A DNA stretch of 64,000 nucleotides from Winogradskyella litoriviva (GTDB taxonomy: Bacteria; Bacteroidota; Bacteroidia; Flavobacteriales; Flavobacteriaceae). The notes below the pieces were generated by a model. It worked only from the letters and a program-made list of their open reading frames with translations. It ran no database searches and was not told where the DNA came from. This document shows positions 1 through 64,000 of the stretch, one piece after another. The translations under genes were made by a program, and so were the position numbers. Numbering within the stretch: position 1 is the stretch's first letter; each line of letters opens with the position of its first letter. The DNA lies in assembly GCF_013249065.1 (NCBI RefSeq), contig NZ_JABRWQ010000006.1:248001-312000 (forward strand). Direction: 5' to 3'.

Positions 1-309
1 CACCATATTGTAAGTATCATAACTACCAATTTCTACACCATAACCATTTCCTTGACTACCAATACCAACTAAATTATTATTGGCATACATAATACCATTT
101 CTAAATGATACTGTAAACGCTATTTGTAAAAATGGTGTTTCACCATAACCTTGAGTTTCATTAATATCAACGTACCATAAATCATAAGAATTTAATAACT
201 GATTTAACGAAATTGATGGCTCATCTATATAATGCGTTTCTTCTACATAACAAGAAGTAAACAATGTTGCAACAAATGCAAATCCGAATAGTAGTTTTAA
301 AGTTTTCAT
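1..309 (-). CDS. Truncated N-terminal part of a secreted lipoprotein
   Basis: The gene starts at ATG 309-307 and runs off the left edge of the window, so only the first 103 codons are visible. The protein begins MKTLKLLFGFAFVATLFTSC, a lipoprotein signal peptide whose lipobox ends at Cys20, so the mature protein should be lipidated and lie on the periplasmic side or cell surface. The rest (YVEETHYIDEPSISLNQL and onward) is rich in Tyr, Asn and Gly and looks like a beta-rich secreted domain. I do not recognise a catalytic motif. A sigma54-like promoter lies 35-50 bases upstream. The function is unknown; the lipoprotein call is firm. Confidence 0.75.
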   Translation of the reverse strand, partial: MKTLKLLFGFAFVATLFTSCYVEETHYIDEPSISLNQLLNSYDLWYVDINETQGYGETPFLQIAFTVSFRNGIMYANNNLVGIGSQGNGYGVEIGSYDTYNMV

Positions 310-343
310 AATCTAACGGTTTTAAGGTTATACTAAGTTTAGA

Positions 344-359
344 TTCAAAACGTGTGCCA
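344..359 (-). promoter_or_regulatory. Sigma54-like -24/-12 promoter of the truncated lipoprotein gene
   Basis: Read on the minus strand, the sequence is TGGCAC-ACGTT-TTGAA. It matches the RpoN consensus TGGCAC-N5-TTGC with perfect -24 and spacing and one mismatch at the -12 C. It lies about 35 bases from the start codon, a suitable distance. The assignment rests on the motif alone. Confidence 0.45.
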
Positions 360-489
360 AAAAATATTTTTAAGTTTTTTAAGACGTCTCACTTAGCTTA
401 ACAAACACTATGTAAAACCTCTTAACCAGAGACTTAAACCATATACTATATGACTCTAAATTATCAATAATAATTCTATAAATTTTCCT

Positions 490-497
490 TACATTTG
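490..497 (+). promoter_or_regulatory. Bacteroidota-type -7 box of gpsA
   Basis: TACATTTG fits the Bacteroidota -7 consensus TAnnTTTG, 24 bases before ATG 522. It overlaps the alternative TTG start at 495, which argues that translation begins at 522. No clear -33 TTTG is visible. Confidence 0.5.
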
Positions 498-521
498 ATA
501 TACAAAATTGAACTAATCGCT

Positions 522-1523
522 ATGAGTAATACCACAAAATATGCTGTTTTTGGTGCAGGAAGTTGGGCAACTGCTATTGTAAAAATGCTTTGCGAAAACC
601 AAGATGAAATTGGTTGGTACATGCGGAGCGTTTACACAAAAGAGCACATCTTAAAAGAAAAACATAACCCAAGTTATTTGAGCTCCGTTGAGTTCCATAC
701 AGAGCAATTAAAACTAAGTAATGATATAAATGAAATTGCAGATTGGGCAGATGTCTTAATTTTTGTAATTCCGTCTGCTTTTATCCATGGTGAATTAGAA
801 AAACTTTCTACAGACATTAGTACAAAAACTATTGTATCTGCTGTAAAAGGTATTATGCCAGAAACAGGAAAATTAGTTGGTGAGCATTTTCATGATGAAT
901 ATAATATTCCGTTTGAAAACATTGCCGTTATTGCTGGTCCTTGTCATGCAGAAGAAGTTGCCTTAGAGCGTTTGTCTTATTTAACTATTGCCTGTGACGA
1001 TGCTAAAAAAGCACAAGCTATCGCAGATAATTTATCAAGCGATTACATTAAAACAAAAACTAGCGATGATGTTATTGGTATAGAATACGCTGTAATGCTT
1101 AAAAACATTTATGCTATTGCTGCCGGAATTGCACATGGCTTAGGTTATGGAGATAATTTTCAGAGTGTATTGATGAGTAATTCTATTAGAGAAATGAAAC
1201 GTTTCATCAAAAAGATGCACAAAATGAAACGTAACATTAATAACTCGGCTTACTTAGGCGATTTATTAGTAACTGGTTATTCTATATTTTCTCGAAACAG
1301 AATGTTCGGAAACATGATTGGTAAAGGCTACACTGTAAAATCTGCACAAATGGAAATGAACATGGTTGCAGAAGGCTATTATGCCACTAAAAGTGCATTT
1401 GAATTAAATAAAAAGAACAAGAAAAAAACGCAACTGCCTATTATAAATGCTGTTCACGATATTTTATATGAAGGAAAAGATGCTAAAAAAGTCTTTAAGA
1501 AATTGACTGATAAGTTGGATTAA
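522..1523 (+). CDS. gpsA: NAD(P)H-dependent glycerol-3-phosphate dehydrogenase
   Basis: This cytosolic enzyme reduces dihydroxyacetone phosphate to sn-glycerol-3-phosphate for phospholipid synthesis. At 333 residues it has the usual family length. An N-terminal Rossmann fold carries GAGSWATA at residues 11-18, followed by the conserved SAVKG segment, GPCHAEEV and the C-terminal catalytic helix block beginning LKNIYAIAAG with GLGYGDN. ATG 522 is preferred over an in-frame TTG at 495 because 495 lies inside the -7 promoter box and the nine extra residues are not typical of the family. The gene stands alone and converges on the gene ending at 1578, with a hairpin between them. Confidence 0.95.
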   Translation: MSNTTKYAVFGAGSWATAIVKMLCENQDEIGWYMRSVYTKEHILKEKHNPSYLSSVEFHTEQLKLSNDINEIADWADVLIFVIPSAFIHGELEKLSTDISTKTIVSAVKGIMPETGKLVGEHFHDEYNIPFENIAVIAGPCHAEEVALERLSYLTIACDDAKKAQAIADNLSSDYIKTKTSDDVIGIEYAVMLKNIYAIAAGIAHGLGYGDNFQSVLMSNSIREMKRFIKKMHKMKRNINNSAYLGDLLVTGYSIFSRNRMFGNMIGKGYTVKSAQMEMNMVAEGYYATKSAFELNKKNKKKTQLPIINAVHDILYEGKDAKKVFKKLTDKLD

Positions 1524-1557
1524 TTATAATTAAATGTAGAACTATTCAACTTAAAAG

Positions 1558-1577
1558 ATTCCTGCCTTCGCAGGAAT
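1558..1577. repeat. REP-like palindrome, copy 1
   Basis: ATTCCTGC-CTTC-GCAGGAAT is a perfect 8+8 bp hairpin between the convergent gpsA and the gene ending at 1578. The same CCTGC-N4-GCAGG core recurs at 29098, 46030 and 51819. In this position it could also help end transcription, although no U-tract follows on the gpsA strand. Confidence 0.75.
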
Positions 1578-1973
1578 TTATTTTACCAAAATACCACGTA
1601 ACTGCATCAAAGGAATAGTTTGCAAAGCCTTTTCATTAATCGTGTTTTTTCTAAATATATACGTTTTATCAAACATTTGGTTGCCTTCAAAAAACGTGAT
1701 TTTAAATTCATTGTTCAACTCTAAAACCTTCTCTTGTAAATATTCAATTTTAGCGTAGCTTCTTGCTGGCAGCTTTGCGATTGTATGTCGCATTAAAGGT
1801 GTTAATTTCTTATCATTATAACCTCTAGAAACTATAAGTACTGTTTCTAAATCATTATCGCTATTGTTAATGATATAGGCATTCCAATCTTGGGTTTTAT
1901 ATTCTATATGTTGTTCTTGTACTACGGCAACGTGTACATCTTTTACTTCTGGTATATTTATGTCTTTTTTCAT
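1578..1973 (-). CDS. Conserved hypothetical protein, 131 aa
   Basis: A small soluble protein without a signal peptide or membrane segment. It starts MKKDINIPEVKDVHVAVVQE and has mixed charged/hydrophobic beta-like strands (DWNAYIINN, ETVLIVSRGY, FKITFFEGNQMFDKTYIFRK), suggesting a compact alpha/beta or beta fold. I recognise no catalytic motif. It converges on gpsA and is 17 bases downstream of the TetR-type regulator on the same strand, so it may be co-transcribed with it. The coding call is supported by codon structure and by the tight packing; the function is unknown. Confidence 0.7.
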   Translation of the reverse strand: MKKDINIPEVKDVHVAVVQEQHIEYKTQDWNAYIINNSDNDLETVLIVSRGYNDKKLTPLMRHTIAKLPARSYAKIEYLQEKVLELNNEFKITFFEGNQMFDKTYIFRKNTINEKALQTIPLMQLRGILVK

Positions 1974-1990
1974 AGTGCAAAAATAGTAAA

Positions 1991-2584
1991 CTATTCAAAA
2001 TAAGAATTAGAATAATAACTCGCTATAATACCTTTAAGATTATAAATCACCAAATGCTTAAAAAGCGCTTCCTCTGAATAAGTTTCAAATAAATTATCTT
2101 TTTTAAACAGCACATTATCAATTCTAAAAAAATAGATTTTCACTACTAATTCTACATTAATATCTTTTTTAACATCACCTAGTGCTTTGCCTTTTTTTAA
2201 TAAGTCTAAAACAATGGTGTTTGCTAATTCTTCTATAAAATCATCATAAAGCTTGTTTGCTTTTGGGTAATACTTTTCTAAACCAAAAAGAAAAGAGGGT
2301 TTAAAGTATTTTAAATACTCAAACCCTCTCTGGTAAATTAATATAACACTCAAAATAGGGTCTTTACCATTGCTCTTAATCACCCTATTTATATCTTCCT
2401 TAAATTCATTGATAAGACTTTCTACACTGCTAGCGACTAAATCTTCTTTATTTTTAAAAAATGAATAAATTGTCTTTTTCGATATGCCAAGCTCATTAGC
2501 TAAATCATCTAATGTAACATGTTTACTCCCAAATTGAGTAAACTGTTTAATAGAACATTTTAACAATGCGGCTTTAGTAATCAT
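1991..2584 (-). CDS. TetR/AcrR family transcriptional regulator
   Basis: A 197-residue dimeric DNA-binding regulator. The N-terminal TetR helix-turn-helix is clear at about residues 5-50 (LDDLANELGISKKTIYSFF at 25-43, then KNKEDL). The C-terminal part is a helical, variable ligand-binding domain. The gene lies 12 bases after the TolC gene on the same strand, so it is probably the last gene of the efflux operon. Such regulators usually repress their own operon and release it on binding a pump substrate. Here the GbsR-type protein at the head of the operon is a second candidate regulator. Confidence 0.88.
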   Translation of the reverse strand: MITKAALLKCSIKQFTQFGSKHVTLDDLANELGISKKTIYSFFKNKEDLVASSVESLINEFKEDINRVIKSNGKDPILSVILIYQRGFEYLKYFKPSFLFGLEKYYPKANKLYDDFIEELANTIVLDLLKKGKALGDVKKDINVELVVKIYFFRIDNVLFKKDNLFETYSEEALFKHLVIYNLKGIIASYYSNSYFE

Positions 2585-2596
2585 GTTTATCTTGTT

Positions 2597-4015
2597 TTAT
2601 CTCCAACCACCACCAAGTGCTTCGTATAAATCTACTACAGCAACTAATTGTTGTAATTTACTATCTATAATATTAAGCTCTGCACTTAACGCACTTTCTC
2701 TTGCTGTTAATAAATCTAAGTAAGTTGCATAACCGTTTTTAAGTAATTCTTCTGAGTTGGCTTCAGCAGTTCGTAAGGCTTCAACTTCATTTTTTCTGAA
2801 TTCGAATTTTCTAGTTTCCGCTTCATAAGTAAACAATGCATTAGACACTTCATTACCTGCAACCAACAGAGTTTTCTTAAAACTAAGCAAAGCACTTTCT
2901 TGATTTGCTAAGGCAACTTCCTTCTGCGTTTTTAGCTTACGTTGATTTAAAAGGGGTTGTGTTAAGCCTCCAACTACTGTTGCGAATAAAGAACTGGTAT
3001 TAAACAAATCATCTAACTGTAAACTTTGTAATCCTCCAGAAGCTGTAAGCGTAAGCGATGGATAAAAGCTACTGTTTGCAACATTAATTAATTCAAAAGA
3101 TTGAATTAAACCATATTCTGCAGCCATAACATCTGGTCTATTACTTAACAATGTTGCAGGAACACCCAATTTTAAATCCTGGTCAATTTTCTGTGTATCT
3201 AAACTAGCTCTTTCAAAATCTTGCGCAGATTTACCTAACAAAATACTTAATGTGTTTTCTGTTTTAAAAATGGCAGTTTCTATATCTACCTGCAACGCTC
3301 TAGCGCTATTGTATTGCGCTATATTTTGGTCTACAGCAACTTGTGTTACTTGTCCTGCGTCCTTTAATGCTTTTATAGTTTCTACACCACTTTCTCTGGT
3401 TGCAACAGTTTGTTTAGTGATTTCTAATTGTGCATCTAAAGCCAATAAATTGTAATAAGTATTCGCGATACTAGAAATCAACTGTGTTTTCACAGCCTGA
3501 TGACCAGCTACACTTTGTAAATAAGAAGCTTGTGTTGCTCTTTTATTACTTCTTATTTTACCCCAAATATCTGCTTCCCAAGAAAGGTTCGCAGTAACAT
3601 CATAAGTATCTAAACCACCACTAAAAATTGAACCGAACTGGCTGTTTTCTGAATACTCTTGATGTGTATAGTTTGGACCTACGCTTAATGTTGGAAAATA
3701 ACCTGCCTTACCTTGTTTTGCATAAGCTTCTGCAGCTACCATTTGCTGAATTGCAATACGCACATCCATATTATTCTGCAAACCTTCTTCTATATATTGT
3801 TGAAGGTATTGGTCTGTAAATAAATTTTTCCAAGATACATCTGCAATAGACACACTATCTGTTGGCAAATTATCTGTTCTATAAAGTGCTTCCGTTTCCG
3901 TTTGTAAGTCTGGTCTTGTATAATCTTTTGCAACAAAACAACTTTGTAATGTTAATGCTACGATTACTAATAAAGTACCTTTACTAAAATTTCTATGTTT
4001 TATAATTGATTTCAT
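2597..4015 (-). CDS. Outer-membrane efflux lipoprotein, TolC/NodT family
   Basis: This is the outer-membrane channel of the tripartite RND pump encoded upstream. With ATG 4015-4013 the protein has 472 residues and a lipoprotein signal peptide with lipobox LQSC (Cys26). Two TolC-type outer membrane efflux repeats follow, with typical long coiled helices (for example NIAQYNSARALQVDIETA) and the conserved LLSNRPDVMAAEY segment. A TTG at 4030 would add five residues and overlap the pump gene. ATG 4015 lies just after the pump stop codon at 4022-4020 and suits the signal peptide better. Family members form trimeric beta-barrels with periplasmic alpha-tunnels. Confidence 0.92.
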   Translation of the reverse strand: MKSIIKHRNFSKGTLLVIVALTLQSCFVAKDYTRPDLQTETEALYRTDNLPTDSVSIADVSWKNLFTDQYLQQYIEEGLQNNMDVRIAIQQMVAAEAYAKQGKAGYFPTLSVGPNYTHQEYSENSQFGSIFSGGLDTYDVTANLSWEADIWGKIRSNKRATQASYLQSVAGHQAVKTQLISSIANTYYNLLALDAQLEITKQTVATRESGVETIKALKDAGQVTQVAVDQNIAQYNSARALQVDIETAIFKTENTLSILLGKSAQDFERASLDTQKIDQDLKLGVPATLLSNRPDVMAAEYGLIQSFELINVANSSFYPSLTLTASGGLQSLQLDDLFNTSSLFATVVGGLTQPLLNQRKLKTQKEVALANQESALLSFKKTLLVAGNEVSNALFTYEAETRKFEFRKNEVEALRTAEANSEELLKNGYATYLDLLTARESALSAELNIIDSKLQQLVAVVDLYEALGGGWR

Positions 4016-4019
4016 TTTC

Positions 4020-7000
4020 TTATTCTTCAATAGTTTGTATTGCTGGTTTACTCGAAACTTTTTCTTGTAACCACTGAAATAATATAAATAGGATTGGAAT
4101 TACGAAGACTCCCAAAAGGGTTCCAATTAACATTCCTCCTGCTGCACCAGAACCAATAGAATTGTTTCCTTCTGACCCAACACCTTGCGCTAAAGCTAAT
4201 GGCATCAATCCTAAAATAAAGGCAAAAGATGTCATTAAAATAGGACGTAAACGTGCCTTAGCACCTTGGATAGCAGATGCAACAATGGTCTCACCTCGCT
4301 TTCGCCTTGCTAATGCAAACTCTACAATAAGTATGGCATTTTTAGCAAGCAGACCAATAAGCATAATTAAAGCAATTTGGAAATAAATATTGTTTTCTAA
4401 ACCTAAAAACTTGGTTGTTATATAGGCTCCAAATACACCAAATGGTAATGATAACACTACTGCAAATGGAAGTAAATAACTTTCGTATTGTGCACTTAAT
4501 AAGAAGTATACAAACAGAATACTTAATATAAATATAAACGTTGTTTGGTTTCCTGCATTTACTTCTTCACGTGTTAAACCCGAATAAGCAACGGTATAAT
4601 TACTAGGCAATTTTGCTACTTCTTCTTCAATAACTCTAATGGCATCACCTGTACTAAAACCTTCGTTTGTAGCACCTGTAATAGTTGTTGAATTAAATAA
4701 ATTGAAACGTGTTACCGATTGCGGTCCATAAACGCGTTTTAAGTTTACAAACTGCGTAATAGGTGTCATTTCGCCAGAATCTGTTCTAACATACATACTA
4801 TTTAATGCACTTTCATCTGCCCTGTCTTCTGGTAAAGCTTGAATATAAACTCTAAATTGTTTACCAAATCTTGAGAAATCTGAAGCATAAATTCCGCCTA
4901 TATAACCTTGTAAGGTTGAAAATATACTCGTTACCGAAACCCCTTTTTCTTTGGCCAATGGTACATTAACTTCCATTTCATATTGTGGATAGCTTGTGTT
5001 AAAAGCAGATGTCGCGTATTTTATTTCTGGATGACTCATTAAAGCCATAGAGAACTCTTTATTCGCTTTATCTAAATCTGCAAACTCGCCACCAAACTTA
5101 TCTAATAAATTAATTTCAAATCCTGAAGAGTTACCAAAACCACGAATACTAGGTGGTGAAAAGAATAAAATATTAGCATCAGGTATGGTTGCTGCTATAC
5201 CAAATAGTTTTCCTGTAATCGCTTGTGCTGATAGTGCAGGATTTGTACGATCTGCCCAATCTTCAAGTTTTATAATACCAAAACCAAAGTTACTACCTGC
5301 ACCACTAATTAAACTACTACCTTTTATAAAGTTAACCGCATTAACGCCTTCAATTCCTTCTATTTTATCGTAAAGTTTTCTTGCTACGGCATCTGTTCTA
5401 TCTAATGAAGCTCCTGGTGGCAATTCAATATTGGCGAAAATAATCCCTCTATCTTCATTTGGCACAAAACCAGTTGGTGTTGTAGTTGAAGCCCAATAGA
5501 TTCCCACTCCTGCGATTATTAAAAGTAAAACTGAAATAAATTTTTTCTTGTATAAAAACTGAAGTGATTTACCATAACGGTTTACAGTAGCATTAAAACC
5601 ACGATTAAATAAGGTGAAAAAACGTTTTAATGGACTTTTTCCTTTTATCTCTTCGTCCTCTTTATGTTCTTTTAATAATAGAGCACACAAAGCAGGACTT
5701 AGCGTTAAGGCGTTTACTGCCGATATAAGAATAGCAATAATTAACGTTACACCAAATTGCTCGTAGAATACACCTGTAGGACCTGTAATAAATGTTACAG
5801 GAATAAATACAGCAGCCATTACTAGCGTAATTGAGATTATCGCTCCAGAAATCTCGTTCATCGCTGTTAATGTGGCTTTTTTCGGATTGTGTTCACCATC
5901 ATCCATTTTTGCATGGACGGCTTCCACAACTACAATGGCATCATCTACTACAATACCAATGGCTAGAACTAATGCAAAGAGCGTTAAAAGGTTTATGGAA
6001 TACCCAAATACATTCAAGAAAAAGAACGTACCAATAATAGAAACTGGTACTGCAATTGCTGGAATTAACGTTGATCTAAAATCTTGCAAAAAGATAAATA
6101 CCACTAAGAATACCAGTAAAAAAGCTTCTAATAAAGTGCTAATTACTTTTTCTATAGAAGCATTTAAGAATAAACTTGTATCATAAGGTACAAAGATGTC
6201 TAAGCCTTCTGGTAAATCTGCTTTTACCTTTTCTAAAGTCGATTTAATGTTTTCAATAATTTCTTGAGCATTAGAACCTTTGGTTTGAAAGATTCCCATA
6301 AATACAGCAGGATTTCCTTTACTCATTGCGTTAGCCGCATAAGATTGCGCATCTAATTCAATAGTAGCAACATCTTTTAAACGTAAAAACTCTCCGTTTC
6401 CTAATGCTTTAATTACGATATCGCTGTATTGTGCTTCATCTTTAAATCGTCCACTATAAATTAAAGTATATGAAAATGATTCACCATTATTCTGACCTAA
6501 AGAACCTGCTGCTGCTTCTAAATTTTGTTCTGCTAAAGCTGCAGAAATATCAGAAGGAATTAAATTATAAGATGCTAACTTCTCTGGATTCAACCATATA
6601 CGCATCGCATAATCTTGTTGAGAGAATACACTAACATCACCTACACCACTAATACGTTGCATAGCAGGAATAACATTAATTTTTAAATAATTCTGAATAA
6701 ATGTAGCATCATAATTTTCGCTTTCGGAATACATTGAGATAAACATTAATGCACTCGTTTCTTGCTTTTGCGTTGTAACACCTGTTTGTATTACTTCACT
6801 TGGTAATAACGGATTTGCTCTAGCAACACGGTTTTGAACGTTTACTGCTGCAATATCTGCATCAATCTCTTGATCAAAATATACTGTGATTTCTGCAGCT
6901 CCTGTATTTGATGCTGTAGACGTAATGTACGTCATCCCTTCTACACCATTAATTTGCTCTTCAATTGGTATAATTACACTTTCTAAAACAGTCTCTGCGT

Positions 7001-7157
7001 TAGCACCTGTATAATTTGCCGTCACCTTTATTGTGGGTGGTGCAATATCTGGGTATTCCTCTATAGGTAAGGTAGTTATACTAATAACTCCTAGTAAAAC
7101 TATGATAATAGAAATTACTGTTGAAAGAACGGGTCTTTCAATAAATGTTTTTAACAT
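4020..7157 (-). CDS. RND multidrug efflux permease, HAE1 (AcrB-like) family
   Basis: A 1045-residue inner-membrane proton/drug antiporter of normal length for the family. Transmembrane helix 1 starts at the N-terminus (FIERPVLSTVISIIIVLLG). Two large periplasmic loops and two blocks of five or six helices follow. The proton-relay acidic pair of helix 4 is present as Asp405-Asp406 in GIVVDDAIVVVEA. The helix around GPTGVFYEQFGVT and the C-terminal GLLAKNAILIVEFA are also typical of HAE1 pumps rather than heavy-metal RND pumps. It sits between its adaptor gene (22 bases upstream) and its TolC gene (4 bases downstream), so all three parts are encoded together. The substrate cannot be read from the sequence. 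Confidence 0.96.
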   Translation of the reverse strand: MLKTFIERPVLSTVISIIIVLLGVISITTLPIEEYPDIAPPTIKVTANYTGANAETVLESVIIPIEEQINGVEGMTYITSTASNTGAAEITVYFDQEIDADIAAVNVQNRVARANPLLPSEVIQTGVTTQKQETSALMFISMYSESENYDATFIQNYLKINVIPAMQRISGVGDVSVFSQQDYAMRIWLNPEKLASYNLIPSDISAALAEQNLEAAAGSLGQNNGESFSYTLIYSGRFKDEAQYSDIVIKALGNGEFLRLKDVATIELDAQSYAANAMSKGNPAVFMGIFQTKGSNAQEIIENIKSTLEKVKADLPEGLDIFVPYDTSLFLNASIEKVISTLLEAFLLVFLVVFIFLQDFRSTLIPAIAVPVSIIGTFFFLNVFGYSINLLTLFALVLAIGIVVDDAIVVVEAVHAKMDDGEHNPKKATLTAMNEISGAIISITLVMAAVFIPVTFITGPTGVFYEQFGVTLIIAILISAVNALTLSPALCALLLKEHKEDEEIKGKSPLKRFFTLFNRGFNATVNRYGKSLQFLYKKKFISVLLLIIAGVGIYWASTTTPTGFVPNEDRGIIFANIELPPGASLDRTDAVARKLYDKIEGIEGVNAVNFIKGSSLISGAGSNFGFGIIKLEDWADRTNPALSAQAITGKLFGIAATIPDANILFFSPPSIRGFGNSSGFEINLLDKFGGEFADLDKANKEFSMALMSHPEIKYATSAFNTSYPQYEMEVNVPLAKEKGVSVTSIFSTLQGYIGGIYASDFSRFGKQFRVYIQALPEDRADESALNSMYVRTDSGEMTPITQFVNLKRVYGPQSVTRFNLFNSTTITGATNEGFSTGDAIRVIEEEVAKLPSNYTVAYSGLTREEVNAGNQTTFIFILSILFVYFLLSAQYESYLLPFAVVLSLPFGVFGAYITTKFLGLENNIYFQIALIMLIGLLAKNAILIVEFALARRKRGETIVASAIQGAKARLRPILMTSFAFILGLMPLALAQGVGSEGNNSIGSGAAGGMLIGTLLGVFVIPILFILFQWLQEKVSSKPAIQTIEE

Positions 7158-7179
7158 GATTAATATGTTTGGTGGTTAT

Positions 7180-8310
7180 CTAATTTCTGAATAAAGTAGC
7201 TATTGGTGTTATGGCATCTTCAAATGAAGTTTCTTGTGGTGAAATTGCCATACCATTTCTTAATTTGCCAACTCCAGAAACAATAATTTTATCACTTGCA
7301 TCTAGACCAGATTCTACAACATATAGATTATCTACAGTACCTTTAATCTTTATAATTGCAGTTTCAACTTTGTTTTCTGCTCCAAGTTTAAAAATCATAA
7401 CATTTCCTTGTTGTTCAAAAGTTGCCGTTTGAGGGACAACTATGGCATCTTTATATTCTATTGGAAATCTAATTTTACCACTATTTCCATTAGTTAAAAT
7501 TTCCTTGGGATTTTTAAAGGCAGCTCTAATTTGAATTGTTCCTGTACTTTGGTTAATCTGACCAGTACTTGTTTGAATACGTCCTTTTTCAGAATATTCC
7601 TTTCCATTAGCTAAGATTAAACTTAAGTCTGGAGAATTTTTAATACGTTCCGCTTTTGTTTTTCCTTCAGATCGTTGTAAATGGTCTATATATTGCGCTT
7701 CATTAAAACTAAAAAAGGCATAAACTTCATCAATTTCACTAACGGTTGTTAAAGGCGTTGCATCACTTGGACTAATTAACGCACCTTCTCTAAAGTTAAT
7801 AGAACCAACATAACCATCAATAGGACTTTTAATGGTTGCATAGCCAATACTTGCAGAAACACTACTATAATTAGCTTGTGCTTGTGCTAAATTTGCTTTT
7901 GCAGTTTCTAACTGTACTGCACTAATAATGTTTTTTTCTACAAGAGGAATTAATTTATCTACCTCCACTTGTGCAACATTAACTTGTGCTTTTGCTGCAC
8001 CAGCATCTTGACTTAAAGATTGTGTTTCTAATTTAAACAACACTTGCCCTTTACGTACTTTTTGACCTTCATCTACATATACTTTTTCAATATATCCAGA
8101 AGTTTTAGCTCTTACATCACTATTTACTCTACCCTCTATAGTTGCAGGATAATCGGTGTAACCTGTTACCGTTTTTACTTGCAATTGAGAAACAGGAAAT
8201 GGTGCAGGAGGTGCTTCTGCCGCAGGTTTGTTTTGTTCGCTATTACCACAGCTTACAATGACTAAGAATACACTTAGCATTAATAGGTTATATAAATTAT
8301 TCTTTTTCAT
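7180..8310 (-). CDS. RND efflux periplasmic adaptor (membrane fusion protein)
   Basis: This AcrA-like lipoprotein of 376 residues links pump and outer-membrane channel. The signal peptide ends in the lipobox IVSC (Cys21). The expected order follows: a first lipoyl half (GYIEKVYVDEGQKVRKGQ), an alpha-helical hairpin (residues about 95-150), the second lipoyl half (SPIDGYVGSINFREGALI), a beta-barrel domain and a membrane-proximal domain. It is the first structural gene of the efflux operon, 26 bases after the GbsR-type regulator. The family identification is firm; the substrate is unknown. Confidence 0.94.
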   Translation of the reverse strand: MKKNNLYNLLMLSVFLVIVSCGNSEQNKPAAEAPPAPFPVSQLQVKTVTGYTDYPATIEGRVNSDVRAKTSGYIEKVYVDEGQKVRKGQVLFKLETQSLSQDAGAAKAQVNVAQVEVDKLIPLVEKNIISAVQLETAKANLAQAQANYSSVSASIGYATIKSPIDGYVGSINFREGALISPSDATPLTTVSEIDEVYAFFSFNEAQYIDHLQRSEGKTKAERIKNSPDLSLILANGKEYSEKGRIQTSTGQINQSTGTIQIRAAFKNPKEILTNGNSGKIRFPIEYKDAIVVPQTATFEQQGNVMIFKLGAENKVETAIIKIKGTVDNLYVVESGLDASDKIIVSGVGKLRNGMAISPQETSFEDAITPIATLFRN

Positions 8311-8336
8311 TTTTTGGTTTATTATTTTGGTTTTCT

Positions 8337-8840
8337 TTAAATATGGAATTTTTTATCTATCAATTTTTCTCTTAATTCTTTAACTGAAACTGTCGCTTCA
8401 TCTACAAACTTCACATAATCATTATGAAAGGTTAAATCGAATTTATCATCTTCATTTTTAATATTTTTTTGGTTTTCAGATTCTTTATATGCTTTAATTT
8501 CTAAATGAATTTCACGCTCTTGATCCCAATGACTTATCATTCTATCAACATGTTGAATAATTGTATTTTTATCAATTATAAAATACTTCTTACGATCCCC
8601 TGTTTTTGTGAAATATTCTATTTTATTTAAATCTTGTAAATGATTAAGATGTGTTGATATTGTACTCTTACTAGCACAAAGTACACTTACCATATCTTCA
8701 AAAGTAGCTCCTCTTTTACCTGTTAGTATTATGTAAGACAAAATACGGGCAGCAACAGGTGCTAATTGCTCTCTAGCTTCTAAATGAACGCCTAGTTTTT
8801 CAACTAAATTCATTTTTTTTTGGCAGATATTTTCTTTCAT
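8337..8840 (-). CDS. GbsR/MarR-type transcriptional regulator of the efflux operon
   Basis: A 167-residue winged-helix protein. The N-terminal part (KLGVHLEAREQLAPVAARIL followed by GKRGATFEDMV) fits the GbsR-like branch of MarR regulators, with recognition-helix segment ASKSTISTHLNHL and the wing at YFTKTGDRKKYF. The C-terminal helix is charged and probably makes the dimer interface. It is the first gene of the efflux operon. A perfect 9+9 bp palindrome lies just upstream of its -7 box, which suggests that it represses its own operon. The residue numbering assumes ATG 8840; a second ATG ten codons later (MNLVEKLG) is possible. Confidence 0.85.
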   Translation of the reverse strand: MKENICQKKMNLVEKLGVHLEAREQLAPVAARILSYIILTGKRGATFEDMVSVLCASKSTISTHLNHLQDLNKIEYFTKTGDRKKYFIIDKNTIIQHVDRMISHWDQEREIHLEIKAYKESENQKNIKNEDDKFDLTFHNDYVKFVDEATVSVKELREKLIDKKFHI

Positions 8841-8901
8841 TTTTTATGCTTTTATTACTGTGTTATGAAAACGAAATAATCACGTACGGTAAAATTCTAT
8901 G

Positions 8902-8909
8902 CAAATATA
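8902..8909 (-). promoter_or_regulatory. -7 box of the efflux operon promoter
   Basis: On the minus strand this reads TATATTTG, a perfect match to TAnnTTTG, about 60 bases before the regulator start codon. A TTTG that could act as a -33 element lies inside the palindrome, 16 bases upstream, slightly closer than the usual 19. Confidence 0.55.
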
Positions 8910-8914
8910 TATTA

Positions 8915-8938
8915 TTAGTTCGGAACAAACCGAACTAA
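8915..8938. promoter_or_regulatory. Palindromic operator candidate upstream of the efflux operon
   Basis: TTAGTTCGG-AACAAA-CCGAACTAA is a perfect 9+9 bp inverted repeat with a 6 bp spacer. It lies directly between the likely -33 and -7 elements of the GbsR/RND operon, where a bound dimer would block RNA polymerase. The symmetry suits a winged-helix or TetR dimer; the likeliest ligand is the GbsR-type protein encoded 75 bases away. Confidence 0.65.
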
Positions 8939-8963
8939 ACGAAGTTAAATTGTTGTTAAATAA

Positions 8964-8991
8964 AAAAGCCGACTGTTAACAGTCGGCTTTT
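8964..8991 (-). terminator. Rho-independent terminator of pheS
   Basis: AAAAGCCGACTGTT is directly followed by its perfect reverse complement. On the minus strand the GC stem after pheS is followed by a run of T, the classical terminator layout. It separates pheS from the efflux operon and could work in both directions. Confidence 0.85.
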
Positions 8992-9011
8992 GAAATATAT
9001 TTTGGTGAAGT

Positions 9012-10031
9012 TTATAAGGCAGATTTAAACTGCTCTAAGAAACGCACATCGTTCTCACTTAGTAAACGAATATCACTAATTTGGTTAAGTAACATTGCTA
9101 TTCTATCTATTCCCATTCCGAATGCAAAACCTGAATATTCTTTAGAATCAATACCACAGTTTTCTAAAACATTAGGATCAACCATACCACAACCCATAAT
9201 TTCTAACCAACCTGTTCCTTTGGTAATTTTATAATCGGTTTCTGTCTCAAGTCCCCAATATACATCCACTTCTGCACTTGGTTCTGTAAATGGAAAGTAT
9301 GATGGGCGCAATCTAATCTTAGATTTACCAAACATCTCTGTAGTAAAATATTGTAAGGTTTGCTTCAAATCTGCAAAACTTACATCTTTATCAATATACA
9401 ACCCTTCTACTTGGTGAAAAAAACAATGCGAACGCGCAGAAATTGCTTCATTTCTATAAACACGACCAGGCGAAATTGTTCTAATTGGTGGTTTATTGTT
9501 TTCCATATAACGCACTTGTACAGAACTTGTATGGGTACGTAATAAAATATCTGGATCTGTTTGGATGAAGAACGTGTCTTGCATATCTCTTGCTGGATGG
9601 TACTCTGGCAAGTTTAATGCTGTAAAATTATGCCAGTCATCTTCGATTTCTGGACCTTCACTCACATTAAATCCGATACGAGAAAAGATATCAATAATTT
9701 CATTTTTTACAATAGAAATCGGGTGACGTGCACCAATAGCAATTGGTTCTCCAGGACGCGATAAATCACCATAGATTCCTTTATCTTCTTCTTGACTTTC
9801 TAAGGCCTCTTTTAATGCATTTACCTTATCCTCAGCTGTTTTCTTAAGCTGATTAATAGTTTGACCAAATTCTTTCTTTTGATCGTTTGCTACATTTTTA
9901 AACTCAGCAAAATATTCTTTTAAAAGTCCTTTGGACCCTAAATATTTAATTCTAAAGGCTTCAACCTCTTCTTTAGATTGTGCTTTAAAAGCTTCTGCTT
10001 CTGCTATAAGTTCTTTTATCTTATCTATCAT
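9012..10031 (-). CDS. pheS: Phenylalanine-tRNA ligase alpha subunit
   Basis: This is the catalytic alpha subunit of the (alpha-beta)2 enzyme that charges tRNA-Phe. The 339-residue length is normal. An N-terminal coiled-coil arm (residues about 1-90) precedes the class II catalytic core with GARHPI, motif 2 around RTISPGRVYRNE and SHCFFHQVEGLYID, and motif 3 as GFAFGMGIDRIAML near the end. ATG 10031 lies 23 bases after a good -7 box. pheT is not adjacent and must be elsewhere, which is common in Bacteroidota. A strong terminator follows. Confidence 0.97.
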   Translation of the reverse strand: MIDKIKELIAEAEAFKAQSKEEVEAFRIKYLGSKGLLKEYFAEFKNVANDQKKEFGQTINQLKKTAEDKVNALKEALESQEEDKGIYGDLSRPGEPIAIGARHPISIVKNEIIDIFSRIGFNVSEGPEIEDDWHNFTALNLPEYHPARDMQDTFFIQTDPDILLRTHTSSVQVRYMENNKPPIRTISPGRVYRNEAISARSHCFFHQVEGLYIDKDVSFADLKQTLQYFTTEMFGKSKIRLRPSYFPFTEPSAEVDVYWGLETETDYKITKGTGWLEIMGCGMVDPNVLENCGIDSKEYSGFAFGMGIDRIAMLLNQISDIRLLSENDVRFLEQFKSAL

Positions 10032-10053
10032 GATTTCTATTCAAAAACGAGTG

Positions 10054-10061
10054 CAAATTTA
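10054..10061 (-). promoter_or_regulatory. -7 box of pheS
   Basis: TAAATTTG on the minus strand matches TAnnTTTG and lies 23 bases before the pheS start codon, giving a very short leader. No convincing -33 box is visible. Confidence 0.5.
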
Positions 10062-10101
10062 GTTTTTTTTTGCGAGTTATGGTAGCTGTGGCTCTTTGAA
10101 A

Positions 10102-10458
10102 CTACTTTATATATTCGGTTTCTACAAAATAGTTTACAATAGCTTCCTTCATTAAGACACTTTGTTCACCTGCTTTAAGATGAGGCAATTGTGCTAATAC
10201 TTTGTAATGCGGCCAACCATCATCATCTACATAATCGAATTCATAAAACCCATAAGGCTCTAAAACCTTACAGATGGCAATATGCATTAAATCTAACTTG
10301 TGGTCTTTTTTGTATTCGCGATGTAACTGACCAAGCTCTTGCACACCTATAAGGTATATTATAGAATCTAGATCTAAGGTGTCTCCATCTGCAAATTGCT
10401 TAGAGAGTTTTTCTACCACCAAATTCCATCGTTCTTTTAATTGCTCGTCTCTTGCCAT
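10102..10458 (-). CDS. Conserved hypothetical protein, 118 aa
   Basis: A small soluble, acidic protein without signal peptide. It begins MARDEQLKERWNLVVEKLSK, an amphipathic helical start, and contains the distinctive segments LIGVQELGQLHREYKKDHK and YEFDYVDDDGWPHYK. Predicted helices are followed by a short beta/acidic patch. I recognise no enzyme motif. It stands between pheS and cvpA; its stop lies about 70 bases before the pheS start, so read-through into pheS is possible. The gene looks real from its composition and conserved-looking motifs, but its function is unknown. Confidence 0.75.
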   Translation of the reverse strand: MARDEQLKERWNLVVEKLSKQFADGDTLDLDSIIYLIGVQELGQLHREYKKDHKLDLMHIAICKVLEPYGFYEFDYVDDDGWPHYKVLAQLPHLKAGEQSVLMKEAIVNYFVETEYIK

Positions 10459-10661
10459 ATCTACTTCCCTAATAAGGAGAATTTCTTTAATTATTATACT
10501 TTTTTCTAAAATTCAAAGTTAAGAAACTAATGTATCTCAAATGTGATATTATTTTAAAATGAACAAAAAAGAATCTATTTCTTTAGTTCTAAAAAACTAG
10601 GGCAACAGTAACAAAAAATCATGAACATAGATTTATAAAATTTCAACTTAAAAAAATCATG

Positions 10662-10669
10662 TATTTTTG
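10662..10669 (+). promoter_or_regulatory. -7 box of cvpA
   Basis: TATTTTTG fits TAnnTTTG, 18 bases before the cvpA start codon. No clear -33 TTTG at the expected distance. Confidence 0.45.
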
Positions 10670-10686
10670 TCTTAAACACTAACACT

Positions 10687-11199
10687 ATGAGTATTATTGA
10701 TATCATTTTAGCTGCACTTTTGTTATTCGGATTTATTCGTGGTTTATTTAAAGGGCTTTTTGTTGAAGTTGCTTCTCTAGTTGCTTTGGTTTTGGGTGTT
10801 TATGGTGCTATTCATTTTAGTGGTTTTGCTGCAGAATTTTTAGAGCCAAAAGTAGATTGGAATGAAAAGACCATCAATATTGTTGCTTTTGCCATCACTT
10901 TTGTAGTTATAGTCCTTGCTATTGGTTTAGCTGGTAAAGCACTAACCAAACTAGCAGATTTTGCTGCTTTAGGCATTATTAATAAATTAGCTGGTGGTGT
11001 TTTTGGTGCATTAAAAATAGGAATGATTCTAAGTATTTTATTAATTGTATTCCATAAAATGAATAATACCCTTCCTTTTATGGAACAAGAAGACCTAGAG
11101 GAGAGTATGCTTTATAAGCCTGTAAAATCTTTGGCTCCAATGATTTTTCCTAATATTATAAAGAGTCAAAACGAAGAGAGCGCTGCAGACCAGGTATAA
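10687..11199 (+). CDS. CvpA family inner-membrane protein
   Basis: A 170-residue protein with four hydrophobic membrane segments (about residues 3-22, 25-45, 62-85 and 105-123). The opening IDIILAALLLFGFIRGLFKG is characteristic of CvpA, a widespread envelope protein first linked to colicin V production in E. coli. The C-terminal tail is soluble and acidic. It is a single gene with its own -7 box and ends in a bidirectional terminator shared with the carbonic anhydrase operon. Confidence 0.88.
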   Translation: MSIIDIILAALLLFGFIRGLFKGLFVEVASLVALVLGVYGAIHFSGFAAEFLEPKVDWNEKTINIVAFAITFVVIVLAIGLAGKALTKLADFAALGIINKLAGGVFGALKIGMILSILLIVFHKMNNTLPFMEQEDLEESMLYKPVKSLAPMIFPNIIKSQNEESAADQV

Positions 11200-11228
11200 A
11201 AAAAGCCACTCTTTTGAATGGCTTTTTT
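11199..11228. terminator. Bidirectional terminator between cvpA and the carbonic anhydrase operon
   Basis: AAAAAAGCCA and TGGCTTTTTT form a stem around a ten-base loop, with A- and T-runs on both sides. It begins at the cvpA stop codon and ends next to the stop codon of the convergent gene, so it serves both. Confidence 0.85.
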
Positions 11229-11229
11229 A

Positions 11230-11856
11230 TTAATCTAAATGATAAATTTCCATAATATCATTTAAGTATTTTTCGAAATCTATTTTTAGATCTATGAGTT
11301 TGCCTGTATGAACATCAAACACCCAACCGTGCACTTTTAGACCACGATCTCTAAATGCTTTTTGTACAGCTGCTGTTTTAATAAGATTAACACATTGCTC
11401 TTTAACATTAAGTTCTACTAAACGATCATATTTCTTAGATTCATCTTTAATAGCATTAAGTTCATCTCTGTGCATTCTATATACATCCCTAATATTTCTT
11501 AGCCAACCATTTAAAACACCCAAATCTGCAGACTGCATAGCAGCTTTTACACCTCCACATTCATAATGGCCACATACAACGACATGATTAACCTTTAGGT
11601 GTGTAACCGCATAATTAACTACAGACATTCCGTTGGCATCTGTACCAACAATCATATTAGCAATATTTCTGTGAACAAAAACATCACCTGGACCTAAACC
11701 CATGAGTTCTTCAGCTGCAACACGACTATCTGAACAACCTATAAATAATAATTCTGGATTTTGCCCTTTACCTAATTCTTCAAAAAAATGAGCATTAACA
11801 GCTAACTTAGCTTTTATCCAATCTTCGTTATTCTTAAATACCTTATCGATTTTCAT
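11230..11856 (-). CDS. Beta-class carbonic anhydrase 1
   Basis: A 208-residue cytosolic enzyme interconverting CO2 and bicarbonate. The zinc ligands and catalytic dyad are all present: Cys41, Asp43 and Arg45 in GCSDSR, then His97 and Cys100 in CGHYECGG. The family signature VHRNIANM is also intact, so it should be active. It follows the SulP transporter gene by 6 bases and is the last gene of the inorganic-carbon locus, suggesting that imported bicarbonate and CO2 are equilibrated here. It is clearly different from carbonic anhydrase 2 in the same locus and not a recent copy. Confidence 0.95.
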   Translation of the reverse strand: MKIDKVFKNNEDWIKAKLAVNAHFFEELGKGQNPELLFIGCSDSRVAAEELMGLGPGDVFVHRNIANMIVGTDANGMSVVNYAVTHLKVNHVVVCGHYECGGVKAAMQSADLGVLNGWLRNIRDVYRMHRDELNAIKDESKKYDRLVELNVKEQCVNLIKTAAVQKAFRDRGLKVHGWVFDVHTGKLIDLKIDFEKYLNDIMEIYHLD

Positions 11857-11862
11857 AATAGT

Positions 11863-13737
11863 CTAATATTCGTCTTTTACATTAAATTTTATCCACTGTA
11901 GGCAAGATTTAAAATCTTCGAAAATATGCTCGTTTGGTATGAAATCTGGAATAATATCAATACGCTCCATCATATATCTAGGTTGATTTAATAAACCTAC
12001 AAATAAAACTTCAACATCATTCCTTTTTAAATCTTGTAACATATCTTCCATAGCATATAGACCTGATTGATCCATGTACTGCATTCTTCCTAGTCTTAAA
12101 ATAACGGTTTTTGCTGTTTTAGGAATTTGTTCTGTTAAAGCTTGAAAATCGCTAGTAGAACCAAAAAATAAAGGTCCTTTTAAATGTTTTATAAAAACTT
12201 CTTCTTTTAAGTTTGAAGGAAATTCACCTTCATCATCCCAAGATTCTTCTTTTAAAGATTTTACGTCAGAACGTTCTGCAGTTAAATCTCCTATTTTCTT
12301 CATAAACATCAGTGAAGCAATGACCAAACCAATACCTACTGCAAAGATTAAATCCCAAAACGTAGAGAGTACTAACACTACTAGCATTATTAAAACTTCT
12401 GAACTTAATCTAAGTGGTCCTAATTTTATATCTTTTGGCAAATACGGAATTGCTTTTAATCCTTTATAATCCATAACACCAATACCAACTGTTATTAAAA
12501 TACCTGCTAAAACAGCAGCCGGAATTAAAGAAGCAACATCACTTAAAGCAAGCATAATTAACAACAGCATTACACCTGCAATCATACCAGACAACTTAGT
12601 TTTTCCTCCTGCATTAATATTTACGACAGTTCTAATTGTTGCACCTGCACCAGGTATACCACCAAAGATTGCTGCAATACTATTACCTATTCCTTGCCCA
12701 ATTAATTCTTTGTTTGGCTTGTGCTTTGTTTTAGTCATATTATCCGCAACAACACTTGTTAATAGCGAATCAATTGCTCCTAATAAGGATAACGTTAATG
12801 CAGTAAAAATATATGGCGTTATACTACCCAAACTAAATCCTGTAAACATTTCTAAACGAGGTATTGGTATACCTCCAGGGATTTTAGAAATTGGTATATA
12901 ATTGTATTGTGTCCAATGTGCCATTCCATAAGCGATACCAGACATTACAACCAAGGCTACCAAAGTACTTGGAATAACTGTTGTAATGCGCTTAAATCCA
13001 TAAATAATAAATATAGTTCCTATAGCTAAAATCAATTCTACCCATTTGATATTTTTTAGGGCTCTCGGTAGTACTTTAATTGCACCTATAGTTCCTGAAG
13101 CCTCCTTTGCCGCTAAAGTTTCGGATTCTTTCTTAATATCATTTGGCGAAATTACCTTAGCCCTTTCTATGGTTTCTTTAAAATTCTCAAGAACCAAAAT
13201 TCCTTCACCTGCTTCTTCCTTTAAAATGTTTTCTAGAATAACTTCTTCAGCTTGTGGTTTAAATGAATTAACAAAGGCCTCATCTTCTTTAGGATAATAA
13301 CCTAAAGATGGTAATATTTGCGTTAATAGAATAATAACACCAATCGCTGTCATAAAACCAGAAACTACCGGATAAGGAATATATCTAATGTATTTACCAA
13401 CACCAATAAAACCTAACCCAATTTGTATAAGACCTGCTAATAAAAATACCGTTAAAATTGCTGGTAACGCCTTTTCTACACTACCATCATTTGTAGCAAC
13501 AATACCTGCTATAATCACCATACTCACAGCTGTCATAGGTGCTGTTGGCCCAGAAATTTGTGTTGCGGTTCCGCCAAAAAGGGCTGCAAAAAAACTTATA
13601 AAAATTGCACCATAAAGTCCTGCTTCTGGCCCTAAACCCGAAGAAACTCCAAATGCCAATGCTAATGGTAAGGCTACAATACCTGCTGTAATACCTCCAA
13701 ATGCATCTCCTTTGATATTTGAAAATAAATTCTTCAT
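11863..13737 (-). CDS. SulP family anion transporter with STAS domain (SulP1)
   Basis: A 624-residue inner-membrane transporter. The N-terminal SulP signature (DAFGGITAGIVALPLALAFG) opens a membrane core of about 10-14 helices. A C-terminal cytosolic STAS domain lies at about 520-615 (RMQYMDQSGLYAMEDML). SulP proteins carry sulfate, bicarbonate or other anions; the adjoining carbonic anhydrase makes bicarbonate the likeliest substrate, which is inference. A hydrophilic, Glu/Lys-rich stretch of roughly 80 residues (about 148-232) interrupts the membrane core and is absent from SulP2 in this locus. Upstream gap to the DUF2490 gene is 68 bases. Confidence 0.92.
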   Translation of the reverse strand: MKNLFSNIKGDAFGGITAGIVALPLALAFGVSSGLGPEAGLYGAIFISFFAALFGGTATQISGPTAPMTAVSMVIIAGIVATNDGSVEKALPAILTVFLLAGLIQIGLGFIGVGKYIRYIPYPVVSGFMTAIGVIILLTQILPSLGYYPKEDEAFVNSFKPQAEEVILENILKEEAGEGILVLENFKETIERAKVISPNDIKKESETLAAKEASGTIGAIKVLPRALKNIKWVELILAIGTIFIIYGFKRITTVIPSTLVALVVMSGIAYGMAHWTQYNYIPISKIPGGIPIPRLEMFTGFSLGSITPYIFTALTLSLLGAIDSLLTSVVADNMTKTKHKPNKELIGQGIGNSIAAIFGGIPGAGATIRTVVNINAGGKTKLSGMIAGVMLLLIMLALSDVASLIPAAVLAGILITVGIGVMDYKGLKAIPYLPKDIKLGPLRLSSEVLIMLVVLVLSTFWDLIFAVGIGLVIASLMFMKKIGDLTAERSDVKSLKEESWDDEGEFPSNLKEEVFIKHLKGPLFFGSTSDFQALTEQIPKTAKTVILRLGRMQYMDQSGLYAMEDMLQDLKRNDVEVLFVGLLNQPRYMMERIDIIPDFIPNEHIFEDFKSCLQWIKFNVKDEY

Positions 13738-13805
13738 AGTTTAACTTTGAGTTTATTTAGCGCTTTTTAAATTTAAAGAAAATAACCTTAAGATTTTAAC
13801 GAAAT

Positions 13806-14492
13806 TTAAAAATTTACAAATGCTATTAAATTAATCTGATCTCTTCCAGATGTTTCAAAAAACTGGTTCATATAGCCTAGTTCTAATTTTAAATTATCCG
13901 AAAACTTATAGCCTAAGCCTCCATAAACTCTGTTTCTATCAAAAATTGAAGATTTTGTATTCAAAAAAATCTCATTATATGCAGAAAGATACAGTGGGTT
14001 GTTACCATCTTCTTTGTACTGAAGCGGTATATTAATTCCTAAAAAATATCGAAATCTCATTTTAAAATCATCTTCTACAAATCGTTGTTCAAAACGGTAA
14101 CGATGACTTATTCTTATGTTACTTATATTCTGTTTTGTTGTAAACTGCTGAAAAATTCGATGTTCGTTTACAGCAAATTTATCGTCTGTATTATTAATAT
14201 AATTTTCCGATAATATATAACCATAACCAAGTAATATATTGTTATTGTTTTCGGTTAAATTATAACCGATACCAGTTCTTAATAGTAACTGTTCTAAATC
14301 TCCTAATGCATTATAGTTTCTATACTGGACCTCATTATGGATATTCCATTTAGAATTTAATTTTTTGTTACCAATGTATATTAACCAATTTCCTAAATTT
14401 CCATCTTGGCACATTGCAAAAAAAGGCAACACTAATGCAATGATTAGTGTTGCTTTTTTACTTTTCAATTTTAATCTAAATTGACTCATCAA
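13806..14492 (-). CDS. DUF2490 outer-membrane protein
   Basis: A 228-residue exported protein with a signal peptide ending near ALVLPFFAMCQ. The mature part has alternating beta strands with many aromatic residues (GNWLIYIGNKKLNSKWNIHN, RHRIFQQFTTKQ-like segments) and ends in a typical outer-membrane terminal strand ending in phenylalanine (LIAFVNF). This matches the DUF2490 family of small barrels. It lies within the inorganic-carbon locus, 14 bases after carbonic anhydrase 2, so a role as an outer-membrane passage for small anions is a possible but unproven guess. Confidence 0.82.
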   Translation of the reverse strand: MMSQFRLKLKSKKATLIIALVLPFFAMCQDGNLGNWLIYIGNKKLNSKWNIHNEVQYRNYNALGDLEQLLLRTGIGYNLTENNNNILLGYGYILSENYINNTDDKFAVNEHRIFQQFTTKQNISNIRISHRYRFEQRFVEDDFKMRFRYFLGINIPLQYKEDGNNPLYLSAYNEIFLNTKSSIFDRNRVYGGLGYKFSDNLKLELGYMNQFFETSGRDQINLIAFVNF

Positions 14493-14506
14493 TTAGCGGT
14501 TTTGTA

Positions 14507-15133
14507 TTAGTAAAACTCAACTGCACCTGTATTGATATCGTACATTGCTCCAATAATTTTTATCTCTCCATTTTTCTCCATCTCAGTTAATATTGGGCTT
14601 TCTGCATGTATTCTGTCTATAGTTAATTCAACATTTTTCTTAGAAACTTCATCAACAAAATCTAAATTTTTAGATGTTCTTAAATTTTCATCTTTAGGTT
14701 CTGTTACCGCATTTACTGCTGGTGTAATTTTTTCTATTAACTTAGTTAAATTACCCATTTCTGCATGGTCGCACGCTCCTTTTACGGCTCCACAACTAGT
14801 ATGTCCTAGGACTACAATTAGTTTTGTTCCTGCTAATTTACAAGCAAATTCCATGCTTCCTAAAATATCTTCATTTACAAAATTACCTGCAATTCGTACG
14901 CTAAATATATCACCTAATCCTTGATCAAAAATCAGCTCTGCTGATACTCTAGAATCTATACAACTTAATATTGTTGCAAATGGAAATTGGCCATCACTTG
15001 TGTCGTTTACTTGTTCTAAAAGATTTCTATTTGCTTTTAAATTATCTTGAAATCTTTTATTTCCTTCTTGTAAATATTGTAATGACTTTTCTGGAGTCAT
15101 TGTTGCTTGGGTTTCTCTTGTATGTGCTTTCAT
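14507..15133 (-). CDS. Beta-class carbonic anhydrase 2
   Basis: A 208-residue beta-carbonic anhydrase of a different subtype from carbonic anhydrase 1. Zinc and catalytic residues are present: Cys58, Asp60 and Arg62 in SCIDSR, and His111 with Cys114 in LGHTSCGAVKGAC. It has an N-terminal helical arm (TPEKSLQYLQEGNKRF) typical of the clade that includes many bacterial stand-alone enzymes. I see no signal peptide, so it should be cytosolic. It lies between the Usp-like gene (36 bases) and the DUF2490 gene (14 bases) in the same direction. Confidence 0.95.
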   Translation of the reverse strand: MKAHTRETQATMTPEKSLQYLQEGNKRFQDNLKANRNLLEQVNDTSDGQFPFATILSCIDSRVSAELIFDQGLGDIFSVRIAGNFVNEDILGSMEFACKLAGTKLIVVLGHTSCGAVKGACDHAEMGNLTKLIEKITPAVNAVTEPKDENLRTSKNLDFVDEVSKKNVELTIDRIHAESPILTEMEKNGEIKIIGAMYDINTGAVEFY

Positions 15134-15169
15134 AATTATATGTTTTGTATGTGTTAATATTTAATTTTA

Positions 15170-15976
15170 TTACGCTTCAGATACTAACAACGAAACATTT
15201 AACTTGCTTACTACTTCCTTTAATGATGTTTCAGCATTTATTGTGTTATTTGTTTTGCTAGTCGTGCGATCAACACATAATAAATTGATGTTATTTTTTT
15301 GTAAATACGAAGAAAGAGTGGTCATTGTATTGTCATTTTGATCAAAAACATATTCCACCATTTTCGTTTCTTTTAATTCAGTTGTATTTGTAGTTTCATT
15401 TTGACTATTAAGGATTCTAAAAGATTTTAATGGTGCTTTTGTATGCGTTATTATATCATTAGAAAACTCAGTATTAAAAATTTTATTAGAGCCATTTAAA
15501 ACACCTAATGTCATTTTTTCATTTGGCACTAAAGCGTTTTCATTGGAAGAAATCATTATAATTCCTTTAAATTTCTTTAATATAAAACGCGTAATACTAT
15601 CGCCAATTAGTTTAAATGAAGAAGAATCACGTTGACCTAAAACTATAATATCTGGCTTATAATGTTCTATTTGCTTTTGAATTTCTTCTTTAACATTACC
15701 AAATTCATAACTACCATTAATTTTTACATTATATGTTTTAGAATAGTCCTTTACTAAAGCATCAATTGTTTTTTTGGTATTGTTATGTTCTTCATTTAAA
15801 GTTCTCATTGCTGTAAATTGATTGTCTCTTTTTACAACATCAATATGCTTTTTTACATGAAATAATGCTATTTCTGCATTAACCATTTTAGCCAAACTTA
15901 CACTACTTTTTAAAGCTGTATCAACAGTCTTTTTTAAGTCTGAAAGTACCAAGATTTTATATTTATAGGTTTCCAT
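15170..15976 (-). CDS. Universal stress protein (UspA) family-like protein
   Basis: A 268-residue soluble protein with a tandem Usp-like architecture. The N-terminal half begins YKYKILVLSDLKKTVDTALK, followed by a helix and the strand ALFHVKKH; the segment DIIVLGQRDSSSF with a nearby SITRFILKKF corresponds to the nucleotide-binding end of a Usp domain, although the classical G-2x-G-9x-G loop is degenerate. The second half (residues about 150-268) is more divergent. Its position 8 bases after SulP2 suggests a regulatory role towards the transporter, as Usp-like domains are often associated with transporters. That role is inference. Confidence 0.72.
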   Translation of the reverse strand: METYKYKILVLSDLKKTVDTALKSSVSLAKMVNAEIALFHVKKHIDVVKRDNQFTAMRTLNEEHNNTKKTIDALVKDYSKTYNVKINGSYEFGNVKEEIQKQIEHYKPDIIVLGQRDSSSFKLIGDSITRFILKKFKGIIMISSNENALVPNEKMTLGVLNGSNKIFNTEFSNDIITHTKAPLKSFRILNSQNETTNTTELKETKMVEYVFDQNDNTMTTLSSYLQKNNINLLCVDRTTSKTNNTINAETSLKEVVSKLNVSLLVSEA

Positions 15977-15983
15977 GGCCTTT

Positions 15984-17576
15984 TTAACTTAAACTTATAC
16001 TTGATTTAGGTCTTAGTTGAAAAAACTCAATAAAACTAGGTGGATTTTCAACAATACCTCTTTTTGAAATTAACTTAATATCAATATTTCTTTCTTTAGC
16101 CTTAAATGCAAAATCCTCTAATATTTCAATTATATCGTAATCTAGGTATCTCGTTTTAGTAACATCGAACTCTAAATAAGTATCTCTTGGTAAACTATCT
16201 AATTCTTTTAAAATTGCACCTTTATTGAAGAAGGTAACTTCTTCTGCAAGTTCCATTTTAATTTTATGTTTTCCGTTACTGTTATCTTCAATATGAAGGA
16301 AATGAGAGTTTTGGTAGCTCTTTAATAATATCACTACAATTCCTACCAACATACCTAAACCAATACCAACCAACAGGTCTGTAAATACAATTCCGAAAAC
16401 CGTTACAAAAAATGGCACTGATTGTTTCCAACCTAATTTATACATTTTTTTGAATAGTGCTGGTTTAGCAAGCTTATATCCTACAATTAAAAGTATTGCT
16501 GCTAATACAGATAAGGGTATCTGATTTAACAATCTTGGAATTAATATTACCGAAATAAGCAATAAAAATCCATGAATAATTGCGGACATTTTACTTTTAC
16601 CTCCAGACTGTATATTAGCAGAACTTCTTACAATTACCTGTGTAATAGGCAAACCACCTACTAAACCAGATAAAATATTACCTGTACCTTGTGCTAATAA
16701 TTCTCTATTTGTTGGTGTTACATTTTTATCTGGATCTAATTTGTCTGTGGCTTCAACACATAAAAGTGTTTCTAAACTCGCAACCAAAGCAATAGTAAAA
16801 GCAACAACCCAAACTTCTGGGTTTGTTATTGCTGCAAAATTTGGAAAACTAAATTGACCAATAAAAGAATCTATACTATCTGGAACAGGTACACTTACTA
16901 AGTGTGTTGATGCTATTGCAAGACTGTCACTAGACTGGGTTAACGTGTAAAATATTATACCTACCACTACAGCTACTAATGGTCCTTGGATAATCTCAAA
17001 AAACTTTCCTTTTTTTGATAATACATTTCCCCAAAGCAGTAAAATACCTAAGGATATAATTCCTATTAAGGCAGATCCTATTTGTATGTGATTAAGTGTG
17101 TTTAATATTTCTGAAAATGTATTCTCTCCATCAACTTGGATAAAAGCAAAATCTCCTTCTGGATCAGCATCGTAACCAAAAAAATGTGGAATCTGTTTTA
17201 AAATAATAATGATACCTATACCTGTAAGCATACCTTTAATTACAGACGACGGAAAATAATAGCCAATAATTCCGGCCTTTAAAAACCCAAAAATTAACTG
17301 AATGATACCACCTAAAACTACAGCGACTAAAAAGTTCTCATAACCACCTAAAGTCCCAATTGCGGTTAATACAATTGCGGCTAAACCTGCGGCTGGTCCA
17401 CTAACACCTATTTTAGATCCACTTAAGGATCCAACCACAATTCCTCCAATAATACCAGCAATTAAACCAGAGAAAAGAGGTGCTCCACTGGCTAAAGCAA
17501 TACCTAAACATAATGGTAATGCAACGAAAAATACAACGACACTTGCAGGCAAGTCGTTTTTTAATGTTTTAAACAT
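15984..17576 (-). CDS. SulP family anion transporter (SulP2)
   Basis: A 530-residue inner-membrane transporter with the SulP core (LPASVVVFFVALPLCLGIAL at the start, GPAAGLAAIV, and TQVIVRSSANIQSGGKSKMS later). The C-terminal cytosolic STAS-like domain is short (about 440-525, with YLEFDVTKTRYLDYDIIEIL). It resembles bacterial transporters genetically linked to carbonic anhydrases. It heads the leftward gene run SulP2, Usp-like, carbonic anhydrase 2, DUF2490, SulP1, carbonic anhydrase 1. Bicarbonate is the likely substrate from context only. Confidence 0.92.
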   Translation of the reverse strand: MFKTLKNDLPASVVVFFVALPLCLGIALASGAPLFSGLIAGIIGGIVVGSLSGSKIGVSGPAAGLAAIVLTAIGTLGGYENFLVAVVLGGIIQLIFGFLKAGIIGYYFPSSVIKGMLTGIGIIIILKQIPHFFGYDADPEGDFAFIQVDGENTFSEILNTLNHIQIGSALIGIISLGILLLWGNVLSKKGKFFEIIQGPLVAVVVGIIFYTLTQSSDSLAIASTHLVSVPVPDSIDSFIGQFSFPNFAAITNPEVWVVAFTIALVASLETLLCVEATDKLDPDKNVTPTNRELLAQGTGNILSGLVGGLPITQVIVRSSANIQSGGKSKMSAIIHGFLLLISVILIPRLLNQIPLSVLAAILLIVGYKLAKPALFKKMYKLGWKQSVPFFVTVFGIVFTDLLVGIGLGMLVGIVVILLKSYQNSHFLHIEDNSNGKHKIKMELAEEVTFFNKGAILKELDSLPRDTYLEFDVTKTRYLDYDIIEILEDFAFKAKERNIDIKLISKRGIVENPPSFIEFFQLRPKSSISLS

Positions 17577-17665
17577 TTATTGAATGATTTTATACTATTG
17601 AAACAATTTCAACAGTTATTTTAATATTTATTTAATAGGATTATAACATCCCAACGAAAAAAATA

Positions 17666-17962
17666 TTAAATAAAATCGGGAGGTGGTGATATAAGGTTTA
17701 AATGAGGTATGGGATAATTTTTAAAAGTATATTCTATAAGATCAGTATTAACTTGATCCTCAAAAAAACTATCACAATCTTGACTAGAATGCTCAAAAAC
17801 CAATTTTACACTATGGCTTTCCTCTTCTTCTTCGGTAATACTATAAAAACATGTTACATCAATAGAGTCATCTATAGATAAAATAATTGTAGGCGCAGAA
17901 ATTAATGCCATTAATACAATGGTAAAAAATACTGCTGACCTATATTTATAGTTCTGAAACAT
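17666..17962 (-). CDS. Small membrane-anchored protein upstream of SulP2, 98 aa
   Basis: The N-terminus is one hydrophobic segment (SAVFFTIVLMALISAPTIIL, about residues 9-28) that acts as signal anchor or signal peptide. The mature part is acidic (EEEEES) with two cysteines (Cys38 in VTCFYS and Cys63 in SQDCDSF), then ends in a proline-rich tail YPIPHLNLISPPPDF. No known domain is recognised. It lies 89 bases upstream of SulP2 on the same strand and 48 bases after batE. It is probably the first gene of the inorganic-carbon locus, and could be a sensor or accessory protein, but nothing in the sequence proves that. Confidence 0.65.
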   Translation of the reverse strand: MFQNYKYRSAVFFTIVLMALISAPTIILSIDDSIDVTCFYSITEEEEESHSVKLVFEHSSQDCDSFFEDQVNTDLIEYTFKNYPIPHLNLISPPPDFI

Positions 17963-17981
17963 AAGCGGTAAATATAATATT

Positions 17982-18008
17982 AAGAATTTAACATACTGTT
18001 AAATTCTT
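17982..18008. promoter_or_regulatory. Perfect 12+12 bp inverted repeat after batE
   Basis: AAGAATTTAACA-TAC-TGTTAAATTCTT begins one base after the batE stop codon and ends 20 bases before the start of the 98-residue protein gene. It lacks a following T-tract, so it could be either a weak terminator for the Bat operon or an operator for the inorganic-carbon locus. Confidence 0.6.
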
Positions 18009-18009
18009 T

Positions 18010-18768
18010 CTAAATATTTTTTAACAATTTAATGTCTTTTGTTGGAATCCAGCCTGTAGAATTATCGGATAACTGAATTTTTTTCCAATCGTTATAAGTT
18101 TCTAAAACTTGAACCTTAGTACCTTCATGTAATCTAAACACTTCTTCACTTGCTGCATTAGGATCCGTTTTCACCCTACTTTCTTGCGTAAAAATAATTG
18201 CCGGATTATCTTTTTTATTTAATGCATCCTTCTGAAATGCCATAGCAACCGAAAAGCAAGCTATGCATAAACTTACGATACTAGTTACAAAAGCAATTCG
18301 TTTTTTAGAAGATGAATAAGAAAAATGATATGCTAAAAATACAAATACAAAAAAAAGAACACCACCAACTGCAATTTTAGCCCAAGTATCTGTATTAAAT
18401 GTATTTACTAAATTATTTACAAGTCTCGAAAAACCGACCTTAGGCACAACGTCTATAGCATCTATGGTCATATTTTTCGCAAAAGCTAAATTGTTTTGCA
18501 CATCTTTATCATTGGGTGCTAGCAACAAAGCTTTTTCGTAATAATAAATGCTTGGAGCAATATTATTAAGCTTATAATTTGCGTTACCTAAATTAAAATA
18601 CAATTCTGAAGAATGCTGATTAGATTTTAAAACAGATTCATATTTATCAATAGCTTCAGCATATTTTCCGTCGTTATACAACGCATTAGCTTCACTAAAC
18701 GCTTGATCATTTTGTGCAAACCCAAAAAGGCTAAAACAACAAATAAGTAAGAATGTAATAGCTCTCAT
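18010..18768 (-). CDS. batE: BatE: TPR and SH3 domain protein of the Bat operon
   Basis: A 252-residue exported protein. A signal peptide ends at about residue 19 (LFGFAQ). Three TPR-like units follow at about 20-100 (ALYNDGKYAEAIDKYESVL, LYFNLGNANYKLNNIAPSIY). Two membrane helices lie at about 135-180. A C-terminal bacterial SH3 domain occupies about 195-250 (VFRLHEGTKVQVLETYNDWK, GWIPTKDIKLL). This order is that of BatE, last gene of the Bacteroides aerotolerance operon. The stop of batD precedes its start by one base, so translation is probably coupled. Confidence 0.88.
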   Translation of the reverse strand: MRAITFLLICCFSLFGFAQNDQAFSEANALYNDGKYAEAIDKYESVLKSNQHSSELYFNLGNANYKLNNIAPSIYYYEKALLLAPNDKDVQNNLAFAKNMTIDAIDVVPKVGFSRLVNNLVNTFNTDTWAKIAVGGVLFFVFVFLAYHFSYSSSKKRIAFVTSIVSLCIACFSVAMAFQKDALNKKDNPAIIFTQESRVKTDPNAASEEVFRLHEGTKVQVLETYNDWKKIQLSDNSTGWIPTKDIKLLKNI

Positions 18769-18769
18769 A

Positions 18770-20542
18770 TTATCTCAGTTGTTTGTCTATTAATGAAATT
18801 GTTTTTGCTGCCTTATCATAATCGTTCTGCATAGTTACTTGTGTAATTGGCGTGTAACGAGCTAATTCGCAATTTTCTAAAATAGAAATAAAATCCGCAA
18901 CCACATTATTTTCAACATGACGCTTCAATAACAGACTTTCTATTTTTTCCTTATTAAAATCGCTAGTTTCTATATTTAATTTTGCCTTTAAATAATTATG
19001 AAGTGCTTTTTCTAGAGCTAAGTAAAACGTTTCTTTTTGACCCATGGTTTTTTTAGCTTCACCTAAATATTTTCTAGCTAAACGGTCTGCTTTTCTAATT
19101 CGGTTTCCTTGCACATCTGCATCGCGTTCATCCTTTTTTCGTCTTACTATAATAGCCAAAGGAATTGCTAAAAATGGCAATAATGTTAAGGACCAAAACG
19201 CAGTAGATTTAAAAAATGGTTCTGGTTTTGTGTTGGTCCAATTTGATGCTGTTTTTATAAAAGCAAATGTATTTGAATTTGTATTTACTGTTTGTTTTGG
19301 AGCTACTGCGGTATTTTCATTATTTGAATTTACAGCCATAGGTCCTTCCATAACATCGATTACGATCTCTTCTGAAGTTATACGGTTATACCTTTCCTTC
19401 TCTGGGTCAAAATAAGAAAATGAGATACTTGGCACAGGATACTTTCCTCTATATTGCGGAACAATAGTATAAGTATCTGAAATACCACCTTGCATACCAC
19501 TTGTATTTGTTCTTATATTTTCTTTGTGTTCTGGTTCGTAAACTTCTAACGAACTAGGAACGGTTAGCTTTGGTAATTCAAACAATTTTAAATTTCCTTT
19601 TCCTGTTACTTCAATTTTGGCCTGAAGCGATTCTGTAGCATTTAATTGTGTTTTGCTTGTTGTTACTTTAAAAGAATAATTACCTACAGCACCTTTAAAA
19701 TCTGATGGCTTACCTTCTTCTGGTAACGGTTTTACATTAATTGTTCTACTGCCAGCAGTAACTTCTTTTGGGACTTTTGTTACTAGAGGTCGTCCAAAAA
19801 TATCACGTCGATTAGAAGGTACTTCTGCTGTGATATCCATTACTAAAGGTTCAATTTTTAATTTACCTGATTTTTGAGGATAGAGTACTGTTTTTCTTAA
19901 TACTACATAACGGTATTCCTTACCCTTATATTCACCCTCTAATACATTGAGTCCTTTTATTTCAATATTCTGACTCCAAAAATCGTTAAACCTAGGGATT
20001 TCCTTTTCTCTCCAATTACTACTTACACCAATATCTGGAGAAACATATAACTTATATACAACCGTAATAGCTTCATTTAAATACGGATTTGAATTTGAAA
20101 CCTCTGCAACTAAGTGAATATTTTCTGAAGCTAAATCTGTGGCATCAGAATTTCCATTAGGTTTACTTACAGCTTTAGTAACTTCTATTGTTATAGGAAA
20201 TGTTTTATACGTTTCTCCATCTATTTCTATAGTAGCTTGCTTAATAGTATATTTCCCTCGTTTTTTTGGCGACAAGAAATAGCTATAGGTTTTATTGTAA
20301 GAACGTTTACCGTTTCTAGAATAATTACTAACTGATGTATTTGGACCACCAACGACAGTAAAATCAGCAAAACTGGGTGGCACAAAATTGTCACCATCTT
20401 TATTCATTTCAAAATCAATTCGTAGTCGCTCGTTTACTCCTAATTTTTTCTTACTAACTTTAGCTTCAAACTGAACCTGTGCTGCACCTATACTTGTTGC
20501 AAATATTAAGAATACTATTGATATGTGTTTTAGAACTTTCAT
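18770..20542 (-). CDS. batD: BatD: oxygen-tolerance family protein
   Basis: A 590-residue envelope protein. From ATG 20542 the signal peptide is MKVLKHISIVFLIFATSIGA. The large exported part carries several immunoglobulin-like strands (VSKKKLGVNERLRIDFEMNK, YKLYVSPDIGVSS, KSGKLKIEPLVMDITAEVPS) typical of BatD. A membrane helix at about residue 435-455 (FWSLTLLPFLAIPLAIIVRR) is followed by a helical cytosolic tail. An in-frame TTG at 20557 would add five residues and is less likely. batC ends 21 bases upstream and batE begins two bases after the stop. BatD proteins are thought to assemble with the VWA proteins BatA and BatB; their molecular role is not established. Confidence 0.9.
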   Translation of the reverse strand: MKVLKHISIVFLIFATSIGAAQVQFEAKVSKKKLGVNERLRIDFEMNKDGDNFVPPSFADFTVVGGPNTSVSNYSRNGKRSYNKTYSYFLSPKKRGKYTIKQATIEIDGETYKTFPITIEVTKAVSKPNGNSDATDLASENIHLVAEVSNSNPYLNEAITVVYKLYVSPDIGVSSNWREKEIPRFNDFWSQNIEIKGLNVLEGEYKGKEYRYVVLRKTVLYPQKSGKLKIEPLVMDITAEVPSNRRDIFGRPLVTKVPKEVTAGSRTINVKPLPEEGKPSDFKGAVGNYSFKVTTSKTQLNATESLQAKIEVTGKGNLKLFELPKLTVPSSLEVYEPEHKENIRTNTSGMQGGISDTYTIVPQYRGKYPVPSISFSYFDPEKERYNRITSEEIVIDVMEGPMAVNSNNENTAVAPKQTVNTNSNTFAFIKTASNWTNTKPEPFFKSTAFWSLTLLPFLAIPLAIIVRRKKDERDADVQGNRIRKADRLARKYLGEAKKTMGQKETFYLALEKALHNYLKAKLNIETSDFNKEKIESLLLKRHVENNVVADFISILENCELARYTPITQVTMQNDYDKAAKTISLIDKQLR

Positions 20543-20562
20543 TTCTGGAATTATCAACTAAT

Positions 20563-21405
20563 CTACCAATCTTTTTCAGTCTTAACTTTAACGCCTTTTT
20601 GTTTTTCGGCATTCATTTTTTCTTGAACCTTCTGCTCTTGGTTTTGCATAGCTTCTAGTATATTTTTTACTTGCTGAGGCGACATTTGTCCAGGCTTTGG
20701 TTTTTGCTTTTGGTTGTTATCTTTATTATCCTTATCGCCTTTTCCATCATCTTTTTTATCGTCTTTAGGCTTTCCTTCATCATCTTTCTCTTGATCACCA
20801 TCTTTTTTATCTTGGTCGCCTTGATCCTTATTATCTTTATTATCCTTATCGTCTTTGTTTTGATCTTCCTTCTTTTGTTCGTCTTCCTTATCTTGCTCTT
20901 CCTCTTTATTCTCGTCTTTTTTATCCTCTTCTCCGCCACCATCTTCTTGCTGGTTTGCACAATCTTTAGCTAGAGCAAAATTATATCTGGTTTCTTCATC
21001 AGTAGGATTACTTCTAAGTGCATTTTTATAAGCTTCAACCGCTTCTTTACATTGTTTACTTTGCATTAAAATATTACCCAAATTATGATAAGCTCTGTGC
21101 TTTTCTATTTTATTAGTCGCATTCTTTGCTGCCTCTTGAGTTCTAAATAAAGCTTCATCATAACTTCCTTTCTTATAATAGGAATGTGCTAAATTATACG
21201 CTCCAACAGATTTTGTTGGTGCTTCTGAAATCGCTTTTCTGTAGGCCATTTCTGCTTCTACATAATTATCTTCGCCAACCAATTCATTGGCTTCATAAAC
21301 TAAGTCTATTGCATTTTTATCTGCTTTTAATTGCGCTTCATTTTGGTTTTGAGAAAACCCAATGTAACTAAGTAAAAGAGTGAAAATGGATAAATAAAGT
21401 TTCAT
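20563..21405 (-). CDS. batC: BatC: TPR protein with a long charged low-complexity tail
   Basis: A 280-residue exported protein with a signal peptide ending at SYIGFSQ (residue 19). Three TPR-like repeats fill about residues 30-155 (AEMAYRKAISEAPTKSVGAY, VEAYKNALRSNPTDEETRYN). A region of about 85 residues that is nearly pure Asp, Glu, Lys, Asn and Gln follows (about 155-240). The protein ends with a conserved-looking helix and the tail VKVKTEKDW. It lies 85 bases after batB and before batD. The charged linker explains the long spurious reading frames on both strands here. Confidence 0.88.
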   Translation of the reverse strand: MKLYLSIFTLLLSYIGFSQNQNEAQLKADKNAIDLVYEANELVGEDNYVEAEMAYRKAISEAPTKSVGAYNLAHSYYKKGSYDEALFRTQEAAKNATNKIEKHRAYHNLGNILMQSKQCKEAVEAYKNALRSNPTDEETRYNFALAKDCANQQEDGGGEEDKKDENKEEEQDKEDEQKKEDQNKDDKDNKDNKDQGDQDKKDGDQEKDDEGKPKDDKKDDGKGDKDNKDNNQKQKPKPGQMSPQQVKNILEAMQNQEQKVQEKMNAEKQKGVKVKTEKDW

Positions 21406-21490
21406 GTATTTTTTATTTTGTAAATGACCTCTAAATTACTAAAGCCTTTAATGACTTAGCGTTAAAGAAATTCTAAAATTAATTATGGCA

Positions 21491-22528
21491 CTAAAAGTTC
21501 TCGTTAAAGAGATTTAATTTCTTTAACCAACCTGTTTTTCGTTCTAACAAGAAAATATCAATAAACAGTAATAAAATTCCTAATCCAAGAAACCATTGAA
21601 ACTGGTCTTTAAAATCTGCAATTTGTTTAGATTCAAATTCTTGTTTATCCATTTTAGCAAGCTCATCTTTTATGGTATTAACAACCTCTGAGGTATTACT
21701 TCCGTTAATATAAACTCCATTAGCCTCAGCTGCAATTTCTTTTAATGTTGTTTCGTCTAATCGTGTAATTACGGTTTCACCATTATTATCTTTTTTATAA
21801 TTTAAGATTACACCATTTCGTTTTATAGGAATTGGTCCTCCTTTTAAATCTCCAACACCAACGGTTAATATCCTAATACCTTGTTCCGCTGCTTCTTCAG
21901 CAACATTTATAGCTTCACCATCATGATCTTCTCCATCTGAAATAATAATTAATACTCTATTGGCTTGATCTTCGTTATCGAAATATGTTTTTGATAATTG
22001 AATTGCTTCACTAATTGCTGTTCCTTGTGAAGACAACATATCGGTATTCATGTTTTGTAAAAACATTTTAGCCGAAGCATAATCTGTTGTAATTGGTAAT
22101 TGCGGAAACGCTTTACCAGCATAAGCAATTATGCCAACGCGATCACTAACCAAACTATTAATAATTTGGGTTACTAGTTGCTTAGATTTATCTAATCTAC
22201 TTGGTGCAATATCTTCAGCAAGCATACTTTTAGAAACATCTATAGCAAATACAACATCAACACCTTCACTTCTAACTGTTTCTAGTTTTGTGCCAATTTT
22301 AGGATTTACTAATGCCAAAGACAAACATGCAAAAGCACTACAAAGCACTAATACTTTTAATATACTTTTAAATAAGGATTGATTAGGACTTAGGCGCTTT
22401 AACAAGCCTGAATCTGCAAATTTTTTCTGAGTAGAACGTCGCCATAGCTGAAGAAAAATAAACAGCATAATGATTACTGGAATTACCAGTAACGTCCAAA
22501 ACCATATTTTTTCATCGAGTTTAAACAA
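21491..22528 (-). CDS. batB: BatB: VWA-domain membrane protein
   Basis: A 345-residue inner-membrane protein. Two N-terminal helices (about 8-27 and 55-75) precede a von Willebrand A domain (about 85-290) with the metal-ion-dependent adhesion site as DVSKS, followed by MLAEDIAPSRLDKSK, and the later threonine and aspartate positions (TAISEAI, IIISDGEDHDGE). A C-terminal helix (FQWFLGLGILLLFIDIFLL) anchors the end. The start overlaps the batA end by 8 bases, so translation is coupled. BatA and BatB are paralogs and presumably interact. Confidence 0.93.
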   Translation of the reverse strand: MFKLDEKIWFWTLLVIPVIIMLFIFLQLWRRSTQKKFADSGLLKRLSPNQSLFKSILKVLVLCSAFACLSLALVNPKIGTKLETVRSEGVDVVFAIDVSKSMLAEDIAPSRLDKSKQLVTQIINSLVSDRVGIIAYAGKAFPQLPITTDYASAKMFLQNMNTDMLSSQGTAISEAIQLSKTYFDNEDQANRVLIIISDGEDHDGEAINVAEEAAEQGIRILTVGVGDLKGGPIPIKRNGVILNYKKDNNGETVITRLDETTLKEIAAEANGVYINGSNTSEVVNTIKDELAKMDKQEFESKQIADFKDQFQWFLGLGILLLFIDIFLLERKTGWLKKLNLFNENF

Positions 22529-23525
22529 AGCTTCTAAATATTGTGTTTCTAAATAATAATTCTATTAATAACAACAAACCTGCCAACAGAATAAACGGTC
22601 GGTATTTTTCATCGTAATTGTAGTATTTCTTTTCTTCTATTTCTGTTTTTTCTAGCTTATTTATTTCGTCATAAATCTGAGCTAATTTATCGTTATTGGT
22701 TGCTCTAAAATATTTGCCACCTGTTTCTTCTGCAATTTCTTTTAATAAATCTTCGTCTATTTCTACTTGCGCAAGACCATATCTAAACGAACCATTATTG
22801 TTAAAGCCAATTGGTGAAGATGCCATTCCGTTAGTTCCTAAACCAATAGTGTACACTTTAATACCATATTCTACCGCTAATTCGCTTGCAATTTTTGGAT
22901 CTATAAAGCCCGAATTATTTACACCATCCGTTAATAAAATAATAACTTTACTCTTTGCTCTACTGTCTTTTAATCGGTTAACAGAAGTTGCCAATCCCAT
23001 ACCAATTGCTGTACCACTTTCTATTATAGTGTTGTATTTAATATCTCTTAAAGAGCGCTGTACAATAGATTTATCACTTGTTATTGGTGTTTTTGTATAA
23101 GCTTCTCCTGCGTATTCTACCAAACCAATTCTGTCACTAGGACGACCATCAATAAAATCTGCCGCCACTTCCTTTAAAGCATCTAATCTGTTTGGTTTTA
23201 AATCTCTTGCTAACATACTTGCCGATACATCAATCGCCATAACAATATCAATACCACTGGTGGTTTTTGTTCTTGTAGAAACATCAACAGTTCTTGGTCT
23301 TGCTAATGCAATAATTAACAGTGCTAAAGCAATTAAACGTAATGCAAATAAAACATGTTTAAACTTTGACCAAAATGATGATGCATTCTTAAAACCTTGA
23401 ATACTGGACATCTTTAACTCAGCCATTTGCTCATTATGCTTAAAAACATACCAAACTATGGCTAATGGCAAAAGCAATAACAACCAGAAAAACTCTTTAT
23501 TTAAAAATTCTATACTCTCTAACAT
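22521..23525 (-). CDS. batA: BatA: VWA-domain membrane protein
   Basis: A 334-residue paralog of BatB. The N-terminal helices (FFWLLLLLPLAIVWYVF and LRLIALALLIIALA) precede a VWA domain with MIDAS motif DVSAS (in AIDVSASMLARDLKPNRLD), a TAIGMGLA segment and LLTDGVNNSG. A C-terminal helix lies at about 310-330. The start codon shares its base with the stop of the preceding BatD-like gene (TAATG) and the end overlaps batB, so the three genes are tightly coupled. Homologs are linked to aerotolerance and stress survival in Bacteroides and other bacteria. Confidence 0.93.
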   Translation of the reverse strand: MLESIEFLNKEFFWLLLLLPLAIVWYVFKHNEQMAELKMSSIQGFKNASSFWSKFKHVLFALRLIALALLIIALARPRTVDVSTRTKTTSGIDIVMAIDVSASMLARDLKPNRLDALKEVAADFIDGRPSDRIGLVEYAGEAYTKTPITSDKSIVQRSLRDIKYNTIIESGTAIGMGLATSVNRLKDSRAKSKVIILLTDGVNNSGFIDPKIASELAVEYGIKVYTIGLGTNGMASSPIGFNNNGSFRYGLAQVEIDEDLLKEIAEETGGKYFRATNNDKLAQIYDEINKLEKTEIEEKKYYNYDEKYRPFILLAGLLLLIELLFRNTIFRSFV

Positions 23526-25249
23526 TAGTTTTGGTCTTCTTCTACTTCGTCTGGTTTTAATTCTATGGAATCCATAATACGTTGTACCATGTTATCTGCA
23601 TACGTGTCGTTTTTAGGATACGTAATTACAATTTGCTGTAAAACATTTTCATTAGCAAAACATAACAATTCATACTTAGCATCTACTCCATATTCTGAAT
23701 TAGGTATTTTTATACTTAAGGTTCCAAATGTTTTTAAACCTTCGGCACCATTTGGAGTTGTAAACTTTTCTCGCTTAACTGATATATTACTTGCACCTTT
23801 AGCTTCAAAACCTTTTATAGTTTCTTCTGAAACTTTATATAAATCAAAGGCTGACTCTTCTTGTCCTTGAGTTTGAGCTTGCTTTTGCTGTTGCTGTTGA
23901 GGCATCTTAACTGTTGTGGTGTTTATAACAACACTAAAAACATCTAACAAGGTACCATAAGCAAAAGTGGTCATAGATAACTTCTGTTTTACCTCATCTG
24001 ATAAATTAGCATCCACACGTTTTAAAACCTTTGGCGTCTCTATCCAAACAGGTGGAAAACCATAGGCGCTTTCTACCCAATTACCTTCTAATAATTCTTT
24101 ACTTTCATGGCCAATAATGGTGTCTTTTACATAACCAAAGCCATATTTTACACCAAAGCCTATAAATGTGGCTATTATTAAAAACAAAGAAATAGCAACT
24201 GTAAGCCAGATTTTTTTACGCTTCTTCTTGCGCTCTTGTTCTTCCTTATATTTTTGATCTAATAACTTCTCTTCTTCTGAAGGTTCTGGTAAACTTATTT
24301 TTACATTATCTACAGCTTTATCTATTGTTGTCTTATCCATTTTGGCAAGCTCAATATCTGGTGCTGATTTTGCAAACTTTACCAAATCTGCACGTTGCAA
24401 AATAGATTCAATGTGCGCAATAGTTTCTTTAGGAAGTGAAATTTGGTTACCATCCTTTAATAGATTTAATCTTGAAATAAGTTCTGCCGTTGTACTTTCT
24501 AAAGCACGATCATAAACTTTTTCGTCTAAATATTTTCTAATGATAAAGGTTAATTCTGAATAATACTCCTTTACTTCAGAACGCACTAAATAGTCACTTT
24601 CATCTAATTTTTCTAATGCTAATTTAGCTCTATCATAAGGTGGTAATAGTGCTATTTCTTCTTCTTTTGTTAATGGCTTTTTACGCCAAATAAACCAGTA
24701 CAATAAAAAAGCAACTATACCAATGGCTAATAATGCAATTAGTAGCCATTTCCACCAATCGCTTTTACTTTTCTCAACTTCAATAATTGGTTTAATATCG
24801 TAAAGCTTCTGTTTAGTCGTATCTATCTGAACTGTATTTACAGCAACTTTTAAAGAATCCGTAAAAAATGGTTTCTCGTCAATAATTACTTTTTGTCTTG
24901 GAATGGTATAAGCTCCAGAATCGAATTGTGTGAGTTTATATATTCTAGACAGTAAGTATTTAGAATCTTTTCTATTTGTGGTATCTATTTTTAAAGCTTC
25001 AACAGCTTCTAATGGTGCAAATGTTTGCCCTTCTGGAAATACAACTAATGATAAAGTATCTGCCTCTACATTAATTTTATAGTTGATTTGCTCTCCAATT
25101 CTAATTTTTGTGGTATCTACTTCAGTAGTAACTTGAGAAAATGAAACCCAAGAACCTAGAAAAAAGAACATAAAAAATAGACCAAAAATGGATGACCGAA
25201 AACGGAAAGCCATAATGCTGTTATTTTTATATCTAAAATCGTTATTCAT
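23525..25249 (-). CDS. BatD-like envelope protein between DUF58 and batA
   Basis: A 574-residue membrane protein. A hydrophobic signal (GLFFMFFFLGSWVSFSQ) precedes a short Ig-like exported domain (TKIRIGEQINYKINVEA, about 40-140) that resembles the start of BatD. A membrane helix at about 168-188 (WLLIALLAIGIVAFLLYWFI) is followed by a helical cytosolic region (ALEKLDESDYLVRSEVKEYY), a second membrane helix at about 348-372, and a C-terminal extracytoplasmic domain with a short glutamine-rich run. ATG 25249 is used here, but the ATG at codon 13 (MAFRFRSS) gives a better signal peptide. It is a regular member of flavobacterial Bat operons by my reading; its role is unknown. Confidence 0.8.
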   Translation of the reverse strand: MNNDFRYKNNSIMAFRFRSSIFGLFFMFFFLGSWVSFSQVTTEVDTTKIRIGEQINYKINVEADTLSLVVFPEGQTFAPLEAVEALKIDTTNRKDSKYLLSRIYKLTQFDSGAYTIPRQKVIIDEKPFFTDSLKVAVNTVQIDTTKQKLYDIKPIIEVEKSKSDWWKWLLIALLAIGIVAFLLYWFIWRKKPLTKEEEIALLPPYDRAKLALEKLDESDYLVRSEVKEYYSELTFIIRKYLDEKVYDRALESTTAELISRLNLLKDGNQISLPKETIAHIESILQRADLVKFAKSAPDIELAKMDKTTIDKAVDNVKISLPEPSEEEKLLDQKYKEEQERKKKRKKIWLTVAISLFLIIATFIGFGVKYGFGYVKDTIIGHESKELLEGNWVESAYGFPPVWIETPKVLKRVDANLSDEVKQKLSMTTFAYGTLLDVFSVVINTTTVKMPQQQQQKQAQTQGQEESAFDLYKVSEETIKGFEAKGASNISVKREKFTTPNGAEGLKTFGTLSIKIPNSEYGVDAKYELLCFANENVLQQIVITYPKNDTYADNMVQRIMDSIELKPDEVEEDQN

Positions 25250-25264
25250 AAATCTAAAATCCCT

Positions 25265-26131
25265 TTATCCTCTTTGTTTAAAATAACCTAATAATTTTTT
25301 TACATAGCTTTCATCTACACGGCAATCAATAGCACCTGATCCCGATTTTGCAAAACTATCTTTAAAGTAGTGAACCTTTTCGTTGTAAAATTTACTGTAT
25401 TCTAATCTTGCTTTTTTAGAAGCCGTATTTACTAACATAAACTCACCAGTTTCCTCATCTTCCATTTGTACCATACCTATGTTTGGAATTTCAGCTTCAT
25501 GTTTATCGTAAATTCTTATGCCTGTAATATCGTGTCTTCCTGCAGCAATTTTTAAATTATGTTTGTACTCATCTGCTACAAAATCTGAGAGAATAAATAC
25601 AATGGCTTTCTTCTTCATAACGTTAGACAAAAACTTTAAAGCTTCACTAACATTGGTTTTTTTACTTTTTGGTTGAAATTCTAATAATTCTCTGATAATT
25701 CTTAATACATGAGAACGTCCTTTTTTTGGTGGAATAAATAATTCTATTTCATCTGAAAATAAAATTAGACCTATTTTGTCGTTATTTTGAGTTGCAGAGA
25801 AGGCTAAAGTTGCAGCAATTTCTGTAACAATTTCATCTTTAAATTGATTTTTTGTTCCGAAGAGTTTACTACCAGAAACATCTGCCATAAGCATCATGGT
25901 AAGTTCTCGTTCTTCTTCAAAAACTTTTATATGTGGCAGATTGGTTCTTGCAGTTACATTCCAATCTATATTTCTTACATCATCACCAAATTGATATTGA
26001 CGCACTTCAGAAAAAGTCATACCACGACCTTTAAAAGTCGAGTGGTATTCGCCTCCAAATATATGATCAGACAAACGACGTGTCTTAATCTCTATTTTTC
26101 GTACTTTTTTGAGTAATTCTTTAGTGTCCAT
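25265..26131 (-). CDS. DUF58 domain protein of the Bat operon
   Basis: A 288-residue cytosolic protein. The DUF58 signature is clear: FKGRGMTFSEVRQYQFGDDV followed by RNIDWNVTARTN, then a VWA-like fold with MLMADVSGSKLFGT and IVFILSDFVADEYK. DUF58 proteins are almost always encoded next to MoxR ATPases and VWA membrane proteins, as here, and are presumed to form one chaperone-like or assembly complex with them. It ends 15 bases before the BatD-like gene. The 128-base gap to moxR holds two short palindromes. Confidence 0.92.
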   Translation of the reverse strand: MDTKELLKKVRKIEIKTRRLSDHIFGGEYHSTFKGRGMTFSEVRQYQFGDDVRNIDWNVTARTNLPHIKVFEEERELTMMLMADVSGSKLFGTKNQFKDEIVTEIAATLAFSATQNNDKIGLILFSDEIELFIPPKKGRSHVLRIIRELLEFQPKSKKTNVSEALKFLSNVMKKKAIVFILSDFVADEYKHNLKIAAGRHDITGIRIYDKHEAEIPNIGMVQMEDEETGEFMLVNTASKKARLEYSKFYNEKVHYFKDSFAKSGSGAIDCRVDESYVKKLLGYFKQRG

Positions 26132-26145
26132 AAGCCCATCCTAAA

Positions 26146-26241
26146 TCCTTCCCAATAGGAAGGACCTGATAAATTTTCAATTTTAGTTTTTGATGATTGA
26201 TTAGAGTTTTTGTTTCATTCAGAGTTTTCCCATTTGGGGAA
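26146..26241. repeat. Two short extragenic palindromes inside the Bat operon
   Basis: TCCTTCC-CAATA-GGAAGGA at 26146-26164 and TTCCC-ATTTG-GGGAA at 26227-26241 lie in the gap between moxR and DUF58. The second, with the following AAAGGGG, resembles the GTCCCC/GGGGAC element at 52912, which suggests one dispersed repeat family. Whether they affect transcript processing is unknown. Confidence 0.55.
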
Positions 26242-26259
26242 TTAAAGGGGCTTCAGTTT

Positions 26260-27261
26260 CTAAGGCACCTCAATCTCGTTGACTATCTTATTAATAATGT
26301 CCTCTGAAGTAACATTTTCTGCTTCGGCCTCGTAAGTAATTCCGATTCTATGACGTAAAACATCGTGTACAACCGCTCTTACATCTTCTGGTATTACATA
26401 ACCTCTGCGCTTTATAAAGGCATAACATTTAGCAGATGTTGCTAAGTTAATACTACCACGAGGCGACGCTCCAAAAGATATTAGTGGTTTTAAATCTGCT
26501 AGTCTATATTTTTCTGGATAACGTGTTGCAAAAACAATATCGAGAATATATTTCTCAATTTTTTCATCCATATATACTTCTCTAACCGCTTTTTGTGCGC
26601 TTAGAATTTGAGCTATAGAAACAACAGGATTTACTTTCTCATAAGTGCCTCTTAAATTAGCTCTAACAATCATTTGTTCTTCCTCAATTTTTGGATAATC
26701 AATTACCGTTTTTAACATAAAACGATCCACTTGTGCTTCTGGTAAAGGATAGGTTCCTTCTTGCTCAACCGGATTCATTGTTGCCATTACCAAAAATGGT
26801 TTGTCTAAAATAAATGTTTCGTCTCCAATGGTTACTTGTTTTTCTTGCATGGCTTCAAGTAACGCAGATTGCACTTTAGCTGGTGCTCTGTTAATCTCAT
26901 CTGCTAAAACAAAATTAGCGAAGATTGGTCCTTTTTTAATTGTGAAGTCATTTTCCTTCATATTAAAAATTAACGTACCAACTACATCTGCAGGTAATAA
27001 GTCTGGCGTAAATTGTATTCTACTAAAACTTGCGTCTATCGCTTTAGATAATGTGTTAATTGCTAAAGTTTTTGCTAAACCAGGCACACCTTCTAATAAA
27101 ATATGACCTTGACCTAATAAACCGATAAGCAAACGCTCTACCATGTGTTTTTGCCCAACAATTACCTTATTCATTTCTAAGGTTAATAAATCTACAAATG
27201 CACTTTCTTTTTCTATCTTTTCATTAATTGACTTAATGTCAACTGTACTCGTTTCTTCCAT
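26260..27261 (-). CDS. MoxR family AAA+ ATPase
   Basis: A 333-residue cytosolic ATPase and the first gene of the Bat operon. Walker A is GVPGLAKT, Walker B is LADEINRAPAKVQSALLEAM, and the sensor/arginine-finger region follows as TMNPVEQEGTYPLPEAQVDR. The C-terminal lid domain contains ASPRGSINL. MoxR proteins act as chaperones that mature or activate protein complexes together with VWA-domain partners, here DUF58, BatA and BatB. A -7 box lies 19 bases upstream of ATG 27261. Confidence 0.95.
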   Translation of the reverse strand: MEETSTVDIKSINEKIEKESAFVDLLTLEMNKVIVGQKHMVERLLIGLLGQGHILLEGVPGLAKTLAINTLSKAIDASFSRIQFTPDLLPADVVGTLIFNMKENDFTIKKGPIFANFVLADEINRAPAKVQSALLEAMQEKQVTIGDETFILDKPFLVMATMNPVEQEGTYPLPEAQVDRFMLKTVIDYPKIEEEQMIVRANLRGTYEKVNPVVSIAQILSAQKAVREVYMDEKIEKYILDIVFATRYPEKYRLADLKPLISFGASPRGSINLATSAKCYAFIKRRGYVIPEDVRAVVHDVLRHRIGITYEAEAENVTSEDIINKIVNEIEVP

Positions 27262-27279
27262 TATTTAAGGGTTTAAGAA

Positions 27280-27287
27280 CAAATCTA
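27280..27287 (-). promoter_or_regulatory. -7 box of the Bat operon
   Basis: TAGATTTG on the minus strand matches TAnnTTTG, 19 bases before the moxR start. A TTTG lies 24 bases further upstream, somewhat farther than the usual 19. Confidence 0.5.
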
Positions 27288-27358
27288 ATTTTAGTAATAT
27301 TTTAGAGGATGCAAAGTGTTAAAATTTTTTCTTAGATGCTGTTAACAATTGGTTAAAA

Positions 27359-27390
27359 AAAAAGAGTAACACCGAAGTACTACTCTTTTT
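27359..27390 (-). terminator. Terminator between the DUF4382-like lipoprotein gene and moxR
   Basis: AAAAAGAGTA and TACTCTTTTT form a 10 bp stem around a 12-base loop; on the minus strand a run of T follows. It would end the transcript of the lipoprotein gene before the Bat operon begins. Confidence 0.75.
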
Positions 27391-27501
27391 AAGTTTTTAT
27401 TATGGATAAGGGTTAATTAATATACGCCTATATACATTTTGGGTGCCTTAAAAAGAAAATCTTTTTTAGGTTGAGAGCAAAATGTAAAGGTGATTTAAAT
27501 T

Positions 27502-28065
27502 TTAAAATTTTCTTATTTCGGTATATAATTTTGGATTAAGAACCATAGTATTCTGATCATCGTTAAAGTTTATGGATTGATCAATGTCTAATTCAATGAT
27601 AATATCATACAAATAATTACCTTCAAATTCTCTGTTTACTAAATTAGATGGTGTTAAATTTCCATTTTCAGAAACATCTAAACTTACTAAAACGTCGTTC
27701 TCATTTATAAAATTATTATCACCAAGAACCAATCTTACTTCGTAAATATATGCTGGTTGTATTTCAAAATGATCTACTAAAAGCAATTCACTATCTACTA
27801 TTAAATCACTAATATTGTGTGTCCCAGTGTTAATTGCATTTAAGCTTAACCAAGCATCTGTTGAACCCTCGAGATCTTTAATTTTAACTTGCACATCTTC
27901 AATCTCTAAAAACAAGTCGCTGTTTTGAGTTGAAAGACTCTTTAGGCTTACAGTGACACCTGCATATTCCCCATTTCTACCTAAGTCTTCTTTTGAACAA
28001 CTGGTAAAATTACCAAGAAAAATAAATGCTACAATACACAATTTTAAGGCTTGTAAGTGTTTCAT
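27502..28065 (-). CDS. Lipoprotein with a DUF4382-like domain
   Basis: A 187-residue secreted lipoprotein; the lipobox ends at Cys23 (GNFTSC). The mature part is beta-rich with the pattern ADVTVSLKS-like YAGVTVSLKSLS, FLEIEDVQVKI and QPAYIYEVRLVLGDNNFI, then VLNPKLYTEI. This agrees with the DUF4382 family of Bacteroidota surface lipoproteins, a tentative match from pattern only. It stands alone, with a terminator before moxR. The function is unknown. Confidence 0.65.
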   Translation of the reverse strand: MKHLQALKLCIVAFIFLGNFTSCSKEDLGRNGEYAGVTVSLKSLSTQNSDLFLEIEDVQVKIKDLEGSTDAWLSLNAINTGTHNISDLIVDSELLLVDHFEIQPAYIYEVRLVLGDNNFINENDVLVSLDVSENGNLTPSNLVNREFEGNYLYDIIIELDIDQSINFNDDQNTMVLNPKLYTEIRKF

Positions 28066-28170
28066 GATTTGGGATTTTGAATTAATTACTTACCAATATT
28101 ACTTCTTTCCTTCTGTTTTGATTATTTTTATGCGTGAATTGCAAAAAAAACCATATAAACTGAAAACTAA

Positions 28171-29034
28171 GTGACATATTCTCGATTAATTGCAGGAACC
28201 ATGACATGGGGAAGTTGGGGAAAACAACTTTCTACTAAAGAAATGGCAGATTTAATAAATTTCTGTGTTTCTAACAACATAACCACTTTTGACCATGCTG
28301 ATATCTATGGTGCATATTCCACCGAAGCAGATTTTGGAAAGGCATTTAAAGCATCTGGTTTAAAACGTGAAGATATACAACTGATATCCAAATGTGGAAT
28401 TCAGCTAGTAAGTGACAATAGGAGCAACACCATTAAACACTATAATTATAGTAAAGATCATATTATTTGGTCTGCTGAAGAATCTTTAAGACATCTCGAT
28501 ACAGAGTATTTAGATTTATTTTTACTCCATAGACCGAGTCCGTTAATGGTTGCTGAAGAAATAGCAGAGGCCATCACTATTTTAAAAAAAGAAGGAAAAA
28601 TTAGAGACTTTGGTGTTTCTAATTTTACACCATCTCAAATGGATATGATTGGTTTACGTATGGATATTGATGTTAATCAAATTGAGTTTTCTTTAACCCA
28701 ACATACCGCATTACATAACGGAACCTTAGACTATATGATGACCAATGGTATAAAACCTATGGCTTGGTCTCCTTTAGGCACTGTTTTTAAAGAAGACACT
28801 GAACAAACCAGACGCATCCATAAACAACTTGGAGCGTTAGTAGATAAATATAATGCAACTGAAGACCAATTACTGTTAGCATGGATTATGAAACATCCAG
28901 CTGGTTTTAATCCTGTTGTTGGTACAACTACAAAAGAGCGATTAAAACAAGCTGTTGATGCTGCAAAAATTAAACTAGAATTAGAAGATTGGTTTTTAAT
29001 ATTGGTTGCAGCTCAAGGTTGTGAAGTTTCTTAA
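28171..29034 (+). CDS. Aldo/keto reductase (YdhF-like)
   Basis: A 287-residue NADPH-dependent oxidoreductase of the AKR superfamily. The catalytic tetrad is recognisable: Asp and Tyr in FDHADIYGAYS, Lys in LISKCGIQ and His in LFLLHRPSP. The opening (YSRLIAGTMTWGSWGKQLST) resembles E. coli YdhF, so substrates are probably small carbonyl compounds. The start codon is GTG at 28171; the next in-frame ATG (28201) would remove the first beta strand, so GTG is preferred. It is followed at 85 bases by the SDR gene. Confidence 0.9.
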   Translation: MTYSRLIAGTMTWGSWGKQLSTKEMADLINFCVSNNITTFDHADIYGAYSTEADFGKAFKASGLKREDIQLISKCGIQLVSDNRSNTIKHYNYSKDHIIWSAEESLRHLDTEYLDLFLLHRPSPLMVAEEIAEAITILKKEGKIRDFGVSNFTPSQMDMIGLRMDIDVNQIEFSLTQHTALHNGTLDYMMTNGIKPMAWSPLGTVFKEDTEQTRRIHKQLGALVDKYNATEDQLLLAWIMKHPAGFNPVVGTTTKERLKQAVDAAKIKLELEDWFLILVAAQGCEVS

Positions 29035-29097
29035 TCAATTTATAAAATGACAGAAAGCTTGTATAAAAAAACTAAGCGTAAAAAATAAAAAAAGATG

Positions 29098-29111
29098 CCT
29101 GCCTTCGCAGG
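29098..29111. repeat. REP-like palindrome, copy 2
   Basis: CCTGC-CTTC-GCAGG hairpin ending 8 bases before the ATG of the SDR gene, exactly where a ribosome would bind. Its flanks have lost the ATT/AAT extension seen at the other copies. Confidence 0.7.
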
Positions 29112-29119
29112 AAACAGGT

Positions 29120-29872
29120 ATGAAAAAAACAGCATTAATAACTGGAGCAACAAGCGGAATTGGCAGAGCAACGACTCATATATTTGCCAAACATGGTATT
29201 AATTTAATATTATGTGGTCGTAGACAAGAACGATTAAATAGTGTGCAAAAAGCGTTGTCTAGAGAAACTGATGTACATACATTAAACTTTGATGTAAGAG
29301 ATCGGAAGAAAACTTTTGAAGCCATTGCCTCACTACCAAAAGAGTTTCAAAACATAGATATTCTAATTAATAACGCAGGTAATGCTCATGGCCTAGACCC
29401 AATACAATCCGGAAGTTTAGACGACTGGGATGCTATGATGGATATTAATGTTAAAGGTTTACTCTATGTAAGCAAAGCCGTAATACCAGGAATGACCGAA
29501 CGTAAATCTGGACAAATCATAAACATTGGCTCTTCTGCCGGAAAAGAAGTTTACCCAAATGGAAACGTTTATTGTGGAAGTAAACATGCGGTTTTAGCTA
29601 TTACTGAAGGAATGCGAATTGATTTAAACCCATTTGGAATTAAAGTTGGCGCCATTAATCCTGGTTTGGTAGAAACAGAGTTTTCTAAAGTTAGATTTAA
29701 AGGTGATGCTGCCGCAGATAATGTTTATAAAGGCTATAAGGCATTACAACCAGAAGATGTTGCCGAAGTTATCTATTTTGCTGTATCAAGACCAGCTCAT
29801 GTAAACATTGCAGATGTATTAATGTTTTGTACAGCTCAGGCTAGTTCTACTATTGTGAAAAAGGAATTATAA
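29120..29872 (+). CDS. Short-chain dehydrogenase/reductase (YdfG-like)
   Basis: A 250-residue cytosolic oxidoreductase. The nucleotide-binding TGATSGIG is at residues 8-15, the structural NNAG near residue 88, and the active-site Ser-Tyr-Lys in INIGSSAGKEV and YCGSKHAV. The pattern is that of classical SDRs acting on 3-hydroxy acids or related compounds (YdfG-like). The stop overlaps the ATG of the next gene (TAATG), so the two are translationally coupled. A REP-like hairpin sits directly in front of its start codon. Confidence 0.92.
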   Translation: MKKTALITGATSGIGRATTHIFAKHGINLILCGRRQERLNSVQKALSRETDVHTLNFDVRDRKKTFEAIASLPKEFQNIDILINNAGNAHGLDPIQSGSLDDWDAMMDINVKGLLYVSKAVIPGMTERKSGQIINIGSSAGKEVYPNGNVYCGSKHAVLAITEGMRIDLNPFGIKVGAINPGLVETEFSKVRFKGDAAADNVYKGYKALQPEDVAEVIYFAVSRPAHVNIADVLMFCTAQASSTIVKKEL

Positions 29873-30495
29873 TGAAATGGCTAAAGTCTAATTGGATTGA
29901 TTTAGCTATTAATTATGCAGATGATTCTACAATTGAATCCTATTGGGAAACTATTAAATCACATTACACGTCTAAAAACAGATATTACCACAACCTTTTG
30001 CATCTTAAAAACATGTTTGTTCAATTAGAAAGTTTTAAAACTGAAATTGAAGATATGGACAGTTTTAAATTCGCCATTTGGTATCATGATATTATTTACA
30101 AAGCAACTAACAAAGATAACGAAGAACAAAGTGCTGATTTTTCTAAAAAAGCCTTAAAAGCATTAAAATTTGATGATTTAAAGACAAAAAAGGTTCAAAA
30201 CCTAATCATTTCTACCAAAAAGCACGAGCTTATATTAACTGAAAACAATGATAATGCTTATCTTTTGGATTTAGATTTATCTATTTTAGGATCAGATTGG
30301 GATACTTACAAAGTATACATTCAAAATATTAGAAAAGAATACAAAATCTATCCTAACATTTTATACAAACCTGGACGAAAAAAAGTATTAAAACACTTTC
30401 TTAGTAGAGATTCGTTGTTTTTTACGAAATGCTTTATAACTAAATTTGAAAAACAAGCTAGGAACAATTTAACAAAGGAAATTAAAATGCTTTAA
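29872..30495 (+). CDS. Predicted HD-superfamily metal-dependent phosphohydrolase
   Basis: A 207-residue soluble protein resembling the COG4339-type HD proteins. The typical segment YYHNLLHLKNM provides histidines, and FAIWYHDIIY carries the His-Asp pair; a later segment STKKHEL and the aspartates in YLLDLDLSILGSD complete the likely metal site. Family members hydrolyse phosphoester bonds in unknown substrates. The start ATG overlaps the stop of the SDR gene by one base, implying co-expression. Confidence 0.82.
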   Translation: MKWLKSNWIDLAINYADDSTIESYWETIKSHYTSKNRYYHNLLHLKNMFVQLESFKTEIEDMDSFKFAIWYHDIIYKATNKDNEEQSADFSKKALKALKFDDLKTKKVQNLIISTKKHELILTENNDNAYLLDLDLSILGSDWDTYKVYIQNIRKEYKIYPNILYKPGRKKVLKHFLSRDSLFFTKCFITKFEKQARNNLTKEIKML

Positions 30496-30524
30496 ATAAG
30501 ACTAATGCTTTCCCTTATACTATT

Positions 30525-31658
30525 ATGATTAATAAACGCCTTCTCATAAAGAACTTACTTGCTCACAATGATGAGAATAGTTTTTATGATAAAAAGCGAA
30601 AAATTGATATTAGTTACAAAGAAGGAAAAGGAAAGTTTTTAAAACACATCTGCGCACTTTCTAATAGTAACCCTAAAAACAATTCTTATATAGTTATTGG
30701 TGTAAAAGACGAAGACAACAAAATTATTGGTGTCGATTTTTTTGATGATAGCAAAATTCAAAACCTAATTAACGCTTATCTTACCAATCCACCAATTGTA
30801 CAATACGAAAACATTCCGTTTCCACATTTACCAGATGACAAAGTAATAGGTTTAGTAACCATTAGACCCAACGACAAAATCACATCATTAAGAAAAAACA
30901 TTTGGAAATATTATGGAGGCTCAGTCTTTTTTAGAGATGGAAGTATGAGCATGCCAAAGGTTTATGATATTGAAATTAAAGATGTAAACTCTAAAATTGT
31001 TAAAGCAATAGAAAACCACGCGCAAAACAATATAGAATTAACGTTAGAAGGTGTTTTTGATTTTATGGACAAACGCAAAGATTACAATCCACAATACAAG
31101 GTTTTTAAAGAATACTTTGTATTATGTTGGTCTGGCGCAAAGAAAATAGTTAAAAACGAAACTTTCTTCTCTAGAGTTGATATAGAAATGATAAACGAAC
31201 AAGTGCGTTTATTTTATTCTACTTTAGATGAAGTTTCTATTTCTTATTCTGAAAATTCTTTTAAGATTATAGAATACGTTAGACTTGGATTAAACAAATC
31301 TTATAAATATTATAAGCTCGAGGAAAAAACGATTTATTTTGATGATAATGCCAATTATTCTATAGATGCAAAACTCATTTTTGAACCACCTCAATTTAAT
31401 AAAAAAGTATTGCATCATATTTACAATGCCAATAATGTCCTCTTAGAAAAGCTTGAAAAAAAACATGAATTAACACTAAATGAAATTGAAGATTTAAAAA
31501 ATTTAGCTGCCAGTTATCTCATTTGTTACCTCAACGGATTCAATGAAGCACTTACAAAATTAGAACGTTCTAAGCCGTACATAAAGGACTACAATACAGA
31601 ACTCTATAGTTCCTACAAAGAAACTATTAGAGTTTTAAGAAAAGTAAAATATAGTTAG
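30525..31658 (+). CDS. AlbA_2 (Schlafen-like) domain protein
   Basis: A 377-residue soluble protein. The N-terminal third carries an AlbA_2/Schlafen-like domain: DISYKEGKGKFLKHICALSN, NNSYIVIGVKDEDNKIIGVD, and VIGLVTIRPND. AlbA_2 domains occur in putative nucleic-acid binding regulators and, in Schlafens, nucleases. The C-terminal two thirds are alpha/beta with no recognised domain. It lies 29 bases after the HD-domain gene on the same strand, so it probably belongs to the same unit, and ends before a strong convergent terminator. Confidence 0.75.
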   Translation: MINKRLLIKNLLAHNDENSFYDKKRKIDISYKEGKGKFLKHICALSNSNPKNNSYIVIGVKDEDNKIIGVDFFDDSKIQNLINAYLTNPPIVQYENIPFPHLPDDKVIGLVTIRPNDKITSLRKNIWKYYGGSVFFRDGSMSMPKVYDIEIKDVNSKIVKAIENHAQNNIELTLEGVFDFMDKRKDYNPQYKVFKEYFVLCWSGAKKIVKNETFFSRVDIEMINEQVRLFYSTLDEVSISYSENSFKIIEYVRLGLNKSYKYYKLEEKTIYFDDNANYSIDAKLIFEPPQFNKKVLHHIYNANNVLLEKLEKKHELTLNEIEDLKNLAASYLICYLNGFNEALTKLERSKPYIKDYNTELYSSYKETIRVLRKVKYS

Positions 31659-31816
31659 TTCATCGGTATTTTACGAAATTTTAACCTCGTTTTTTGCGTC
31701 TTATCGAAGACCATATAAAAACACTACTGATTATACATTTTTTTTAACCATTCATCAAAAAATTTAAGTACGCATTAAATTATTACCCATATTTGTATTG
31801 CTATTAATCAATTATT

Positions 31817-31866
31817 AAACCTTGTTTCTATAAAGCTTAACGCTCTAATTGAAACAAGGTTTTTTT
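31817..31866. terminator. Terminator between the AlbA_2 gene and the DUF1501 gene
   Basis: AAACCTTGTTTC at 31817-31828 pairs perfectly with GAAACAAGGTTT at 31851-31862, followed by a T-run. The 22-base loop is long. It lies 150 bases after the plus-strand stop and next to the DUF1501 stop, so it may serve both convergent genes. Confidence 0.75.
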
Positions 31867-31872
31867 GTATAA

Positions 31873-33060
31873 CTATATAAAATTCATTGTTTTTTGTTCA
31901 GTCGGTATAATGCCTTTTGCAGAAACGTTCATCCAATTAGACAGTATTGTTGCATAGACTGATCTAAAATCTACACTATATTTTAAATCGCCATTGTTAT
32001 CTAGATCACTTAAACTGGCGAGATTATTATAAAATCCTGCTTGTTTTAAATCCTTACCAATTACAAATACATTATTAGCAGACCCATGATCTGTACCATT
32101 TGCTGCATTTTGTTTTACACGCCTTCCAAACTCAGAAAACGTTAAAATTAATGTATCCTTAAAAGTATCATTTTGTTTTAAATCTTTTACAAAAGCAAAA
32201 ACACTTTCCGCATATTGCGATAATAATTTTGTTTGTTTGTTATTTTGACCAGCATGTGTATCAAAACCACTCAAAGACGTATAAAACACCTTTGTGTCTA
32301 AACCCGAATTAATAAACTGAGCTACATTTTTAAGCTGTTTAGCAAATCCGTTGTTAGGATAACTCTCTTGAGATGTTGCTACCTTAGTGTTTTCATAAAT
32401 ATATTTAGCAGAAGACTTCGCTTCTATCATTGTTTGATATAAATATCCTAAGTTATGCTCACTTAAATGTGTATCATTATAATGATTTATTATATTTTTA
32501 AAATAAGGATCTTTTGTTGTTTTATACAGCATTTTATAATCATAAGTAGCAATACCATTAAAGTGTTCTCCTTTCATAGCTAAACTAAGTTGTTCATCCA
32601 TTTCTAGTGCATTGTAAGGTTTTTTACCATGTTGATCTAAAAACCGACCTAACCAACCACTTTGTAAATATTCATCTGCTCCACTTGCGGTTTGCCAAAT
32701 ATCCATTGATCTAAAATGTGAGCGCACAGGATTAGGATAACCTACATTATTAATAATAGATAATTCACCTTTATCAAACAATGGTCTTAATGGACTTAAA
32801 CTAGGGTGAAAACCTAAATCATCACTTAGTTTTATAACATTCTTTGTAATGGCTAATTGTGGTCTTGCTTTAAAATAAAAATCGTTGTTATAAGGTATTA
32901 TAGTATTTAACCCATCATTTCCACCAGCTAATTGAACAATCACTAATCGCTTATAACCCAGTTGTTCTGTAGCTACTGCTTCAAAAGCTTTTATAAAATT
33001 AGGAACAAAAAACAAACTGCTCGCTAATGCCGAATTTTTAATAAATTTTCGTCTATCCAT
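31873..33060 (-). CDS. DUF1501 domain protein (exported, Tat-type signal)
   Basis: A 395-residue protein. The N-terminus MDRRKFIKNSALASSLFF is a twin-arginine type signal. The rest shows the DUF1501 pattern, a relative of alkaline-phosphatase-like hydrolases: VIVQLAGGNDGLNTIIPYN, HPSLSPLRPLFDKGELSIIN, SGFDTHAGQNNK, TDHGSANNVFVIG. These preserve Asp, His and Asn residues that could bind metal. It follows the DUF1800 gene by 10 bases; the two families are nearly always paired. The biochemical role is not known. Confidence 0.9.
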   Translation of the reverse strand: MDRRKFIKNSALASSLFFVPNFIKAFEAVATEQLGYKRLVIVQLAGGNDGLNTIIPYNNDFYFKARPQLAITKNVIKLSDDLGFHPSLSPLRPLFDKGELSIINNVGYPNPVRSHFRSMDIWQTASGADEYLQSGWLGRFLDQHGKKPYNALEMDEQLSLAMKGEHFNGIATYDYKMLYKTTKDPYFKNIINHYNDTHLSEHNLGYLYQTMIEAKSSAKYIYENTKVATSQESYPNNGFAKQLKNVAQFINSGLDTKVFYTSLSGFDTHAGQNNKQTKLLSQYAESVFAFVKDLKQNDTFKDTLILTFSEFGRRVKQNAANGTDHGSANNVFVIGKDLKQAGFYNNLASLSDLDNNGDLKYSVDFRSVYATILSNWMNVSAKGIIPTEQKTMNFI

Positions 33061-33070
33061 GATTGTTCTG

Positions 33071-34447
33071 TTAACACATTTGATATTCTGGTAAAGACAT
33101 CAGCTGAATACAATACTCTTGTTTAGAAGATTTATTCAGCGTTTTTAAATAGTCAGCTGTACCTATATTGGTTCTTCCTTGAAGCATATAATCTTGAAGA
33201 TTATCAATATCTATTAATTTATAATTTTCAGAAAACCTATTCCAATTTGCCTTTATTCTAAATGGTAAATTAGATTTGTTCTTTTTTAAATAGGCTTTTT
33301 TTAGATCGTCCTTTAAATCTGTCTCTCCATTTTTTAATGAAATCATAGCGTTATTTAACATTACGGAAGGCAATTTTAAACGCACCATAATAGTATTGGC
33401 ATCAATCCAACCTTTATCACCTTTCCAACCTGCTACGTTTGGAGGATCCAATAAGGTTTGCCCTAAAATTCTCTGAATCTTTAATATATCTTTCTCTCTT
33501 TCAAATTCAACAGGTACGGTTTTAACCATTCCTATTAAATACTCAATTGGTGATTTTATTTTTGCACCTATATTTATTTCATCATAAAACCAATCTGACA
33601 TAAATACAAAGCGCATTAAATTTTCGATATTATAATCTTTATAAAACACCTCAGCCATAGCATCAATGTGTTTTTTATTGGGTTTAGGATTTACAAAATA
33701 ACGGTAAATCTTATCTGAAATATAGCTAGCGCACTGTTTGTTTTCGAGAATAATGTCTATAATATCATCTCCTGTAAAATTGCCTGATTTACCAAAAAAT
33801 GTTTTTATACCATGATCGTGTTGTTTTATTCTAAACCTAAAATTACCGTCAAAATCATGATTATAACCTGTAAAAGCTCTAGCGCTTTCCTTTATGTCCT
33901 GTTCAGAATATTGCCCTTCTCCTAGGGTAAACAACTCCATTAACTCACGAGCAAAGTTCTCATTGGGTTGATTTTTTCTATTTTGTTTACCATTTAAATA
34001 TTTAAGCATTGCTGCTTCCTTTGATATGGTTTTTACAAAAGTTCTAAAATCACCCAAAGCATGGACTCTTAATGTATTAACATATTTTTGCGCAAAGACA
34101 ACGTGATTATCCTTACAAACAAAATGATTAGCCCAAAACAGCGTCATTTTTTCTCTTAATAGTTGTTTAGACTCTATTAATTGAAGTATCCATGCATAGT
34201 TTAAATCTGCTAGTTTTTTTCTGCTTTTTACTCTTAATTCTTGAGCAAATTTGGGATTGTTTTTTAACGTCTTTAGTGAGACACCATCCATAAAAGACAA
34301 GTCAATTTTAATAGGCGAAATAGGGTAAGAATTTATAAAAAGTGCATCAACTAATTGCTTCTTGTTTTTGGGCAATGATTTGTTTTCGGCCGGATTAAGT
34401 CCAAAACTAGCTCGCCAATACAAATGTTGTAATTCTTGCTGTGTCAT
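33071..34447 (-). CDS. DUF1800 domain protein
   Basis: A 458-residue protein with the DUF1800 pattern: LYWRASFGLNPAENKSL at the start, MTLFWANHFVC, NENFARELMELFTLGEGQYS, and LGQTLLDPPNVAGWKGDKGW. No signal peptide is visible from the ATG used, so export of this protein is uncertain. The gene precedes the DUF1501 gene by 10 bases. Members of the pair are widespread in Bacteroidota, Planctomycetes and Proteobacteria, but no function is firmly established. Confidence 0.9.
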   Translation of the reverse strand: MTQQELQHLYWRASFGLNPAENKSLPKNKKQLVDALFINSYPISPIKIDLSFMDGVSLKTLKNNPKFAQELRVKSRKKLADLNYAWILQLIESKQLLREKMTLFWANHFVCKDNHVVFAQKYVNTLRVHALGDFRTFVKTISKEAAMLKYLNGKQNRKNQPNENFARELMELFTLGEGQYSEQDIKESARAFTGYNHDFDGNFRFRIKQHDHGIKTFFGKSGNFTGDDIIDIILENKQCASYISDKIYRYFVNPKPNKKHIDAMAEVFYKDYNIENLMRFVFMSDWFYDEINIGAKIKSPIEYLIGMVKTVPVEFEREKDILKIQRILGQTLLDPPNVAGWKGDKGWIDANTIMVRLKLPSVMLNNAMISLKNGETDLKDDLKKAYLKKNKSNLPFRIKANWNRFSENYKLIDIDNLQDYMLQGRTNIGTADYLKTLNKSSKQEYCIQLMSLPEYQMC

Positions 34448-34486
34448 GTTATTTTGACTTAAAAATTAGAGAATAGTTTAAAACAC

Positions 34487-34521
34487 AAAAAAAACCGCTT
34501 TAAATTAAAACGGTTTTTTTT
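34487..34521 (-). terminator. Terminator after the HhH-type protein gene
   Basis: AAAAAAAACCG and CGGTTTTTTTT form an 11 bp stem around a 13-base AT-rich loop. On the minus strand it lies 20 bases after the stop at 34542 and upstream of the DUF1800 gene. Confidence 0.75.
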
Positions 34522-34541
34522 ATTAAATATTTTAGATATGA

Positions 34542-35123
34542 TTACTTACCACCATCTAATTCATCTTGCCATTTTGATAGTTCTTCCCATTTGCCTTCGT
34601 AAGCAAGCTTTGCTTGTTTTGGCCAAGTTCCTGGTTTGTGCACTCTATAACGTTCTCCTCCACTATCTAAAACAGATTGACATTTTTCAACAGTACATTC
34701 CGATAATGCTTTCCAAGTTTTTACGTCGTGGTTATGGAACAATTCTTTAATTTTTGGCCCTATTCCTTCAACAACAGTTAAATCATCTTGCTTAATTTTC
34801 TTTCCAAAAACGGCCTTAGCTGCATCTGCATTAAACGGAATTAAAGCAGCAGCAGGAGCTGCAAAAGATGACGCTATATTAGCACTTTCTAGTTTTGCAG
34901 ATTTTAAATCTGCCTCTAATAGAGAAGCAGCATTTTTAGATGCACTTAAGTCTGATTCTAATTGTAATCTCGCTTTTCTGCAAGCGGCTAAATCTGCTTC
35001 AAGTTTAGCTACTCTTTCTTCGCAATCATCATTATTTCCTCCTCCTAGAAGTTTTCCAAGTAAATAGCCAAGTAATGCACAAATTGCACCTACAAGTAAT
35101 GGGATTAATATACACCAATTCAT
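34542..35123 (-). CDS. Membrane-anchored coiled-coil protein with a helix-hairpin-helix-like domain
   Basis: A 193-residue protein. A glycine-rich membrane helix (LIPLLVGAICALLGYLLGKL) is followed by a coiled coil of about 50 residues (EERVAKLEADLAACRKARLQ and onwards) and a C-terminal domain starting DDLTVVEGIGPKIKELFHNH, whose VEGIGPKI is a helix-hairpin-helix-like motif. Such domains bind nucleic acid or act as protein modules in membrane-anchored proteins of Bacteroidota. The gene follows the OmpA-family gene by 20 bases in the same direction and ends in a terminator, forming a two-gene unit. Confidence 0.78.
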   Translation of the reverse strand: MNWCILIPLLVGAICALLGYLLGKLLGGGNNDDCEERVAKLEADLAACRKARLQLESDLSASKNAASLLEADLKSAKLESANIASSFAAPAAALIPFNADAAKAVFGKKIKQDDLTVVEGIGPKIKELFHNHDVKTWKALSECTVEKCQSVLDSGGERYRVHKPGTWPKQAKLAYEGKWEELSKWQDELDGGK

Positions 35124-35143
35124 AATTTATAGTATTTTTTTAG

Positions 35144-36073
35144 TTAGTTAATTGTTATAACGGTTCGTCTATTTTTAGCCTGACCTTCTTTAGTATTATT
35201 ATCTGCAATAGGGTCATTTGGTCCTTTTGAAGAAGCTTCTATATTAGTTTCTAGAATTCCGTTTCTTACCAAATAATCTTTAGCAAAATCGGCACGTTCT
35301 TGACCAAGACGCATGTTTGTAGTAACACTACCTGAATTATCAGTGTGGCCTACAACTTGTATTTTTACCCCAAGCTTATCTACACAACGCGAGATGTTTG
35401 CAATTTTAGTACGTTGATCTTTCGTTAAATTAATTTGTGCTTGCCCTGTATTAAAGTATAACACAATTGGGTTTTTTCTAATATCATCACAAACAGCAAC
35501 CAAGGTTTCGTCTACGGCACCTTCTTCAGATGTTAACATTCCAAATTCTAATGGCCCAAATAATGTACCAGAATCGTCTGGGTTAATATCATCATTTAAT
35601 TGCCCTTTAGTATTTATTTGCTTAGCAGGTATTCCTTGAGATACTAAATAGTTTTTTACGCTATTTGCTCTTGCTAATCCAAGACTTGGAAAAGCAGAAT
35701 TATTAGTTTCATCACTCTTATAATAGCCTGTGATATCTACCGTTTTTAAAGGATTGGCTAAAAGGTAGTCTTTCAATTTAGTAACGCCTTCTGTTACTTT
35801 TGGAGAAATAGTATCTAATATTGAAAAATTAGAAGTCTTAAAATTAAAGTTATCATTAATTTTAATATTGAAATCACCTGTGTCATCAGTAAGACTAAAG
35901 CCATTTCTTGTTACTTGATTAACTTTAGGTTCTGCTACAATAGTATTAGTTTCTTCAGTAGTAACCTCATCTTCTGGACAACAATAGCAGTCGTCACAAA
36001 GATAACAATACAACAAAGTTCCAATAATGATTGTAAGCAAAATACCTAGAAGGTAAGATGTTTTTTTACTCAT
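35144..36073 (-). CDS. OmpA-family protein with two OmpA-like domains
   Basis: A 309-residue membrane-anchored protein. A membrane helix (LLGILLTIIIGTLLYCYL) is followed by a cysteine cluster (CDDCYCC). Two OmpA-like peptidoglycan-binding regions follow: a degenerate first at about 90-165 (DITGYYKSDETNN, LARANSVKNYLVSQGIPA) and a canonical second at about 205-309 (KIQVVGHTDNSGSVTTNMRL, ERADFAKDYLVRNGI, NRRTVITIN). It probably links the inner membrane to peptidoglycan. It is the first gene of a pair with the HhH-type membrane protein. Confidence 0.88.
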   Translation of the reverse strand: MSKKTSYLLGILLTIIIGTLLYCYLCDDCYCCPEDEVTTEETNTIVAEPKVNQVTRNGFSLTDDTGDFNIKINDNFNFKTSNFSILDTISPKVTEGVTKLKDYLLANPLKTVDITGYYKSDETNNSAFPSLGLARANSVKNYLVSQGIPAKQINTKGQLNDDINPDDSGTLFGPLEFGMLTSEEGAVDETLVAVCDDIRKNPIVLYFNTGQAQINLTKDQRTKIANISRCVDKLGVKIQVVGHTDNSGSVTTNMRLGQERADFAKDYLVRNGILETNIEASSKGPNDPIADNNTKEGQAKNRRTVITIN

Positions 36074-36290
36074 TAGTTAGTGTGTTTTTAGTTAATTGAC
36101 TGTCAATATATTAAAAATTTTAACATTTTTAGCCATTTATATGAAACACAATTCCTAAATAGGTCACTTTAATGAATATTTTAATCTATAAATCGAGACA
36201 CTAAATCTCATTTTTCTAGTATAAACTAATATCCTTTAATAAGATTTCAACTTCCACTCTAAATCTTTAATTTTATTCTAGTAACTTGTT

Positions 36291-36992
36291 TCAAAATCTA
36301 GAAATGACATCTGTTTTACCTATTGACAAACTAATACCAACACCAATTGTATGATAAGTCCCTTTTCTAAAAAAACCCTCTAACGCTTCTGGAACATCAA
36401 TATTAGTTTTAGTTACTCTGTAATAGTAATCAATATACAAAGCTGTATTTGGTGTAACATCATAACTAACGTAAAAGCCATAAGTCCTTAAATTTCCTGA
36501 ATCATATTGTTGATTCTCTACAACATTTAAAAACCCACTATTAGTTGTTTTAGACTCACCCATAAACGATGCACTTACGCCTAATCTAAAATTATCTATC
36601 GGTAAAAATTCATAACCAACTATAAAATTATCACTTAATATTCTGGCTTCTGTATAATTACCTACTAAGGTCTGGTCTTCAACATTAAATCGGCTAGAAG
36701 TTAAATTATACTCTACAAAAAATTGCTTATAAATATAAGCTTTGAGCCTTATATCAAAACCATATTTTCCTTCATATGCTTTACCTATAAAGTTATCTCC
36801 TGTTGGTATTGGGTTATGAAACCCTAACGAAAATACAAAAAGCTTTTGGCGAAGATTTACAACTTTTTCATCGTTTTGCTCCGTAGTTCCTTTTTTAATA
36901 TTTTCTTCCTTATTCTCTTGAGCATTAGAAGTAAAACCACAAATCAAAAATAAAATAATGAAGCATTTTTTAATAACTAAACTCAAACACAT
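36291..36992 (-). CDS. Outer-membrane beta-barrel protein
   Basis: A 233-residue exported protein. The signal peptide (IILFLICGFTSNAQ) precedes a charged linker and beta strands ending in a typical terminal strand (YHTIGVGISLSIGK near the end). The start ATG 36992 lies 23 bases inside the upstream lipoprotein gene in another frame, so the two are co-translated. The barrel resembles small OmpW/OprF-like porins of Bacteroidota, but I cannot assign a family firmly. Confidence 0.72.
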   Translation of the reverse strand: MCLSLVIKKCFIILFLICGFTSNAQENKEENIKKGTTEQNDEKVVNLRQKLFVFSLGFHNPIPTGDNFIGKAYEGKYGFDIRLKAYIYKQFFVEYNLTSSRFNVEDQTLVGNYTEARILSDNFIVGYEFLPIDNFRLGVSASFMGESKTTNSGFLNVVENQQYDSGNLRTYGFYVSYDVTPNTALYIDYYYRVTKTNIDVPEALEGFFRKGTYHTIGVGISLSIGKTDVISRF

Positions 36993-37671
36993 AATCTTCT
37001 TGATTTACAGTAAATATTTCTATGTGGTTGGGCTCGTCATTTATTCTTGACGTAAATTGAACAACAGAACCAAGTGGCACTTTAAAATCGCCCGTTTCAC
37101 CTGTATCATTAGCATCTAAATGCCCTATAAATTGCTGATCTACTTCACATAAACTTTGATTTACATTTAGGGTTTCTTCATCATATACCTCAACACAATA
37201 GTTTGCTATATATTTAAAATTATAGTATAATGTATTTTCTTCACTGCTTGTCTTTGTGATATTGAAAGTAATATTAGAAAGCTTACTTAATGTTATTGTA
37301 GGAACCGAAAAAACCAAATCTGAAGGCACATACTCTAGCGTATTAGTTTGATAAACATAGAGTGAATATTCTTCTGTTGCTTTCACCTCTACTGTAAATT
37401 CATCATCTCTAGCAAGAACTGAAGTCACAGAAAAATTACCTTGAGTATCACTAAAATTATGACCTAACATTTTTTTATCTAATTCTGAAGGTGTGGGCAA
37501 TCCTCCTCCTTTATTGGCGTAAACTAAGATTTCAGCATTTGCTATAGGAGTTCCGTCATTATCTAATACCTTACCATTTACCAAAACTCTAATATCACTT
37601 TCTAGTACTAATGGATCACAACCGAATATTAAAATAAAGAAGCAAAGCCAAAATATTTTTTGAATTTTCAT
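36970..37671 (-). CDS. Lipoprotein with an N-terminal carboxypeptidase-regulatory-like domain
   Basis: A 233-residue surface or periplasmic lipoprotein with lipobox IFGC (Cys18). The mature start VLVNGKVLDNDGTPIANAEI is a carboxypeptidase regulatory-like (CarboxypepD_reg) beta-sandwich, common in Bacteroidota surface proteins. The remaining beta-rich part has no clear match. Its end overlaps the beta-barrel gene by 23 bases, so the lipoprotein and barrel are probably a functional pair in the outer membrane. Confidence 0.78.
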   Translation of the reverse strand: MKIQKIFWLCFFILIFGCDPLVLESDIRVLVNGKVLDNDGTPIANAEILVYANKGGGLPTPSELDKKMLGHNFSDTQGNFSVTSVLARDDEFTVEVKATEEYSLYVYQTNTLEYVPSDLVFSVPTITLSKLSNITFNITKTSSEENTLYYNFKYIANYCVEVYDEETLNVNQSLCEVDQQFIGHLDANDTGETGDFKVPLGSVVQFTSRINDEPNHIEIFTVNQEDYVFEFSY

Positions 37672-37743
37672 GATTTTGATTTATTACTACACTAATTAAG
37701 ATGATAAAAGTAAGAAAAGGTTGCGTCTAAAATTAAAATAAAA

Positions 37744-37767
37744 AAGCCGCTTCTTTTGAAACGGCTT
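37744..37767 (-). terminator. Terminator after the small secreted protein gene
   Basis: AAGCCG and CGGCTT form a stem around a 12-base loop; on the minus strand a run of six T follows. It begins five bases after the stop codon of the gene ending at 37772. Confidence 0.75.
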
Positions 37768-37771
37768 ATAA

Positions 37772-38296
37772 TTAATCTTCAGTAAAAGGAGGAGGTGGAC
37801 AAACAGGAAATACAAATTGTTTTGGAATTTCTTTATTTTTTTCAGTATAATAAAAGCCAAAAATGTGTTTCCACCAACTTTTAAGAGCATCTTGCTCTGT
37901 AAATAAATATGTGTTTTTAATTTTATAAATCTCACCTGATATATCTATGCTTACAACTGCAGCAAAATAATACTCAAAGCTTTTTTCATCAGTTCTTCGG
38001 TAAGCAAATAAGTTAAAAGCATATAAGTTTGAATTAACGGAAGGCTCTATAAAACTTCCTATAATAATATCTGGATGTTTTTTAAGTGCTTCTTTATATT
38101 CAACTAGTCTTTTATACGTATACGTTCCTTTTGGTGGTTTTGAATTTTCTAAAAACTCAATGTCTCCATTTTTAAGATTTTTAGTAAAATCTCGTCCTAA
38201 GGAATCAACTACATTATAATTGATTTCATTTTGAGAATAACTACTAAAAACAATGGTTAATGCACAAAAAAACGTAACAACTATTTTACTTATCAC
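37772..38296 (-). CDS. Small secreted protein, 174 aa, unknown family
   Basis: The GTG at 38296 gives a good signal peptide (MISKIVVTFFCALTIVFSSYSQ, cleaved near Gln22); a TTG at 38317 would overlap the upstream aldehyde dehydrogenase gene by 11 bases and add seven residues. The mature part has mixed alpha/beta segments (RLVEYKEALKKHPDIIIGSF, FEYYFAAVVSIDISGEIYKI) and ends in a proline run (CPPPPFTED). No known domain is recognised. It is 11 bases from the aldehyde dehydrogenase stop and probably co-transcribed with it. Confidence 0.65.
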   Translation of the reverse strand: MISKIVVTFFCALTIVFSSYSQNEINYNVVDSLGRDFTKNLKNGDIEFLENSKPPKGTYTYKRLVEYKEALKKHPDIIIGSFIEPSVNSNLYAFNLFAYRRTDEKSFEYYFAAVVSIDISGEIYKIKNTYLFTEQDALKSWWKHIFGFYYTEKNKEIPKQFVFPVCPPPPFTED

Positions 38297-38306
38297 AAAA
38301 GGCTTA

Positions 38307-39860
38307 TTACAAATCAAACTTAATGCCTTGTGCTAATGGTAATTCATCAGAATAGTTAACTGTATTTGTTTGTCTTCTCATATATACTTTCCAAGCATCA
38401 GAGCCAGACTCACGTCCACCACCAGTTTCTTTTTCGCCTCCAAATGCACCACCAATCTCAGCACCAGATGTTCCTATGTTTACATTAGCAATTCCACAAT
38501 CTGAACCTGCATAAGATAAGAACTTCTCAGCCTCTTTCATTTCATTGGTCATAATGGCTGAAGATAAGCCTTGTGCTACTCCATTTTGTTTTTCAATAGC
38601 ATTTTCAACATCACCAGAATATTTCATGAGATATAAAATAGGCGCAAAAGTTTCGTGTTGTACTATTTCAAAATGATTTTCTGCTTCAATAATTGCTGGT
38701 TTTACATAGCAACCAGATTCATAACCTTCGCCTTCTAACACTCCACCTTCAACCAAAACATTTCCGCCTTCTGCTTTTGCTTTTTCAATAGCTGATAAAT
38801 AAGTATTTACAGCATCTTTGTCAATTAATGGACCTATATGATTTTTTTCATCTAAAGGATTTCCTATTGTTAATTGACCATAAGCACCAACAATAGCATC
38901 ACGTACTTTATCGTAAACTGATTCGTGAATAATTAGTCTTCTTGTAGAAGTACAACGTTGTCCACATGTTCCAACAGCACCAAATACAGCACCAGGAACT
39001 ACAACTTTTAAATCTGCAGTTGGCGTGATAATAATAGCATTGTTTCCGCCTAATTCTAATAAAGATTTACCAAAACGTTGCGCAACTGTTGTCCCAACAA
39101 TACGACCCATTCTAGTTGAACCTGTAGCAGATACAAGCGGAATTCTAGTATCTGTAGTCATCATTTCACCAACTTTATAATCACCATTAATGATACAAGA
39201 AATCCCTTCTGGCAAGTTATTTTCTTTTAAAATGCCTGCAATAATGTTTTGACAAGCAATAGAACATAAAGGTGCTTTTTCTGAAGCTTTCCACACGCAG
39301 ACATCACCACAAATCCAAGCTAGAGCTGTATTCCAAGCCCAAACTGCAACCGGAAAGTTAAAAGCCGAAATAATACCAACAACACCTATTGGATGCCATT
39401 GTTCTCTCATTACGTGACCTGGTCTTTCCGAGGGAATGGTTTGCCCATTTAATTGCCTAGATAACCCAACAGCAAAATCACAGATGTCAATCATTTCTTG
39501 TACTTCTCCGTAACCTTCTTGCAGAGATTTACCCATTTCGTAAGAAACGAGTTTCCCTAAAGGTTCTTTTAAATTTCTTAATTTATTACCAAACTGGCGT
39601 ACAATTTCTCCACGTTGTGGTGCTGGCACATCTCTCCATGATTTGAATGCCTTTGTTGCCGCATCCATAACCTTGTCGTAATCTGCTCTAGTAGTTGATA
39701 CAACCTTCCCAATTAATTGGCCATCAACAGGAGAAAAACTTTCAATAATCTCTCCATTAGAAAAATTATTAGATCCTGTGGATGTACCTTCGTTAACTTC
39801 TTTAACACCTAACTGTTTTAAAGCCTCTTTTATTCCGAAATCGGTAGCAATTGCCTCCAT
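38307..39860 (-). CDS. Aldehyde dehydrogenase, ALDH7 (alpha-aminoadipic semialdehyde dehydrogenase) type
   Basis: A 517-residue NAD-dependent cytosolic enzyme. The whole sequence follows the ALDH7/antiquitin pattern: FSPVDGQLIGKV, the cofactor segment PVAVWAWNTALAWICGDVCV with VWKASEKAPL, catalytic Glu in LLELGGNNA and catalytic Cys303 in TCGQRCTSTRR. ALDH7 enzymes oxidise alpha-aminoadipic semialdehyde in lysine breakdown and can act on other aldehydes. No other lysine catabolism gene is next to it, so the pathway is inferred from family only. Confidence 0.93.
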   Translation of the reverse strand: MEAIATDFGIKEALKQLGVKEVNEGTSTGSNNFSNGEIIESFSPVDGQLIGKVVSTTRADYDKVMDAATKAFKSWRDVPAPQRGEIVRQFGNKLRNLKEPLGKLVSYEMGKSLQEGYGEVQEMIDICDFAVGLSRQLNGQTIPSERPGHVMREQWHPIGVVGIISAFNFPVAVWAWNTALAWICGDVCVWKASEKAPLCSIACQNIIAGILKENNLPEGISCIINGDYKVGEMMTTDTRIPLVSATGSTRMGRIVGTTVAQRFGKSLLELGGNNAIIITPTADLKVVVPGAVFGAVGTCGQRCTSTRRLIIHESVYDKVRDAIVGAYGQLTIGNPLDEKNHIGPLIDKDAVNTYLSAIEKAKAEGGNVLVEGGVLEGEGYESGCYVKPAIIEAENHFEIVQHETFAPILYLMKYSGDVENAIEKQNGVAQGLSSAIMTNEMKEAEKFLSYAGSDCGIANVNIGTSGAEIGGAFGGEKETGGGRESGSDAWKVYMRRQTNTVNYSDELPLAQGIKFDL

Positions 39861-40176
39861 ATATGTTTAAATTTTAAGAATTATTAAATTTCTACGCGAA
39901 GTTACTAATAAAAACTCAATTTTAACTGTAGCATTAGTTCCATAAAACTCTTATTTAACAATCGTAAAAATTCTAAATATTTAAAAATATTAAATCATTG
40001 TAAAAAGCTTAATTTAAAAATTTTTGAAATTATATTTAAATGTTTATAGTTTTATATGTAACATTTTAATAACTTTAAATACAAATAGTTACCAGATTAA
40101 TTTTAAAGTTAATTTGGTATTGACCAACCTCAACTACAACCATTGACCTAATTTGCTTTCAACTTAAAGAAAGTAA
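39861..40176. other. AT-rich intergenic region upstream of the DUF6090 locus
   Basis: No gene, tRNA or repeat family member could be recognised in these 316 bases. The region is strongly AT-rich and lies between the divergent aldehyde dehydrogenase and DUF6090 locus, so it should hold promoters for both. A weak minus-strand box (TAACTTCG) lies about 40 bases before the dehydrogenase start. I do not see a strong TAnnTTTG box for the plus strand. Confidence 0.4.
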
Positions 40177-40377
40177 ATGACTAGATTATTTTGTCGTTCT
40201 CCACTACGATTATTCTTCGAAAAAAAATTTTCGCAATACACAACCTATGCTATAAACGAAGCTATCCTTATAGCTATAGATATCCTCATTCCCCTTAAAA
40301 CTAATAATAACAACTCACTTAAAGTTGTTAAACCCTTGGTGAAATTACTGAAATCGATAACTCCATCAGCTAATTAA
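40177..40377 (+). pseudogene. Decayed DUF6090 copy (N-terminal remnant)
   Basis: A 66-codon frame starting MTRLFCRSPLRLFFEKKFSQ aligns without gaps to the first 46 residues of the six DUF6090 proteins downstream. Compared with the copy at 45231, I count 22 of 46 identical residues, including KFS, YAI, the E of the GE pair, and the membrane pattern IL..I.IL with LI and NN. Key residues are lost (GE becomes NE, VIG becomes AID, NNWN becomes NNNN) and the C-terminal domain is replaced by about 20 unrelated residues. It therefore looks like a remnant of a former array member, not a functional gene; a divergent short protein is the alternative. Confidence 0.6.
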
Positions 40378-40411
40378 ATTTTTCAAATAAACTGATTAAA
40401 TCAACAAAACC

Positions 40412-40747
40412 ATGAAAAACAAAAAACCAAACTGGACCAAAGCGGAATTACAAATTTATATTATGCTACTCTGTGCTAATGCAGATAAAACAGAAACCGA
40501 AGAAGAGTTAGACATGATTCAAAGCAAAACATCAAAAAAAACCTTTCTTAAAATGCATAAGAAATTCCATAAGCATTCTGAAAAAAAGCGATTAGACAAA
40601 ATTGAAAAGGTAATTAATAACCACGATTACAGCCAGATGGAACTTGCAGCTTTTAGAAGAGAAATGTATAAGATATTCTTTTCGGATTGCAGTTTTAGTA
40701 TGATGGAAGAACGTTTAGACATGACCTTGGATAATATACTTTACTAA
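40412..40747 (+). CDS. Small helical protein, TerB-like, coupled to the DUF6090 array
   Basis: A 111-residue soluble all-helical protein. The segment IYIMLLCANADKTETEEELD followed by MIQSKTSKKTF resembles the start of TerB/DjlA-like domains, in which an acidic helix turn binds metal in tellurite-resistance proteins. The rest is highly charged (KKFHKHSEKKRLDKIEKV, SFSMMEERLDM). The last base of its stop is the first base of the next ATG (TAATG), so it is translated together with the first DUF6090 protein. The TerB-like relation is tentative and rests on pattern only. Confidence 0.65.
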   Translation: MKNKKPNWTKAELQIYIMLLCANADKTETEEELDMIQSKTSKKTFLKMHKKFHKHSEKKRLDKIEKVINNHDYSQMELAAFRREMYKIFFSDCSFSMMEERLDMTLDNILY

Positions 40748-41502
40748 TGATTAAATTTTTTAGAAAAATAAGATACAACCTGTTAGAAAAAGGCAAAACT
40801 AGTAAGTACTTTAAATACGCCATTGGCGAAATTTTCCTTGTGGTGATTGGTATTCTCATTGCTCTTCAAATTAATAATTGGAATCAAAAACGTCTTCAAA
40901 AACTCACATTAAGCAATTACTACGAACGCATGCACGAAGAGTTAGAGAGTAGTCGTAACGAATTAGACAATTTAATTTTTGGCATTGATAGTTTAGTAAT
41001 ACTAAATACAAAAACGCTTGAAATATTAAATTCTAACAACAAAGATTCTTTACCAACACTGCAAAAAACCTTAGGTGCATTAGGTACAGCTTGGGGCAAT
41101 AACTTTAATTATCCAATTGTCCAAGAGTTTATGAATGAAGGCTATTTAACTAAAGTAAATAATAGCAAAATTAAAGACGAGTTGCAAGCCTTTAGTTTTC
41201 AATTAAACTGGTTTAAGACTCTTGATAAAGGAATAGGCGATCAATATTCATTGACCATAGAGCCTTTTATAAATAAACATCTTAATTACTCACAAATTGC
41301 TCTAGATAGGTATAAAAATACCCTCGTATCTGGAGGACCTGAAACAGATTTTGAATGGCTATTTAATAATTTAGAAGCATGGAATATCATAACCCTTAAG
41401 TTAGAGTTACTTGTAACCCAAAAGGAAGGTTTAAAAGAATTTAAATCCATGAGAGAGCGCCTAACCAATTTATTAAGTTCAGAGCTAAACTTGAAATTAT
41501 GA
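40747..41502 (+). CDS. DUF6090 family membrane protein, copy 1
   Basis: A 251-residue protein with the DUF6090 architecture. A basic N-terminal segment (MIKFFRKIRYNLLEKGKTSK) leads to one membrane helix (GEIFLVVIGILIALQINNWN, about residues 27-46) and a mostly helical extracytoplasmic or cytosolic domain (residues 50-251) unlike those of the other copies. The start overlaps the stop of the TerB-like gene and the end overlaps the next copy by 4 bases (ATGA). Function is unknown. Orientation of the C-terminal part across the membrane is not determined by the sequence; the positive N-terminus favours an outside C-terminus. Confidence 0.85.
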   Translation: MIKFFRKIRYNLLEKGKTSKYFKYAIGEIFLVVIGILIALQINNWNQKRLQKLTLSNYYERMHEELESSRNELDNLIFGIDSLVILNTKTLEILNSNNKDSLPTLQKTLGALGTAWGNNFNYPIVQEFMNEGYLTKVNNSKIKDELQAFSFQLNWFKTLDKGIGDQYSLTIEPFINKHLNYSQIALDRYKNTLVSGGPETDFEWLFNNLEAWNIITLKLELLVTQKEGLKEFKSMRERLTNLLSSELNLKL

Positions 41503-42281
41503 TAAAATTCTTTAGAAAAATTAGACAAAATTTACTCTCAGAAGGTAAGACTGGGAAGTACTTTAAATACGCCATTGGCGAAATTATCCTAGTCGTAATA
41601 GGAATTTTAATTGCACTTCAAATCAATAATTGGAACGAAAACAGAAAGAATAAGCAATATGAACAAAACTATCTGCAAAGAATTCTATCTGATTTAAACA
41701 AAGACCAAGCAGAGCTTGAGATGCATTTTAATACAGACACTCTAAAACTAGATGCATTTACACAGATAATACATATACAAAAGACTAATTCAATTAAATC
41801 TAATCAACAAGCTTTTTTAGCGGCTTTAAACAGCGTTAAAAGTACCAATTGGTTTGAAGGGAATGACGTGGTATTCAATGAAATGAAATTTTCTGGTAAG
41901 CTAGCGCTAATCGCTTCAGAGGATATAAGAGATAGTATACAAAACTATTATAAGCAAGTAGAAGAAGTTATAAAACAAGAAAATAGTTTCATTACTGCAC
42001 AAGTAAATGCGTATCATAAGGTTTATGAATATATGGACTATGCCTTTATAATTGAGGCTTCTAGGATACCTAGATGGAATTCTAACACTAATGATGTCAC
42101 TTATGAAGACATAATTAACTTTTATGATAACTTAAATGAAGTTCAAAAGAATGAAAATTATAAGGATTTAACATTAATAAAAGATTACATTTTGCGTAGT
42201 AACAAGGTTAGAGTTACCCTTGACGAAAAAGGTAAAGCAACAATTAAACTCATAAAAGATTACTTAGAAAAGAAGAAATAA
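41499..42281 (+). CDS. DUF6090 family membrane protein, copy 2
   Basis: A 260-residue paralog. The N-terminal block (MIKFFRKIRQNLLSEGKTGK, then YAIGEIILVVIGILIALQIN) is nearly identical to the other copies, while residues 55-260 differ, with a long helical start (NKQYEQNYLQRILSDLNKDQ) and a charged end (KATIKLIKDYLEKKK). It overlaps copy 1 by four bases and is followed by copy 3 after 25 bases. The family has no assigned function. Tight packing suggests an operon covering at least copies 1-3 and the TerB-like gene. Confidence 0.85.
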   Translation: MIKFFRKIRQNLLSEGKTGKYFKYAIGEIILVVIGILIALQINNWNENRKNKQYEQNYLQRILSDLNKDQAELEMHFNTDTLKLDAFTQIIHIQKTNSIKSNQQAFLAALNSVKSTNWFEGNDVVFNEMKFSGKLALIASEDIRDSIQNYYKQVEEVIKQENSFITAQVNAYHKVYEYMDYAFIIEASRIPRWNSNTNDVTYEDIINFYDNLNEVQKNENYKDLTLIKDYILRSNKVRVTLDEKGKATIKLIKDYLEKKK

Positions 42282-42306
42282 CAGCATAAAAATTAAAATT
42301 TAAGCA

Positions 42307-43053
42307 ATGATTAAGTTTTTTAGACACATTAGAAAAAAGCTACTCTCTGAAAACAAAATAGGCAAATACCTTAAATATGCCATTGGTGAGATTGTGCTTG
42401 TTGTTGTAGGGATTTTAATTGCCCTACAACTAAACAATCTCAATGATGAACGGAAAACTGAAAATTTAAGGCAAGTATATTATAAACAATTACTACAAGA
42501 TTTTGAGAACGACAAAGCATATATAAAAGAGCATTCTTCAAAAATAGATTCTAATATGGTAAAATTTAGAGCTTTTAAAGACAACTATAATCAGCCAAAC
42601 TTACCAATAATTGAAATAGTTTCTGCAACTGGAAATTTAGATTGGCAACTTTATAATGTTCAATTCAAAACTAATACGGTAAATACGTTACAGAATACTG
42701 GTGACATCAAATTAATACCACCAACCATTAGGGAACAAGTAATCCGTTTAGATAAATATAAAGAAGAAACAGAAGAGGCTTCTGAATACAATAATGGTGA
42801 AGCTGGTAAAGCGGGTGCAACGGCAGCTAATAGATATGGGAGTCCAGAATTTGCCTATAAAAACATACAAAATCAACCCAAACTGCGGGAACGGGTATTT
42901 GAAGAAAAAAACTTAATAGAGCTTCTTATTAACTTCGAAAGGTGCCAACATATGAAGGCTAAATCGGAACAAGGAAGCCTTATAAGATTTAAGAAAATTC
43001 TATCTGATATGGAAGAAATTGAAATTCTTATTAATAAGGAATTAAAAAAATAA
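42307..43053 (+). CDS. DUF6090 family membrane protein, copy 3
   Basis: A 248-residue paralog that forms a close pair with copy 4: the same length, no gaps, and shared segments such as NNLNDERKTENLRQVYYKQL and TGDIKLIPP. The N-terminal block and membrane helix follow the family pattern, with LNNLND replacing the usual INNWNE. The last 60-70 bases are almost identical to those of copy 4 (two differences), while the middle has diverged strongly. A structured palindromic element separates the two copies. Confidence 0.85.
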   Translation: MIKFFRHIRKKLLSENKIGKYLKYAIGEIVLVVVGILIALQLNNLNDERKTENLRQVYYKQLLQDFENDKAYIKEHSSKIDSNMVKFRAFKDNYNQPNLPIIEIVSATGNLDWQLYNVQFKTNTVNTLQNTGDIKLIPPTIREQVIRLDKYKEETEEASEYNNGEAGKAGATAANRYGSPEFAYKNIQNQPKLRERVFEEKNLIELLINFERCQHMKAKSEQGSLIRFKKILSDMEEIEILINKELKK

Positions 43054-43065
43054 CGAAAGCAAAAT

Positions 43066-43185
43066 AACGTGTATAATTCATTGTCCGGTTCGTGTGTATT
43101 GGGAAAATCCTACGGATTTTCCTCTGGTTCGTTTTCTTTTATTAAATTAGACCTAACCAACGTATCTAGCCATACACAACACGTT
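43066..43185. repeat. Structured palindromic element between DUF6090 copies 3 and 4
   Basis: AACGTGTATAAT at 43066-43077 and ATACACAACACGTT at 43172-43185 form imperfect terminal inverted repeats. A central perfect hairpin GGAAAATCC-TAC-GGATTTTCC lies at 43102-43122. The layout resembles the palindromic AACGT/ACGTT intergenic elements of flavobacterial genomes, or an attC-like folded site, and has no coding capacity. A small non-autonomous mobile element is another reading. Confidence 0.5.
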
Positions 43186-43213
43186 GTGCTTCATTTAAAC
43201 AAACCGCTATTCA

Positions 43214-43960
43214 ATGATAAAATTCTTTAGAAAAATTCGCCAAAACTTACTTTCAGAAGGTAAAACTGGAAAGTATTTTAAATATGCAGTCGGAGAAATT
43301 GTGTTAGTTGTGATTGGAATTTTAATTGCCCTTCAACTTAACAACCTCAATGATGAACGGAAAACTGAAAATTTAAGACAAGTTTATTATAAACAATTAT
43401 TAAGGGATTTTGAAAAAGACAAAAACTATATAAAAGAGGCTTCATTATCAATTGATTCTAATATGGTAAAATATAAAACCTATAAAGAAACCTTTAATCA
43501 ACCAAACCTTCCTACAATTCAAATAATTAATAATATTAGTAATTTAAATTGGTTCTTTAAAAATGTTCAATTCAAATCTAACACAATTTCAACTTTAGAA
43601 AACACTGGAGATATTAAACTAATACCACCTATTATTAGAGAAAAACTAATCAGTTTAGAAAAATATAAAGAAGAAACAGAAAATGTTTCTAAATACAATA
43701 ATGATAGAGCATCAAAAGCAGAATTTAATGCAAGTCAAATATATGGCAGTGTAGATTTTATATTTAAAAATATTAAAAACCAACCTAAACTATTAGAATG
43801 GGTATTTGAAAAAAATCGTCAAATAGAACTTCTTGTAGCATTTGAGTCCAGTCAAAATAACAAAGTAGATTCGGAAAAAGGAAGTCTTAAAAGATTTAAG
43901 AAAATTCTATCTGATATTGAAGAAATTGAAATTCTTATTAATAAGGAATTGAAAAAATAA
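43214..43960 (+). CDS. DUF6090 family membrane protein, copy 4
   Basis: A 248-residue paralog of copy 3. The N-terminal 20 residues (MIKFFRKIRQNLLSEGKTGK) match copy 2 rather than copy 3, while the segment after the membrane helix (NNLNDERKTENLRQVYYKQL) matches copy 3. This mosaic pattern suggests gene conversion within the array. The central part (about 85-200) has diverged from copy 3 at many positions without insertions or deletions. The ten bases before ATG (CGCTATTCA and context) are shared with copy 5. Function unknown. Confidence 0.85.
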   Translation: MIKFFRKIRQNLLSEGKTGKYFKYAVGEIVLVVIGILIALQLNNLNDERKTENLRQVYYKQLLRDFEKDKNYIKEASLSIDSNMVKYKTYKETFNQPNLPTIQIINNISNLNWFFKNVQFKSNTISTLENTGDIKLIPPIIREKLISLEKYKEETENVSKYNNDRASKAEFNASQIYGSVDFIFKNIKNQPKLLEWVFEKNRQIELLVAFESSQNNKVDSEKGSLKRFKKILSDIEEIEILINKELKK

Positions 43961-44000
43961 CGTAAACACAACATACTTTATTATTAAAAATCGCTATTCA

Positions 44001-45059
44001 ATGATAAAATTTTTTAGACGGATTAGACAAAATTTACTTTCCGAGAAACAAACAAGCAAATATTTTAAGTATGCCATTGGCGAAATTGTACTCGTAGTCA
44101 TTGGTATTTTAATTGCATTGCAAATTAATAACTGGAATGAAAAACGTAAAAACGAAAATAAGATAACAATAGTTTTAAAAGAGATACAAAAAGATTTAGA
44201 AGAAGATATTGTTAAATCTAAAGCGTTGTTTACTTACTATAACAAAAGAGACTCGATAATACAATTGGCTTTAGACAACAAATTAACACGAGAAAATTAT
44301 TTAAGTGCTAATAATTATGAATTCATATATGTTGCTATGAACGCTTTTCACCTTAAAATTCATGACAATGGTTATAAAAAGTTAACCGATAATATAGATA
44401 ATATACCAGAGAAGTATCAAGAATTAATTTCACCTCTAAATGAAATTTACATCTACAATAAGTACGAAATTGATAAATTCGACATCAGGATAGATAAAGT
44501 TACCGATCGTTTAATAGATAAGCTTGCAGATTCAAAGCCTTGGTATTACAGTCTTAACAAAAATATCAGCGATGATGCAATACACTTTTTTTTAAATGAT
44601 TCGTTATATAAAAATGACCTAGACATTTATAGAAACGCATCTGATAATTTAGGTAGGCATATCTCTAATTTTAATCAAAACGCAAGTAACGTTTATAAAA
44701 CTATTGCAGAACTAACAGGTTACTCAAAAACACTACCAGATTTTATACCTCATCATTTAATAGAACCAACACCACAAGATTTAGAGGCCATTATAGGCAA
44801 TTACAAAATGGTAAAATTCACAACGCTTACAGGTGAAGTCAGCCCGCTTGATGAACCTTGTACAATAATAGCAGGTAAACACAGCTTAGAGCTAACATTA
44901 GTAAACAGTAATAATACTATTTTTCTCTATTACAAAAGTAATTCTGAGTTGTATGATGAAGAAGCAATATCAACACTAGTAAAGAATGATAAAAACCAAG
45001 TTGTAAAAATCATATCAAAATTGGATGATGGAGAAGCTGAACTAATAAAAATAGAATAG
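44001..45059 (+). CDS. DUF6090 family membrane protein, copy 5, with extra C-terminal domain
   Basis: A 352-residue paralog, about 100 residues longer than the rest. The standard N-terminal block (MIKFFRRIRQNLLSEKQTSK) and membrane helix are followed by the usual helical region (to about 250). An added beta-rich C-terminal domain of about 90 residues (LEAIIGNYKMVKFTTLTGEV, LTLVNSNNTIFLYYKSNSE) resembles lipocalin- or hydrolase-tail-like small beta domains. This is the only member of the array with such a fusion. It is followed by the 39-residue microprotein gene. Confidence 0.83.
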   Translation: MIKFFRRIRQNLLSEKQTSKYFKYAIGEIVLVVIGILIALQINNWNEKRKNENKITIVLKEIQKDLEEDIVKSKALFTYYNKRDSIIQLALDNKLTRENYLSANNYEFIYVAMNAFHLKIHDNGYKKLTDNIDNIPEKYQELISPLNEIYIYNKYEIDKFDIRIDKVTDRLIDKLADSKPWYYSLNKNISDDAIHFFLNDSLYKNDLDIYRNASDNLGRHISNFNQNASNVYKTIAELTGYSKTLPDFIPHHLIEPTPQDLEAIIGNYKMVKFTTLTGEVSPLDEPCTIIAGKHSLELTLVNSNNTIFLYYKSNSELYDEEAISTLVKNDKNQVVKIISKLDDGEAELIKIE

Positions 45060-45118
45060 TATCTTTCTTTACGCATCTAAAACCGTAATTATTTTTTAAA
45101 ACACTAATTAGCCCAAAA

Positions 45119-45238
45119 ATGAACGGAATGAACATTGTAATGGTGATAACCATAATACTTTTCGCAAGATTAGGCATACACTTGTTCCAACTCTATAAAA
45201 AAGCTCAACAAGAAAAAAAAGATAAACAGAATGATTAA
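45119..45238 (+). CDS. 39-residue membrane microprotein within the DUF6090 array
   Basis: ATG 45119 opens a frame of 39 codons ending in TAA at 45236-45238. The product begins MNGMNIVMVITIILFARLGI, one hydrophobic helix, and continues HLFQLYKKAQQEKKDKQND, a basic, hydrophilic tail. Its stop overlaps the ATG of DUF6090 copy 6 by 8 bases, which suggests translational coupling and a real gene. It is far too short for usual gene finders. It could be a leader that controls copy 6 or a partner of the DUF6090 membrane helices. Confidence 0.55.
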   Translation: MNGMNIVMVITIILFARLGIHLFQLYKKAQQEKKDKQND

Positions 45239-45992
45239 ATTCTTTAGAAAAATTAGACAAAAATTACTCTCAGAAAATAAGTTTAGTAAATATTTACTTT
45301 ATGCCATTGGAGAAATTATCCTCGTAGTTATTGGTATTCTTATTGCGCTTCAAATTAATAATTGGAATGCTCAGCAAAAAGAGAAAGAAGCTTTAATGAA
45401 AACCCTTTCAATTATAAAAAATAATATTGAAGATGATATTTTAATGCTTGATTCTTTAAAATCAAAACGAGAAAAATTAATACCACTTTATAAAAAGGAG
45501 CAACTCACTTTTTTCAACAATACCTACGATTTGGAAACTTCTATGAATGCCATATATGTTTTTGATGTATTTAATTTTAAAGCAAACCAAAGTGGTTTCA
45601 ATACATTAGAGCAATCGCCTTATCTGGCATTAATAAATGGCAGTAACCTGCATAAGTTATTACTAGTGCGCAAATCTGCCATAGAATATCTATATATAAC
45701 AGAAAATGAAACTAATACAGGAGTAGATAATTTAGAAACGCAGTTAGAACACACGTTTGATATGAAAATGGGATACACCATTTTTATGAGTGCTAAAGAG
45801 CAGCAAGACGCTAATATCACTATTACAGATGTTGATGCTTTTGTAAAAGAAGTGCATAATTCAGTGCTTTATAGAAATGCTATAACAAAAGCATCTATTA
45901 GAGACAAAACTATTATTCCTCAATACGATGCTTTAATTCAGCTTAGTAAAGATGCTATAACTGAGATTAATAAAGTTACCGAGAGTCCATAG
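45231..45992 (+). CDS. DUF6090 family membrane protein, copy 6
   Basis: A 253-residue paralog with the family N-terminus (MIKFFRKIRQKLLSENKFSK) and membrane helix (GEIILVVIGILIALQINNWN). The C-terminal domain (residues 50-253) is again different in sequence but helical and charged (KTLSIIKNNIEDDILMLDSL, VHNSVLYRNAITKASIRDK). Among the six, its N-terminus is the best match to the decayed copy at 40177. It is the last array member; a REP-like hairpin and the alpha-2-macroglobulin gene follow. Confidence 0.85.
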   Translation: MIKFFRKIRQKLLSENKFSKYLLYAIGEIILVVIGILIALQINNWNAQQKEKEALMKTLSIIKNNIEDDILMLDSLKSKREKLIPLYKKEQLTFFNNTYDLETSMNAIYVFDVFNFKANQSGFNTLEQSPYLALINGSNLHKLLLVRKSAIEYLYITENETNTGVDNLETQLEHTFDMKMGYTIFMSAKEQQDANITITDVDAFVKEVHNSVLYRNAITKASIRDKTIIPQYDALIQLSKDAITEINKVTESP

Positions 45993-46024
45993 TATTTTTA
46001 GCATTTATTAAAACCTAAACCTTA

Positions 46025-46054
46025 TTGTCATTCCTGCCTTCGCAGGAATGACAA
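46025..46054. repeat. REP-like palindrome, copy 3 (long form)
   Basis: TTGTCATTCCTGC-CTTC-GCAGGAATGACAA is a perfect 13+13 bp hairpin, the most complete copy of the CCTGC element in the window. It lies 32 bases after the last DUF6090 gene and may also act in transcript ending or stabilisation. Confidence 0.8.
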
Positions 46055-46228
46055 AATGATACAAAAACAATCCCAATTTCATTAACTTATCTGGTAACAA
46101 TTCTTAACTTTAAGAACAATTTAACAACCACCAAAAGTCTAAACCCTTAAAAATTGGCGTAACTATTTAACAAGAATGTACCTACCCTTCTTTTTAATCA
46201 AAGTTTTACTCTTAATACCATCGACACC

Positions 46229-49200
46229 ATGAGCATCAAAAAGCACCTCATCCTACTTCTAATTCTAATTCTAACTTTGATTTTTTCTTGTAAAAAAAAG
46301 CCTGTAGAAACCGATAATATTTTTAAGTATAGAGATTATATCAGTTATACCACTTCTGGAATTGTTTCTGCATCAGAACCTATAAAAATTAGCTTGGCCA
46401 ATGAGGTTGAAGGATGGGAAGCAGAACAAAACATTGATGATGCTATTATAAAAACACAACCTCACATTCAAGGCACATTAAAAGCACTAGATAAACACAC
46501 TTTATTATTTACTCCAGATGAGGCGTTAGAATCAGCAACAGAATATGCCGTTACCGTAAAACTAGGAGAACTCTATAAATCCATACCAAAAGAGTTTGAA
46601 GATTACACTTTTCAGTTTAAAACTATTACGCCGAGCTTCAGCATTGTGACTAACAACTTGCAATCGTACAGCAAAGAGTGGCAGTACGTTTTAGGTCAAT
46701 TACGCTCGTCGGATGTAATTACTTTAGAAGATGCCAAAAAATTGGTATCAGCAAAACAGAACAAAAAAGACCTCAACTTAGTTTGGTTAGAAATGCCAGA
46801 ACCGTCAAAATATTTTGAATTTAGAATAGACAGCATTAAGCGCGAGATTGAAGACAGTAAAATTGATATCGCTTGGGATGGAAAAGCCATTAAAGCCGAA
46901 AACAAAGGAGACAACTTCATTAACATCCCAGGAAAAAACAACTTTAGCATTATAGAAACACAAGTTATTCAAAATCCAGAACAATATTTATCACTCAACT
47001 TTTCCGACCCATTAAAAAAACAACAAAACTTTGCTGGTTTGGTCACTATACAAAATGTAAAAAACCCAAAATATATTGTTGATGGCAATGTTTTAAAAGT
47101 TTATCCAGACACTAAATTAGTTGGAGATATAAAAGTCGATGTATTTACAGGCATTACAAATACAGACGGTTTTAAACTTAAAAAAGCCTTCTCACAAACC
47201 TTAACTTTTGAAGAATTAAAACCACAAGTAAGACTAATTAGCAATGGCTCTATATTACCAAATTCTAAAGATTTAAAATTCAATTTCGAAGCTGTAAACC
47301 TCAGCAAAGTCGATGTGCGAATCATCAAGATATTTGAAGATAATGTTCTTCAGTTTCTTCAAGAAAATAATATGAATAGCAATTACGAACACGCTATAAA
47401 ACAAGTCGGTCGTCGTATTGCTAAAGAAACGATTACTTTAATAGGAAATGAAAATTTAAATACTGGCGAATGGAAAGCATACAGCATCGATTTATCAAAA
47501 TATTTACAGGCAGATCCTGGTGCAATTTATCGCGTTGAAGTCAGCTTTAAACAAGACTATTCCTTATACGATTGTTCTTCCAAATCAGAAACCACAGAGG
47601 TTGAAGAAGACGACTACTACGATGAGTATTACGAAGAAGATTTTTACGCTTCTGAAGACCTTTCAGAAGAGGAAGAAGAACTGAGAGAGGAACGTTATTG
47701 GGATAATTTAAGCTATAGATACAGAAACACTAATTACAGATATAGAGACAGAGATAATCCTTGTACAGAGTCGTACTTTAATTACGGAAATCGTGCTATA
47801 TCACTAAACTTAATTGGTTCTAATTTAGGAGTTATAGCTAAGCAAGGCAATGATTTTAAATACTTCTTTGCAGTCACCAATATACTTTCAACAGACCCAG
47901 AAACAAATGCAAACGTTACGCTTTATAATTATCAGCAACAAGAAATCGCAAAAGGCAACACCAATAACGATGGTATTGTAGAAATTGATGCTAAAAAACG
48001 AGCAGCTTTCGCCATAGTTTCTAAAGGAAAAAGTGTGAGCTATGTAAAATTACACGATGGAAATTCTTTATCACTAAGTAAATTTGATGTGTCTGGAAAC
48101 AGATTGCAACGTGGACTAAAAGGTTATATCTATGGTGAGCGTGGCGTTTGGCGACCAGGAGATAGTTTGTTTTTAACTTTTGTGTTAAACGACAAAGCAA
48201 ACAAACTACCAAAGCGTCATCCTGTAAAATTAGAAATCACAGATCCTGTTGGCAAGTTAGTGTATAGAAAAGTGTCCATAGATAACATTAATAATTTCTA
48301 TGATTTCACAGTACCAACCTCTACCGATTACAAAACCGGAAACTACAACGCTAAAGTTTCTGTTGGTGGAGCTAATTTTACAAAAAGCCTTAAAATTGAA
48401 ACGGTAAAACCTAACCGATTAAAAATTAAAATAGATTTTGAAGACGAAGTTTTAACCAACAACAAACCGCTACAAGGAGACTTAAATGTAGCTTGGTTAC
48501 ATGGCGCACCTGCTAAAAATTTAAAAGCTGAAATAAAAGCAAAATTCACAACGTCATACACCAGTTTTAAAGGTTATAAAAACTATGTGTTTAGCGACCC
48601 AACCAAAAACTTTAGCTCAGAAGAAACCAATGTATTTGAAGGCTATTTAGATGCTGAAGGAAATGCAAAAGTCGATTCAAAATTAAATATTGGCAAGAAT
48701 GCTCCAGGCATGTTAACAGCGCAATTTTTAGTAAGAGCATTTGAAAATGGCGGTGATTTTTCACTCGATGCCTTCACCATGCCTTATGCGCCTTATGAAA
48801 GTTTCGTTGGCTTACAATCACCAAAAGGCAACAACTATGGTTCATTCTTTACAGACGAAAATCAAACGTTTGATATTGCAACTGTTACTGCTGAAGGCAA
48901 ACCAATTCAACGTAATAAATTAGAAGTAAAAGTTTATAAAATTGAATGGCGTTGGTGGTGGAATTCCTCTTACGATAACTTATCGAGTTATGTGTCGAGC
49001 AATTACCACAGACCTGTACAGCAATACGAAATTGATACAGATGCCAATGGAAAAGCGAGCTTTAAACTCAATATTCCAGAAACGGAACGTGGACGTTATT
49101 TAATAAGAGTTGTAGATCCTGTGAGTGGTCATGCCACAGGACGCACAGCATACTTCTACAAAAACTGGTGGTCTAATTCGGCAGGTGGAGATAAAGAAGC

Positions 49201-51811
49201 CGCAAAAATGTTAGTCTTCTCAACAGATAAAGACAACTACAATGTTGGCGATACTGCTAAACTTACGTTTCCATCTGGAAGCGAAGGTAGAGCTCTAGTA
49301 AGTATAGAAAACGGCACCGAAGTGTTACAACACCAATGGGTAAAAACTAAGCCAGGTGAAACAACTATTGATATTCCTGTAACTGCTGAAATGGCGCCAA
49401 ATGTGTTTATCAACATTTCATTATTGCAACCACATGCCATTACCTCGAATGATTTACCGATTCGCTTGTTTGGCGTTATTCCCATGATGGTAGAAAATCC
49501 AGAAACGCGATTAGATCCACAAATAAATATGCCAGATGTCATTCAACCAGAACAATCTTATGAAATAAAAGTATCTGAAAAGAACAATAAAAGTATGACC
49601 TATACCATAGCGGTTGTGGAAGAAGGCTTGTTAGACTTAACACGATTTAAAACACCTAATGCTTGGGATAGTTTCTACGCTCGTGAAGCTTTAGGCGTAA
49701 AAACTTGGGATATTTTTGATGATGTTATCGGAGCGTATTCTGGTAGCATAGATCAAGTCTTCGCGATTGGTGGAGATGGAAGCGCAGCTGGTGGAAAAAA
49801 CAAAAAAGCGAATCGCTTTAAGCCTGTGGTTACGTATTTAGGTCCATTTTTATTAGATGCTGGAAAGACAAAAACACACCAATTAAAAATGCCAAATTAT
49901 GTTGGTGCTGTACGAACTATGGTTGTTGCAGGAAACAGTAATACCGAAGCTTATGGTAGCGCTGAGAAATCTGTAAAAGTTAAAAAGCCATTGATGGTTT
50001 TGGCGACGTTACCTCGTAAATTAAGTCCAGGTGAAAAGGTAACATTGCCTGTAACTGTTTTTGCCATGGAAAACAAAGTAAAAGATGTGACACTTTCTGT
50101 AAATGTAAGCGATGGCATTACCATAAAAGGCAATAAATCACAGTTACTAAAATTCAGTAAACCAGATGAAAAAATGGTGTATTTTGAATTGGATGTTTCC
50201 AAAGCAAAAGGCATTAATACCATTGAAGTTGTAGCCACAGGAAATGGAGAAAAATCGACTTATAAAGTAGAAATTGATGTAGAAAATCCTAATCCATTCA
50301 CCTCTCTTGTTATTGATAGTGAGTTACAAGCTAACGCTAAACAAACTGTTGAATTTTCAACCTTTGGAGTGCCTGGCACAAACTCGGCTATGGTGGAATT
50401 TTCAACCTTACCACCTATGGATTTCACAAAACGTTTAGCGTACTTAATTCGTTATCCTCACGGTTGTGTTGAGCAAACCACATCTGGAGTGTTTCCACAA
50501 TTATTCTTAGCAGATATATTCGATTTAACACCTCAAAAGAAAAAGCAAGTACAGCGTAATATAGAAAGTGGTATTAATCGCTTAGGACGTTTCCAGAATG
50601 CAAGTGGAGGATTAGGTTATTGGATGGGTGAAAATTCAGCAAATGATTGGGGAACAAGTTATGCTGGTCATTTTATGATTGAAGCCGAGAAAAAAGGATT
50701 CATTTTACCGCTAAGCTTTAAGAGCAATTGGATTGCGTACCAAAGACAAGCAGCACGTAATTGGAGACCAAGTTACAAATCGTATCATACTGATTTTGCT
50801 CAAGCATACAGACTGTACACTTTAGCTTTAGCTGGAGCACCAGATTTAGCAAGTATGAACCGATTAAGAGAATTCGATGAAATTTCTAACGATGCTAAAT
50901 GGAGATTAGCAGCAGCTTATGCTTTGGCCGGACAAAAAGAGGCAAGTGAGGCCATTTTAAAATCGGCAAATATAGATTTTGAAGACAACGAAGCTAATCA
51001 CTACACCTATGGCTCTGTATATAGAAATAGAGCAATGGCATTAGAAACAATGCTACTGATTAATCATTCTCAAAAAACAGATATAGCAAAGTCTATTGCA
51101 AAATCTTTAGCTAGCGATCGTTGGATGAGTACGCAAACAACAGCTTATAATTTATTAGCTCTTGGAAAAATGATTACGCAGAATGGTGGTAAAGAATTAA
51201 AACTCACTTATACCATAAACGGTAAAACTGAAACTATTGACACTAAAAATGGTATTGCGCAACGCAATGTTGCTATAAAAGAAGGTGAGAATCAAATTGC
51301 AATTACTAACTCAAAAGACAATTTGGTTTATGTACGAGTTTTAAATTCTGGCAAATTAAAATTAGGTGATGAAATTGCAGAGCAAAGAGGTTTATCAATT
51401 TCAACCGTATATAAAGATTTGCAAGGCAATAAAATCGATGTTACCAAATTACAACAAGGTCAGGATTTTGTAGCAACGGTAAGTATTTCAAACTTAACCA
51501 GAGATTATGTAAACGATGTTGCATTAACACAAATATTTCCTTCAGGTTGGGATATTGTAAACACACGATTTACCGATTTTGGAGATACCACAGTAAGTAA
51601 TGCGAGATATACAGATATTAGAGATGACCGTGTGAACTTCTATTTCGATATGAATAGACAAGGAAAATATGGGACTAAGACCTTTACAGTGATGTTAAAT
51701 GCGTCGTACTTAGGTACCTATTATTTACCAGGTGCTCAAGCTGAAGCCATGTACGATAATGATGATTATTTAGTACGAAATAAAGGCCAATGGGTGACTG
51801 TTGAGAAGTAA
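46229..51811 (+). CDS. Bacterial alpha-2-macroglobulin lipoprotein with thioester
   Basis: An 1860-residue periplasmic protease-trapping protein. The signal peptide ends in lipobox LIFSC (Cys21). Macroglobulin domains fill the first two thirds (the MG2-type segment GYIYGERGVWRPGDSLFLTF lies near residue 630). The thioester motif GCVEQ is intact, with Cys1413 and Gln1416, within the alpha-helical thioester domain (LAYLIRYPHGCVEQTTSGVF). An acidic and tyrosine-rich insertion occupies about residues 450-512. Such proteins are thought to trap invading proteases and partner with penicillin-binding protein 1C, encoded 4.2 kb downstream. The bait region cannot be located by eye. Confidence 0.95.
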   Translation: MSIKKHLILLLILILTLIFSCKKKPVETDNIFKYRDYISYTTSGIVSASEPIKISLANEVEGWEAEQNIDDAIIKTQPHIQGTLKALDKHTLLFTPDEALESATEYAVTVKLGELYKSIPKEFEDYTFQFKTITPSFSIVTNNLQSYSKEWQYVLGQLRSSDVITLEDAKKLVSAKQNKKDLNLVWLEMPEPSKYFEFRIDSIKREIEDSKIDIAWDGKAIKAENKGDNFINIPGKNNFSIIETQVIQNPEQYLSLNFSDPLKKQQNFAGLVTIQNVKNPKYIVDGNVLKVYPDTKLVGDIKVDVFTGITNTDGFKLKKAFSQTLTFEELKPQVRLISNGSILPNSKDLKFNFEAVNLSKVDVRIIKIFEDNVLQFLQENNMNSNYEHAIKQVGRRIAKETITLIGNENLNTGEWKAYSIDLSKYLQADPGAIYRVEVSFKQDYSLYDCSSKSETTEVEEDDYYDEYYEEDFYASEDLSEEEEELREERYWDNLSYRYRNTNYRYRDRDNPCTESYFNYGNRAISLNLIGSNLGVIAKQGNDFKYFFAVTNILSTDPETNANVTLYNYQQQEIAKGNTNNDGIVEIDAKKRAAFAIVSKGKSVSYVKLHDGNSLSLSKFDVSGNRLQRGLKGYIYGERGVWRPGDSLFLTFVLNDKANKLPKRHPVKLEITDPVGKLVYRKVSIDNINNFYDFTVPTSTDYKTGNYNAKVSVGGANFTKSLKIETVKPNRLKIKIDFEDEVLTNNKPLQGDLNVAWLHGAPAKNLKAEIKAKFTTSYTSFKGYKNYVFSDPTKNFSSEETNVFEGYLDAEGNAKVDSKLNIGKNAPGMLTAQFLVRAFENGGDFSLDAFTMPYAPYESFVGLQSPKGNNYGSFFTDENQTFDIATVTAEGKPIQRNKLEVKVYKIEWRWWWNSSYDNLSSYVSSNYHRPVQQYEIDTDANGKASFKLNIPETERGRYLIRVVDPVSGHATGRTAYFYKNWWSNSAGGDKEAAKMLVFSTDKDNYNVGDTAKLTFPSGSEGRALVSIENGTEVLQHQWVKTKPGETTIDIPVTAEMAPNVFINISLLQPHAITSNDLPIRLFGVIPMMVENPETRLDPQINMPDVIQPEQSYEIKVSEKNNKSMTYTIAVVEEGLLDLTRFKTPNAWDSFYAREALGVKTWDIFDDVIGAYSGSIDQVFAIGGDGSAAGGKNKKANRFKPVVTYLGPFLLDAGKTKTHQLKMPNYVGAVRTMVVAGNSNTEAYGSAEKSVKVKKPLMVLATLPRKLSPGEKVTLPVTVFAMENKVKDVTLSVNVSDGITIKGNKSQLLKFSKPDEKMVYFELDVSKAKGINTIEVVATGNGEKSTYKVEIDVENPNPFTSLVIDSELQANAKQTVEFSTFGVPGTNSAMVEFSTLPPMDFTKRLAYLIRYPHGCVEQTTSGVFPQLFLADIFDLTPQKKKQVQRNIESGINRLGRFQNASGGLGYWMGENSANDWGTSYAGHFMIEAEKKGFILPLSFKSNWIAYQRQAARNWRPSYKSYHTDFAQAYRLYTLALAGAPDLASMNRLREFDEISNDAKWRLAAAYALAGQKEASEAILKSANIDFEDNEANHYTYGSVYRNRAMALETMLLINHSQKTDIAKSIAKSLASDRWMSTQTTAYNLLALGKMITQNGGKELKLTYTINGKTETIDTKNGIAQRNVAIKEGENQIAITNSKDNLVYVRVLNSGKLKLGDEIAEQRGLSISTVYKDLQGNKIDVTKLQQGQDFVATVSISNLTRDYVNDVALTQIFPSGWDIVNTRFTDFGDTTVSNARYTDIRDDRVNFYFDMNRQGKYGTKTFTVMLNASYLGTYYLPGAQAEAMYDNDDYLVRNKGQWVTVEK

Positions 51812-51815
51812 CCAA

Positions 51816-51835
51816 ATTCCTGCGTAGGCAGGAAT
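51816..51835. repeat. REP-like palindrome, copy 4
   Basis: ATTCCTGC-GTAG-GCAGGAAT, an 8+8 bp hairpin four bases after the alpha-2-macroglobulin stop. Its loop reads CTAC on the other strand, against CTTC in the other three copies, so it is inserted in the reverse orientation. Confidence 0.75.
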
Positions 51836-51857
51836 CTCAAAAAACAATGCTAAACTA

Positions 51858-51877
51858 CTTGTCGGTCGACAGACAAG
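51858..51877. repeat. CTTGTC dyad with a central GTCGAC
   Basis: CTTGTC-G-GTCGAC-A-GACAAG is symmetric except for one G/A pair. It lies in the short gap between the alpha-2-macroglobulin gene and the SH3-domain gene, next to REP copy 4. It may be an operator or another extragenic palindrome. Confidence 0.5.
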
Positions 51878-51925
51878 AATCCTAAACATAAACCGCTAAA
51901 ATGTTTAACTTAAAAACAAGTAATT

Positions 51926-52774
51926 ATGAACAATTTAAAAATGATTTTAGCGATCGCTTTAGTATTCAATATGGCAATTGCAACAGCACAACAAGAAGCA
52001 TATGTAGCAGCAGAAAGTGGATTATCTCTTAGAGATCAGCCAGATGTTAGCGGAAAAATGCTTACAAAATTAGCTTATGGCGAAGCCATTGGTTTACTAG
52101 AAGAAACGGATAAAAACCTAGTCGTATTAGATGCTGGTGAAAAAATCAGTGGAAAATGGGTAAAAGTAGAAACCAGAAACCACATTGGTTATGTGTTTAA
52201 TGGGTATTTATCACCAAATAAAATTGCGAGAACAATTCGACTTAAGTTCAATGATGTAAATGTTGAAATTAAAAACTTAGCCACAAGTGATTATAAACGA
52301 TCACATAATTTAAAGGAAGCTGATTCAACTACAATTAAAGTAGATATTAATGATAAACCTGAAGGGAAAAATATTGTTCTAATAGAGAATGATTATAAGC
52401 AAGTAAGCCTATTTCAACGTTATGAAAATAGTTTCTCTTACATGAGTGGTGATCCTAAATGTAATACTAATGAATGGAAACAATTTAGTACAGAATGGAA
52501 GCCACTTAAGCAATTAAAGTCTAATACGTTTGAAACATTAACATACACTGAAAAGGACTGGATTAATTTTATTGAAACAGCTATCAAGGATTTAAAAGAT
52601 GATGTTGAAGACAAATGTGGAAAAGACTGGTTAAATTATGTGAAAACTATAAAAAACCTAAAAGATTATCCGGTTAGCATTTCAACAGAGCGTGTTTTTA
52701 TTAAATTTATCTTAACAGATTCTGAAGATAAGATCACAGAAAAAATAATTGAATTTGAGATACCAAAAAGTTAG
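51926..52774 (+). CDS. Exported protein with bacterial SH3 domain
   Basis: A 282-residue secreted protein. The signal peptide is MNNLKMILAIALVFNMAIATAQ. A bacterial SH3 domain lies at about 25-95 (GLSLRDQPDVSGKMLTKLAY, GKWVKVETRNHIGYVFNGYL). The C-terminal 180 residues are charged and mostly beta/helical without recognised domain. The placement right after alpha-2-macroglobulin suggests a role at the cell wall, since SH3 domains of this type often bind peptidoglycan. That connection is inference. Confidence 0.82.
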   Translation: MNNLKMILAIALVFNMAIATAQQEAYVAAESGLSLRDQPDVSGKMLTKLAYGEAIGLLEETDKNLVVLDAGEKISGKWVKVETRNHIGYVFNGYLSPNKIARTIRLKFNDVNVEIKNLATSDYKRSHNLKEADSTTIKVDINDKPEGKNIVLIENDYKQVSLFQRYENSFSYMSGDPKCNTNEWKQFSTEWKPLKQLKSNTFETLTYTEKDWINFIETAIKDLKDDVEDKCGKDWLNYVKTIKNLKDYPVSISTERVFIKFILTDSEDKITEKIIEFEIPKS

Positions 52775-52784
52775 CAACTAAGTC

Positions 52785-52860
52785 AGACCTGCAAGGTTTC
52801 AAATACCTTGTAGGTCTATTATAAATTTGCACCCAATACTACAAGGTTGGCAAAACCTTG
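52785..52860. repeat. Pair of CAAGG/CCTTG hairpin repeats
   Basis: AGACCTGCAAGG at 52785-52796 pairs with CCTTGTAGGTCT at 52806-52817 (one G-U). CAAGGTT at 52842-52848 pairs with AACCTTG at 52854-52860. Both share the CAAGG/CCTTG core and look like two members of a dispersed extragenic family. Confidence 0.65.
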
Positions 52861-52911
52861 CAAGAAAGTCCACTCAAGGAGGCAATTGTAACCAAGTTTA
52901 TTTCGAGGACT

Positions 52912-52927
52912 GTCCCCTTGAGGGGAC
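52912..52927. repeat. GTCCCC-TTGA-GGGGAC palindrome
   Basis: A 6+6 bp perfect hairpin followed by TTTAGGGGTGG. It resembles GC-rich extragenic repeats common in flavobacterial genomes and the second palindrome inside the Bat operon at 26227. It lies 26 bases before the start of the small lipoprotein gene. Confidence 0.6.
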
Positions 52928-52953
52928 TTTAGGGGTGGTTTATAATTTTGAAT

Positions 52954-53280
52954 ATGAAAGAAAAATTAAAGAAGATTCTAACAAGTAAAAACCTAAATAG
53001 ATTATTTATTATATCAATTTTTACTTTAGTGGTGAATTGTAAAAACTATTATAATGATACCATTAGATGGGCTGACAATCTTGACAGTGGTTTAAGTATT
53101 GATGACGTAAAGAAGACTCAACCACATTTTGTTAAAATTGATTGGGAAGACCCAAGAATCTTTGAAAATAAAACTTGGTATTTTATCACAAAAATTGATG
53201 GAAGTAATGACATTCTTGGAATGTCTCATTATCTTGTATTTAGAAATGACAAATACCTTTACAGAGAATCCAGAAAATAA
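52954..53280 (+). CDS. Small lipoprotein, 108 aa
   Basis: ATG 52954 gives MKEKLKKILTSKNLNRLFII and a lipobox ending in VVNC (Cys29). A TTG at 52948 would add two residues and is unlikely. The mature protein contains GLSIDDVKKTQPHFVKIDWE and ENKTWYFITKIDGSNDILGM, a small alpha/beta domain that I cannot place. The gene is 4 bases from the next gene, so the two are probably co-transcribed. Confidence 0.68.
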   Translation: MKEKLKKILTSKNLNRLFIISIFTLVVNCKNYYNDTIRWADNLDSGLSIDDVKKTQPHFVKIDWEDPRIFENKTWYFITKIDGSNDILGMSHYLVFRNDKYLYRESRK

Positions 53281-53283
53281 GTA

Positions 53284-53595
53284 ATGAAAAACTCTAAACC
53301 ATACTACGCCGTAATTTTCACCTCAACCCAAACTAAAACTATAGAAGGCTACTCAGAAATGGCTAAAAAAATGGAAAACCTAGCCAAACAACAAAAGGGT
53401 TTTATTGGCATAGATTCTGCCAGAAATGAAGTCGGCATTACCGTAAGTTATTGGGAAAGCTTAGAAGCTATTAAAAATTGGAAAGCCAACACAGACCATT
53501 TATTTGCGCAACAAAAAGGTCGCGAACAATGGTATAATTGGTACAATGTAAAGATTTGCAAAGTAGAACGCGAATATGATTATAGTACGGCTTAA
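53284..53595 (+). CDS. Antibiotic biosynthesis monooxygenase (ABM) fold protein
   Basis: A 103-residue soluble protein with the ABM ferredoxin-like fold: YYAVIFTSTQTKTIEGYSEM, then the hallmark GFIGIDSARNEVGITVSYWE and the following SLEAIKNWKANTDHLFAQ. Small ABM proteins act as monooxygenases or heme-degrading enzymes, or have no known substrate. It follows the lipoprotein gene by 3 bases and converges on the type IX secretion protein gene. No cofactor residue can be named with certainty. Confidence 0.85.
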   Translation: MKNSKPYYAVIFTSTQTKTIEGYSEMAKKMENLAKQQKGFIGIDSARNEVGITVSYWESLEAIKNWKANTDHLFAQQKGREQWYNWYNVKICKVEREYDYSTA

Positions 53596-53603
53596 AACAA
53601 TGT

Positions 53604-55910
53604 TTATCGCTTCAAACTAAAATGCCCTTGAAATTCTTTACCATCTAAAACAATACGATACCAATAATCTGAAGTTGGTAAATCATTTCCATTAAAATCA
53701 CCGTTCCATAATGCATTTCTATTAATTGCTGAATATAATAATTTACCATAACGATCATATATATACACCTCAGTGTTAGTAAAAAATTCAGCAATATTTA
53801 ATTTAAAGACATCATTAGTTCCATCTCCATTTGGAGTTATAAACTTTTGAATAAAAAAATGTAAATGTTCAATTGTAGTGACAATTTCACATTCAAAGGT
53901 TTTAACATAAATGGTATATAAACCACCTTGTTGATTACTAAATATATTACTCAATTGATAATCTATGCCGTTTAAAGAGTACAAATAATTGTTTGGCTCA
54001 AGAACATTAATAATTATAGAACTTCCGTCTGTTTTTACACTTTCAATAATGGGAACTTCTTCTAGTGAAACATTAAAAGTTATTATCTCTGTAAAACAAC
54101 CATCTGTTACTTTAACTTCATAAATGCCCTCCATATCAATAGTTATGGATTGAGACATTTCTCCAGATTCCCATAAATAACTTGGGTCTTCAATATTGGA
54201 TGTTGCTTGTAATACCAATACATTATTATAACATAAAACTAAATACTCATCTCTTAATTCTAAGGGTTGGTTTCCTATTATTTCCCATTCACATGTTTCT
54301 TCATTGAATATTGAAGATTGCCAACATAATAAATCTGTTGGTTCTATTGGTTCTGCACCTTCTATTTCCCAATCACATAAGTCGGTATTAAACCAAGCCA
54401 ATTCCCAGCATTCTAAATTAGTAGGTTCTTCTGGCTGTATGCCTTCTATTTCCCATTCGCAACTTGCTGTATTAAAGATTGTATTTTGCCAGCACCCTAA
54501 ACCTGTTGGAGCTTCTGGTTGTGCCCCTGTAATCGTCCAACTACATGTGGTATTACTAAATGTTGCTTCTTCCCAACATTCTAAATCAATAGGTTCTTCT
54601 GGCTGTGTGCCTTCTATTTCCCATTCGCAACTTGTTGTATTAAAGGTTGCATTTTGCCAACACTCCAAGCCTGTAGGAGCTTCTGGTTGTGTCCCTGTAA
54701 CCGTCCAACTACATGTGGTATCACTAAATGTTGCTTCTTCCCAACATTCTAAATCGGTAGGTTCTTCTGGCTGTGTGCCTTCTATTTCCCATTCGCAACT
54801 TGCTGTATTAAATGTTGCATTTTGCCAGCACTCTAAACCTGTTGGAGCTTCTGGTTGTGTCCCTGTAACCGTCCAACTACATGTGGTATCACTAAACGAT
54901 GCTTCTTCCCAACAATTTGTAGCAGGCTCTTCAGGTGCTTGGATTATTATTATTTCATAAACATCTGAAAACGTAATACAATCTAAATTATTAAGATTAG
55001 CTGCGTACTCGGCAACTTTGGCTCTATAATATGTTGTTGTAGAAATACCTAAAACTGCAATTGATGATGTAGTTTCACCTGCTATATCTGTCCAATTTAT
55101 ATTATCTGTACTAATTTGCCATTGGTAATAATGGCTACTAAAAACGCTATTATCTGGTATAACTTCAATGGTATTTACATTAGGATTTTGAGTACTACAT
55201 AGGGTAATAGAATTTACATTATTATTGTCTTCTATAGCAATTGCATCTCCACAACTTTTAAATACAATATCATCTATAGCCAAATCATTACCACAGCCAC
55301 CTGGAGCATTATTTATCATTTTTAGAATCACAGATGTTTGACCAACTGTAGATTGAAAGACTAAAGCATATTGATTCCAATCTGTTGCTGTAGTCCCATA
55401 AATATTACCTGTTGTACCAGAAGCTAAAAGTGTAGTATCCGTATTATCCCAAATTTCAAAACTAACGTTAATAGGTATAGCTCCTGCACCACAATAACCA
55501 TTTGGAGGTGTTAAATTAATTAACCACGACGAAAACTCATAAGTTGTATTTTCACAAAGTCCGCTGATTGTTGTTTTATAAAATTCACCAGCTGTGTAAC
55601 TCGAATTTACAATTAGCATTCTACCATTAGTATCATTTAGTGTGTGATCGTTAATATTAAACCAATCAAAATAGTTAGATGTGCTCGAAACGGTATAAAA
55701 ACCATCTTCTGGATCTTGTCCAGTCGCATAAGTATAAGTTGTGGTTCCAGCTGGTAAAGAAGTGTTTTGTAAACCACTACCAAATGTTTCTGTGAAAATT
55801 GGGTCACCTGAGTTTCCTTGACAGAAACCCAATTGGCCATGCATGATTTTTGAACTAAAAAAAATACAAAAAATTATGACTATTTTAAGATTGTAATAAC
55901 GTTTTCTCAC
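53604..55910 (-). CDS. Type IX secreted surface protein with Cys/Trp repeats
   Basis: A 768-residue surface protein. The signal peptide (FFSSKIMHGQ) precedes a beta-rich N-terminal domain (about 30-230, with YEFSSWLINLTPPNGYCGAG) and an Ig-like region. Eight 28-residue repeats follow at residues 333-556, each with two Cys and two Trp. The C-terminus is a gliding-motility-associated type B sorting domain (about 680-768: FITPNGDGTNDVFKL, YDRYGKLLYS, GKEFQGHFSLKR) that directs export by the type IX system. It is transcribed divergently from pbpC. Ligand and function are unknown; adhesion is a usual guess for this type. Confidence 0.9.
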   Translation of the reverse strand: MRKRYYNLKIVIIFCIFFSSKIMHGQLGFCQGNSGDPIFTETFGSGLQNTSLPAGTTTYTYATGQDPEDGFYTVSSTSNYFDWFNINDHTLNDTNGRMLIVNSSYTAGEFYKTTISGLCENTTYEFSSWLINLTPPNGYCGAGAIPINVSFEIWDNTDTTLLASGTTGNIYGTTATDWNQYALVFQSTVGQTSVILKMINNAPGGCGNDLAIDDIVFKSCGDAIAIEDNNNVNSITLCSTQNPNVNTIEVIPDNSVFSSHYYQWQISTDNINWTDIAGETTSSIAVLGISTTTYYRAKVAEYAANLNNLDCITFSDVYEIIIIQAPEEPATNCWEEASFSDTTCSWTVTGTQPEAPTGLECWQNATFNTASCEWEIEGTQPEEPTDLECWEEATFSDTTCSWTVTGTQPEAPTGLECWQNATFNTTSCEWEIEGTQPEEPIDLECWEEATFSNTTCSWTITGAQPEAPTGLGCWQNTIFNTASCEWEIEGIQPEEPTNLECWELAWFNTDLCDWEIEGAEPIEPTDLLCWQSSIFNEETCEWEIIGNQPLELRDEYLVLCYNNVLVLQATSNIEDPSYLWESGEMSQSITIDMEGIYEVKVTDGCFTEIITFNVSLEEVPIIESVKTDGSSIIINVLEPNNYLYSLNGIDYQLSNIFSNQQGGLYTIYVKTFECEIVTTIEHLHFFIQKFITPNGDGTNDVFKLNIAEFFTNTEVYIYDRYGKLLYSAINRNALWNGDFNGNDLPTSDYWYRIVLDGKEFQGHFSLKR
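54243..54914 (-). repeat. Eight 84-bp coding repeats in the type IX secreted protein
   Basis: The 28-residue units start at Cys333 and run to residue 556. Units 1, 3 and 5 begin CWEEA-F-DTTCSW, and units 2, 4 and 6 begin CWQN-FNT-SCEWEIEG, so the first six form three copies of a 168 bp two-unit block. Units 7 and 8 are more divergent. The near-identity of the blocks indicates recent expansion by unequal exchange. Confidence 0.88.
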
Positions 55911-55989
55911 GTATAAATATATAGATAATTATATATAATAATTTTACGAAATACCCATTAAAGGCTTTAAATTCGCTTTTGTATAGTTC

Positions 55990-58341
55990 ATGTATAGGTT
56001 AATTAACTTTTTTAAGCACAATAAAATAAAATCGATTATGATTTTAGTGCTTCTTATTGCCTATTATTTCTGTTTACCAAATACATTATTTAAAGACCCA
56101 ACAGCAACAGTAATTACAAGTAATACAAATGAATTGTTAGGTGCTTTAATAGCAGAGGATGGTCAATGGCGATTTCCGGCAAATGACAGCGTACCAGATA
56201 AATTTAAAACCTGTATTCTTCAATTTGAAGATGAATATTTTTACCAACATCCTGGATTTAATCCTGTTTCAATATTTAAAGCTTTAAAAGGCAATTTAAA
56301 TTCTGGCTCTGTAAAACGAGGAGGAAGCACGCTGACGCAACAAGTGATTCGTTTATCTCGTAAAGGGCAATCTAGAACGTATTTTGAAAAAGTAAAAGAA
56401 ATTATTCTGGCTACACGGTTAGAATTTAGATTATCTAAAGATGCTATTTTAAACTTGTACGCAAGCCATGCACCATTTGGCGGTAACGTAGTAGGTATTG
56501 ATGCAGCTGCATGGCGATATTTTAATAGAAATGCTTCAGATTTATCTTGGGCAGAAAGTGCAACGCTCGCTGTTTTACCCAATGCTCCTAGTTTAATTTA
56601 TCCTGGAAAAAATCAAGAGCGATTATTAAAAAAACGTAACCGATTATTAAAGAAATTATATAAAAATGATATAATAGACCAACTTACCTATGAATTATCT
56701 ATAGCGGAAAGTTTACCACAAAAACCTTATCCTTTACCTCAAATAGCGCCTCATTTACTTCAAAAAATTGCTAAAGAACAAAAAGGAAAACGTGTTAAAA
56801 CAACTGTGAATATAGCCTTACAAGAACAAACTAACACTATTGTAAAACAAAATTACAATCGTTTAAAACAGAATGAAATTTACAACATATCTGTTTTAGT
56901 TTTAGATGTAAAAACTAGAGAAGTACTTACTTATATTGGTAATTCTCCAACTGATAATGCCCACCAAAAAAGTGTAGATATTATTGATAAACCTAGAAGC
57001 ACAGGTAGCATTTTAAAACCCTTTTTATTTGCAGCTATGTTAGATGCTGGTGATTTATTACCAAACACTTTAGTAGCAGATGTACCAACACAATTTGGTA
57101 GTTATCAACCTCAAAACTACAACCAAACATATGATGGCGCTGTACATGCCAATGAGGCTTTGTCGCGCTCATTAAATGTACCAGCCGTAAGAATGCTTCA
57201 AGAGTTTGGTCTAGACCGTTTTTATCATTACCTCAAGAAACTTCATCTAAAAGATTTAAAATATAATGCTAATCATTATGGCTTATCTCTAGTGCTTGGA
57301 GGCGCAGAAAGTAACCTTTGGGACTTATGCAAAAGTTATGCAGCTATGTCTTCAACTTTAAATCATTTCAACGCTAATTCTAGTCAATATTTTTCTAATG
57401 AATTTTGCGAGCCAATATACACTGAAAATCAAACTATTGATTTCGGAAAGCAATCTAAACAAAAGGATGTTTTTGATGCAGCTTCCATATTTTTTACGTT
57501 TGAAAGTATGAAACAAGTTAACCGACCAGAAAGCGATGAAAGTTGGGAATATTACGATTCTTCTCAAGAAATAGCATGGAAAACAGGTACAAGTTTTGGG
57601 TTTAGAGATGCTTGGGCAATAGGTACAACAAAAGATTACGTAGTTGGCGTTTGGGTAGGAAATGCAGATGGTGAAGGACGACCTGGATTAGTTGGTGTGC
57701 AAACCGCTGCACCAATTATGCTTGAGGTTTTTGAGGTTTTACCCAAAAGTAACTGGTTTAACCATCCTTTTGATGAAATGTTAGAGGTGAAAATCTGTAA
57801 AAAAAGCGGTTATAGAGCTTCCTCAATTTGTGATGTTACAGAAATCCGTTACATACAAGCAAGCGGAAAAAAAACAGAACCTTGTCCGTTTCATAAACTA
57901 ATTCATTTAGATGTATCAGAACGTTACCAAGTTAATTCATCTTGCGAAGCCATTTCAAACATTAATAATAAATCTTGGTTTGTTTTACCGCCTTTACAAG
58001 CGCATTATTTTAAGAACAAAAACCCATATTATAAACCATTACCTCCTTTTAGAAAGGACTGTATAGAGTCTTCAGGAGTTTCCATGGAATTTATATACCC
58101 AAACCAACAAAGCACTATTTATTTACCAAAAGATTTTGATGGCAAAACCAATGATTTAATCTTAAAGGTAGCCCATTCTAAACCTGAACTAGAATTGCAT
58201 TGGTATATTGATAGTGAGTACATTGGTAGTACAAAAGACATACATGATATGGCCGTTTTACCAAGTACTGGCGAACACATCATTACTGTTATGGATGAAT
58301 TAGGAAACAGTTTAAAGTATAAAATTACGATTTCGGAGTAA
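55990..58341 (+). CDS. pbpC: Penicillin-binding protein 1C
   Basis: A 783-residue bifunctional peptidoglycan synthase. An N-terminal anchor helix (about 15-32) precedes the glycosyltransferase (GT51) domain with FEDEYFYQHPGF and GGSTLTQQVIR. The transpeptidase domain has SxxK at Ser340-Lys343 (STGSILKPF), SxN as SLN in LSRSLNVPA and KTG in WKTGTSFGFR. A C-terminal BiPBP_C-type domain ends the protein. PBP1C is classically encoded next to alpha-2-macroglobulin, repairing the wall when a protease or lysin attacks. Here the two are separated by four genes. Confidence 0.95.
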   Translation: MYRLINFFKHNKIKSIMILVLLIAYYFCLPNTLFKDPTATVITSNTNELLGALIAEDGQWRFPANDSVPDKFKTCILQFEDEYFYQHPGFNPVSIFKALKGNLNSGSVKRGGSTLTQQVIRLSRKGQSRTYFEKVKEIILATRLEFRLSKDAILNLYASHAPFGGNVVGIDAAAWRYFNRNASDLSWAESATLAVLPNAPSLIYPGKNQERLLKKRNRLLKKLYKNDIIDQLTYELSIAESLPQKPYPLPQIAPHLLQKIAKEQKGKRVKTTVNIALQEQTNTIVKQNYNRLKQNEIYNISVLVLDVKTREVLTYIGNSPTDNAHQKSVDIIDKPRSTGSILKPFLFAAMLDAGDLLPNTLVADVPTQFGSYQPQNYNQTYDGAVHANEALSRSLNVPAVRMLQEFGLDRFYHYLKKLHLKDLKYNANHYGLSLVLGGAESNLWDLCKSYAAMSSTLNHFNANSSQYFSNEFCEPIYTENQTIDFGKQSKQKDVFDAASIFFTFESMKQVNRPESDESWEYYDSSQEIAWKTGTSFGFRDAWAIGTTKDYVVGVWVGNADGEGRPGLVGVQTAAPIMLEVFEVLPKSNWFNHPFDEMLEVKICKKSGYRASSICDVTEIRYIQASGKKTEPCPFHKLIHLDVSERYQVNSSCEAISNINNKSWFVLPPLQAHYFKNKNPYYKPLPPFRKDCIESSGVSMEFIYPNQQSTIYLPKDFDGKTNDLILKVAHSKPELELHWYIDSEYIGSTKDIHDMAVLPSTGEHIITVMDELGNSLKYKITISE

Positions 58342-58362
58342 TAGCATTAAACAGTAAATCCC

Positions 58363-58370
58363 TACTTTTG
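58363..58370 (+). promoter_or_regulatory. -7 box of the 145-residue membrane protein gene
   Basis: TACTTTTG fits TAnnTTTG, 24 bases before the start codon at 58394. No clear -33 box is visible. Confidence 0.5.
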
Positions 58371-58393
58371 CAGAAATAATTCAACTTACTATT

Positions 58394-58831
58394 ATGGAAA
58401 TTCTACAGTTTATACATTCTAAATGGGCTTATTTAGTATTATTAGTCTTAGTACTTGCTACGTTTAATGCACTTATTAAATTTTTTGGAGATAAAGAATT
58501 TGATGCAAAAGATTTTAGAATTTCATTATTTGCATTGATTACAATGCACATTCAATTACTTATTGGAATCGTTCTATTTTTTATGAAAGATTATTTTGGA
58601 ACAATAAAACAAATTGGTGGTATGGGAGAAGTAATGAAAAATTCAGCCTTAAGAAACTTAATTATTGAACATCCTTTAACAATGATAATTGCGGTTGCTC
58701 TAGTTACTATTGGTTATTCTAAACACAAAAAGAAATTAACGTCTAAGCCAAAATTTAAATTATTAGCTATATTCTACACACTGGCTTTAGTTTTAGTTTT
58801 AGCAAAGATTCCTTGGAATCTTTGGTTCTAA
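58394..58831 (+). CDS. Four-helix membrane protein, 145 aa
   Basis: A 145-residue protein with four hydrophobic helices (about 12-30, 45-65, 90-112 and 122-140). Segments such as ITMHIQLLIGIVLFFMKDYF and NLIIEHPLTMIIAVALVTIG carry histidines at helix positions that could hold a heme, similar to small cytochrome-b-like membrane proteins in Bacteroidota, but this is only a resemblance. It is a single gene with its own -7 box and a strong terminator. Confidence 0.75.
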   Translation: MEILQFIHSKWAYLVLLVLVLATFNALIKFFGDKEFDAKDFRISLFALITMHIQLLIGIVLFFMKDYFGTIKQIGGMGEVMKNSALRNLIIEHPLTMIIAVALVTIGYSKHKKKLTSKPKFKLLAIFYTLALVLVLAKIPWNLWF

Positions 58832-58850
58832 AATTATAAAGTTAAAACAT

Positions 58851-58888
58851 AAAAAAAGCGTCTAATCTTTAATTTAGACGCTTTTTTT
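58851..58888 (+). terminator. Terminator after the 145-residue membrane protein gene
   Basis: AAAAAAAGCGTCTAA and TTAGACGCTTTTTTT form a perfect stem with an eight-base loop, ending in a T-run. It also lies 15 bases after the convergent phosphatase-family stop and may serve both directions. Confidence 0.85.
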
Positions 58889-58903
58889 ATTCGAGAATTA
58901 TAT

Positions 58904-60001
58904 TTAATTCGCTTTTTCTTCTTTTGCTGTATCTACAGTAATTTCTTTAATTAAATAAATATACACTGGGAAATGATCACTAAAACCATCCGTAAAACCT
59001 CCATCGGCAAAACTTCTTAAAGGATAACCTTTATATCTACCATGTTTGTTACTTAGATAATTTTTATTAAAAATTCCTGACTTATAATAACGGAAAGATG
59101 AATAGTCTTTTTCTAAAAAAGGTTTTGTTACTAAAACTTGATCAAATAAACTCCAAGCATCTCTATAGCCTGTTGTACCTAATCCTTGCTTTTTAAACTG
59201 ATTTTCAAACGGATTGTAAATTCCTTTTAATGGAACTTTATCCTTATTAGCTTTTGTCTTTAAAGCCTTTTTAAAACTTGCATTGGTTGGATCATCGTTA
59301 AAATCACCCATTGTAATTACTTTAGCATAAGGATCAATAGATTGTAGCGAGTCAATAATATGTTTATTTAGTTTTGCAGCACCAACTCTTTTTGAGCGAC
59401 TTCTTGCTTCTCCTCCACTTCGCGATGGCCAGTGATTTACAATTACATGTATTAAATCCCCTTCTAACTCACCTGAAACTAATAATTGGTCTCTAGTATA
59501 AACTCGTTCTCTCGTTAAGTCATCATATATTAACAATTCATGAGAACTGGTCTCAATAGGTCTAAAAAGTGCTTTTTGGTATAGTAAAGCCACATCGATT
59601 CCTCTTTTATCTGGAGATTCAAAATGAATAATGCCATAATCCTTGGCTAATAACTGAGGGTCATTTACTAAATCCATTAGTACTTGTTTGTTTTCAATCT
59701 CAGAAACACCAATAATTGCTGGTGTGTTTTTTGTGTCTTTAAACCCAATATCCGCAACAACCCTAGCCATGTTTTTAACCTTATTTTTATAAACTTCACC
59801 TCTAAGAGATTCATTCATTTCCATTATAGGACTTGCTTCATCATACTTAGTAGGATCATTAATGGTATCAAACAAATTCTCTAAATTGTAGAAGGCTACA
59901 GTATGAATTTTAAATTTCTTTTTTTCTTGAGCATTTAAACTTATAAATGCTAAAACGAATATTACAGTTAATCCGAGTTTTATGTTTTTCATTTTGCTCA
60001 T
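58904..60001 (-). CDS. Exported endonuclease/exonuclease/phosphatase-family protein
   Basis: A 365-residue secreted hydrolase. The signal peptide is in MKNIKLGLTVIFVLAFISLNAQ, after ATG 60001 or the ATG three codons later. The exonuclease-endonuclease-phosphatase core shows HTVAFYNLENLFDTIND, IGVSEIENKQVL, VNHWPSRSGGEARS, VITMGDFNDDPTNASF and a final FSDHFPVYIYL, which provide the metal and catalytic Asn, Glu, Asp and His residues. Substrate may be nucleic acid or a phosphoester; the export signal points to extracellular nutrient use. It is transcribed divergently from the TonB receptor gene. Confidence 0.9.
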   Translation of the reverse strand: MSKMKNIKLGLTVIFVLAFISLNAQEKKKFKIHTVAFYNLENLFDTINDPTKYDEASPIMEMNESLRGEVYKNKVKNMARVVADIGFKDTKNTPAIIGVSEIENKQVLMDLVNDPQLLAKDYGIIHFESPDKRGIDVALLYQKALFRPIETSSHELLIYDDLTRERVYTRDQLLVSGELEGDLIHVIVNHWPSRSGGEARSRSKRVGAAKLNKHIIDSLQSIDPYAKVITMGDFNDDPTNASFKKALKTKANKDKVPLKGIYNPFENQFKKQGLGTTGYRDAWSLFDQVLVTKPFLEKDYSSFRYYKSGIFNKNYLSNKHGRYKGYPLRSFADGGFTDGFSDHFPVYIYLIKEITVDTAKEEKAN

Positions 60002-60037
60002 GTTATTTTAACATTATTTCCATTACAAATCTTAGGC

Positions 60038-60045
60038 CAAAAGTA
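60038..60045 (-). promoter_or_regulatory. -7 box of the exported phosphatase-family gene
   Basis: TACTTTTG on the minus strand fits TAnnTTTG, 36 bases before ATG 60001. It lies 20 bases from the oppositely oriented box of the TonB receptor gene. Confidence 0.5.
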
Positions 60046-60065
60046 TATATTTATTATAAATAATG

Positions 60066-60073
60066 TAAGTTTG
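60066..60073 (+). promoter_or_regulatory. -7 box of the TonB receptor gene
   Basis: TAAGTTTG fits TAnnTTTG, 56 bases before ATG 60130. It and the minus-strand box at 60038 form a divergent promoter pair. Confidence 0.5.
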
Positions 60074-60129
60074 CAAGCCCTAAATAACTATTATTTAATC
60101 TACAAAGACTATTAACTTTAAATTTTAAT

Positions 60130-62910
60130 ATGAAAAAAAGTTTATTTATTTTATTATTTGGAATTTTAACTTCCTTTTCAATGATGGCTCAAAACACCAT
60201 TATTAAAGGTAGTGTAAAAGACGCGGTTACTTTAGAACCAATTCCGGATGTTACAATAACCATTGAAGAAACACAACAAGCAACATCTACTGATGGTTTA
60301 GGTGAGTTTGTTTTTTCTAGTAATGTACCTTTAGGAGAGCAGGTTTTAAAAATATCTAAAACTGGTTATACAACTAAACGTTATCCTATTGTAGTTAATG
60401 AAGGTAAAACTGTAAACATTACAGATATGACCTTAGATATAGACATAACGGATGATGCAGATTTGTTTACCATTACACTCTCTGATGATGAACTTAATGA
60501 TGATACAAGTGGTGCAGATAATATCTCTGGATTACTGTCTTCATCTTTAGATATTTTTCAGAGAACAGCAGCTTTTGAATTTAGCTCTTCATTCTTTAAA
60601 GTAAGAGGTTTAGACTCAGACAATGGTACCGTTTTGATTAACGGAATTCAAATGAATAAAATCTATAATGGTAGACCACAATGGAGTAATTGGGGCGGAT
60701 TAAATGATGTAATGCGTAATCAAGAACTAACAACCGGTTTAACACCTTCTGACTATAACTTTGGTGGTATTTTAGGTACTTCTAATATTAATACTAGAGC
60801 ATCTAGCTATAGAAAAGGTGGTCGTATTACTTACTCATCTTCTAACAGAAGTTATACCAACAGAGCAATGGCTAGTTATGCTTCTGGCTTAACAGAAGAT
60901 GGATGGTCTTATGTTTTTATGATAGGAAGACGTTGGGGAGAAGAAGGCTATCAAGATGCAACATTATATGACTCTAATTCATTTTTTGCTTCGGTAGAAA
61001 AGAAAATAAATGATAAGCATAGTTTAAACTTTACTTCAATTTATGCTCCAAACAGAAGAGGTAAATCATCGCCAAACACACAAGAAGTATATGACCTAAA
61101 AGGCATTAAATACAACGAATATTGGGGTTGGTTAGATGGCGAAAAACGTAATTCTCGTATTAAAGAAGTTGAAGAACCAATTTTAATGTTAAACCATTAT
61201 TGGGATATTTCCTCTAAAACAAGTTTAAATACTAATGTTGCTTACCAATTTGGTAAAGTGGGTAATAGTCGTATAGATAATTCAGGTGGTTCAAATCCAA
61301 GTCCTGCCTATTATCAAAACCTACCTAGCTATCATATTGCAAGAGAAGATTTAGCAAGTGCTTACATTCATGAGCAAGAGTTTATTGAAAATGGCCAAAT
61401 TGATTGGGAATATATAATGACCGCTAATCTTAATAATAATGTAGGTAACGTTAATGCAGCCTATGCATTATATGAAGACAGAAATGACGATAAGCAACTT
61501 ACTGTAAATACTATTTTTAATACCGAACTAAACGAAAATATCATTCTTAACGGTAGTATTAATTACAAGAGATTAGATTCTGAAAATTTTGCTGAAATTA
61601 TTGATTTGTTAGGAAGTACTACTGGTGTTCAAAATATAGATTCTTTTGATGGATTTCAATTTGATTTATCTAATCCAGATCGTATAGCTTTTGAAGGCGA
61701 TAAATTTAGATATAACTACAATTTATATGTAAATGAGATTTCTGGTTTTGCTCAAGCTCAATTTAAATACAATAAATTTGATTTTTTCCTAGCAGCAAAT
61801 GTTGCCAAAACAGATTATCAAAGAGAAGGTTTATATGATAACGAAGCTAACGCAGGTAATTCTTTAGGTAAAGGAGATAAGTTAGAATTTACAGGTGTAG
61901 GTGCAAAAGCAGGTTTTACTTATAAAATAACCGGAAAACATATTTTAGACATCAATGCTGGTTACCTTACTAAAGCACCTTCATTGAGAAATACATTCAC
62001 CAACTCTAGAGCAAATAATGATTATGTTGGTATTGTGAATGGTGTTTCCATTACAGGAAAAGAAATTACTGAAGAGAAAATAACTTCTTTTGATGCAAGT
62101 TATATATTTAGATCTCCTATTGTTAAAGCTAAATTAACAGGGTTTTACACAAAAATAGAAGATGCTAACGAAACTTCTTTTTATTATGCTGATGGTATTG
62201 GTGGTTTTACTACTGATGATGGTATAATTGAAACCAATGCCTTAGTTTCTGAAGTATTACAAGGTGTAGATAAAAGACATATTGGAGGAGAATTTGGTAT
62301 TGAAGCACAAGTAACGCCAACAATTAAATTAAAAGGTGCAGCTTCTGTTGGTCAGTATACTTACGACAACAATCCAAACCTTTATGTATCATCTAACAGT
62401 TCTGTATCAGAGTATGGTGAAGCAAATTTAAAAGATTACAAAATTGCAGGAGGACCACAAACAGCATATTCTGTAGGTTTTGAATACAGAGACCCAGATT
62501 ATTGGTGGTTTGGTGCAACAGCCAACTTCTTTTCTAACACTTATCTAGATGTTAGTCCAATCCTTAGAACTGAGAATTTCTATTTAGAACCAACTGATGG
62601 TTTACCATTTAATGAATATGATACTGAAGTAGCAAAAACACTTCTTAAACAAGAAGAGTTTGGTAGCTATATGGTTGTGAACTTAGTAGGCGGAAAATCT
62701 TGGAAAATAGACAACAAATACATTGGCTTCTTTGCAAGTGTAGGAAATCTATTAGACAAAGAATACAAAACAGGTGGTTTTGAGCAAGGTAGAAACGCAA
62801 ATTATAGAGAATTGCTAGAGGACACTAGTCTTTCTAAACGTAGATTTGGACCAAAATATTGGTATGGTCGTGGTGCTAACTATTTTCTAAATGTGTATCT
62901 TAGATTCTAA
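60130..62910 (+). CDS. TonB-dependent outer-membrane receptor with carboxypeptidase-like N-domain
   Basis: A 926-residue outer-membrane receptor. A signal peptide (LFGILTSFSMMAQ) precedes a carboxypeptidase-regulatory-like domain (about 25-110, IIKGSVKDAVTLEPIPDVTI), a plug domain (about 125-230, KVRGLDSDNGTVLINGIQMN) and a 22-strand barrel ending with NYFLNVYLRF. The gene is followed at 80 bases by a DUF5689 lipoprotein gene, as in known flavobacterial receptor-lipoprotein pairs. Substrate is not determined; peptides, siderophores or phosphate compounds are all possible. The exported phosphatase gene next to it fits uptake of phosphorylated or nucleic compounds. Confidence 0.92.
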   Translation: MKKSLFILLFGILTSFSMMAQNTIIKGSVKDAVTLEPIPDVTITIEETQQATSTDGLGEFVFSSNVPLGEQVLKISKTGYTTKRYPIVVNEGKTVNITDMTLDIDITDDADLFTITLSDDELNDDTSGADNISGLLSSSLDIFQRTAAFEFSSSFFKVRGLDSDNGTVLINGIQMNKIYNGRPQWSNWGGLNDVMRNQELTTGLTPSDYNFGGILGTSNINTRASSYRKGGRITYSSSNRSYTNRAMASYASGLTEDGWSYVFMIGRRWGEEGYQDATLYDSNSFFASVEKKINDKHSLNFTSIYAPNRRGKSSPNTQEVYDLKGIKYNEYWGWLDGEKRNSRIKEVEEPILMLNHYWDISSKTSLNTNVAYQFGKVGNSRIDNSGGSNPSPAYYQNLPSYHIAREDLASAYIHEQEFIENGQIDWEYIMTANLNNNVGNVNAAYALYEDRNDDKQLTVNTIFNTELNENIILNGSINYKRLDSENFAEIIDLLGSTTGVQNIDSFDGFQFDLSNPDRIAFEGDKFRYNYNLYVNEISGFAQAQFKYNKFDFFLAANVAKTDYQREGLYDNEANAGNSLGKGDKLEFTGVGAKAGFTYKITGKHILDINAGYLTKAPSLRNTFTNSRANNDYVGIVNGVSITGKEITEEKITSFDASYIFRSPIVKAKLTGFYTKIEDANETSFYYADGIGGFTTDDGIIETNALVSEVLQGVDKRHIGGEFGIEAQVTPTIKLKGAASVGQYTYDNNPNLYVSSNSSVSEYGEANLKDYKIAGGPQTAYSVGFEYRDPDYWWFGATANFFSNTYLDVSPILRTENFYLEPTDGLPFNEYDTEVAKTLLKQEEFGSYMVVNLVGGKSWKIDNKYIGFFASVGNLLDKEYKTGGFEQGRNANYRELLEDTSLSKRRFGPKYWYGRGANYFLNVYLRF

Positions 62911-62990
62911 AAAAAGAAAAATTAATAAATAATATTACAATTATGAAGTGTTCAACATTCATGAATTCAAAAATTATAAATCAAAAAGCT

Positions 62991-64000
62991 ATGAATAACT
63001 CGATTAAATTTTTAAAATTAACTTTAGTCTTAGTGGCTTCATTTACCATTACATCATGTGTGCAAGATGATGATTACACAGTTCCTACTAGTTTAGGTGA
63101 TGAAGAAAACTTAGCATTAGAATCATTATTAACAAATGCTACAGAAGTTTCTTTTGATTACGCAAAAGCATTATATAACTCAGACCCTAATGATGATGGC
63201 GACAATAGTGATGCTATTCCTTTTGCTGTAGAAAATGCTATTTATGTAAAAGGATATGTTTCCTCTAGTGATCAAACAGGAAATTTTTATAAAGAATTAT
63301 ACATTCAAAATAGTGCTGAAAATCCTACTAGTGCTATGAAAATAGTTTTAGACCAAACTGATAATTACAACCAGTTTAACAAAGGTCGTGAAGTATATAT
63401 TAACTTAACAGGACTATTTATTGGTGAAGAACGTACAGGTAGCGGCATAATAACTTTAGGTGGTGGAACAGAATTTGACCAATATGGTGGAACTGTAACT
63501 TCATTAAATTTTAACCAAATTGCACAAAAGGTATTACGTTCTGGTATTACAGAAGAGATTGTACCTTTAGTGGTTTCATTCTCTGAAATAAATGACACTC
63601 ACGTTGGTATGTTTGTACAAATTGATGATGTAGAATTTGCTGATGATTTAAATGGCTTACGTTATTTTGACCCAATAGAAGTTTATGATACTAGTAGAAC
63701 ACTACAAGTTTGTAACGGATTTAACTATGATGAATTTATCTTAGAAACAAGTTCGTTTGCAGATTTTAAAGAATACTTATTGCCTACAGGAAATGGTTCT
63801 ATTAAAGCTGTAGTTAGTAAAACATATGATGCAAGTAGTTATATTTTAGCATTAAACTCTGTTGACGATGTTTCTATGGATGGCCCAAGATGTACTTTAG
63901 CCTCTACAATTTTTGAAGAAAGATTTGATGATGCTGTTGATGGTACAGATTTAGATACAACTGGCTGGACCAATTATGCTGAAGCTGGTGGTGAGTTATG
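62991..64000 (+). CDS. DUF5689-type lipoprotein, truncated at the window end
   Basis: The start chosen is ATG 62991 (MNNSIKFLKLTLVLVASFTI, lipobox ITSC at Cys23). An upstream in-frame ATG at 62943 would add 16 residues. The mature part starts with acidic VQDDDYTVPTSLGD, then an OB-fold-like region (AIYVKGYVSSSDQTGNFYKE, QFNKGREVYINLTGLFIGEE) that is characteristic of DUF5689. It probably sits on the cell surface as the partner of the TonB receptor upstream. About 336 codons are visible; the end is outside the window. Confidence 0.82.
   Translation, partial: MNNSIKFLKLTLVLVASFTITSCVQDDDYTVPTSLGDEENLALESLLTNATEVSFDYAKALYNSDPNDDGDNSDAIPFAVENAIYVKGYVSSSDQTGNFYKELYIQNSAENPTSAMKIVLDQTDNYNQFNKGREVYINLTGLFIGEERTGSGIITLGGGTEFDQYGGTVTSLNFNQIAQKVLRSGITEEIVPLVVSFSEINDTHVGMFVQIDDVEFADDLNGLRYFDPIEVYDTSRTLQVCNGFNYDEFILETSSFADFKEYLLPTGNGSIKAVVSKTYDASSYILALNSVDDVSMDGPRCTLASTIFEERFDDAVDGTDLDTTGWTNYAEAGGEL

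Follow-up and report, generated by a model that had tools for sequence, protein, structure and literature searches.

The esaG genes of Staphylococcus and the tipC genes of Streptococcus are tandem T7SS immunity genes that recombine at conserved blocks and vary in copy number by strain, with TipC being membrane-bound and outward-facing (PMC9484751). The same article treats two further families: the tsaI (DUF443) immunity genes, tandem rows encoding membrane proteins in which a single 5' block is conserved and the C-terminal part varies, which show little evidence of recombination and were reasoned to be unlikely to recombine on account of that single block; and the staphylococcal lpl lipoproteins, in which a conserved segment of about 130 nt recombines with that of a neighbor. 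Polyimmunity loci are rows of immunity genes differing in number and type even among strains, several of which adjoin XerC/D recombinases, and some of their immunity domains are fused to ankyrin or TPR repeats (PMC3482391). The T6SS immunity arrays of Vibrio cholerae combine a constant 5' region with different 3' regions, grow through horizontal transfer, and have effector genes accompanying the immunity genes (PMC5361080).

We analyzed a 64-kb stretch of DNA (hereafter the window) from Winogradskyella litoriviva, in which six DUF6090 open reading frames of 251, 260, 248, 248, 352 and 253 aa (D1 to D6) lie in tandem on the + strand. The ORF list of the window and matches to PF19578 bear out the six-gene row reported in the first-pass annotation, and that annotation's view of DUF6090 as a domain without described function agrees with our failure to find the word DUF6090 in the literature searched. 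The features of the locus are as follows:

38307..39860, - strand: left border of the site, a 517-aa gene, presumably aldehyde dehydrogenase-like; a neighbor 93-96% identical to it occurs in 10 of the 10 loci L037-L046
40177..40377, + strand: relic of a seventh DUF6090 gene, a 66-aa ORF over a decayed anchor (anchor match E 1.8e-4)
40412..40747, + strand: first intact gene of the row, a 111-aa protein with no family over cut-off
40747..41502, + strand: D1, DUF6090 protein of 251 aa (PF19578, 24.4 bits)
40747..40884, + strand: D1 anchor-coding segment (codons 1-46; invariant columns), recombination joint
41499..42281, + strand: D2, DUF6090 protein of 260 aa (PF19578, 39.4 bits)
41499..41636, + strand: D2 anchor-coding segment (invariant columns), for which the drop in similarity is non-significant
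42307..43053, + strand: D3, DUF6090 protein of 248 aa (PF19578, 26.4 bits)
42307..42444, + strand: D3 anchor-coding segment (invariant columns)
43214..43960, + strand: D4, DUF6090 protein of 248 aa, a mosaic (PF19578, 20.5 bits)
43214..43351, + strand: D4 anchor-coding segment (invariant columns)
44001..45059, + strand: D5, DUF6090 protein of 352 aa with an extra beta domain (PF19578, 37.9 bits)
44001..44138, + strand: D5 anchor-coding segment (invariant columns)
44796..45056, + strand: D5 C-terminal beta domain, residues 266-352
45231..45992, + strand: D6, DUF6090 protein of 253 aa (PF19578, 40.9 bits)
45231..45368, + strand: D6 anchor-coding segment (invariant columns), joint within about its first 30 nt
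46229..51811, + strand: right border of the site, an 1860-aa gene that we take to be alpha-2-macroglobulin-like; a neighbor 81-92% identical to it occurs in 7 of the 10 loci L037-L046, and it is absent from the stretches covering L038, L040 and L044

The 111-aa gene overlaps D1 by one base, and D1 overlaps D2 by four. Five of the six genes pass the curated Pfam cut-off for PF19578 (23.5 bits); D4 falls below it but is clearly homologous to D3. A Pfam match of D6 to Rad33 (E 6.4e-6, above cut-off) was judged to be a chance helical match.

Alignment of the six proteins yields 30 invariant columns, every one of them inside residues 1-46, so that the near-constancy previously claimed for this segment amounts to 30 of 46 residues; the NNWN motif attributed to all six is replaced by NNLN in D3 and D4. 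The layout of a constant anchor followed by a diversified domain likewise stands, with the qualification that D3 and D4 are also close in their C-terminal parts (pN 0.19; hhalign probability 100%). Profile comparison linked the D1 and D2 modules weakly to D3/D4, and found no link of the D5 or D6 modules to D1-D4. The constant anchor would form a short amphipathic helix and one membrane helix, continuing into the helical bundle of the variable module.

When genes are paired by their C-terminal part (19 pairs), the synonymous difference (pS) in that part is 0.06-0.40, as against 0.27-0.83 over codons 1-46 in 18 of the 19 and 0.29-0.65 in the flanking genes; by this measure anchor and C-terminal DNA evidently have different histories. 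We then compared the genes at the DNA level, using a set in which 326 matches were reduced to 262 unique ORFs and to 245 with at least 200 residues, 4 of which were out of register and were dropped. The first 120 nt are lower by at least 10 points in 40 of the 99 pairs whose C-terminal DNA is at least 85% identical; they represent 17 of the 23 C-terminal families and 20 loci, and, as the pairs are non-independent, should not be read as a number of events. No such drop is seen in any of 44 control pairs of neighboring genes with an equally conserved rest (at least 85%), drawn from 113 pairs with identical start register and protein identity of at least 75%. A 10-point drop does occur in six of the 113, each of which has a less conserved rest; three of the six involve the 1860-aa gene of the window. 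Misregistered or indel-bearing anchors were rejected as the source of the drop, as gapped alignment returned the same 40 of 99 pairs. The opposite pattern, an anchor more similar by at least 5 points, is found in 8 of the 99. Furthermore, 44 of 241 anchors are matched elsewhere at 93% across 111 nt, and in 18 of the 44 the match precedes a different C-terminal family (12 distinct pairs, 8 of them inside one locus).

Of the 48 pairs that drop by at least 8 points and have enough flank, 41 have their left changepoint in the first 138 nt, i.e. in the anchor segment. The right changepoints were placed using 54 pairs that have, on both sides, another anchor gene no more than 120 nt away; in the 33 of these with different next families they lie between -68 and +87 nt relative to the next ATG. 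With left breakpoints in the anchor and homology fading out close to where the next gene begins, the exchanged unit extends from one anchor to the next. In the array of the window the junctions were resolved at base level, inside the coding anchors. D4 matches L038 without mismatch over its first 120 nt (0/120) and differs from it at 62 of 594 positions in the C-terminal part; compared with L044 the corresponding values are 38/120 and 20/594. D4 is thus a mosaic, with a start identical to that of L038 and a C-terminal part nearer to L044. The excess of anchor mismatches against a C-terminal-close relative, chosen by hand for each of the six Fisher tests, has p values of 2e-18 for D4, 1e-13 for D5, 4e-10 for D3, 2e-4 for D1, 7e-4 for D6 and 0.08 (not significant) for D2. 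Homogenization of anchors inside the genome was ruled out, the anchor pS among the six window genes being 0.55-0.85.

Taken at the level of sequence, it is highly probable that C-terminal modules swap between species and between anchors via recombination within the anchor-coding segments. Each such segment would serve as a repeated joint, with a moved unit that begins within an anchor and stops close to where the next one starts. The row resembles esaG and tipC in its non-identical tandem paralogs, variable copy number and breakpoints in a conserved block, but differs from them in that its only conserved block is 5'-terminal, the block of the next gene closing the unit, and in that exchange is seen between species. 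The block also occupies a different place from the central one of the lpl genes. It is the tsaI genes that share the single 5' block, and in DUF6090 such a block appears to suffice. Module exchange within a tandem array thus seems to need no more than one conserved 5' block, a case that the authors of PMC9484751 considered improbable for tsaI. Anchor codon use is variable across 152 family representatives, and hence the anchor DNA is not conserved as a signal in its own right.

The site is chromosomal and fixed, with 0 to 13 full-length DUF6090 copies across loci; array size and content clearly differ between species. DNA of the 66-aa ORF, previously taken for an embedded microprotein, aligns with the starts of full-length DUF6090 genes that occupy this position in L037 and L039, after which about 0.5 kb is missing, and it is the relic of a seventh copy. 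Copies at the fixed site are gained and lost, and they decay. Across 60 genomes of the genus we counted 631 anchor copies, from 0 to 52 in each; among 199 genomes sampled from the family, 108 have DUF6090. Another array, at L158, sits within a row of kynurenine-pathway genes, a placement that points to metabolism or chance and counts against the reading proposed below.

The C-terminal dN/dS is 0.05-0.48 in the 19 pairs, and these whole-domain averages give no sign of positive selection; retained modules are under purifying selection. The notion of a diversifying system in the first-pass annotation holds for the size and content of the row, the route being module exchange, with no sign of positive selection. 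Such constraint is also what one would expect of an ordinary paralog family, in which copies accumulate and recombine through anchor homology and serve structural or envelope functions with no role in conflict. The relic and truncated copies, the array within a catabolic gene row and the common architecture of the two modeled proteins (below) speak for this alternative. However, modules are often more alike across species than the flanking genes are, and they stay in frame with low dN/dS, which goes beyond what one would expect of idle turnover, and copies per genome range from 0 to 52; on balance we hold it to be unlikely.

AlphaFold2 models were made for D2 (mean pLDDT 91.8) and D5 (92.2). 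Judged by helix order, which is the same in both, their C-terminal domains are predicted to share one helical architecture; for these two models, one fold together with purifying selection, part of what had been held to mark an ordinary paralog family, is what was found, while the other part, an array fixed across species, clearly was not. The extra beta domain announced for one protein is present in the model as beta strands at the C-terminus of D5, and it resembles the C-terminal barrel of D-aminopeptidase and lipocalin-like barrels. A Foldseek search with the D2 model gave no match at E <=0.001; with D5, 14 matches below 0.001 were to RhoGEF (DH/PH) proteins with query TM-scores of 0.12-0.18, and were ascribed to the succession of helices and barrel. 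From charges and models, the helical bundle most likely lies in the periplasm, anchored in the inner membrane.

We propose that the DUF6090 proteins are binding proteins anchored in the membrane and facing the periplasm, which together make up an exchangeable repertoire working in the manner of polyimmunity arrays; to this statement as a whole we assign a probability of about one half. The constant part would hold all members in one place, perhaps with a single shared partner, and each module would bind a different ligand. We posit that the likeliest ligands are incoming antagonist proteins such as toxins, bacteriocins or phage proteins, making this a periplasmic repertoire of the polyimmunity type; a protective function as such is a tentative suggestion that we rate somewhat below even odds. 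Like some polyimmunity domains, some DUF6090 proteins are fused to ankyrin or TPR repeats, but DUF6090 turned up in no association with a toxin and is not named in the consulted part of PMC3482391. Pfam searches of 17 neighboring proteins (7 + 10) recognized no toxin, in which respect DUF6090 may differ from esaG and tipC; it does differ from them in its architecture of one membrane helix and a helical bundle. Nor was an effector seen with it, in contrast to the Vibrio cholerae arrays, whose constant 5' region with different 3' regions it otherwise shares. PADLOC run on 7 proteins returned from its anti-phage defense models one weak partial match (Specificity_I, E 0.002, D4); this outcome, the lack of a recognized toxin and the lack of DUF6090 relatives in phage, plasmid and viral collections (below) speak against the proposed repertoire. 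Should the immunity reading be true, the repertoire would be very large of its kind, with up to 52 copies per genome, and if the modules are protective the arrays would be a record of the antagonists met by marine Flavobacteriaceae. A domain without known function becomes a concrete, testable system, in which one anchor would both target the protein and supply the joint for cross-species module swaps. Next to the row in L152, one of the 17 neighbors carries a caspase-like domain.

We also weighed an origin in mobile elements, with integron-like cassette rows carrying the DUF6090 genes and the tandem array having built up from cassettes captured there. DUF6090 genes do occur in rows with attC-like repeats, one gene being present in such a row in three 99% identical copies in a single genome, and the C-terminal DNA of a repeat-row gene of the own genome (L004:14172) is 93% identical to that of the tandem-array genes L041:7770 and L045:8646. 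Against this, no attC-like repeat was found at E 1e-3 in the 64-kb window or in L037-L056, using as query a single repeat from L149 that diverged repeats could escape, and the window array has its joints within the coding anchors; a pure cassette collection is in our estimate quite improbable. A broader proposal would have a Flavobacteriaceae-wide periplasmic immunity repertoire, the anchor being the DNA joint for trading modules, housed in tandem arrays and also, as cassettes, in a hitherto undescribed platform resembling an integron, whose tyrosine recombinase would lack the integron-specific region; this, too, we regard as doubtful. The literature searched held nothing pairing integrons with Winogradskyella. 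Carriage by phages or plasmids was rejected, as DUF6090 relatives were not found in the phage, plasmid or viral collections searched; a pattern search for carriage matched 173 stretches, 0 of which were confirmed.

The 111-aa protein has orthologs at 44-95% in 19 other genomes (60 searched, own included) and a dN/dS of 0.03-0.08. Its description as TerB-like finds no support in Pfam or NCBIfam: it does not match the TerB model PF05099, its locus lies outside the PF05099 matches at E <=1 in its own genome, and hhalign against a true TerB gives a probability of 27% over 19 columns, the sole clear relation (99.7%) being to a second uncharacterized paralog. The best match among sequences of solved structures has an E of 0.07, and the protein is at best a distant TerB-like one; some of its relatives are named TerB in UniRef. 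It could be the cytoplasmic partner of a sensor array, in which the bundles would be ligand-binding domains like those of chemoreceptors or sensor kinases and the anchor would signal to a separate protein. This we consider rather improbable. The D2 and D5 models have one N-terminal membrane helix and no second one, ending in the bundle or beta domain, and Pfam identified no cytoplasmic output domain in the six proteins. The coupling claimed for this partner does hold as linkage, since DUF6090 lies in the stretch of up to 10 kb covered on either side of the 111-aa gene in 53 of 80 loci, always on the same strand, against an estimated chance background of 0.06 per 20 kb (631 anchor copies in 60 genomes of ~3.5 Mb each). 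The partnership is optional, however: L155 and L163 have same-site rows of five and seven DUF6090 genes without the 111-aa gene, and L043 has kept the 111-aa gene with no full-length DUF6090 left.

The six tandem DUF6090 (PF19578) genes, D1-D6, lie with a relic and a 111-aa gene between two border genes:

38307-39860, minus strand, left border gene of 517 aa, presumably aldehyde dehydrogenase-like
40177-40377, DUF6090 relic (66-aa ORF)
40412-40747, 111-aa gene
46229-51811, plus strand, right border gene of 1860 aa, which we take to be alpha-2-macroglobulin-like

The constant N-termini noted in the first-pass annotation hold up, with 30 residues invariant across D1-D6, every one inside the first 46 (the anchor); anchor copies at E 1e-6 or better total 13 genome-wide, with six in the window, and the nearest named relatives are Winogradskyella. 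The 66-aa ORF, earlier described as an embedded microprotein, is instead a relic: its DNA aligns with the beginning of the full-length DUF6090 copies that occupy its place in loci L037 and L039, and beyond the aligned start ~0.5 kb is missing relative to them.

The split between anchor and C-terminal part is best displayed by D4, which has 38/120 mismatches to its L044 relative in the first 120 nt and 20/594 in the C-terminal part, vs 0/120 and 62/594 to that in L038. In 19 comparisons of a window gene with a relative chosen by its C-terminal part, pS is 0.06-0.40 in that part and 0.27-0.83 over codons 1-46 in 18 of them (0.00 in D4 vs L038), with flanking genes at 0.29-0.65. Among 99 pairs with C-terminal DNA at least 85% identical, drawn from 241 DUF6090 genes in register, identity over the first 120 nt falls at least 10 points short of the C-terminal value in 40, spanning 17 of 23 C-terminal families, and exceeds it by at least 5 points in eight, gapped alignment returning the same 40 and 8; as gene pairs are non-independent, this is evidence of a pattern and not a count of exchange events. 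In 113 control pairs of neighbouring genes, a 10-point drop occurs in none of the 44 with the rest at least 85% identical and in six of the remaining 69 (rest below 85%). Furthermore, 44 anchors are nearly identical to one elsewhere, and for 18 of them that counterpart precedes a different C-terminal family (12 distinct pairs, eight within one locus).

In the majority of 23 profiled pairs the two members have unrelated DNA upstream and divergent anchors, and high identity runs from ~nt 120 to the stop codon; the D6 joint is closer to the ATG than in most, and in a few pairs both members have upstream DNA in common. Single-changepoint fits place left joints at nt 40-257, 41 of 48 inside the first 138 nt, while homology ends on the right at -68 to +87 nt from the next ATG (33 pairs with differing next genes), visibly extending into the next anchor in L081/L104 and L067/L070 and fading past the stop codon in D4 and D3. 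From these left and right positions, the anchors therefore act as direct repeats. Because anchor codons vary, the joint seems to arise as a side effect of conservation at the protein level. The L070 gene at 13947 carries at its anchor start ~33 extra nt relative to L067, GC-rich and partly palindromic, interrupting the anchor-coding segment.

Array size varies at the site: in ten other genomes (L037-L046), each with the 111-aa gene there, the full-length (at least 200 aa) DUF6090 genes downstream of it number 0 (L043), 3 (L037, L046) and up to 13 (L038). Anchor copies range over 0-52 among 60 genus genomes, with none in six, and a family-wide sample gave a DUF6090 match in 108 of 199 genomes. 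A second array site, L158, lies between aldehyde dehydrogenase and RidA-type genes in a kynurenine-pathway row (amidohydrolase, short-chain and aldehyde dehydrogenase, RidA-type, FAD-monooxygenase and kynureninase genes); L154, L161 and L168 resemble it, judged from gene sizes only. In L152, a row of 12 DUF6090 genes is directly followed by a gene (L152:14954-16654) whose product combines caspase-like (Peptidase_C14) and DUF1036 domains.

At dN/dS 0.03-0.08 the 111-aa protein is conserved; it gave no match to TerB models, which leaves its earlier 'TerB-like' label unsupported. A DUF6090 gene is present in 53 of 80 loci of the 111-aa gene from named genomes (10 kb per side, shorter at contig ends), all drawn same-strand, within three genes in 44 and immediately downstream in 25. 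The 20 of 60 genus genomes (own included) with an orthologue, which we class as a match at E 1e-22 or better, have a median of 13.5 anchor copies (total 408) vs 2 (total 223) in the 40 without (p 6e-7). The gene is dispensable for an array, because this site can carry a DUF6090 row in its absence, of five genes in L155 and of seven in L163, whose genome has an orthologue elsewhere. A second paralogue (G000:C44:399113-399424 in the window's own genome; loci L027-L036) occurs in most genus genomes searched, several loci placing a ~270-276-aa gene beside it; in L027 its reading frame begins with a part that is presumably sulfurtransferase-like.

The C-terminal part has dN/dS of 0.05-0.48 and the anchor, where defined, 0.07-0.18. 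Predicted models of D2 and D5 (mean pLDDT 91.8 and 92.2) have identical helix order: 2-14, a membrane-crossing 18-95 or 18-91, short helices, 141-178 or 137-178, and finally another long helix, D5 having an additional beta domain; structure matches of the helical bundle are weak and mixed. Profile comparison of C-terminal parts unites D3 and D4 in one family, ties D1 and D2 weakly to these (probability 13-21%, E about 1e-3) and links D5 and D6 to none of the others. Single-linkage at E 1e-3 places 223 of 245 C-terminal parts in one group; these begin at residue 51, and the anchor end may contribute. A plain paralogue family, compatible with purifying selection and with the helix order common to both models, would fit less well with 0-52 copies per genome and is rather unlikely. 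Some DUF6090 proteins bear ankyrin repeats (P0143, P0146 and P0147 in public data), TPR repeats or PF11954 (presumably DUF3471); ~380-aa proteins with terminal TPR repeats occur at L003:8734-9879, where the repeats score under Pfam cut-offs, L160:3952-5097 and L167:8480-9622.

Sequence comparison establishes the DUF6090 set as putatively anchored proteins that recombine, are horizontally exchanged and are under purifying selection. We propose that the modules differ in what they bind; a sensor array is a reading we consider rather unlikely. Nearest in behaviour are the tandem esaG and tipC immunity genes, in which, according to PMC9484751, recombination between conserved blocks alters copy number and yields mosaics. 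Polyimmunity loci (PMC3482391) share with DUF6090 domain fusions and nearby recombinases, and Vibrio arrays (PMC5361080) the logic of constant 5' and variable 3' parts. In gene behaviour the DUF6090 array works like these immunity arrays; we do not class it with them, because no toxin partner was recognised by Pfam among 17 neighbouring proteins and toxin neutralisation would be hypothetical here.

Single DUF6090 genes also occur where small ORFs, most of them sharing one orientation, follow one another in long rows that include attC-like repeats (~125-165 nt; folding z -1.8 to -4.8 in four tested). In another genome (G028:C1, covered at 2-22, 33-53 and 54-114 kb; L149-L151, L173, L174), such a row holds one DUF6090 gene in three copies 99% identical and terminates near 104 kb at a divergent 372-aa tyrosine recombinase. 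Both this and a 371-aa recombinase on C44 of the own genome, whose cassettes reach a contig end, matched the integron integrase model below cut-off, with model positions ~178-238 unmatched. The G028 row is integron-like, with DUF6090 as one cargo, and its recombinase lacks the integron-specific region. The same kind of cassette row is seen in the own genome on C44, C11 and C8 (L175:10649-15448, L176, L004, L001).
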